IMG/VR virus record: IMGVR_UViG_3300020468_000076
Location: 1 to 23,469 of that record
Source: a virus
DNA length: 23,469 nucleotides
Strand: one strand, 5' to 3'
The translations under genes and the position numbers were made by a program. Positions 1 to 23,469 of this stretch are shown here, in pieces. A model generated the notes under the pieces. The model was given only the letters and a program-made list of their open reading frames with translations, had not been told where the DNA came from and did not search any database. The first letter of the stretch is position 1. Each line of letters starts with the position of its first letter.

Positions 1-2
1 TC

Positions 3-161
3 ATTCGTGCATTCGCTATCTTTAAGGATAGACTAAAAGCAATCAAACTTTGCTTAAACAGATTCGATGATGAGACTAAGGCAGCATTCCTAGAACTATA
101 TTCTAAGATAGATGCTAAGGTTGATCTAGGAGAGACACCACTCGAAGTTGACGCAGACTAA
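3..161 (+). CDS. Unidentified protein, C-terminal fragment
   Basis: An open frame enters from the left edge and ends at TAA (159-161), giving the last 52 residues of a protein. The visible part is probably helical, with basic residues first (KDRLKAIKLCLNRF) and an acidic tail (GETPLEVDAD). It lies just upstream of the clamp region and reads in the same direction, so it probably belongs to the same transcription unit. I do not recognise it, and the true start lies outside the window. Confidence 0.6.
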   Translation: MRAFAIFKDRLKAIKLCLNRFDDETKAAFLELYSKIDAKVDLGETPLEVDAD

Positions 162-182
162 TTTATCTGCTAAGATATATCT

Positions 183-458
183 ATGAACAAATATCGTGAA
201 AACGAGACCCTAAAAATTGTCCAAGAGTATGTTGATAAAACATACCAAGGACATTATGTAGGGGATGATCAAGACAAGACACAGACCTTAGACCTTTTAG
301 AGTCCATAGGTACTGTGTCTGACTTTTGTCAATCTAACATCATAAAATATGCTGCTAGGTTTGGCAAGAAAAATGGCAAGAATAAGCAGGACTTACTAAA
401 AGTCATGCACTATGCTATACTACTGTACCACTTCTCCAACTTTGATAATGATCGCTGA
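183..458 (+). CDS. Small conserved phage protein, DUF3310-like
   Basis: A 91-residue protein. Its second half (about residues 48-85, containing FCQSNIIKYAARFGKKNG followed by a DLLKVMHYAILLYHF helix) resembles the pattern in DUF3310 proteins: an N-x-x-K-Y helix, a Gly/Lys-rich turn, then a D-L-x-K-A-x-Y-L helix. That family includes the C-terminal part of T7-type gp1.7-like proteins and has no firmly established reaction. The assignment is from memory of the motif and is moderate. It ends 4 bases before the gp45 start, so the two are probably co-transcribed. There is no clear Shine-Dalgarno sequence upstream, only an AT-rich stretch. Confidence 0.7.
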   Translation: MNKYRENETLKIVQEYVDKTYQGHYVGDDQDKTQTLDLLESIGTVSDFCQSNIIKYAARFGKKNGKNKQDLLKVMHYAILLYHFSNFDNDR

Positions 459-462
459 ATCT

Positions 463-1194
463 ATGAAAATTTCTGATGAACAACTAGAAGTATTCAATAT
501 CTTTAAACTGATTAATCCTTCTATACTATTAAAACCAGGGCAGAGAGTATCTACAATCTCTAACAACAAAAATATTATGGGAGTGGCGGACTTTAACACT
601 CTTAATATCCCTGTACAAGCACCAATCTATGATCTACATGTGTTTCTAAACACTATGAACATTGTGTCAGGTGGAGAGAGATTGAAGAGTGATGTAGACT
701 TCCAAGAGAACTTAGTTAATATCAGTCACGGACGTAGTAAGATGAAGTATTACTATGCTGACGAGAGAATGATTACTTCTCCTCCTGATAAACTTGCTGA
801 TCTAGGTGACCCTGTACAGAAAGTAAGCATTGAGTATGCAGACTTCCAGAAGATGTTCAATGCTGCTTCAACATACAGTCTCCCAGACATTTGTTTTGTA
901 GCAGACAACGGTAATCTAAGTGCAATGGTTACAGACAAACGTAACTCATCATCTAATGTATTCACAGTTGATCTAGGAGAATCAGATAAAGAGTTCTGTT
1001 TCTGTGTTAAGACTGAGAACCTTAGAATTGTATGCCCTACACTAGGTGGTAAATCAAATATTGTGTCAGGTTATAACGTTGAATTATTTACTAGCAAAGT
1101 TGCTAAACTATCTGCTATAATTAAATCAACAGCAAAGAAAGAATTAACTAATCTTGAATTGCTTGTTGCACTTGAACCTGATTCTGAGTATTAA
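463..1194 (+). CDS. 45: Sliding clamp (DNA polymerase processivity factor), gp45
   Basis: A 243-residue protein. In T4-like phages gp45 forms a trimeric ring around DNA that tethers gp43 polymerase and also activates late transcription through gp33/gp55. The N-terminus (MKISDEQLEVFNIFKLINPSI, then a LLKPGQ segment) parallels T4 gp45 (a helix, then xxINSGIMLKSGQ). The C-terminus (NLELLVALEPDSEY) matches the conserved VALEADS end. Length is close to the 228 residues of T4. I chose ATG 463 because it gives the family N-terminus; the frame is open further upstream but has no homologous sequence there. Its stop overlaps the next start as TAATG. Identification also rests on gp44, gp62 and regA downstream. 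Confidence 0.93.
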   Translation: MKISDEQLEVFNIFKLINPSILLKPGQRVSTISNNKNIMGVADFNTLNIPVQAPIYDLHVFLNTMNIVSGGERLKSDVDFQENLVNISHGRSKMKYYYADERMITSPPDKLADLGDPVQKVSIEYADFQKMFNAASTYSLPDICFVADNGNLSAMVTDKRNSSSNVFTVDLGESDKEFCFCVKTENLRIVCPTLGGKSNIVSGYNVELFTSKVAKLSAIIKSTAKKELTNLELLVALEPDSEY

Positions 1195-1268
1195 TGTTGT
1201 ACGGTTTAATTTTTCTAGTTATAATATTCATAGTATTCCTAATCATCACATATTATAATCCACACTAA
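1194..1268 (+). CDS. 24-residue single-pass membrane microprotein
   Basis: A very short frame starting at ATG 1194 and ending at TAA 1266-1268. Its start overlaps the gp45 stop and its stop overlaps the next start, both as TAATG, so it exactly fills the gap between two genes. The peptide is MLYG, then about 16 consecutive hydrophobic residues (LIFLVIIFIVFLIITYY), then NPH: a classic single transmembrane helix with almost no extramembrane sequence. Tiling by translational-coupling overlaps at both ends and the composition argue for a real gene. T4-like genomes often contain such tiny membrane peptides, but I cannot assign a role. An alternative is an AT-rich spacer that happens to be open. Confidence 0.55.
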   Translation: MLYGLIFLVIIFIVFLIITYYNPH

Positions 1269-1768
1269 TGAACATCTTTGTCACTGATCCTGATCCTGTT
1301 AAGTCTGCTCAGTCTCTGCCTGACAAACATATCGTCAAGATGCCCCTAGAAACCTGTCAAATGCTATCAATCGTAGCATCAGAGGAATGGGGTCATTCTT
1401 TCGGCACTCTACCTCGTGCAGATGGGCAACCATATCGTACAGAGAAGGGTGCCTTTCGTAATCATCCTTGCACACAGTGGGCACAGAAAAACTGGCGGTG
1501 GTTAATTGACCATGGTCTTGCCTTATGTGAGGAATATACACACAGGTATGGTAAAAGACATACTTGTCATGATACAATACTTGTAGCAGACCAAATCTTT
1601 CCTAAGAAAGATCTAGGTCCTACACCATTTGCTCGTGCTATGTACGATGAGTTCAAGCATGACAAATCTATTTCTACATTTGATGCATACAAACGTTATG
1701 TTGCATCTAAACCTTGGGTATGTAATAATTATCTGAGGAAACCTGATCGTAAACCTAACTGGGTTTAA
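1268..1768 (+). CDS. Pyrimidine dimer DNA glycosylase-like protein
   Basis: A 166-residue protein beginning MNIFVTDPDPVKSAQSLPDK and continuing with HIVKMPLETCQMLS. The pattern DP..SA..L.D.H..KM..E..Q.LS is common in T4-like marine phages, where the genes are usually annotated as Pyr_excise/pyrimidine dimer glycosylase-like or hypothetical. T4 DenV itself uses Thr2 and Glu23. Here residue 2 is Asn, so a DenV-type mechanism is not shown. A W-rich central part (TQWAQKNWRWLIDHGLALCEEY) and a KPDRKPNW-type end are further family-like features. If it is a repair enzyme it would act on UV lesions, fitting a surface-ocean phage. The start is fixed by the TAATG overlap with the microprotein. Confidence 0.6.
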   Translation: MNIFVTDPDPVKSAQSLPDKHIVKMPLETCQMLSIVASEEWGHSFGTLPRADGQPYRTEKGAFRNHPCTQWAQKNWRWLIDHGLALCEEYTHRYGKRHTCHDTILVADQIFPKKDLGPTPFARAMYDEFKHDKSISTFDAYKRYVASKPWVCNNYLRKPDRKPNWV

Positions 1769-1775
1769 TTTTATT

Positions 1776-2717
1776 ATGAATGATTTTTTGTGGGTCGAGA
1801 GATATCGTCCCGCCAACGTGAGAGAGTGTATTCTTCCTGAGAATACGTCTCAAATGTTTGAAGGTTTTGTTGATCAAGGAGAGATACCTAATCTTCTCCT
1901 AGCAGGACCCGCAGGCATAGGTAAAACAACTATTGCTAAGGCATTATGTAATGAACTGGAAGCAGATTTCTTTGTTATCAATGGATCTGATGAAGGTAGA
2001 TTCTTAGACACTGTAAGAAATCAAGCAAAGTCATTTGCTGCTAGTGTTTCTCTTACATCAAAAGCAAAGCACAAAATTATAATTATAGATGAGGCAGATA
2101 ATTGTACACCTGATGTACAAATGTTATTGCGTGGTAATATTGAAGAGTTCCAGAATGCTTGTAGATTTATATTTACATGCAACTATAAGAACAGGATCAT
2201 CGATCCTATCCACTCACGTTGTTCTGTTGTAGATTTCAACGTCAAAGGAAAAGAGAGAGCACAAATGGCAGCATCTTTCTTTGATAGAGTTAAAACAATT
2301 CTAGATGTAAATAAGATTGAGTATGAAAAGAAAGTTGTAGCACTAATCATACAGAAATACTTTCCAGATTTTAGGAGGACACTAAATGAATTACAGAAGT
2401 ATTCTAGTAAAGGCAAAATTGATACTGGGATTCTTGCTAGTGGTGCAGATCTGGCAGTGGGCGATCTTGTAACCTATCTCAAAAAGAGAGAGTTTACAAA
2501 CATGAAGAAGTGGGTTGTTCAGAACCTAGATAATGAACCTCAGATAATCATGAGGAAGGTATACGACACCATGTATACTTACATGAAACCAAAGAGTATA
2601 CCCGAAGCGGTTCTCATCATAGGTGAGTACCAATACAAATCAAACTTTGTTATGGATCAGGAAATTAATCTGGTTGCATTCATGACAGAACTAATGATGA
2701 GGTGTGAATTTCAATGA
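1776..2717 (+). CDS. 44: Clamp loader large subunit (AAA+ ATPase), gp44
   Basis: A 313-residue AAA+ ATPase that, with gp62, opens and loads the gp45 clamp at primer-template junctions. Visible motifs are the N-terminal LWVERYRPANV box typical of clamp loaders, Walker A AGPAGIGKT (about residues 43-51), Walker B IIIIDEAD (101-108), and the SRC arginine-finger motif (147-149). The C-terminal third is helical and fits the collar domain. Length is close to T4 gp44 (319 residues). There is no strong Shine-Dalgarno sequence at the start, only an AT-rich leader. Its stop overlaps the next start as ATGA. The gp62 partner lies about 1.6 kb downstream instead of directly adjacent. Confidence 0.95.
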   Translation: MNDFLWVERYRPANVRECILPENTSQMFEGFVDQGEIPNLLLAGPAGIGKTTIAKALCNELEADFFVINGSDEGRFLDTVRNQAKSFAASVSLTSKAKHKIIIIDEADNCTPDVQMLLRGNIEEFQNACRFIFTCNYKNRIIDPIHSRCSVVDFNVKGKERAQMAASFFDRVKTILDVNKIEYEKKVVALIIQKYFPDFRRTLNELQKYSSKGKIDTGILASGADLAVGDLVTYLKKREFTNMKKWVVQNLDNEPQIIMRKVYDTMYTYMKPKSIPEAVLIIGEYQYKSNFVMDQEINLVAFMTELMMRCEFQ

Positions 2718-2887
2718 ACTGTTGGCACTGTAACACAGAACTGATTTGGGGTGGTGACCACGATGGTGAGGACTACTGCAATGAAGAATATAATATAGTC
2801 ACTAACCTATCGTGTCCTAAATGTGATGCGTTTGTTTTAGTATACCATTCACCAAAGAAGTGGGACGATGACGATCAAGAAACATAA
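2714..2887 (+). CDS. Small zinc-ribbon protein
   Basis: A 57-residue protein starting at the ATGA overlap with gp44 and ending at TAA 2885-2887. It begins MNCWHCNTELIWGGDHDGED and carries two knuckles, CWHC (residues 3-6) and CPKC (34-37), which could hold one zinc ion, then an acidic C-terminus with DDDD. Proteins with this CWHCxxELIWGGDHD start recur in marine T4-like phages without a defined role. Zinc ribbons of this size usually bind nucleic acid or other proteins, but that is inference. Its end overlaps the start of the oxygenase gene by 20 bases. Confidence 0.8.
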   Translation: MNCWHCNTELIWGGDHDGEDYCNEEYNIVTNLSCPKCDAFVLVYHSPKKWDDDDQET

Positions 2888-3494
2888 TTTATTTCCTACA
2901 ACAGTCTATGAATTTAGACTAGAAGGAGAGGATATGGAAATGATGCATCAGGCACATGAGTTTGCAAAGACTCTAAACATGCAGATGTATAATTTTCCTG
3001 CGGGTGTAAGAACAAGTCGTGGAGATATACACAAAGAAGAACCTATGGAACCTCTATGTGGGTTCTTTGAGGACTGCTTAGACTATATTAGATGTGATCT
3101 TGCACTACAAGTAGAAGCACTTAAAATCTCACTTGCATGGGCAAACTTTGCACCCGCAGGATCAGGTGTAGGACACCCTCTACATCGTCATCCTTACTCA
3201 TACTTGTCTGGTGTATTCTATTTTACAGAGGGTAGTGATACTATCTTCCAAGACCCAGTGGACATTCGTAACCTAGACACACTAGAAATTACCAGAGACC
3301 ACTTTGATGGTCCATTTGAGAGGATAAAAGCAGAACCAGGGAAACTTGTTATATTTCCTGGGTGGTTGAGACATTACAGTGACCCACATGCAGGAAAAGA
3401 AGACAGGTGGTCTATGTCTTTCAATGCATTACCTCATGGTGCTGTCAATGCAGGACCACAAGGTGTACCAATGGCGAGGATACAAGTATTATGA
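2868..3494 (+). CDS. 2OG-Fe(II) oxygenase family protein
   Basis: A 208-residue protein resembling the phage/marine 2-oxoglutarate and Fe(II)-dependent oxygenases that begin with an NLFPTxVY motif (the group catalogued as TIGR02466). Candidate metal ligands lie in HPLHRHPYSYLSGVFYF (His106, His108) and in FPGWLRHYSDP (His169), with an Arg in EDRWSMSFN (Arg180) suited to binding the 2OG carboxylate. Such enzymes hydroxylate proteins, small molecules or nucleic-acid bases; the substrate here is unknown. It sits directly before a DNA adenine methylase, with an ATGA overlap, which makes a nucleic-acid substrate possible but unproven. The start at 2868 gives the family N-terminus and overlaps the zinc-ribbon gene. 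Confidence 0.82.
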   Translation: MTIKKHNLFPTTVYEFRLEGEDMEMMHQAHEFAKTLNMQMYNFPAGVRTSRGDIHKEEPMEPLCGFFEDCLDYIRCDLALQVEALKISLAWANFAPAGSGVGHPLHRHPYSYLSGVFYFTEGSDTIFQDPVDIRNLDTLEITRDHFDGPFERIKAEPGKLVIFPGWLRHYSDPHAGKEDRWSMSFNALPHGAVNAGPQGVPMARIQVL

Positions 3495-4333
3495 GATTAT
3501 TAAAAACTCCACTCAGATACCCAGGTGGTAAATCAAGGGCATGTGTACGTCTATATGACTGGTTTCCTGCTGATATAGATGAGTTCAGAGAACCATTCGT
3601 AGGTGGTGGATCAGTAGCATTATATTTCAGTCAGTTACACCCTGACGTACCAGTGTGGATCAATGATTTATACGTCCCTTTGTACCATTTTTGGATCAAT
3701 TTAAGAGACAGAGGTGATGAGTTAAGTGAAACCTGTTATGATATCAAACTAGATCACCCTACACCTGACCTTGCCAGAGAACTATTTGATAAAAGTAAGG
3801 TAGAAATACAGACAGCAGATAGTTTTAGACAGGCAGTTCTGTTCTGGGTACTTAACAAGTGTAGTTACTCAGGACTAACAGAGAACTCCTCCTTCTCACA
3901 GTCAGCATCAAAGCAGAACTTCACCCTGAGAGGTGCAAATAACCTTAAAAAGTACCAAGAAGTCATATCTAAATGGGAGATCACATGTCTTGACTACACT
4001 GAATGTTTACATGAAGAGGGTGAAAACATATTTCAGTTCTTAGATCCACCATATAAGATAGGATCATACCTATATGGACGTGATGCAGGGTTGCATAAGG
4101 AGTTTGATCATGCTAAATTTGCAGAGGATTGTAAAGATGCAGAAGGTAACTGGATGATAACCTATAACATTGATGAAGAGATCGAAGAAATGTTTAAGAA
4201 CTACAACCAGAGATACTTCTCTATGACATATGGTATGCAACACAGACCAGACAACACTAAGAAAGCAGAACTGTTGATAACAAACTACGACGAAGAACCT
4301 ACGAACCCCTTAGAACAACTACTTTATGGATAA
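3491..4333 (+). CDS. dam: DNA adenine methylase (Dam, D12 class)
   Basis: A 280-residue N6-adenine DNA methyltransferase. Motifs in order are RYPGGKSR (about residues 9-16, start of the SAM-binding region), EPFVGGGS (34-41, motif I) and FLDPPY (183-188, catalytic motif IV, DPPY). The C-terminus carries a KAELLITNY strand typical of D12 enzymes. T4 Dam methylates GATC, but specificity cannot be read here. The frame is open upstream; ATG 3491 is chosen because it overlaps the oxygenase stop (ATGA) and puts RYPGGK close to the N-terminus as in the family. It overlaps gp62 by 8 bases. The likely role is protection from host or competitor nucleases, or marking of phage DNA. Confidence 0.92.
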   Translation: MRLLKTPLRYPGGKSRACVRLYDWFPADIDEFREPFVGGGSVALYFSQLHPDVPVWINDLYVPLYHFWINLRDRGDELSETCYDIKLDHPTPDLARELFDKSKVEIQTADSFRQAVLFWVLNKCSYSGLTENSSFSQSASKQNFTLRGANNLKKYQEVISKWEITCLDYTECLHEEGENIFQFLDPPYKIGSYLYGRDAGLHKEFDHAKFAEDCKDAEGNWMITYNIDEEIEEMFKNYNQRYFSMTYGMQHRPDNTKKAELLITNYDEEPTNPLEQLLYG

Positions 4334-4718
4334 ATTTGAATATTCTCTCACTACATATCTCAATGGCATAAACTTAAAACAAGGTAACATTCAAGACGAT
4401 GAACGTGCCATGAAGAAGTACCCAAAGTTTGTAATAAACAAGTGTATGTCTGACTATATTGACTGTATTATGTACAGTAATGAGATGAACAGATATTATG
4501 AATTAGATAACGATCTTCAATATAATTTTTATCTATATAGTATTAGGAAATCGAAGAGGTTTTCTCCCTGGAATAAAAAATCGACAGATAATGACCTAGA
4601 ACTTGTCAAAAAGTTCTACGGATATAGTACCGACAAGGCACAAGATGCATTGAAACTACTGAGCAAGGGTCAACTTGAAGTCATCAAAGCGAAACTTAAT
4701 GTTGGAGGAAAAAAATGA
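4326..4718 (+). CDS. 62: Clamp loader small subunit, gp62
   Basis: A 130-residue protein starting MDKFEYSLTTYLNGINLKQG. It is placed immediately before regA, where gp62 lies in T4-like phages. gp62 binds the gp44 tetramer to form the clamp loader and has no ATPase motif of its own, consistent with the lack of one here. It is shorter than T4 gp62 (187 residues), as is common in marine relatives. Identification rests on position, size, and features such as the KRFSPWNKK segment and the helical C-terminus. It overlaps dam by 8 bases and regA by 4, so translation is probably coupled. Confidence 0.85.
   Translation: MDKFEYSLTTYLNGINLKQGNIQDDERAMKKYPKFVINKCMSDYIDCIMYSNEMNRYYELDNDLQYNFYLYSIRKSKRFSPWNKKSTDNDLELVKKFYGYSTDKAQDALKLLSKGQLEVIKAKLNVGGKK
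4704..4708 (+). promoter_or_regulatory. Strong Shine-Dalgarno site of regA
   Basis: GGAGG followed by six A residues lies just before ATG 4715, inside the 3' end of gp62. It is the strongest ribosome binding site in this operon. In T4, RegA represses its own and other early mRNAs at the initiation region, so this A-rich start is a plausible autoregulatory target, but a RegA site is not demonstrated. Confidence 0.7.
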
Positions 4719-5134
4719 CTGATGAGATCTCTTGGTCTCAGGATATGATGTTAGAAGTGACTTTGAAGGAACCTGATGACTTCCTAAAAGTCCGTGAGAC
4801 CCTTACTCGTATCGGTGTAGCGTCCCGAAAGGACCATAAACTATATCAATCCTGTCACATATTACACAAAAAAGGCAAGTATTATATAGTACACTTTAAA
4901 GAACTGTTTGCGTTAGATGGGAAACCAGCAAACATCACTAAGAATGATGTTGAAAGACGTAACAGAATTGCTAAGTTACTATTTGATTGGGGGTTAGTAG
5001 ACTTCCAAGCAGAAGAATTAACAGAGGTAGCACCATTGAATCAAATCAAGGTACTATCATACAAAGACAAGGCAGACTGGATCCTTGAATCCAAATACAA
5101 CATAGGCAAAAAGAAAGTAGTAGCAGAAACATGA
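4715..5134 (+). CDS. regA: RegA translational repressor of early genes
   Basis: A 139-residue protein with clear similarity to T4 RegA: LEVTLKEPDDFLKVRETLTR matches EITLKKPEDFLKVKETLTR, and LYQSCHILHKKGKYYIVHFK is almost identical to the T4 LYQSCHILQKKGLYYIVHFK segment. The C-terminus ending near KYNIGK matches KYTIGN. RegA binds the initiation regions of early phage mRNAs and blocks ribosome access, including those of gp45, gp44 and its own. The N-terminus is about ten residues longer than in T4. The start is supported by the GGAGG site and the overlap with gp62. Confidence 0.96.
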   Translation: MTDEISWSQDMMLEVTLKEPDDFLKVRETLTRIGVASRKDHKLYQSCHILHKKGKYYIVHFKELFALDGKPANITKNDVERRNRIAKLLFDWGLVDFQAEELTEVAPLNQIKVLSYKDKADWILESKYNIGKKKVVAET

Positions 5135-5391
5135 AGGCATTCGCAGTAAAACAAATCAAAAGGTTCTTCGAGACAGGGAACTGGGCATTAAAGTTAATCT
5201 TTATTGTTGTACTTGCAGAACTGACCTTCGTTGGTGGTGCTCTTGTTGGTCTTGCAGGACCACTTGATGACAATGACAGTGACAATATTAAACATATACT
5301 GTCATTAGTTGCTACTAAATCGTTTGCACTCTATGCTGCTGAAAAAGCAGGAGCAAAAGAAAAGTATCTAATCGAAAAGGCAAAGGTATGA
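5131..5391 (+). CDS. Small membrane protein of unknown function
   Basis: An 86-residue protein with a basic N-terminus (KAFAVKQIKRFFETGNW), one clear transmembrane helix of about 22 residues (LKLIFIVVLAELTFVGGALVGLAG), an acidic DDNDSD turn and an Ala/Lys-rich helical end. The basic N-terminus would stay in the cytoplasm by the positive-inside rule. A second weak hydrophobic stretch (ILSLVATKSFALYAA) could lie at the membrane. It overlaps regA by 4 bases and the next gene by 4, so it is part of the same operon. I do not recognise the family. The topology alone does not make it a holin. Confidence 0.75.
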   Translation: MKAFAVKQIKRFFETGNWALKLIFIVVLAELTFVGGALVGLAGPLDDNDSDNIKHILSLVATKSFALYAAEKAGAKEKYLIEKAKV

Positions 5392-5651
5392 TCGGAAAAG
5401 AAACACCAGAGATCAAGTATGATCGAGCACTGACACTATTTCAAGAGTCAGTCATTGCACCTGACCACAAACTCAGGGGTTGTGCACATAATCAAGGGTG
5501 TTATGATGAACTGATGGAGATTAGAGAACATGTGTTGAAGTATCTTAAAACGTTAAGAGAGGTCACACACCATACACATGCTGATGAGAGCGATGAAATA
5601 GAGACTGCTAAGATGATTTCAGAGAAACCTTACTATACGAAATGGAGATAA
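5388..5651 (+). CDS. Small hypothetical protein
   Basis: An 87-residue soluble, mostly helical protein with a His-rich patch (THHTHADESDE) near residues 61-71 and two Cys (in RGCAHNQGCYDE). The CAHNQGC plus HHTH residues could bind a metal, but this is only a composition-based idea. It overlaps both neighbours (4 bases upstream, 10 downstream). I do not recognise it. Confidence 0.72.
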   Translation: MIGKETPEIKYDRALTLFQESVIAPDHKLRGCAHNQGCYDELMEIREHVLKYLKTLREVTHHTHADESDEIETAKMISEKPYYTKWR

Positions 5652-5938
5652 AGTTTCACAAAACATTTGGACCAGGGAAAGAACCATGGTACGTCAAATA
5701 TGAGAGGTGGGCAAGCAAACAACGCTTTCCTATCTCTTTTTTAGCACAGGCACTTATAGAGTGGTTGAAAGAGAAATGGATAGAAGGTAAGGTTGACATG
5801 GAAATGACAAGTGTTGACGCACAGGCAGAGGAAATATTGCAAAAATGGGAAGAAGATGCTAAGATAAAGTCAACTATTAAAACAACTCCATCAGAGGTCA
5901 AAGGTCTCGATGACATGGAGATAAACTACAATGAGTGA
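5642..5938 (+). CDS. Small hypothetical protein
   Basis: A 98-residue charged protein. The N-terminal half is aromatic-rich (GPGKEPWYVKYERWASKQRF) and includes an amphipathic helix (FLAQALIEWLKEKWIEG). The C-terminal half is acidic and probably helical with a flexible tail. There is no signal peptide or known motif. The overlap with flanking genes (10 and 8 bases) and its direction support it as a real operon member. I do not recognise it. Confidence 0.72.
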   Translation: MEIKFHKTFGPGKEPWYVKYERWASKQRFPISFLAQALIEWLKEKWIEGKVDMEMTSVDAQAEEILQKWEEDAKIKSTIKTTPSEVKGLDDMEINYNE

Positions 5939-6404
5939 AGTCCACTTTAAGAAGCATCGGGTGTTCAGAGAGACACAAGATGTCATATTTTATGACATTT
6001 CGGTAGACGAATCTAATGCATCCGACTTGGTAATACATGATGGTCCTGCTACATCACCACCTGATGACATGGTAGGTGCAAAACAGTTCTATATTCACAA
6101 ATATCAAGACGATTACAACAGAGTTGTATCAGGTGAGAGACAGTTCGAGTTAGTAAACTTTGACTGGAAATATCCATACCATATAGTACACCTCAATCGT
6201 GCTAGTGGTGCCCTAATGATACCTAAATTGACCTATCATAGGTCTAAATCAGGTGAGTCTGGGTCTATTGTAATCAACCAGTCACAGAGGTATGAAGGAT
6301 TTGATAGTGAATCTGAATTTATACCTGTATCTTGTGCTTCTGTACCTAAATTATACAAGGTATTGATGCATGAGAAACCAGTGGTACACACCCTAGGTGA
6401 GTAG
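5931..6404 (+). CDS. Conserved hypothetical protein, beta-rich
   Basis: A 157-residue protein with many alternating hydrophobic/polar stretches suggesting a beta fold (for example ESGSIVINQSQRYEGFD). A YHIVHLNRASGALMIP then LTYHRSKSGESG pattern is vaguely cupin-like, but no complete HxH-E-H metal motif can be made out, so I do not assign it. It is the last gene of the first operon: a promoter follows directly after its stop. It overlaps the preceding gene by 8 bases. Confidence 0.75.
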   Translation: MSEVHFKKHRVFRETQDVIFYDISVDESNASDLVIHDGPATSPPDDMVGAKQFYIHKYQDDYNRVVSGERQFELVNFDWKYPYHIVHLNRASGALMIPKLTYHRSKSGESGSIVINQSQRYEGFDSESEFIPVSCASVPKLYKVLMHEKPVVHTLGE

Positions 6405-6405
6405 G

Positions 6406-6435
6406 TTGACTATATAAAGAAACCTATGTTATAAT
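6406..6435 (+). promoter_or_regulatory. Sigma70-type (early) promoter
   Basis: TTGACT (6406-6411) and TATAAT (6430-6435) are separated by 18 bases. This is a near-consensus host-type promoter in the short gap after the first operon. Transcription would begin near 6442 and drive the two small genes and the carbamoyltransferase. It is the only strong -35/-10 pair I found in the window, and T4-like phages use such host-polymerase promoters early. Confidence 0.75.
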
Positions 6436-6456
6436 TACTCGTTAATATATAAGGAT

Positions 6457-6618
6457 ATGCACACATACCACATTTATTGGAAAGACAAACCAATTTTCAA
6501 GAATTTGGATGAGGAAGATTTCCAAGAGATATGGACTAAGATCCTATCTACCTACAACGATGAATTAAACTATCAAAAGTGTGACGATTGTCACTCCTTG
6601 CTTGAATCTTCTTATTAA
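6457..6618 (+). CDS. 53-residue hypothetical protein
   Basis: A short frame downstream of the sigma70-type promoter. It starts MHTYHIYWKDKPIFKNLDEE and ends near a CDDC knuckle (residues 42-45) before LLESSY. The single CxxC is not enough for a complete zinc site in a monomer. AAGGA (6451-6455) precedes the ATG unusually closely (1 base), so initiation may be weak. Its stop overlaps the next start as TAATG, which supports the reading. I do not recognise it. Confidence 0.65.
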   Translation: MHTYHIYWKDKPIFKNLDEEDFQEIWTKILSTYNDELNYQKCDDCHSLLESSY

Positions 6619-6806
6619 TGTACTCTCAATCAACCAATCTTGAATCAGCATTCTACCTCTACGCTAAGAGAGTAGAAGCACTTCACGCTATGGTTATGGG
6701 AAAGAAGTTAGATGCAGAAGAAGCATACAAACACCTTAAAATAGAGCGAAAAGCACTAAAAAAGGTGTACAAAAAACATAAACGAACTGAATACGACAGA
6801 CATTGA
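6618..6806 (+). CDS. Small basic hypothetical protein
   Basis: A 62-residue, highly basic helical protein (for example LKIERKALKKVYKKHKR near the C-terminus). It is coupled by TAATG to the gene before and by an overlap with the TTG start of the carbamoyltransferase after. Its charge would suit nucleic-acid or membrane-surface contact, but no family is recognised. Confidence 0.7.
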   Translation: MYSQSTNLESAFYLYAKRVEALHAMVMGKKLDAEEAYKHLKIERKALKKVYKKHKRTEYDRH

Positions 6807-8248
6807 AATTCTTAGGATTAAGAATTGATGATCATGATTCCAACATTACATATACTGATGGTAAAACAGTAAAGTATTGTGCAACTGAGCGTCTTTTCGG
6901 CATTAAACACCATGGATACGATAACATTTGGCAGTGGTCAGATGTACTAGATTCTTGGGGTGTAAAATTGAGTGACATAGATGCTATTGCATTGATCACA
7001 GACAACATAGTATTTGCAGAGAACGAAAATTATAGAGATTTAGACTTAGGACTGCCATGTAAGACGTATGCAGTCGACCACCACTGGGCACATGTGTTGA
7101 GCACATGGATGCTTGGTGACATACCCAAGGTAAACTATGTGTTTGATGGGTTTGGGAACAATGATAGGTCACATTCACTGTATTTGAACGGTAAATTAAA
7201 GAGTTCACACAGTGTCAAGAAGACTGGTTCTATCGGTGTTGAAATGGCATATGTAGGTAAGACTTGTGGGTTCACAGCAGACGAGTGGGGACTAGATTTA
7301 GCAGGAAAAGTGATGGGATTGCAGTCATATGGCATGAATGAACCCAACTACTATAACCTGATGGATCAGTATAGTATTGAAGAGATCAAACAAATCTGGA
7401 ACTATGACTCTTGGATTAGAAAATGGGATAATGAGTTCGATATTAACTGGTTACGCACCGTACATGAGATAACTGGTGACAAACTGGTAGAGTACATGAC
7501 TCGCACTGGTGATGGACCTATAACATATACTGGTGGTGTAGCACAAAACTCTGTATTCAATGGAAAACTGCATGAATCAGGCATAGATGTACGAATTCCA
7601 CCTCATGCTAACGATTGTGGACTATCACTAGGTGCAGTAGAATTTTTAAGACAGAAGTTCCATGAAGAACCCTTCGATACTACTGGGTTTCCCTTCTGGC
7701 AGGACGATGAAGCACCCGAAGAACCCACTGATAAGACCATTACAGAGGCAGCGGAGTCACTTGCACAGGGTAAAATCGTTGGTTGGTACCAAGGTCATGG
7801 TGAGATAGGTCCAAGAGCACTAGGACACCGTTCTATCCTTGTAAACCCCAGATTACCGAACGCTAAGAACCATTTGAACAAACAGGTCAAGCATAGAGAA
7901 CACTTCCGACCCTTCGGTGCTGCGGTACTACTGGAAGATACACAAAAATACTTCGAGTTTAACGGTAAGAGTCCATATATGAACACATGTGCATACGTTC
8001 ACGACGAAGAATTGTTGTCTGTGACACATGTAGATGGCAGCAGTCGCATACAAACAGTGGAGGGTGATGATTGTTTCGCTAAGTTGCTTCGTAAGTACAA
8101 AGAACTGACAGGTGACTCTGTTTTACTCAATACATCACTGAATATGGGTGGTAAACCAATAGCATCTAAGATGTGGGAAGCGAAAGAACTGTTCTCTAAG
8201 AAGGGAATTGAAGATATGTTTATTGGAAATGATAAATTGTCTAAATAA
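6803..8248 (+). CDS. Carbamoyltransferase (NodU/CmcH/TobZ family)
   Basis: A 481-residue ATP-dependent O-carbamoyltransferase. The family converts carbamoyl phosphate plus ATP to carbamoyl-adenylate and transfers the carbamoyl group to a hydroxyl, usually on a sugar or secondary metabolite. The N-terminal Kae1-like domain shows the VDHHWAHVLSTW metal motif (His93, His94, His97) and GGVAQNSVFNGKL (about 244-256). The C-terminal domain shows GWYQGHGEIGPRALGHRSIL (327-346), FRPFGAAVL and SVLLNTSLNMGGKPI. It is shorter than typical bacterial members (about 550-600). The start is TTG 6803, because the GLRIDDHDSN strand that opens the fold begins right there and no upstream ATG exists. The acceptor in phage infection is unknown; host glycans or modified bases are possible. 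Confidence 0.92.
   Translation: MKFLGLRIDDHDSNITYTDGKTVKYCATERLFGIKHHGYDNIWQWSDVLDSWGVKLSDIDAIALITDNIVFAENENYRDLDLGLPCKTYAVDHHWAHVLSTWMLGDIPKVNYVFDGFGNNDRSHSLYLNGKLKSSHSVKKTGSIGVEMAYVGKTCGFTADEWGLDLAGKVMGLQSYGMNEPNYYNLMDQYSIEEIKQIWNYDSWIRKWDNEFDINWLRTVHEITGDKLVEYMTRTGDGPITYTGGVAQNSVFNGKLHESGIDVRIPPHANDCGLSLGAVEFLRQKFHEEPFDTTGFPFWQDDEAPEEPTDKTITEAAESLAQGKIVGWYQGHGEIGPRALGHRSILVNPRLPNAKNHLNKQVKHREHFRPFGAAVLLEDTQKYFEFNGKSPYMNTCAYVHDEELLSVTHVDGSSRIQTVEGDDCFAKLLRKYKELTGDSVLLNTSLNMGGKPIASKMWEAKELFSKKGIEDMFIGNDKLSK
8241..8247 (+). promoter_or_regulatory. Possible late promoter (CTAAATA)
   Basis: CTAAATA overlaps the carbamoyltransferase stop and differs by little from the T4 late -10 element TATAAATA. 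In T4 geometry transcription would begin around 8253, 17 bases before ATG 8270. The same string occurs before the gene at 23153 and, within CTAAATATAG, before hsp20. T4-like late promoters have no -35 element, so the support is thin and the motif is AT-rich enough to arise by chance. Confidence 0.35.
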
Positions 8249-8269
8249 AGGTGCATACGGTATGCATTT
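8247..8269 (+). promoter_or_regulatory. Possible split ribosome binding site with hairpin
   Basis: AAAGG (8247-8251) is followed directly by a palindrome, TGCATAC/GTATGCA (8252-8258 and 8260-8266), then TTT and ATG 8270. The linear distance from Shine-Dalgarno to ATG is 18 bases, too long. Folding the palindrome (6 bp stem, CGG loop) would bring AAAGG within a few bases of the start. T4 gene 25 is a known example of an initiation region using an intervening stem-loop this way. It requires read-through mRNA from upstream. Confidence 0.45.
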
Positions 8270-8665
8270 ATGGCAGAAGCAAAGGAAAAACCAAAAGGTA
8301 TCATCGGCAAGATTAAAGAGAGTGTTGATGACAAAGAGGAACAACTAGCATACTTATCTACACTGATAAGAGTTATAGTTTTAGTGTGGTCCGCAGGGAT
8401 ATTGACGTTAAACTACGTTAAAATACCAGGATATGAACAGGGAGACAAAATTGATCCAACTTTCATAGCTTCGGTCTTCACAGGAACATTAGCTACTTTT
8501 GGTGTCGCTGCGGGAGGTAAGAAAAAGAATGGTGAGAACGGTGGTAGTGCTAACATATCTAAAAAAGATATGGAGTTTCTTATCGCTAAGGCATCAGAGA
8601 CTGCTCCTGCTCAAACTATCAGGATAGAACAAGGTCCTGTTAAAATTGTCCCAGATTCAAAGTAA
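8270..8665 (+). CDS. Two-pass membrane protein, holin-like topology
   Basis: A 131-residue protein with a charged N-terminus (MAEAKEKPKGIIGKIKESVD), a first transmembrane helix (IRVIVLVWSAGILTLNYV, about 33-50), a second (FIASVFTGTLATFGVAAG, about 65-82), then a KKKNGENGG linker and a charged tail. Two helices with charged ends resemble class II holins, and the gene starts a membrane-protein cluster that may be late. No lysozyme gene is adjacent, so a lysis role is only a possibility. Confidence 0.75.
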   Translation: MAEAKEKPKGIIGKIKESVDDKEEQLAYLSTLIRVIVLVWSAGILTLNYVKIPGYEQGDKIDPTFIASVFTGTLATFGVAAGGKKKNGENGGSANISKKDMEFLIAKASETAPAQTIRIEQGPVKIVPDSK

Positions 8666-8669
8666 AATC

Positions 8670-8885
8670 ATGCAAAAGATTATTAATGCGATTGCTATCG
8701 CAAGTGGTGTAGTGGCACTCGGAGTCGTAGGACTCGGTGGATATGTATTCATCCGTAAGGATGCTATCATTGAAGATGTTAAGTCCAAAATCACAGAAGC
8801 AGCACTCGGTTCAGTAACCGATTCACTTCCAAGCATGAGTAAAGACATCATGCCTGATCTAACAGGACCAGCACTACCATTCTAA
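8670..8885 (+). CDS. Small single-pass membrane protein
   Basis: A 71-residue protein with an N-terminal hydrophobic helix (IINAIAIASGVVALGVVGLGGY, then VFIRKD) and a soluble tail ending GPALPF. The frame is open from a TTG at 8646, but ATG 8670 is preferred because it gives a compact membrane-anchor N-terminus and does not overlap the preceding gene. The hydrophobic helix could be an uncleaved anchor or a signal sequence; no clear cleavage site is seen. I do not recognise the family. Confidence 0.7.
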   Translation: MQKIINAIAIASGVVALGVVGLGGYVFIRKDAIIEDVKSKITEAALGSVTDSLPSMSKDIMPDLTGPALPF

Positions 8886-8889
8886 GACC

Positions 8890-9447
8890 ATGAAAGGTAA
8901 GAATATACTAATAGCGACTGTGGGTGGCATAATAGGTCTCTCACACATCGGTATGATAGGACTGCTCGTTGCACGAGTGGGAGTTAAAGACCAGATACCA
9001 GTTCTTAGTCCACCAGTAGGACCATATACCTCTTACATAGCATCTGCAAGCAAGAGTGGGTATAAGATACAGTATCAAGCGAATGACCCTAAAACTATGG
9101 TCAAGAGCACAGCAACCAAGGTCAAAGGTTTAACAAAAACAACAGAAAAGACTGTTGTAGATGAGTATACAATGGATGGTAAGACCCATTTAGGTGTACT
9201 AGGTATGAAAGAAGCGGGTGCACTCAACGTAGCATGCATCAAGGCAGAAGGTGGTGGTGAACAGACAGGAAAAGTAGTAGGTGCTAGTGTTGGTGCTGCT
9301 GCTGGTTCACAGGTAATGAGTGTACCATTTGTAGGTCCAGTTCTAGGAGGTCTTGTAGCACTAGGTGCCACTAATAAAGGTGGTGACATAGGTGGTCAAT
9401 TAGCGATGGAATGGAGTGAAGCATGTGACCCTGATACAACCGATTAA
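8890..9447 (+). CDS. Membrane-anchored glycine-zipper protein
   Basis: A 185-residue protein. Residues 5-29 form a hydrophobic anchor (ILIATVGGIIGLSHIGMIGL then LVARV). The middle is Lys/Thr-rich (KSTATKVKGLTKTTEKTVVD). Residues about 126-170 are Gly/Ala-rich (GKVVGASVGAAAGSQVMS, then GPVLGGLVALGATNKGGDIG), a glycine-zipper type hydrophobic segment that can pack into or across membranes. The tail is acidic. It is co-directional with its neighbours and overlaps the next gene slightly. It could be a virion or membrane-penetrating protein; this is inference from composition. Confidence 0.72.
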   Translation: MKGKNILIATVGGIIGLSHIGMIGLLVARVGVKDQIPVLSPPVGPYTSYIASASKSGYKIQYQANDPKTMVKSTATKVKGLTKTTEKTVVDEYTMDGKTHLGVLGMKEAGALNVACIKAEGGGEQTGKVVGASVGAAAGSQVMSVPFVGPVLGGLVALGATNKGGDIGGQLAMEWSEACDPDTTD

Positions 9448-10234
9448 TATACACGATGTCAATGTATTTGACATAACAGTGCCCCCGATCACGCAGAGAT
9501 ACAGCGTGACCCCAGGGGCATTGCCATTTTATAACCCAGTAACAGTACCAGTTGGTGTACCTTTGATTCTAATGCCTGGATGTGTAGAAGCACACCCAGA
9601 AAGTAAACCACAGAACCCAAATAATAAGTTAGTCAAGGATGATGAGGACGGAGCAAAGGTATATTGTGATGCTGGTATGCCATCCTTTGATGCGATGGAC
9701 TATACACCAGAGAATTTAATAATACAGAGAGAAATAGAGACACCTGTGGTAGATGTACCACCCCCACCAGAGACACCAGAAGTAGAAGCACCAGATATAC
9801 CACCCACAAACGAAGAAGTTCCCTGCCCTGGACTAAATGCACCTAGAATAGGTGACATAGCGCAGAACAAGGAAGAAAAAGTATCAGGTTTTGAATTACA
9901 GACTGACCCTATAACTAATAAGGAGATCTGTGTGACATTGTATGAGGATATACCAGCGTTAGAAGCACTATTACCAGACGTTCAGACAGTGAGTACCACA
10001 GCAGTCATAGCAACAGTTGCTACGGGATCTGCTCTCCTAGCGAAACCTCTTGCAGACCTGTTGTTGAGGGTTTTTCGCCCCGCCATAAAGAAGGGAGTGA
10101 CCACTTTCCAAACCAAGGTTTTGAAGAAGGCACCGAGGCAGTTAAGTCGTTCTGAGATCCAGACGAATCATTATAGGAAATCGAAAGGTCTTGATCCTTT
10201 TTCTCTTCCGAAGAAGAAGAAGGCGAAGGAATAG
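9425..10234 (+). CDS. Proline-rich, C-terminally membrane-anchored protein (possible virion protein)
   Basis: A 269-residue protein. It has an N-terminal beta-rich segment (YSVTPGALPFYNPVTVPVGV), a long Pro/Glu-rich linker (about residues 109-134, with VPPPPETPEVEAP), a hydrophobic segment near residues 190-215 (TAVIATVATGSALLAKPLAD) and a very basic tail ending PKKKKAKE. I recall proteins with this SVTPGALPFYNPVTVPVGVP start in marine T4-like phages, often called structural, but cannot verify it. GTG 9425 is chosen because GGAG (9413-9416) lies 8 bases upstream; a GTG at 9416 is the alternative. Its last 215 bases run antisense to the end of the minus-strand gene at 10020. Confidence 0.75.
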   Translation: MTLIQPINIHDVNVFDITVPPITQRYSVTPGALPFYNPVTVPVGVPLILMPGCVEAHPESKPQNPNNKLVKDDEDGAKVYCDAGMPSFDAMDYTPENLIIQREIETPVVDVPPPPETPEVEAPDIPPTNEEVPCPGLNAPRIGDIAQNKEEKVSGFELQTDPITNKEICVTLYEDIPALEALLPDVQTVSTTAVIATVATGSALLAKPLADLLLRVFRPAIKKGVTTFQTKVLKKAPRQLSRSEIQTNHYRKSKGLDPFSLPKKKKAKE

Positions 10235-10829
10235 AATGAACGTGTGGTTTCACTACATGTACACCGTCCACTATGACATCAGCACACACCTTATGATATG
10301 GTGACTTTTTGTGGAACCGAATTCCTGCCTTGTATAGTTCACCGCAGTTCTTTAATCTCGCGATCTCAAAGTCTAATCTTTTGTTGGCAATTAATTGTGT
10401 TTGTAATGATATCTGTGTCTCTACTGCTTGTTTACATTGCTCTTGTGCCTTTGTGTCTAGTGGTATTGACCATGTTGCAGACACACCAAGAGACAGGGCA
10501 AGTTGATCCTTCTGACCTGTACGAGTAGGCATGTAGTAGAGTATATTTCCTGGGTTATCTATCTGACCGTCATCATCAGCGTCATGTATGTCGTACACTG
10601 GATCATCCCAATAATCTTCGTATGGTTTCTGTCCAGAAATTGATCCAGTAGCATAGGGAGTTATGTTGAGGGTACTCCCTTGACACTGTATACCACCACC
10701 ATATGTGTTTGTTATATACGGTCCTTGTAAAACTTGAATAGCTTGGTTGGTCACTGACCCACTGCTATTAGCGATGGGCGATGCAGTAGCACTAACACCA
10801 CCAACAGTTTCGGCACGAACACTAGGCAT
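10020..10829 (-). CDS. Exported protein of unknown function, start unclear
   Basis: From ATG (10827-10829) this is a 269-residue protein. The mature-like region begins ETVGGVSATASPIANSSGSV and includes YGGGIQCQGSTLNITP, a DDDGQIDNPG Ca-binding-like loop, RTGQKDQLALSLGVSATWSI and a coiled LDFEIARLKNCGEL region. The last about 70 residues are Ser-rich. Directly before it, in frame, the sequence reads KRHRHNQYLSAIGISLAITG then FMPSVRA, a textbook signal peptide, yet no ATG, GTG or TTG occurs before it for about 60 codons. So either an unusual start (ATA 10857-10859, overlapping the previous stop) or a frameshift is involved, or the signal has been lost. Third gene of the minus-strand arm. Confidence 0.7.
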   Translation of the reverse strand: MPSVRAETVGGVSATASPIANSSGSVTNQAIQVLQGPYITNTYGGGIQCQGSTLNITPYATGSISGQKPYEDYWDDPVYDIHDADDDGQIDNPGNILYYMPTRTGQKDQLALSLGVSATWSIPLDTKAQEQCKQAVETQISLQTQLIANKRLDFEIARLKNCGELYKAGIRFHKKSPYHKVCADVIVDGVHVVKPHVHSIPSPSSSSEEKKDQDLSISYNDSSGSQNDLTASVPSSKPWFGKWSLPSLWRGEKPSTTGLQEVSLGEQIP

Positions 10830-10855
10830 AAACCCAGTGATAGCAAGGGATATCC

Positions 10856-11284
10856 CTATTGCTGAAAGATACTGGTTGTGTCTGTGACGCTTTGGATAGT
10901 GGTGGTTCTCTGGATCACGGTGTGATTTGCCAGTCCTGGTCCACTGTATGTTTCTGTGAATTGGAAGTTCGCACCTGGCGTTGTTTGTGTAAACGTCGGT
11001 TTTGTATCCACTCCTGTCCATGTTGAAGCAACTCCTTCAATAGTTACATTATTACTTGTAGTTGTTGGTGATAGATTACCAGATGCTGTAACACCAGTGC
11101 CTGTTGCAGACCACTGATACCCAGTATTATAATCCATCGAATTTATAGTCTCAGTGACTGTCGTAGTCGTCTCAGTGTGAGACGTCATACTACCTTGTGT
11201 AAAATTGGGCACCACAGGCACTGCAAACACTGGGTTTGCACCCATGGCGAAGCATACAAGAAGTAGTTTTATGTTACTCCTCAT
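10856..11284 (-). CDS. Exported Thr/Ser-rich beta protein with signal peptide
   Basis: A 142-residue protein. Residues 1-21 form a signal peptide (MRSNIKLLLVCFAMGANPVF then A) with an AxA-like end. The mature part is rich in Thr, Ser, Asn and Gly (HTETTTTVTETINS, then TGTGVTASGNLSPTTTSNN), with no Cys and an expected beta structure. The segment PTFTQTTPGANFQFTETYSG parallels PTLSATQATAGESWSFTQSF in the gene upstream, suggesting divergent paralogs. It is 9 bases from the preceding gene, with AGG before the start. The likely destination is periplasm, outer membrane or surface of the infected cell, or the virion. No family is recognised. Confidence 0.75.
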   Translation of the reverse strand: MRSNIKLLLVCFAMGANPVFAVPVVPNFTQGSMTSHTETTTTVTETINSMDYNTGYQWSATGTGVTASGNLSPTTTSNNVTIEGVASTWTGVDTKPTFTQTTPGANFQFTETYSGPGLANHTVIQRTTTIQSVTDTTSIFQQ

Positions 11285-11293
11285 ATGTCACAC

Positions 11294-11800
11294 CTATCTT
11301 ATTGTTAATTCACTGACCACCTGTCCAGTCGCTTGTGTACCAGCACCACCAGCAACAACCGCAATGGTTCCGCTTGTGTCGATTGTACCCGCTAGGTTAC
11401 CCACTGTTCCTGCTGCTGTTGATACTTGACTGGAAAAGTTTCCAACCTCACCAACAGTCGGTGCACTACCTGATATAGCATCACCTTGGGTGAATGACTG
11501 AGTAAAGCTCCAACTCTCCCCTGCTGTTGCCTGGGTCGCTGATAACGTAGGTATAGCACCAACACCTGATGAGATAGTCATACTACCTATGGATGATGTT
11601 GCACTACCGCCTGTTGGTGTGTACTGTGTGGTCACATTGTTACCACTTACAGAGTACGTTGAACCAATACGCTCAACCTGAGTTGCTGCTGCATTAACGG
11701 TTAACTGAACTGATGAACTTAACTTATGTGTAATGTCTGCATTAGCAGCACCTACACCTAAGAAAGGCATCATACCGAAGAAGATTAATAATCGTTTCAT
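11294..11800 (-). CDS. Exported Ser/Thr/Gly-rich protein with signal peptide
   Basis: A 168-residue protein. Residues 1-22 form a signal peptide (MKRLLIFFGMMPFLGVGAAN then A) with likely cleavage after ANA before DITHKL. The mature part is a low-complexity beta-type sequence (YSVSGNNVTTQYTPTGGSAT, then SSIGSMTISSGVG) with a Gly/Ala-rich end (VVAGGAGTQATGQVV). It is the first gene of the minus-strand arm, 24 bases downstream of TATAAATA, so probably late-expressed. GAAGG lies upstream of the ATG at a longer than usual distance. Sec-type export of phage proteins is uncommon outside lysis and superinfection-exclusion genes. Function unknown. Confidence 0.77.
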   Translation of the reverse strand: MKRLLIFFGMMPFLGVGAANADITHKLSSSVQLTVNAAATQVERIGSTYSVSGNNVTTQYTPTGGSATSSIGSMTISSGVGAIPTLSATQATAGESWSFTQSFTQGDAISGSAPTVGEVGNFSSQVSTAAGTVGNLAGTIDTSGTIAVVAGGAGTQATGQVVSELTIR

Positions 11801-11824
11801 GATTTTTTATACTACCTTCACCCA

Positions 11825-11832
11825 TATTTATA
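11825..11832 (-). promoter_or_regulatory. T4-type late promoter TATAAATA, minus strand
   Basis: The plus strand reads TATTTATA at 11825-11832, which is a perfect TATAAATA on the minus strand, the T4 late -10 element recognised by gp55 with the gp45 clamp. Transcription would begin near 11819, leaving a leader of about 18 bases before ATG 11800. It is the only exact match I saw placed before a gene, and points to late expression of the three exported proteins. Confidence 0.65.
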
Positions 11833-11880
11833 CTTAGTAGAATTACAGTTTTCCGTACTTGTAAAAACAGTAAATGTGTA

Positions 11881-11911
11881 CTAAATATAGGTAGTTGCCT
11901 TCGGGGACTAC
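11881..11911 (+). promoter_or_regulatory. hsp20 leader: possible late promoter plus hairpin
   Basis: CTAAATA (11881-11887) resembles the late -10 element. Just downstream GTAGT (11891-11895) pairs with ACTAC (11907-11911), with an inner CC/GG pair closing a TTCG loop (11900-11903), giving a compact hairpin. The Shine-Dalgarno GGAGA (11931-11935) lies 20 bases beyond and is not part of the stem. There is no U-run, so it is not an intrinsic terminator. It could stabilise the mRNA or tune hsp20. Confidence 0.4.
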
Positions 11912-11938
11912 AAACAAACTCGCTTACAAAGGAGAACC

Positions 11939-12373
11939 ATGAGAACATTAAACTTCTCGTCCAGAGATATGGACAAGATCTTTGACGCTGCAATGACATA
12001 CAGCGTTGGATTTGAAGATCTATTCAACAGGATGCATTCATCGGCATCAATCCACACATCTTACCCACCATATAATATAGTCAAAGAGACTGAATCAGAG
12101 TGGAGAATCGAGATGGCACTAGCAGGATGGTCCAAGGATGATATAGAAATTAGTACAGAAACTAATATCCTAACCATTAAGTCTAAGGTAGAACAGGAAT
12201 CAGATGGAGACTTTATCCATCGTGGAGTTGCCAAGAGGTCATTCACTAAGACATTTAACATCGCAGATGATGTAGAAATAGGTGACATCACATATGAAAA
12301 CGGACTATTAAACATCAAACTTACTAAGATAGTTCCAGAGAGTCAGAAGCGTAAAACCTATGACATAAAGTAG
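11939..12373 (+). CDS. hsp20: Small heat shock protein Hsp20 (alpha-crystallin family)
   Basis: A 144-residue chaperone that would hold unfolding proteins in a refoldable state. The alpha-crystallin domain spans about residues 42-135: YPPYNIVKETESEWRIEMAL (start), AGWSKDDIEISTETNILTIK, then FIHRGVAKRSFTKTFNIADD and YENGLLNIKL, the last matching the conserved A-x-xx-NGxLxI/V motif of the family. The C-terminal IxI-type anchor is weak (KIVPESQKRKTYDIK). The gene has a strong GGAGA site before ATG 11939, its own leader and its own terminator, so it is an independent unit. Hsp20 is a hallmark of T4-like cyanophages and is thought to assist capsid assembly or protect host photosystems. Confidence 0.95.
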   Translation: MRTLNFSSRDMDKIFDAAMTYSVGFEDLFNRMHSSASIHTSYPPYNIVKETESEWRIEMALAGWSKDDIEISTETNILTIKSKVEQESDGDFIHRGVAKRSFTKTFNIADDVEIGDITYENGLLNIKLTKIVPESQKRKTYDIK

Positions 12374-12387
12374 TCTATATAATAGAC
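12373..12387 (+). other. Small inverted repeat after hsp20
   Basis: GTCTAT (12373-12378) and ATAGAC (12382-12387) form a 6 bp stem with a 3-base loop starting at the last base of the hsp20 stop codon. It also contains TATAAT (12378-12383), but no -35 is apparent. It sits 5 bases ahead of the terminator and may protect the mRNA 3' end. Confidence 0.4.
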
Positions 12388-12392
12388 AACCG

Positions 12393-12416
12393 AAGAGACC
12401 CCCAGTGGTCTCTTTT
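12393..12416 (+). terminator. Intrinsic terminator after hsp20
   Basis: AAGAGACC (12393-12400) pairs perfectly with GGTCTCTT (12407-12414) around a CCCAGT loop, ending in a T tract (12413-12416). This is a strong rho-independent terminator separating hsp20 from the replication genes that follow. Confidence 0.85.
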
Positions 12417-12431
12417 CTATTGGAGAATTTT

Positions 12432-12674
12432 ATGAACATGTATGTCAATCTGTGTCCTGCATACACACAGAAGAGTGACTCAGTAACTATGGATGTCCCA
12501 AATGACATGACAGAATACTTTATGCAATATGTGTATACCTTATCTGATGAAAAGAACATATCCGCTAGACGAGCGTTCAATGATATGCTAAGATATACAT
12601 TTGACACCCTTATGGAGAAAGATTATGAGCGCAAGAGTCGTAAGAATGCTAAACGGAGAGGACGTAATCGCTGA
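12432..12674 (+). CDS. Small hypothetical protein with basic tail
   Basis: An 80-residue protein starting MNMYVNLCPAYTQKSDSVTM at ATG 12432, with GGAG (12422-12425) 6 bases upstream. The middle looks helical (MTEYFMQYVYTLSDEKNISA, then RRAFNDMLRYTFDTLM) and the C-terminus is very basic (YERKSRKNAKRRGRNR), suggesting RNA or DNA contact. It opens the second replication operon and overlaps the next gene by 50 bases. I do not recognise it. Confidence 0.72.
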   Translation: MNMYVNLCPAYTQKSDSVTMDVPNDMTEYFMQYVYTLSDEKNISARRAFNDMLRYTFDTLMEKDYERKSRKNAKRRGRNR

Positions 12675-12966
12675 CGTCAAGGAAGTTCGTGAATCTAACG
12701 ACGGTCCTGCACTTGCTTATAAACTTACGCAACCATACACCGTTACAATTTCACAACCTCCCGAGGTCACGTTTGAAACTGATGAAGAAACAGCGATAAC
12801 AGACTTCACACATCTAGATGTAGAGTTCACAGTCTATGTACCATTCAGTGCAGAAGACCATGTGTTTTTACCTCTACCATCTGTGATGTTTATCTACAAA
12901 CCATCAGAGAATCTTGTAGAAAAGTACAATCAATTACTAGATCATGGTAAAACTAATCCTGCTTAA
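12625..12966 (+). CDS. Small beta-rich protein, possibly Sm-like
   Basis: A 113-residue protein starting MSARVVRMLNGEDVIADVKE at ATG 12625, with GGAG (12614-12617) 7 bases upstream. The opening LNGEDVIADVKEV recalls the first strands of Sm/LSm-like folds (xxGxxVxGxV), and the later part (FLPLPSVMFIYKPSENLVEK) fits a closing strand. The next gene seems to have the same layout, so the two look like divergent paralogs. An RNA- or protein-binding role near gp43 is possible, but not shown. Confidence 0.72.
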   Translation: MSARVVRMLNGEDVIADVKEVRESNDGPALAYKLTQPYTVTISQPPEVTFETDEETAITDFTHLDVEFTVYVPFSAEDHVFLPLPSVMFIYKPSENLVEKYNQLLDHGKTNPA

Positions 12967-13213
12967 AGCAGACATCAATAAGTATCTTATTGGAAAGATA
13001 ACAGAACTAGATGAGGAACCATCGTTACTCATAGAGAATGTTTATCAAGTCAGAGACGAGAAAGACATCGTGAAGTACCCTGAGTATACAGATCAACGTG
13101 ATTTGTTCTTGACTTCTGATGTAGTCTTTACTATAATAGATCCATCCAGTACTTTATTGGCAACTTATGTTACCAGTACAGGTGACATTAAAGCAGCAAA
13201 CAACAACAATTAA
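12944..13213 (+). CDS. Small beta-rich protein, paralog-like to the preceding gene
   Basis: An 89-residue protein (MVKLILLKADINKYLIGKIT, then ELDEEPSLLIENVYQVRDEK). The segment LFLTSDVVFTIIDPSSTLLA aligns by eye with VFLPLPSVMFIYKPSENLVE in the gene before: both have (V/L)FL, then VxF, then PSxxL. It ends in poly-Asn. It overlaps the preceding gene by 23 bases and the polymerase start as TAATG, so it is probably co-translated with gp43. No named family is assigned. Confidence 0.72.
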   Translation: MVKLILLKADINKYLIGKITELDEEPSLLIENVYQVRDEKDIVKYPEYTDQRDLFLTSDVVFTIIDPSSTLLATYVTSTGDIKAANNNN

Positions 13214-15699
13214 TGAATTTCTACACTGACGTGTTACTCCTTGGTGATGATATCCTCTATCGAGGGTATGAAGATGGAAGGCACGTTCAGTATCGTGAGA
13301 AGTCACGTCCTACTCTATATTTTGTACCAAGAGAACAATCTAAGAAGTCAAGTTGGAAAACACTTGACGGTAGATACGCACACCCAAAGAAATTTGATGG
13401 TGCTCGTGAAGCAAGAGGGTTCATTGACAAGTATAAAAATGTAGATGGACTAGAAGTTCATGGATACGATAGATTTGCATATCAATTCATCGCACAGAAG
13501 TTCCCCAACACAGTGGAATTTGACATGGACGTGATGAAAATATATGCTATTGACATCGAGGTTAAATGTGAGAATGGTTTCCCTAATGTAGAAGCAGCAG
13601 CAGAAGAAATGCTCTGTATTACTATCAAAGACATCATGTCTAAGGAGATAATTACATGGGGAACTAGGGAGTTCGTATCTAATGGTACTGAGTATCGTAC
13701 GTTCTGGTCTGAACAAGCGATGCTAGAAGATTTCCACACATGGTGGTGTGAAAATACACCTGACGTTGTTACTGGATGGAACTGTCAACTATATGATATT
13801 CCATACCTCTGTCGTAGATTGGACAGAGTGCTCGGAGAGAAATGGAAGAAGTCACTTTCCCCTTGGAACGGTGTTCTTGAACGTGAAGTCTTCATCAAGG
13901 GTCGTAAACAAATTGCTTATGACATTCGTGGCATTGCTACACTTGATTATTATGATCTCTACCAGAAGTTTACATACTCAGCAAAGGAATCCTATCGCTT
14001 AGATCACATTGCATTTGTTGAACTAGGTGAAAAGAAACTTGATCACTCTGAGTTTGAAAACTTCAAAGCATTCTATACTGAAAACTGGCAGAAGTTTGTC
14101 GAGTATAATATAAAGGACGTTGAACTTGTTGACCGTCTGGAAGACAAGATGAAACTCATTGAGTTGGCATTGACTTTATCTTATGATGCTAAGGTTAATC
14201 TTACTGATGTATATTCACAGGTTCGTATGTGGGATACTCTCATATATAATGATCTATCTAAGAGAAACATTGTAGTTCCTCCCAAGGTAGATACACAGAA
14301 GAATGACCAGTATGCGGGTGCATACGTCAAAGAACCTGTGCCTGGGATGTATGACTGGGTGGTCTCTTTTGACCTTAACAGTCTGTACCCACATCTAATA
14401 ATGCAGTACAACATTTCTCCCGAGACGTTAGCAGAAAGAAAACACCCTACGGTTAGTATCGAGGCTATACTTCAAGAGGATATAAACCTTGATGGTGACT
14501 ATGCTGTATGTGCCAACGGTGCACAGTATAGGAAAGACACTCATGGGTTCTTACCAGAGATGATGCAAAGGATCTACGATGAACGTAAGATCTACAAATC
14601 TAAAATGCTTAGAGCAAAACAAGAGTATGAAACATCACCAACCGTGGCACTCGAAAAAGATATCGCACGATTCAATAACATTCAGATGGCACGAAAGATT
14701 CAACTCAACAGTGCCTATGGTGCAATCGGAAACCAATACTTCCGATACTACAATCTGGCAAACGCTGAGGCAATCACACTCTCTGGTCAGGTTGCGATTC
14801 GTTGGGTCGCTGACAAGGTGAATGCATACCTTGGTAAAATATTAAAGACAAATGATGATTATGTTATTGCTAGTGATACTGATAGTATCTACCTCCATCT
14901 GGGTCCTCTTGTGGAACGTGTATACGAGGGCAGAGAGAAAACTAATGAAAGCATTGTTGGGTTCCTTAACAAGGTCTGTGAAGTGGAACTTGAACCTTTT
15001 ATTTCGCGTACTTACGAAAAACTGGCACGGTACACTAACGCTTACGAACAGAAAATGATCATGAAAAGGGAGACCATCGCTGATCGTGGTGTATGGACTG
15101 CCAAGAAGAGATATATCCTCAACGCATGGGACATTGAGGGTGTAAGGTTTGCTGAACCTAAGTTAAAGATCAACGGTATCGAAGCAGTCAAGTCATCGAC
15201 CCCTGCACCATGCCGAACTGCCATTAAAGAAGCACTTAAACTGATCATGAGTGGTACAGAAGAAGAAGTTCAGACGTACGTTGCTAAGTTCAGAAAAGAG
15301 TTTGAGCAGATGCCTCTCGAAGACGTTGCATTTCCTAGAAGTTGTAACAACATAGGTAAATTTTCGTCTCCAAGAACCATCTATGGTAAAGGTTGCCCCA
15401 TGCATGTTCGTGGTTCTTTGATGTATAATTATTATGTCAAAAGTATGAAACTAGAACACAAGTATCCTCTGATTCAAGAGGGTGAAAAGATCAAGTTTGT
15501 CTATTTACAAATGCCAAACAAAACTGGTGAGAATGTTATGTCATTCTTCCAGACTATGCCAAAGGAATTTGACATACATGGTGCTATCGATTGGGATATG
15601 CAATTTGAAAAAGGTTTCCTAAGTCCAGTCAAGTTTGTTCTTGACGTTATAGGTTGGGAACCAGTTAAACGTAACACATTGGAGTTTTTATTCGCATGA
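13213..15699 (+). CDS. 43: DNA polymerase, family B (gp43)
   Basis: An 828-residue replicative polymerase with 3'-5' exonuclease. Exonuclease motifs: [13 protein letters not shown] (Asp114, Glu116), the [13 protein letters not shown] region (about 187-199) and YNIKDVELV (about 299-305). Polymerase motifs: [14 protein letters not shown] (Asp387); [16 protein letters not shown] (about 493-507); [10 protein letters not shown] (553-561); and the KKRYIL motif of the thumb region. It is somewhat shorter than T4 gp43 (898 residues), as in cyanophage relatives. It works with the gp45 clamp encoded about 12 kb upstream. It is intact, with no intein or intron. It overlaps uvsX by 4 bases. Confidence 0.97.
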
Positions 15700-16709
15700 G
15701 TTTTCTAAAAGATATCGTAAAAGATATTGGTAATGAGTATGCAGGCATCGTTAGTGATGGTGTATCAGCAGGAGACGTGCAGTCTTTTATTGACACAGGA
15801 AGTTATGTGTTTAATGCAGTAGTTTCTGGGTCTATCTTTGGTGGTCTACCCTCTAATAAGATCACTGCTATCGCAGGAGAGTCTAGTACAGGTAAGACAT
15901 TCTTTTGTCTAAGTGTAGTCAAGCATTTCTTAGAGACAAACCCTGATGCAGGAGTTGTATACTTCGAGTCAGAGTCTGCCATCTCTAAGGATATGATTGA
16001 GTCCAGAGGTATAGATTCTAATCGTATGATTATAGTTCCTGTTGTAACAGTACAGGAATTTAGACAACAAGGAATCAAGATTATTGATAAATACTTGGCA
16101 CAGAAGGAAGAGGATCGTAAACCTCTAATGTTCTGTCTTGATTCTTTGGGTATGCTTTCTACTTCTAAGGAAGTCGATGATACTGAACAAGGTAAAGACA
16201 CCAGAGACATGACCCGAGCACAGGTTGTCAAGTCTATCTTCCGAGTTCTGACACTGAAACTAGGTAAAGCAAACGTACCTATGTTAGTTACTAACCACAC
16301 CTATGACGTGGTTGGATCTTATGTTCCCATGAAAGAAATGGGTGGTGGAAGTGGTCTTAAATATGCAGCAAGTACAATCATCTATCTCTCTAAGAAGAAA
16401 GAGAAAGATGGTACAGAAGTGATTGGTAATATAATCAAATGCGAGACTAAGAAGTCTCGATTCACTAAGGAGAATGTTAAAATTGAAACACGTTTATTTT
16501 ATGATGAACGCGGATTGGACAGGTACTTCGGACTTCTGGAACTGGGTGAGAAACATGGAGTCTTTGAAAGAGTTGGTACTCGTTATCGTATTGGTGAAAG
16601 TAATGTCTTCGCTAAGTCTGTTCTTGCTGATCCGAGCAAATACTTTACAGAAGAAGTAATGGAGAAGTTAGATGCAGCAGCACAAAAAGAGTTTACCTAT
16701 GGATCTTGA
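15696..16709 (+). CDS. uvsX: RecA-like recombinase UvsX
   Basis: A 337-residue strand-exchange ATPase of the RecA/UvsX family. Walker A is GESSTGKT (61-68), Walker B is LMFCLDSLG (about 144-152), and VTNHTY plus [19 protein letters not shown] mark the L1/L2 DNA-binding part of the core. UvsX coats single-stranded DNA and drives recombination-dependent replication and repair. It is directly after gp43 and before gp41, the order seen in T4-like cyanophages. The start overlaps gp43 by 4 bases (ATGA). Confidence 0.95.
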
Positions 16710-17265
16710 CAAGTACATCAAAGTATACGATAATGCACTTGATGTAAATCTATGTCGCAATATCTTATCTGCATGTAAGAATGTTGAAATGAAAAGGTGG
16801 GACCGTGGTGGTCGTCCACAGTTCAATGAGTTCAACATTACTGAGCACGCAGAGAACAAAGATCTTCCAGATGATGATGTCTGGAATATCATACACAATC
16901 AAGTCATCCAAGCAGTCAAAGATATATCTAACAGATATATGGAAGAGGTCGGTTGCCAACAGCAATGGCCATACTCAAATGCTTTGGAACAAGTCAGACT
17001 GAAACACTATCAGGTAGATCAGAATGACAGATTTGATGAGCATGCAGACGTGGGAGACCATGCATCTGCTCGTAGATTTCTCGCAATGTTTTTCTACTTA
17101 AATGATGTAGAGAAAGGTGGTGAAACAAAGTTCGAGCATCGCTCGATCAAACCAGTTCAAGGTAGATGCCTAGCATTTCCTCCTATGTGGATGTTCCCAC
17201 ACGCAGGAGTAGCACCTATAACTGATGACAAATACATTATTGGAACCTATTTACATTACGTTTAA
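16672..17265 (+). CDS. 2OG-Fe(II) oxygenase, prolyl 4-hydroxylase type
   Basis: A 197-residue P4H-like dioxygenase. The iron ligands are visible as the HxD pair in DEHADVGD (His124, Asp126) and a distal His in [10 protein letters not shown] (His177). Lys187 (DDKYIIGTY) would hold the 2-oxoglutarate carboxylate. [17 protein letters not shown] and GRCLAFPP are classic P4H segments. Substrate unknown; phage members may hydroxylate proteins, with inference only. The start at 16672 has GGAG (16661-16664) 7 bases upstream; a second ATG at 16699 is the alternative and gives a shorter overlap with uvsX. It is inserted between uvsX and gp41. Confidence 0.92.
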
Positions 17266-18647
17266 TGCCAAGCATAGAAACTATTGCAATCAGTAAACTC
17301 ATTACCAGTGAGGAATACACACGCAAAGTATTACCTTTTATAAAGGAAGATTACTTTGAAACACTGGACATGAAGACCCTGTTCGGTGAGATAAATGATT
17401 ACTTTACAAAGTATGATCAGGTACCTGAGATCAATGCCTTAAAAATTGAGATAGATAAGAGGAAAGATCTTAGTCAGGAGATTGTAACAGAGATTGAGAA
17501 GTTTCTTGACGAAAGCATCGACAATCAACAATATAATGATGACTGGTTAGTAGAGACCACAGAAAAGTGGTGTAAAGAACGTGCTATCTATCTTGCTCTA
17601 ATGGATAGTATTAAGATTGCTGACGGTCAGGATAAAACACGTCAAAAGGATGCCATTCCACACATAATGTCGGAAGCATTAGGCACATGTTTTGATGAAA
17701 CAGTAGGGCATGATTACATACAGGACGCAGATGAAAGGTACGACTTCTATCACAAAAAAGAAGACAAAATTCCATTCGATCTTGAATACTTCAACAAGAT
17801 TACAAAAGGTGGTTTACCTAGCAAGACTCTCAATGTCGCACTTGCTGGTACAGGTGTCGGGAAAAGTTTATTCATGTGCCACGTCGCTAGTTCCTGTCTC
17901 ATGCAGGGGAGGAACGTTCTCTATATTACACTTGAAATGGCAGAAGAGAAAATTGCTGAACGAATTGACAGCAACCTTCTCGACGTCCCGATCAAACAGT
18001 TAAGTGACCCTCTGTTTAGTAAGCAACAGTTTAGAAATAAAGTAGATGTATTAAATAAGAAGACACAAGGTAGGATAATTATAAAAGAATACCCAACAGC
18101 ATCAGCACATGTAAATCATTTCAAATCATTATTGAATGAGTTGTCTATGAAGAAGGGATTCCAACCTGACATTGTGTTCATTGATTATCTAAACATCTGT
18201 GCGAGTGCTAGATATAAAGGAACCATCGTAAACTCATACACTTTTGTTAAAGCGATTGCAGAAGAACTCCGTGGTCTTGCAGTTGAATGCAATGTACCAA
18301 TCGTCACTGCTACTCAGACTACTCGTGCGGGTTATGGGAGCAGTGACGTTAGTCTTACTGACACAAGTGAGTCTTTCGGTCTCCCTGCAACTGCTGACCT
18401 TATGTTTGCTCTTATTTCTACCGAAGAGTTAGAACAACTAGGACAGATTATGGTCAAGCAGTTGAAGAATAGATATAATGACCCTACCATACACAAACGT
18501 TTCATTGTCGGTATTGACAGAGCGAAGATGAGGTTGTATGATTGTGATCAGAAAGCACAAGAGGATATTGTTGATGCAGGGGACACCCTCAAAGACAACT
18601 TCCTTGAACTCAAAACTCAAAACAAATTTGACGGTTTTAAAATATGA
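17265..18647 (+). CDS. 41: Replicative DNA helicase gp41 (DnaB-like)
   Basis: A 460-residue hexameric 5'-3' helicase that unwinds ahead of gp43 and works with the gp61 primase. The N-terminal about 130 residues form a helical DnaB-type domain. The C-terminal RecA-like core has Walker A AGTGVGKS (194-201), VLYITLEMAEEKIAERID as motif H1a and PDIVFIDYLNI as Walker B. ATQTTRAG is motif H3-like, and QLKNRYNDP plus RFIVGIDRAKMRLYD form the C-terminal strands. Length matches T4 gp41 (475). It starts at a TAATG overlap with the oxygenase and overlaps the next gene by 4 bases. Confidence 0.95.
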   Translation: MPSIETIAISKLITSEEYTRKVLPFIKEDYFETLDMKTLFGEINDYFTKYDQVPEINALKIEIDKRKDLSQEIVTEIEKFLDESIDNQQYNDDWLVETTEKWCKERAIYLALMDSIKIADGQDKTRQKDAIPHIMSEALGTCFDETVGHDYIQDADERYDFYHKKEDKIPFDLEYFNKITKGGLPSKTLNVALAGTGVGKSLFMCHVASSCLMQGRNVLYITLEMAEEKIAERIDSNLLDVPIKQLSDPLFSKQQFRNKVDVLNKKTQGRIIIKEYPTASAHVNHFKSLLNELSMKKGFQPDIVFIDYLNICASARYKGTIVNSYTFVKAIAEELRGLAVECNVPIVTATQTTRAGYGSSDVSLTDTSESFGLPATADLMFALISTEELEQLGQIMVKQLKNRYNDPTIHKRFIVGIDRAKMRLYDCDQKAQEDIVDAGDTLKDNFLELKTQNKFDGFKI

Positions 18648-19288
18648 CTAAAAGAGAAGACGTAAACGTCGATTACAATAGTGCTGACAAAGCATCAAAG
18701 GCAGCAGAGAATGTCATGAATCACATGCAAGATGTGAAGGAGGGTATGTCTGACAATGCCAAGAAGGTTGCAGAGGACACACCTACCACACCCGAAGAGT
18801 TTATTAATAAGAAAGGGTTCACTGCATGGAGGGCAGCAGAGGAGGTCAAGGAGAAACAGAAAGCAAAAAAAGATCAAGAAAAGTTTGCAGTTGACCTAGA
18901 CAAATACCTTGAATTTTGTGAGAATACATGTAGTAATTTCTCAAAAGATCACGCAGCATATATAAAAAGGTTGAATGATTTAAACGAACTTGGTTGTAAC
19001 ATTTCTCTTCTAGATACTGCTGCTAATGGTCTCTCTGCTGAGGCGGGTGAGTTCATGGAAATAGTTAAGAAGATGAAGTTCCAGGGTAAACCATGGGACG
19101 AAGCAAACAAGGAACATCTAATCAAAGAACTAGGTGACATCATGTGGTATGCAGCACAGGCATCGATGGCACTTGGTCAAAGACTAGATGATGTAATCTA
19201 TGTGAACACACTTAAACTTGCAAAGCGTTACAGTGGTGGAGAGTTCAACGTAAGCGATTCAGAAAACAGAGCACCCGATGACATCTAA
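18644..19288 (+). CDS. mazG: MazG-like nucleoside triphosphate pyrophosphohydrolase
   Basis: A 214-residue protein with a MazG-type all-helical domain in its second half. EAGEF (133-137) supplies the ExxE pair and KELGDIMWY (161-169) the ExxD pair that bind Mg; the YVNTLKLAKRYSGGEF end is typical of the family. MazG-type enzymes hydrolyse nucleoside triphosphates to monophosphate and pyrophosphate, and in cyanophages have been linked to (p)ppGpp or nucleotide balance. The first about 80 residues are a charged, coiled-coil-like extension (AEEVKEKQKAKKDQEKF) not needed for catalysis, possibly a contact surface for another protein. Confidence 0.85.
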   Translation: MTKREDVNVDYNSADKASKAAENVMNHMQDVKEGMSDNAKKVAEDTPTTPEEFINKKGFTAWRAAEEVKEKQKAKKDQEKFAVDLDKYLEFCENTCSNFSKDHAAYIKRLNDLNELGCNISLLDTAANGLSAEAGEFMEIVKKMKFQGKPWDEANKEHLIKELGDIMWYAAQASMALGQRLDDVIYVNTLKLAKRYSGGEFNVSDSENRAPDDI

Positions 19289-19409
19289 ACACGGAAAACT
19301 AGATCCAGAAGAAAGAGTACTCAAAGAGATCTGCCATGATGATTACGATCATGAGAAAGATGTCCAAGAGGAGATAGCAGACGGTTGGTATCCATTAAAG
19401 TCTGACTGA
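19278..19409 (+). CDS. 43-residue acidic hypothetical protein
   Basis: A short frame starting MTSKHGKLDPEERVLKEICH and ending WYPLKSD. It is acidic, with a DDYDHEKDVQEEI helix. It overlaps the MazG-like gene by 11 bases and fills the space to the next ATG at 19421, which supports it as a real gene. I do not recognise it; a short regulator or inhibitor would be conceivable but unsupported. Confidence 0.6.
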   Translation: MTSKHGKLDPEERVLKEICHDDYDHEKDVQEEIADGWYPLKSD

Positions 19410-19420
19410 TAAATAGTGTC

Positions 19421-20734
19421 ATGGGAACGACACTAACCTCAGCAGCAGGATGGCAGAAGTATTCTTGGTATTACAAGGATGGATTCTCCTGCAATATAAA
19501 GAAAGATTTACATGTATATAAAAACGAGAAAGGGAATGATAAAGTAACCTATCTTAAAAAAGGACACCAGATAACTACAACACCGATACTAACTGGTCAA
19601 CCATCCAGAGTACATATAACCTTCGCAGAGAACATGGAAACTCGCGAAGGTTTTGTGCAGTTAGGACAACTTGGTGCAAAACCAGGTCAGATATTAAAAC
19701 AGAATTTAAAACCACAAGACTTTGCTATGCCACTTGATAAGAAGGTGTCATTCAACAAGTATTATAATGGTGTGATGTCAGCAATAGGGGAGAGAAAAGA
19801 TCTTCCTGACCCCATAACAAATTATCTAAGAGCATTGGTGAAATATTGCTATGAACATAAGGATCATCAGAACTTAAAAAAGAAATACAAGAAACTTATG
19901 GACTCTCAGTATGCGGGTACGATCAGTGAGATTGAATCAGACTTCTCTGAGATCATGGCACCTCTATGTGTACTAGAAAGAGGTCAAAGAGAGTTAGAGA
20001 AGATGGGATTCAAAGGGTTGACCAAAGAAAACACAATGATATATGTACCCAAGAAAGGTAACGAACCATTGATGGACTTTGCACTGTATGGTAAGGATGG
20101 TAGAGAGTATAAGTTCTCAGTTAAGAAAGCAACTGGTGTTACTAACACAGTCAAACCAAAAGATATAATAAAATTGATGGAAGACCTGACAAAAATATAC
20201 GAAGGTAAAGATAATTATGAGATACTAAAAGTCTTAGCAGAGAATAGTATCAAACTAGGACCAATCTATGCATTCAAAGAGGCATATAAGAGGTTTGAAC
20301 AAGTGCAGAATAAACTTAAACAGGCAGGGTTAGTCTGGAACATAGACATGATGATACCAGACAATGTTGTGCCAGATGTATTAGTGTACCAACCACAGTG
20401 GACAAAGGTTATGTCTGTATATTATAATGAAGGTATAGATTACTGGGAACAACCAGACTTTACAGATGGTCCACTAGGAGTCGTAAGTTTAACTTGTCAA
20501 ACAGCGTTGGAGAAAATGACCAAGGGAGAGAAGTTGTGGAACTATCGTGACATCATTGTTGATGTTGTAATGAAGCAAGTATCTTTCTATAAATTCAAAC
20601 TTAATAAAGGTGACCCTGAGTTCTTTATGTCAAACAATCTATATAATGATATACCAAACAACGCACAGTTCTATTTGCGTAACAAGTCATCTAAGAGCAG
20701 ACCATACAGAGAGACAGTCGGAGTACAACCATGA
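19421..20734 (+). CDS. Large unknown protein, possible PD-(D/E)XK-like core
   Basis: A 437-residue protein I cannot name. The N-terminal about 90 residues look like an SH3-type beta region (WYYKDGFSCNIKKDLHVYKN, then VTYLKKGHQITTTPILTG). The middle has a helix with Glu177 (IESDFSEIM), then PLMDFALYGKDGREYKFSVK, where Asp219, Glu229 and Lys235 could form a PD-(D/E)XK-like metal site followed by a KATGVTNTVKP loop. This is a pattern match only. The C-terminal part (VPDVLVYQPQWTKVMSVYYN) is mixed alpha/beta. It overlaps the ligase-like gene by 4 bases. Only 11 bases separate it from the previous gene. Confidence 0.8.
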   Translation: MGTTLTSAAGWQKYSWYYKDGFSCNIKKDLHVYKNEKGNDKVTYLKKGHQITTTPILTGQPSRVHITFAENMETREGFVQLGQLGAKPGQILKQNLKPQDFAMPLDKKVSFNKYYNGVMSAIGERKDLPDPITNYLRALVKYCYEHKDHQNLKKKYKKLMDSQYAGTISEIESDFSEIMAPLCVLERGQRELEKMGFKGLTKENTMIYVPKKGNEPLMDFALYGKDGREYKFSVKKATGVTNTVKPKDIIKLMEDLTKIYEGKDNYEILKVLAENSIKLGPIYAFKEAYKRFEQVQNKLKQAGLVWNIDMMIPDNVVPDVLVYQPQWTKVMSVYYNEGIDYWEQPDFTDGPLGVVSLTCQTALEKMTKGEKLWNYRDIIVDVVMKQVSFYKFKLNKGDPEFFMSNNLYNDIPNNAQFYLRNKSSKSRPYRETVGVQP

Positions 20735-21924
20735 GCAAGAATACACACCTCGAACATTTGGAAGATGATATATTTAACGATGGATATAATGGTGCACTGA
20801 ATGGCATCAACTTCTTAAACTCACTTGTAGATATGTTGACCACTGGTAAAGGTGGAAGCAACACAAAGGTTACAGTTAAATGGGATGGTGCTCCTGCTAT
20901 TATATGTGGTACAGATCCTGAGTCTGATCTGTTTTTTGTAGGAACTAAATCAGTATTCAATAAGAATAACCCAAAGATATGTTACTCACATGATGACATT
21001 GATTCTTTCTATGAAGGTGAGTTAAATGATAAGTTAAAGAAATCATTTGATCATCTATCACAGTTAGATATCAAGGGTGTGATACAAGGTGACCTCCTCT
21101 ATACAGAGACACCTCCTATCGTTACCATGGGTGGTAAGGTATGCTATAAGTTCAAACCTAACACTATCACATACTGTGTAGAGAAGAATACAGAAATGGG
21201 AAAGAAGGTAGGACACTCTGACATAGGTATAGTATTTCATACAAGATATACTGGCACCACTATTGGCACCATGACAGCAGGATTTGGTGTAGATGTATCA
21301 GGTATGCAAAATAATAAACTGATAGCAGTGTTCTCGTCTGCATTCTCTAATGTAAATGGAGTTGCAAACTTAACACCAACAGAACTATCAAGTGTAAAGA
21401 ATGATATTAGAATGGCAAAGACTAATCTACTACGCTCTAAGACATTCTTAAATGCAATAGGTGGTGGTACAAAACCATTTAGTTATGCTGCTATGTTCAA
21501 GAAGTATATAAACATCTTAGTCAGACAGAATAGTATCCCCGACAGTGCAGAGAAGATGGCAAAGGGTTACATATACTATGTTGAGAAAGAATTTGGTAAA
21601 GAAATTGATAAGAAAAAGAGTGAGAAAGGAAAAGAAACATGGCAAAAACAGAAGAAAGAGAATCTAACTTATCTAAATAGTAACAAGAGTGTCATTTTCT
21701 CTGCCCTTACTGGATTCAAACTGTTGATGAAAGCAAAGGTTAAGATTATAAATAAATTGAAGAAGATAGAAGGTGTCGGCACGTTCCTTGAAGACGAGGA
21801 TGGATACCGAGTTACAAGTCCAGAAGGATTTGTTGCTATCAAAGATGGTTCAGCAGTCAAATTAGTTGACAGACTTGAATTCTCTCGTGCAAACTTTACT
21901 GTGGCAAAGAATTGGTCTAAATGA
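20731..21924 (+). CDS. Ligase-like nucleotidyltransferase (DUF6267-type)
   Basis: A 397-residue protein with, by eye, the motif series of covalent nucleotidyltransferases (DNA/RNA ligases, capping enzymes). Motif I is VKWDGAPA (Lys50 as the nucleotidylated lysine, KxDG), motif III GVIQGDLLYTE (116-126), motif IIIa IGIVFHTRYTG (165-175), motif IV EGFVAI (365-370), and motif V AVKLVDR (375-381). The start HLEHLEDDIFNDG and the following sequence match a widespread phage family that I think is catalogued as DUF6267, of unknown function. The reaction (ligation, capping or other) is inferred and not shown. A Lys-rich insert (about 285-345) separates IIIa from IV. It is coupled by ATGA to both neighbours. 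Confidence 0.85.
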   Translation: MSKNTHLEHLEDDIFNDGYNGALNGINFLNSLVDMLTTGKGGSNTKVTVKWDGAPAIICGTDPESDLFFVGTKSVFNKNNPKICYSHDDIDSFYEGELNDKLKKSFDHLSQLDIKGVIQGDLLYTETPPIVTMGGKVCYKFKPNTITYCVEKNTEMGKKVGHSDIGIVFHTRYTGTTIGTMTAGFGVDVSGMQNNKLIAVFSSAFSNVNGVANLTPTELSSVKNDIRMAKTNLLRSKTFLNAIGGGTKPFSYAAMFKKYINILVRQNSIPDSAEKMAKGYIYYVEKEFGKEIDKKKSEKGKETWQKQKKENLTYLNSNKSVIFSALTGFKLLMKAKVKIINKLKKIEGVGTFLEDEDGYRVTSPEGFVAIKDGSAVKLVDRLEFSRANFTVAKNWSK

Positions 21925-23132
21925 GATTTCGTCAGTTCATCATAGAGGCAGAAACGCCTAAGAAGAAACCTACATCCTCTGCTAAAAAGCAAGAGGTGCA
22001 GGATAAGCACGTCGCATTTACCTTTGGACGATTCAATCCTCCTCATGCAGGACATGGTAAGATGATGGACGCAGTGAAATCATATGGTGGAGACACAGGT
22101 AATTACAGAATCTATCCTAGTAGAACACAAGATAATAAGAAGAACCCACTGTCAGCAGACCAGAAGATAAAGCACATGCGTGCAATGTTTAAAGACCATA
22201 AAGACAAGATTCAGAACAGCGAAGCACATAGAAATATATTTGACATCATGAAAGACCTTAACGATGAAGGTCATGAGCATGTAACCATGGTAGTTGGTGA
22301 CGATAGAGTCAAGGAGTTTGATAAACTCACCAAGAAATACAATGGAGTGCACTATGACTTCAAGAGTATTAATGTTAAGTCTGCTGGTAAACGTGATCCT
22401 AAGTCTGATGATCCTTTGGAAGCACTGAGTGCAAGTTCTTTGCGTAAGCATGCTACAAGTGGGGACCATGAAGCATTCCATGCTGGGACTGGTGGATATA
22501 AGAACAGTAAACAGATGATGGCAGACGTCCAAGCAGGACTAACACCAAAACAGAAAGCAGAGAAGGCAGCGAAGAAAGCGAAAGCAAAGTTAAGTACAGC
22601 AACAGGTACAAAAGAAAAGACAGTCAAGGAAACATGGGAGTATGCTCCTAAGTTAGCACTAGAAGAGTTCAGAGAGCACTATATTCAAGGTGAACTATTC
22701 GATACTGGTACACTCATAGAGCATGACAACACAGGTATTAGAGGTCACATAGTACACAGAGGAACTAATCATGTCATATTCAAGGACGAGTATGGTGATG
22801 AGTTCAAGGCATGGTTGGGAGACATTACAGAGATAGCAATGAAGACCGACAAGAAGGTTCCACTAGGACGTAAGAGTAATCCATATGGTAAGCGTGCAGT
22901 ATTGAAGATGCTTATCAAGTCAGTAGCAGAGAGAGAAAGATCCAGAGCAGGAGTAGCAAAGGAAAGTACAGACCCCAACAGGAAAGATCAGAGTAATTAC
23001 AGTGCAGACGATGGGTCAGGTAACGATTGGAAAGTAGGAACGGATAAATATAGACAGGCAGTACAGTCAATGACCCCTGGACAGGGAGTCATTAAGTTTT
23101 CTGAGTTCAGAAAGACTGTCAAAACTAAATAG
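21921..23132 (+). CDS. HxGH nucleotidyltransferase with capsid-targeting-like N-terminus
   Basis: A 403-residue protein. Residues 30-175 look like an HxGH-type adenylyl/cytidylyltransferase: AFTFGRFNPPHAGHGKMMDA carries HAGH (42-45), VGDDRV is a later strand, and ALSASSLRK (168-176) resembles the ISxTxxR phosphate loop of NMNAT-like enzymes. The first residues MRFRQFIIEA closely resemble the T4 internal-protein capsid-targeting sequence MKTYQEFIAEA, and IIE fits the gp21 protease site (I/L-x-E). A Lys/Ala-rich linker (about 208-235) leads to a C-terminal beta domain (GTLIEHDNTGIRGHIVHRGT) and a tail KFSEFRKT. The substrate (NMN, a nucleotide or other) cannot be told. It overlaps the ligase-like gene by 4 bases. 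Confidence 0.85.
   Translation: MRFRQFIIEAETPKKKPTSSAKKQEVQDKHVAFTFGRFNPPHAGHGKMMDAVKSYGGDTGNYRIYPSRTQDNKKNPLSADQKIKHMRAMFKDHKDKIQNSEAHRNIFDIMKDLNDEGHEHVTMVVGDDRVKEFDKLTKKYNGVHYDFKSINVKSAGKRDPKSDDPLEALSASSLRKHATSGDHEAFHAGTGGYKNSKQMMADVQAGLTPKQKAEKAAKKAKAKLSTATGTKEKTVKETWEYAPKLALEEFREHYIQGELFDTGTLIEHDNTGIRGHIVHRGTNHVIFKDEYGDEFKAWLGDITEIAMKTDKKVPLGRKSNPYGKRAVLKMLIKSVAERERSRAGVAKESTDPNRKDQSNYSADDGSGNDWKVGTDKYRQAVQSMTPGQGVIKFSEFRKTVKTK
23125..23131 (+). promoter_or_regulatory. Possible late promoter (CTAAATA)
   Basis: CTAAATA overlaps the stop of the preceding gene, and in T4 geometry transcription would start near 23137, 16 bases before ATG 23153. This matches the arrangement at 8241. It lacks an exact TATAAATA and could be chance in AT-rich DNA. 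Confidence 0.35.
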
Positions 23133-23152
23133 TAATACACTTTATCAAACCA

Positions 23153-23469
23153 ATGTTAGATATTAAGATAGGATCTGTGTTACTAGGGTATAGTTTGCAA
23201 GAGCAAACCCAAATCCTAGACTGCGTTTACGGAGGAGAAGATCCAAAAACCAAGCGTATAGAAGACGCAGGCAGAGCAATCGTGGACATCATTATGAATC
23301 ACGAGGAGATTGTTGAAGGTTATGCAGGGTTCCCTGTTGAAAAGAAACTTATCGACAAGAACAAGATCAAGTTTGACAAGGATCGTAACATAGGTAGAGT
23401 GATATCACAGGGCGGAGAGTCATTTGTCATAACAGGTATGAAGAATGATGGACGCTATCAGATCATGGG
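23153..23469 (+). CDS. Unidentified protein, N-terminal fragment
   Basis: A frame starting MLDIKIGSVLLGYSLQEQTQ at ATG 23153 runs off the right edge after 105 codons. It includes a helical region (IEDAGRAIVDIIMNHEEIVE) and a later GRVISQGGESFVITGM stretch. It is co-directional with the module before it and may have its own late promoter at 23125. There is no Shine-Dalgarno consensus. I do not recognise it, and its end is outside the window. Confidence 0.65.
   Translation, partial: MLDIKIGSVLLGYSLQEQTQILDCVYGGEDPKTKRIEDAGRAIVDIIMNHEEIVEGYAGFPVEKKLIDKNKIKFDKDRNIGRVISQGGESFVITGMKNDGRYQIM

What the first reader, a model, noticed from the sequence alone, without database searches (positions are those of the whole stretch)
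20731..21924. Divergent nucleic-acid-ligase-like nucleotidyltransferase in a family of unknown function
Motifs I (KWDG), III (GDLLY), IIIa (VFHTRY), IV (EGFVAI) and V (VKLVDR) of the covalent nucleotidyltransferase superfamily appear in the correct order. The family is generally unannotated in phages. Inference: it may be a phage polynucleotide ligase, capping or end-modifying enzyme. The NMNAT-like gene next door suggests ATP or NAD as cofactor.
Basis: partly seen in the sequence, partly recalled or inferred. Interest (0 to 1): 0.7.

Follow-up and report, generated by a model that had tools for sequence, protein, structure and literature searches.

The report
Hidden ligase-like enzyme in cyanophages
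A protein of unknown function that almost every T4-like ocean cyanobacterial virus carries has the fold and all the catalytic residues of the enzymes that join nucleic-acid ends, which makes it a good candidate for the ligase these viruses were thought to lack.

Summary
ORF 20731-21924 (397 aa) is a full-length DUF6267 (PF19782, phrog_455). The motif series alone is weak: about 0.7% of shuffles of this protein show it. The catalytic positions, however, are essentially fixed across 167 clustered homologues: K50 166, D52 167, K73 167, D121 167, H170 166, E365 167, K377 167.

Two AlphaFold models support the nucleotidyltransferase fold. The window protein scored pLDDT 83; a naturally shorter homologue scored pLDDT 94, pTM 0.88. 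For the shorter one, all 50 listed VIA-align rows, and Foldseek's top 15, are DNA/RNA ligases or tRNA ligases; best is Naegleria RNA ligase, Z 8.7 over 182 residues. Sequence searches miss this.

The gene sits in the replication block and overlaps an NMNAT-like gene by ATGA; the two are fused in S-PM2. It is near-universal in T4-like cyanophages. Of 23 DUF6267 phage records, 22 lack an ATP DNA ligase and all lack an NAD one. A 2010 review noted the missing cyanomyovirus ligase.

I read it as a minimal lysyl-AMP polynucleotide ligase, most likely nick-sealing. Substrate (DNA or RNA) and cofactor (ATP or NAD+) are not shown. One phage, S-CRM01, has both genes. This is a new family of a known superfamily.

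The parts
20731..21924 (+). DUF6267 / phrog_455 gene, 397 aa: predicted covalent nucleotidyltransferase (ligase-type)
   Evidence: PF19782 E 4.6e-126 over residues 4-393; AF2 model pLDDT 83.2, pTM 0.74; the first 23 VIA-align rows are RNA/DNA ligases
20740..20766 (+). N-terminal motif N4-T-H6-L-E-H9-L-E11-D12, near-invariant and specific to the family
   Evidence: H6 165/166, H9 165/166, E11 164/166, D12 164/166
20878..20889 (+). motif I KWDG (predicted nucleophile Lys50)
   Evidence: K50 166/167, D52 167/167; end of strand 45-50 in the model
20935..20952 (+). motif Ia-like FVGTKS (Lys73)
   Evidence: K73 167/167
21085..21102 (+). motif III QGDLLY (Asp121 in the place of the usual Glu)
   Evidence: D121 167/167; within strand 117-124; hhalign of A4 against Rnl2-like ligases puts QGD on QGE (weak score)
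21232..21249 (+). motif IIIa VFHTRY (His170, Tyr173)
   Evidence: H170 166/167, Y173 167/167; RLIG1 also has a His in motif IIIa (PMC11494293)
21376..21762 (+). helical insertion between motifs IIIa and IV (residues 216-344), much reduced in the short ~300-325 aa forms
   Evidence: model secondary structure; alignment A1. It still holds invariant N261 and K336
21823..21840 (+). motif IV EGFVAI (Glu365)
   Evidence: E365, G366 167/167; hhalign against T4 Rnl1 puts it on EGYVAV (weak score)
21856..21873 (+). motif V VKLVDR (Lys377, Arg381)
   Evidence: K377, R381 167/167
21921..23132 (+). NMNAT-like (HIGH-superfamily) nucleotidyltransferase gene, ATGA-overlapping; fused to DUF6267 in S-PM2
   Evidence: PF01467 E 8.9e-9; weak NMNAT family hits; downstream in 150 of 170 testable long-form loci; 591-aa fusion in S-PM2
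19421..20734 (+). upstream ORF, 437 aa, ATGA-overlapping; not a conserved partner
   Evidence: no Pfam hit; found in only 28 loci

Best explanation
DUF6267 is a divergent, minimal covalent nucleotidyltransferase of the polynucleotide-ligase superfamily. Proposed mechanism: Lys50 attacks the alpha-phosphate of ATP (or NAD+) with Mg2+ held by Asp52, Asp121, Glu365 and Lys377, giving lysyl-AMP. His170 and Asp121 orient the ribose, and Lys73 takes the motif Ia role. The AMP then passes to a 5'-phosphate and the 3'-OH seals the break. I judge nick sealing in phage DNA replication and recombination the most likely job (about 0.5), RNA joining next (about 0.3). Shown here: family, residue conservation, predicted fold, gene context, rarity of other ligases in the same phages. 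Inferred: catalysis, cofactor, substrate.
For: Fold: short-form AF2 model pLDDT 93.6, pTM 0.88. All 50 listed VIA-align rows are DNA/RNA ligases or tRNA ligases, best NgRnl Z 8.7, 3.7 A over 182 residues, T4 Rnl1 Z 7.9, T4 Rnl2 Z 6.9. Foldseek's top 15 are all ligases, though E is only 0.015 at best. The window model gives NgRnl Z 8.3 and 23 ligases at the top. Residues: every catalytic position invariant or with one exception in 167 homologues. Context: window replication block gp45, gp44, gp43, UvsX, gp41, MazG. Distribution: T4-type polymerase in 376 'Synechococcus' and 61 'Cyanophage' records, DUF6267 in 371 and 61. Other ligases in 23 DUF6267 records: ATP DNA ligase 1, NAD ligase 0, Rnl2-type 1, Rnl1-type 0. 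T4, KVP40, Aeh1 and cyanophage B23 carry a DNA ligase and no DUF6267. Literature: g30 homologues not found in cyanomyoviruses, unidentified distant homologues offered as one possibility (PMC2984593).
Against: S-CRM01 carries both DUF6267 and a canonical ATP DNA ligase. S-TIM5 and S-CBWM1 lack DUF6267 and also PF01068, PF01653 and PF09414 hits, so a cyanophage can do without them; the 2010 review favours host ligase. The nearest folds are RNA ligases, not DNA ligases. No OB-fold or motif VI segment follows motif V. Sequence-profile comparison gives no significant link to any ligase. Z of 8 to 9 is moderate.
Confidence: 0.75

Rival explanations
1. It is an RNA ligase for repair (for example of tRNA or mRNA cleaved by host defence nucleases), not a replication enzyme.
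For: The closest folds are RNA ligases: NgRnl, T4 Rnl1, TbREL1, T4 Rnl2. Minimal size and a His in motif IIIa recall RLIG1, which joins RNA and not nicked DNA (PMC11494293).
Against: It is near-universal in T4-like cyanophages, whereas repair ligases tend to be sporadic. None of 23 DUF6267 records has a PNK3P end-healing phosphatase over the cut-off (even T4's own falls below it, so this test is insensitive). The gene lies in the replication block.
Confidence: 0.3
2. It is an active lysyl-AMP enzyme whose product is not a sealed strand: it modifies an end or a protein (adenylylation, NMN or NAD capping) together with the NMNAT-like partner.
For: Recurrent neighbour (150 of 170 testable long-form loci) and fusion in S-PM2. 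No accessory nucleic-acid-binding domain was recognised beyond the insertion.
Against: Most short-form loci have no NMNAT-like gene downstream (33 of 150 testable do), so the enzyme works without a linked partner. Fold neighbours are ligases.
Confidence: 0.15
3. It keeps the fold but is a non-catalytic nucleotide- or nucleic-acid-binding protein.
For: No activity has been reported; matches to solved structures are moderate (Z 8 to 9).
Against: Invariance is concentrated on exactly the catalytic residues, including the nucleophile lysine and the acidic metal ligands, down to about 25% identity.
Confidence: 0.07
4. The motif series is a coincidence in an unrelated fold.
For: Shuffles reach the pattern in 0.7% of trials; no sequence-level hit to any ligase.
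Against: Conservation and two models whose structural neighbours are ligases.
Confidence: 0.03

Closest known systems
Naegleria gruberi RNA ligase (NgRnl, PDB 5cot / 6vt3)
   Same: Best structural match, Z 8.7, 3.7 A, 182 residues. The mutants in the entry titles (K170, D172, E227, E312, K326) correspond by motif to K50, D52, D121, E365, K377.
   Different: 12-14% identity; NgRnl has about 140 extra N-terminal residues; motif III is Glu there and Asp here; the helical insertion and the N-x-H-L-x-H-x-E-D motif are not described in NgRnl as far as I know.
RLIG1 / C12orf29 and Yasminevirus RLIG1
   Same: Minimal ligase without an RNA-binding accessory domain, KxDG motif, His in motif IIIa, single motif V Lys, DALI top hit also NgRnl (PMC11494293).
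   Different: No sequence match (the window protein hits only PF19782 in Pfam); motif III is Glu in RLIG1; no solved RLIG1 chain appeared among the listed structural rows, so the pair was not compared directly.
T4 RNA ligase 1 (Rnl1, PF09511) and T4 RNA ligase 2 (Rnl2, PF09414)
   Same: Nucleotidyltransferase domain, Z 7.9 and 6.9; motif IV-V register with Rnl1 and motif I/Ia/III register with Rnl2-like proteins in hhalign, both with insignificant scores.
   Different: No family-level sequence match; the extra domains of Rnl1 and Rnl2 are absent; different insertion.
T4 gp30 and other ATP-dependent DNA ligases (PF01068)
   Same: Shared fold, human Lig1 Z about 6, Foldseek top hits archaeal DNA ligases; largely complementary occurrence.
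   Different: No OB-fold or motif VI segment; much smaller; S-CRM01 has both.
NAD+-dependent DNA ligase LigA (PF01653)
   Same: KxDGxA-like motif I; weak Foldseek hits to the adenylation domain; NMNAT-like neighbour.
   Different: No Ia domain, OB, zinc, HhH or BRCT domains recognised by profile.

Membership tests
Pfam DUF6267 (PF19782) / phrog_455 | full-length profile match above the curated cut-off | tested here: met
   421.6 bits against cut-off 27, profile 1-376 of 376; phrog_455 E 2.5e-120
Covalent nucleotidyltransferase (ligase/capping) superfamily | motif I KxDG with invariant Lys | tested here: met
   K50 166/167, D52 167/167, G53 166/167
Covalent nucleotidyltransferase (ligase/capping) superfamily | motifs III, IV and V with acidic, Glu and Lys residues in order | tested here: met
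   D121, E365, K377 all 167/167; motif III is Asp instead of Glu, and the second basic residue of motif V is Arg381, not KxK
Covalent nucleotidyltransferase (ligase/capping) superfamily | nucleotidyltransferase (ATP-grasp-like) fold | tested here: met
   predicted models only: VIA-align Z 8.3 and 8.7 to NgRnl, 50 of 50 listed rows ligases for the short form
Covalent nucleotidyltransferase (ligase/capping) superfamily | lysyl-NMP intermediate | not testable with these tools
   needs biochemistry
Rnl1, Rnl2 or RLIG1 RNA ligase families | sequence-profile match to the family model | tested here: not met
   window protein matches only PF19782 in Pfam up to E 1; hhalign not significant
ATP-dependent DNA ligase (PF01068) | profile match to the family model | tested here: not met
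   no match of the protein nor in DUF6267 genomes other than S-CRM01
ATP-dependent DNA ligase (PF01068) | OB-fold domain with motif VI after motif V | tested here: not met
   chain ends about 16 residues after motif V in one helix
NAD+-dependent DNA ligase (PF01653) | profile match to the adenylation domain with its NMN-binding Ia subdomain | tested here: not met
   no Pfam match; none in 23 DUF6267 records

The most novel reading that the evidence does not exclude
DUF6267 and the NMNAT-like protein form a two-enzyme machine: an NAD+-using ligase whose released NMN is re-adenylylated on the spot by the overlapping or fused NMNAT-like partner. It would act as the replicative ligase of T4-like cyanophages, a cofactor-recycling ligase not previously described as far as I know.
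Probability: 0.1. Interest if true: 0.9.

Novelty: new variant of a known kind. Interest (0 to 1): 0.62.

Why it matters
T4-like cyanophages are among the most abundant ocean viruses, and the absence of a phage DNA ligase from their otherwise T4-like replication set was noted in 2010 with an undetected distant homologue offered as one explanation (PMC2984593). DUF6267 is a specific, near-universal, structure-supported candidate, so the question becomes a single-protein assay. It would also add a new minimal ligase family, linked to an NMNAT-like enzyme, and give a function to a family that databases list as unknown.

Tried and rejected
Sequence routes to a known ligase failed: phmmer and hmmsearch against PDB sequences, Pfam and NCBIfam scans of 93 members (only scattered chance hits), hhalign with T4 Rnl1, Rnl2, gp30 and an Rnl2-like profile. 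As a control, DUF6267 profiles against 39 T4 ORFs ranked Rnl1 2nd (A2) and 1st (A4), with scores inside the noise; I do not count this as evidence of homology.

A strictly mutually exclusive distribution with canonical ligase was considered and rejected, because S-CRM01 has both. A conserved three-gene unit with the upstream 437-aa gene was rejected: only 28 loci hold it. LigA membership was considered because of the NMNAT neighbour and the KxDGxA motif, but no profile match was found. Genome-contig hits lie mostly in marine MAG contigs and are probably phage contigs; I did not treat DUF6267 as a cellular gene.

No RLIG1 or capping enzyme was among the 50 listed VIA-align rows of either model; absence there excludes nothing. 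Two align_proteins calls failed on wrong coordinates.

Full report
WHAT IS THERE. The ORF at 20731-21924 (+) is one intact 397-aa gene. It has a GGAG seven bases before the ATG. It overlaps both the preceding 437-aa ORF and the following NMNAT-like gene by ATGA, so the three are probably translationally coupled. It matches Pfam DUF6267 over its whole length (421.6 bits, cut-off 27) and PHROG 455 of unknown function. The window is a piece of a T4-like phage replication block: gp45 clamp, gp44 clamp loader, gp43 polymerase, UvsX, gp41 helicase and MazG lie upstream on the same strand. The nearest isolates are Synechococcus phages S-SZBM1 and S-WAM1.

IS THE MOTIF SERIES REAL. All five motifs are at the stated residues. 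A comparable ordered series turns up in 0.7% of shuffles of the protein, so the pattern on its own is modest evidence. Conservation is the proper test. I collected homologues from IMG/VR, isolate phages and genome contigs and clustered them at 80% identity (169 rows with the window). Of 167 rows with letters, K50 is kept in 166, D52 in 167, G53 in 166, K73 in 167, D121 in 167, H170 in 166, Y173 in 167, E365 and G366 in 167, K377 and R381 in 167. Further invariant positions that I cannot assign are N261 and K336, and the near-invariant N-terminal N-x-H-L-x-H-x-E-D.

FOLD. AlphaFold2 with a 93-row alignment gave a window model of pLDDT 83.2, pTM 0.74. Foldseek alone found nothing significant in PDB, with coiled-coil and CorA noise on top, probably because of the long helical insertion (residues 216-344). 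The VIA-align second look put 23 RNA and DNA ligases first, best NgRnl at Z 8.3, 3.8 A, 180 residues. The family has a natural short form of about 300-325 aa that lacks most of the insertion. Its model (phage Bellamy type, 82-row alignment) is excellent: pLDDT 93.6, pTM 0.88. With it, Foldseek's first 15 PDB hits are all ligases, though the best E-value is only 0.015. All 50 listed VIA-align rows are DNA, RNA or tRNA ligases: NgRnl Z 8.7 (3.7 A, 182 residues), T4 Rnl1 7.9, T4 Rnl2 6.9, TbREL1 6.8, human DNA ligase 1 about 6.0. Z values near 8 can be chance for one row. A whole list drawn from one superfamily, with catalytic residues invariant, is very unlikely to be. The motifs sit on the expected elements: K50 at the end of a strand, D121 inside a strand, E365 at the start of a strand, K377 in the next strand.

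SEQUENCE-LEVEL RELATION IS BELOW DETECTION. PDB sequence searches, Pfam, NCBIfam and hhalign all fail. Two insignificant hhalign alignments nevertheless fall in motif register: EGFVAI-KL on T4 Rnl1 EGYVAV-KI, and KIDG / FVGTKSVFNK / VQGDFIG on Rnl2-like KLDG / FGACSRNFEKK / LQGELIG.

HOW IT PROBABLY WORKS. By the established mechanism of the superfamily (general knowledge; RLIG1 details from PMC11494293), Lys50 becomes adenylylated. D52, D121, E365 and K377 are the expected metal and phosphate ligands, and H170 of motif IIIa the ribose contact, as His195 is in Yasminevirus RLIG1. RLIG1 is an instructive precedent: a minimal ligase without an accessory domain, also with NgRnl as its top DALI hit, that joins RNA and not nicked DNA. 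From the ends of the VIA alignments (model residue 1 on NgRnl 142, model residue 3 on Rnl1 73), the invariant N-terminal His pair of the short form lies near NgRnl residue 149, whose mutant R149A is among the matched entries. It may take part in orienting the leaving group. That is inference; no residue-level superposition was available.

DNA OR RNA. For DNA: the gene is near-universal where a T4-type polymerase is present in cyanophages (371 of 376 'Synechococcus' and 61 of 61 'Cyanophage' records, counted by first word of the name, not matched record by record). It lies in the replication block in the window and in several relatives. Of 23 DUF6267-positive records (13 isolate genomes, 10 long IMG/VR contigs that may be incomplete), an ATP DNA ligase was found only in S-CRM01, no NAD ligase, one Rnl2-type, no Rnl1-type. 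Cyanophage B23, T4, KVP40 and Aeh1 have a DNA ligase and lack DUF6267. No record had a PNK3P end-healing domain over the cut-off, but T4's own falls below it too, so that test is insensitive. A 2010 review states that gp30 homologues are missing from cyanomyoviruses, allows an unrecognised distant homologue, and itself prefers host ligase (PMC2984593). Against DNA: the closest folds are RNA ligases, no OB domain follows motif V, S-CRM01 has both genes, and S-TIM5 and S-CBWM1 have neither DUF6267 nor hits to PF01068, PF01653 or PF09414. I lean to DNA nick sealing at about 0.5 and RNA joining at about 0.3.

THE NMNAT-LIKE PARTNER. It lies downstream in 150 of 170 testable long-form loci, within 500 bases in 111, but in only 33 of 150 short-form loci. 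In S-PM2 the two are one 591-aa protein (DUF6267 5-398, CTP_transf_like 414-554). The older S-PM2 record splits the first half by a frame change but shows the same in-frame junction. The viral structure library lists further DUF6267-like proteins of about 600 aa, one named cytidyltransferase-like. A functional link is therefore likely in the long-form clade. Its chemistry (NAD+ supply, NMN recycling, or something else) is open. One cyanophage paper reports that cytidyltransferases are often detected in virion proteomes (PMC10665884).

VERDICT. The family is a new, divergent branch of a known enzyme kind; activity, cofactor and substrate remain to be shown.

Noticed in passing
L084 (AJ630128.1 S-PM2) 2995-4774 and L396 (LN828717.1) 2495-4270: The 2005 S-PM2 record splits DUF6267 into two ORFs, while the later deletion-mutant record reads one 591-aa DUF6267-NMNAT-like fusion; the older split is probably a sequencing frameshift.
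   Followed up: partly
L398 / HQ615693.1 142786-143664: Freshwater cyanophage S-CRM01 carries a canonical ATP DNA ligase in addition to DUF6267; the related gene in Synechococcus phage B23 (67% identical) occurs without DUF6267.
   Followed up: yes
L405 (IMG/VR record of L064, 156,877 bases): One DUF6267 phage contig also encodes an Rnl2-type RNA ligase (341 aa), so both can coexist.
   Followed up: partly
window 16672-17265 and 2868-3494: Two different 2OG-Fe(II) oxygenase genes lie within the replication block (one between uvsX and gp41, one before a D12-class adenine methyltransferase gene).
   Followed up: no
window 6803-8248: Nol-like carbamoyltransferase gene inside the replication block, possibly for base or surface modification.
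   Followed up: no
window 10020-11021, - strand: A 333-aa protein on the opposite strand matches phrog_848, unknown function, no Pfam hit.
   Followed up: no
window 19421-20734: 437-aa ORF, ATGA-coupled to DUF6267, with no Pfam match and found in few relatives; other phages have different large unknown ORFs at the same place.
   Followed up: partly
residues N261 and K336 (window 21511-21513 and 21736-21738): Two residues in the variable helical region are invariant in 167 of 167 homologues, including short forms; role unknown.
   Followed up: no

Follow-up and report, generated by a model that had tools for sequence, protein, structure and literature searches.

Capsid-targeting sequence and predicted late promoter of an HxGH nucleotidyltransferase probably carried inside the head of a T4-like cyanophage

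An open reading frame (ORF) of 403 aa with an ATG start, on the plus strand at 21921..23132 of a 23.5-kb window (the whole stretch of DNA analysed, an IMG/VR virus contig carrying a T4-like replication gene series), encodes a predicted class I nucleotidyltransferase tagged with an N-terminal capsid-targeting sequence (CTS). We read this CTS-bearing HxGH enzyme, predicted to be expressed late, as probably one of the internal proteins of the head in a T4-like cyanophage of the Kyanoviridae. Packaging into the head through the CTS is very probable and cleavage after E9 quite probable; ejection into the cell is favoured to a lesser degree. The CTS pattern, the late promoter, the fold and the catalytic motifs were all established by computation. 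The first-pass annotation had noted a MRFRQFIIEA start beside an HxGH core (HAGH, SASSLRK), which was confirmed in this ORF, and its proposal of CTS-type prohead loading is strongly supported by conservation at the positions known from T4, the late promoter, the virion data for orthologues and the co-occurrence of the motif with virion location.

The gene order of the window is sliding clamp, clamp loader, Dam, hsp20, DNA polymerase, UvsX, gp41 helicase and MazG (names upstream of UvsX were assigned from reading the translations), followed downstream of MazG by an ORF starting at 19421, a DUF6267 gene, the nucleotidyltransferase ORF and a truncated ORF. The Synechococcus phages S-WAM1 and S-SZBM1 (Kyanoviridae) have an identical annotated gene order, and the position of the nucleotidyltransferase ORF after gp41/mazG agrees with that of the T4-GC190/PHROG_395 family. 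Head genes are absent from the window, which is a fragment; a gp21-type prohead protease is annotated in S-SM1, S-CREM2 and S-SCSM1. The replication-gene neighbourhood speaks for an alternative explanation, that of an ordinary early or middle enzyme of the replication module, whose presence in virions would be contamination and whose N-terminal helix would serve some other role. We consider this explanation highly improbable.

The putative CTS, MRFRQFIIE|A, occupies residues 1–10 (21921..21950, plus strand), and the I/L-x-E rule predicts a prohead-protease cut at E9/A10 (between bases 21947/21948, plus strand). Homologues were taken from viral contigs in two scans and their starts were inspected; 145/146 begin with M-x(0-3)-[F/Y/L]-x-x-F-[I/L]-x-E-A or a near variant. 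Conservation was counted in a non-redundant set of 43 divergent sequences, in which F6 and E9 were present in 43/43 (zero entropy) and residue 7 was I or L in 42/43, so that the F-I-x-E start emphasized in the first-pass annotation held up on alignment. Position 3 was F in 38 sequences, L in 3 and Y in 2, and A10 was kept in 39/41; residues 2, 4, 5 and 8 varied freely. Mean entropy was 1.41 bits for residues 2–10 versus 2.63 bits for linker residues 11–30, and the distance from the start to the core ranged from 32 to 149 residues among the homologues. The variable Lys-rich linker (residues 10–29; 21948..22007, plus strand; pI 9.7) would form the N-terminus once the protein is cleaved. Overlap with the upstream gene was rejected as the source of the CTS conservation, since the overlap spans only 4 bases and the pattern is one of amino acids, with unconstrained residues separating the fixed ones. 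A scan of the other window ORFs of at least 40 aa with the CTS expression gave no second match.

On sequence grounds, this N-terminus is a T4-type CTS, with aromatic targeting residues and a gp21-type I/L-x-E site right behind them. Mutagenesis of the T4 IPIII CTS (MKTYQEFIAEA) assigned targeting to residues 4 and 7 and processing to residues 8 and 10 (PMC9026906). The conserved positions of the cyanophage CTS are these targeting and processing positions, offset by one residue (3 and 6 here for targeting), and this agreement argues against the contamination explanation. The L/I-x-E cleavage rule is documented for T4 gp21, and the major capsid proteins of S-SCSM1 (FLAEA), S-CREM2 (LLTEA) and S-SM1 (ILTET) keep [IL]xE at the corresponding maturation site; the protease rule therefore holds in cyanophages. 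As a positive control, a whole-genome scan of T4 with the same expression returned IPII and IPIII; the other matches were a short ORF close to uvsW and two that appear to be internal. The window protein resembles T4 IPI, IPII and IPIII in its N-terminal CTS (10 residues, MKTYQEFIAE|A in T4), its I/L-x-E cleavage site and its basic character. However, the T4 proteins are small binders or inhibitors whose mature parts are unrelated, whereas the window protein is a 44-kDa enzyme conserved in cyanophages.

A predicted T4-type late promoter, TATAAATA, was found at 21747..21754 (plus strand), 174 nt upstream of the ATG and inside the DUF6267 gene, and late expression is predicted from it. In cyanophages, NATAAATA is the known late promoter (PMC2984593), and it occurred no more than 300 nt upstream of the nucleotidyltransferase gene at 57/75 non-redundant loci (0.12 expected per locus) versus 3/67 loci for the adjacent DUF6267 gene used as a control, a difference that again weighs against an early or middle enzyme. 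In distant relatives, NATAAATA lies about 30 nt before the ATG, and in the window and its close relatives TATAAATA is embedded in Ile-Asn codons of DUF6267. These codons are ATA-AAT in 24/35 cases at the promoter site versus 3/50 for Ile-Asn pairs elsewhere in these ORFs (p = 7.6e-10), and on this ground the idea that conservation of the I-N-K peptide dictates TATAAATA was rejected. Late promoters were sought and not found for the DNA polymerase, UvsX, gp41 and DUF6267 genes of the window. In S-CREM2, a promoter lies 27–30 nt upstream of the first gene for gp154, gp6, gp136 and the gp15-to-gp12 cluster. The promoter does not invariably accompany the CTS: no NATAAATA was present within 300 nt upstream of the S-SM1 orthologue, and the S-PM2 fusion, which has no CTS, does have NATAAATA; the linkage is therefore imperfect. 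The nucleotidyltransferase gene sits among replication genes despite its late promoter.

Proteins of this family have been detected in virions. T4-GC190, a "putative citidylyltransferase" encoded by a cyanophage core gene, was detected in purified S-SM1 virions (PMC3037559); the T4-GC190 label is carried in GenBank by S-SM1 SSM1_190 and P-SSM2 PSSM2_194. Mass spectrometry identified the cytidylyltransferase ORF154/gp154 in S-CREM2 virions, weakly, with 3 peptides (PMC10665884), and an NMNAT, ORF91, in S-SCSM1 virions (PMC9602691). Both S-CREM2 ORF154 and S-SCSM1 ORF91 are homologues of the window ORF. These data concern orthologues or homologues and the whole particle. Those members of T4-GC190/PHROG_395 (SSM1_190, S-SCSM1 ORF91 and S-CREM2 ORF154) belong to the same family as the window protein and have the CTS as well as virion mass spectrometry, but many members contain a 45-residue DGHG module that the window protein lacks. 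Contamination was allowed for by the proteomics authors themselves, lysate carry-over being named as possible in the S-CREM2 paper (PMC10665884), and this supports the contamination explanation, as does the S-PM2 virion proteomics, which did not detect T4-GC190 although S-PM2 encodes it. However, several genuine structural proteins were likewise absent from the S-PM2 virion data, and repeated detection in different phages and by different laboratories argues against contamination. Carriage of the enzyme in virions is not a new claim, because proposals that a virion-borne cyanophage NMNAT may enter the host and affect NAD were already published in 2022–2023 (PMC9602691, PMC10665884). The CTS on the enzyme would explain its appearance in the purified particles of relatives. 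No report of a CTS on this enzyme family was found in the open-access literature searched, and searches of the same scope under the DUF6267 and PHROG names were likewise without a report. The CTS as the explanation of head carriage therefore appears to be new within that literature, and the same goes for its agreement with T4 genetics, for the late promoter lying inside DUF6267 and for the module held in common.

The association between the motif and virion location was assessed with a strict CTS expression fixed before S-CREM2 was inspected. It matched 3/219 S-CREM2 proteins, all of them in the list of 52 virion proteins (p = 0.013): the SAM hydrolase (SAM lyase) gp6, the kinase gp14 and the cytidylyltransferase gp154. 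A broadened motif (F/M at position 7, L at position 3), chosen post hoc after S-CREM2, gave 5 matches, with 0.07 expected among the 219 gene starts, and 5/5 were virion proteins. In S-SM1 (174-kb genome), the orthologue was the sole CTS match among ORFs of at least 60 aa, and two annotated genes matched in S-SCSM1, the NMNAT found in virions and one for a protein of 106 aa that carries no virion flag. Pooling the three phages, 5/6 strict-motif proteins were virion proteins, compared with 133/725 of the others (p = 0.001; the S-SM1 virion proteins enter this count as the total of 41 given in PMC3037559), and this enrichment of motif bearers in virion lists further argues against contamination. 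Three of the five motif-bearing virion proteins are members of one family, which leaves three independent families.

In many relatives, a DGHG module of about 45 residues (for example AARLGLEGDGHGGWYDRSTGEFVAKTEKGRLKFY) is located between the CTS and the enzyme core; the window protein has the Lys-rich linker in its place. A DGHG profile built without the CTS and run on the 219 S-CREM2 proteins picked out just two, both from the virion: gp14, which has two copies (2.5e-18), and gp12 (3.7e-14). The latter, a Cas9-like nuclease by annotation, bears the CTS motif at residues 19–25. These sequence comparisons suggest that the CTS and the DGHG module are exchanged as one unit among unrelated head-loaded proteins. 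We give an even chance to a more general interpretation, in which a portable CTS, often followed by DGHG, loads unrelated enzymes into the heads of T4-like ocean phages for injection. Almost all close relatives would carry the nucleotidyltransferase as cargo, and S-CREM2 would add a SAM lyase, a protein kinase and a putative nuclease. If so, NAD or nucleotide pools, SAM and protein phosphorylation would be remodelled before phage gene expression, and a motif of about 10 residues with a late promoter would predict head cargo from the sequence.

The first-pass annotation had treated homologues without an F-I-x-E start as evidence against packaging. Such homologues exist, but only as distant or rearranged members, 145/146 keeping the CTS: in P-HM1 (188 aa), RaK2 (178 aa) and Ettore (190 aa) the protein consists of the core alone, with no CTS, and in S-PM2 the core lies behind DUF6267 in a fusion, also with no CTS. 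The enzyme can therefore function unpackaged in some phages, and packaging characterizes the main cyanophage clade rather than the fold.

The 403-aa ORF matched PHROG_395 "cytidyltransferase" (1.7e-87) and 527 phage records, with 40% identity to S-SM1 SSM1_190, and its similarity to the PHROG_395 family spans the core and the C-terminal domain. Residues 34–146 matched Pfam CTP_transf_like (8.9e-9), exceeding the curated cut-off. The nucleotidyltransferase core (residues 30–210; 22008..22550, plus strand) was modelled by AlphaFold2 with a pLDDT of about 93 up to residue 210. It contains the HxGH nucleotide-binding motif GRFNPPHAGH (residues 36–45; 22026..22055, plus strand), in which seven residues (G36, R37, N39, P40, P41, G44 and H45) are unchanged in 43/43 sequences, and a second catalytic motif, SASSLRK (residues 170–176; 22428..22448, plus strand), in which four (S170, A171, S172 and R175) are likewise invariant. 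Structure prediction, as suggested in the first-pass annotation, gave a class I nucleotidyltransferase fold with NadM among the top neighbours, tied with PPAT and NadD (Z 12.7–14.1; rmsd about 3–3.5 over about 150 residues). PDB sequence searches with the core yielded nothing decisive. The C-terminal small all-beta domain (residues 245–309; 22653..22847, plus strand), formed by beta strands in the AlphaFold2 model, is possibly SH3/KOW-like, as judged from a weak Foldseek match to the Spt5 KOW region; it gave no match in a PDB sequence search, and its counterpart is a stand-alone protein in S-PM2 and P-HM1.

The description of the enzyme as NMNAT-like holds for the fold and motifs, HxGH and SxSxxR being present in a class I nucleotidyltransferase fold as in NMNATs, but not for the NMNAT equivalogs, the cut-offs of which were missed (TIGR00482: 21.4 vs 112 bits; TIGR01526: 20.7 vs 341 bits). 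NadM, NadD, NadR and PPAT (CoaD) share the class I fold and the (H/T)xGH and SxSxxR motifs with the window protein, but at about 10% identity, and the window protein adds the C-terminal beta domain and the CTS and falls under the curated NMNAT cut-offs. Because they are common to PPAT, these motifs and the fold are not specific to NMNAT, and the modelled fold fits NMNAT and PPAT equally. Since the fold and motifs are kept and the NMNAT cut-offs are missed, the chemistry is most likely nucleotidyl transfer to a mononucleotide. NMN or NaMN would be the likeliest single acceptor, with a probability that we put slightly short of even. The enzyme may instead be another class I nucleotidyltransferase, acting for example with DUF6267 on nucleic-acid ends or on a small cofactor, an alternative that is plausible though somewhat less probable than not. 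The level ranking of PPAT structures with NadD and NadM and the wide margin by which the equivalog cut-offs were missed favour it, and so do the features of DUF6267. This upstream neighbour (20731..21924, plus strand; PF19782, 4.6e-126; 4-base overlap with the nucleotidyltransferase ORF) has an RNA-ligase-like fold, with ligases at the top of the structural match list (best Z 8.3), and a KWDGAP motif, and in S-PM2 it forms one fused protein with the core. However, a CTS was sought on DUF6267 and not found, and its S-CREM2 counterpart gp87 is not in the virion list; the packaged enzyme would therefore act without DUF6267. Furthermore, the weak profile matches of the window protein are mostly to NMN/NaMN adenylyltransferases.

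In the proposed pathway of the packaged enzyme, residues 1–9 would bind the scaffold core of the prohead, anchored by F3 and F6, and the prohead protease gp21 would cut after I7-I8-E9. The enzyme, now free within the shell and starting with a basic tail, would have the DNA packaged around it. The enzyme would then probably leave with the genome into the host, like T4 Alt and IPI, and would adenylylate a mononucleotide, in the simplest case turning NMN or NaMN into NAD, ahead of phage gene expression. Packaging through the CTS could alternatively serve core assembly or DNA condensation inside the prohead or virion, or supply an internal protein whose enzymatic activity is incidental, with no injected effector. 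The mature protein is basic (pI 9.6), like DNA-associated internal proteins, but we consider such a role unlikely: the catalytic motif residues are conserved and mostly invariant over the 43 divergent sequences, which counts against a purely structural role, since such a role would not need it, and T4 Alt and many internal proteins are ejected (PMC9026906). T4 Alt, an ADP-ribosyltransferase, is likewise a head-borne, ejected enzyme with NAD-related chemistry, but its fold is unrelated, its propeptide is MELITE, and it consumes NAD, whereas the window enzyme, if NMNAT-like, would make NAD or another dinucleotide. The claim of a new kind of head-delivered effector was overstated, because T4 Alt provides an earlier case of an enzyme delivered from the head and a virion NMNAT had already been proposed (PMC9602691, PMC10665884).

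The authors of the proteomic studies could not separate carriage from contamination (PMC10665884, PMC9602691), and the CTS with the late promoter offers a specific mechanism, testable by a single mutation. It also provides a sequence signature for further head-delivered cyanophage enzymes, the pre-set pattern having picked virion proteins only in S-CREM2. Enzymes entering with the DNA could act ahead of host defences based on NAD depletion or on SAM-dependent modification.

The 437-aa ORF upstream of DUF6267 (19421..20734, plus strand) had no match in Pfam, PHROG or NCBIfam; with GATAAATA located 13 nt upstream, it is a possible start of the late cluster. The downstream neighbour (PHROG_27523; 23153..23467, plus strand, cut by the contig end) has GATAAATA 110 nt upstream, and gp92, the S-SCSM1 protein encoded at the equivalent position, occurs in virions.

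The nucleotidyltransferase homologue of cyanophage S-SCSM1, which is labelled as an NMNAT, lies in a run of five consecutive genes (gp89-gp93; L094:36357-41835), all five of which are labelled as virion proteins, and two of them have NATAAATA about 30 nt upstream. This set of genes is a late head-protein cluster within the replication region. N-termini resembling the capsid-targeting sequence (CTS) were found in three more virion proteins, all encoded on the minus strand of S-CREM2 (L085): gp6 (3837-5081), an S-adenosylmethionine lyase (PF23780, 2.3e-19); gp12 (7704-10313), a putative nuclease annotated as Cas9-like, an annotation for which the Pfam search provided no support; and gp14 (10579-12846), which resembles protein kinases and contains two DGHG modules.

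In a relative (L173/L182), a composite 455-aa ORF (G001:C1:143250-144650, minus strand) combines a DUF3008-like stretch with a SAM-lyase domain and also contains the CTS-like FKSFLEEG at an internal position. The DUF3008-like stretch also occurs as a stand-alone virion protein, S-SCSM1 gp93, and a small Cys-rich protein with the N-terminus MISFKEYLNEA adjoins the composite ORF. In T4, a 76-aa ORF overlapping the annotated end of uvsW (L171:14210-14440, corresponding to AF158101 114210-114440) has a CTS-like N-terminus, MLLEFKQFLYEA.

The upstream neighbour, DUF6267 (20731-21924), is a Pfam family of unknown function with an invariant KWDGAP motif. Structure comparison of the model predicts a polynucleotide-ligase-like fold: the top match, at Z 8.3, was a Naegleria RNA ligase that superposed across 184 residues with an rmsd of 3.9, T4 RNA ligases 1 and 2 gave Z values of 6.6-6.8, and ligases made up most of the modelled protein's match list.

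Elsewhere in the window, the MazG-like pyrophosphatase (18644-19288) has some 80-120 additional residues at its N-terminus, ahead of the MazG domain. The otherwise plus-strand genes are interrupted at 10020-11800 by minus-strand ORFs, which possibly encode exported proteins, judging from their signal-peptide-like N-termini (e.g. MKRLLIFFGMMPFLGVGAANADITHK).
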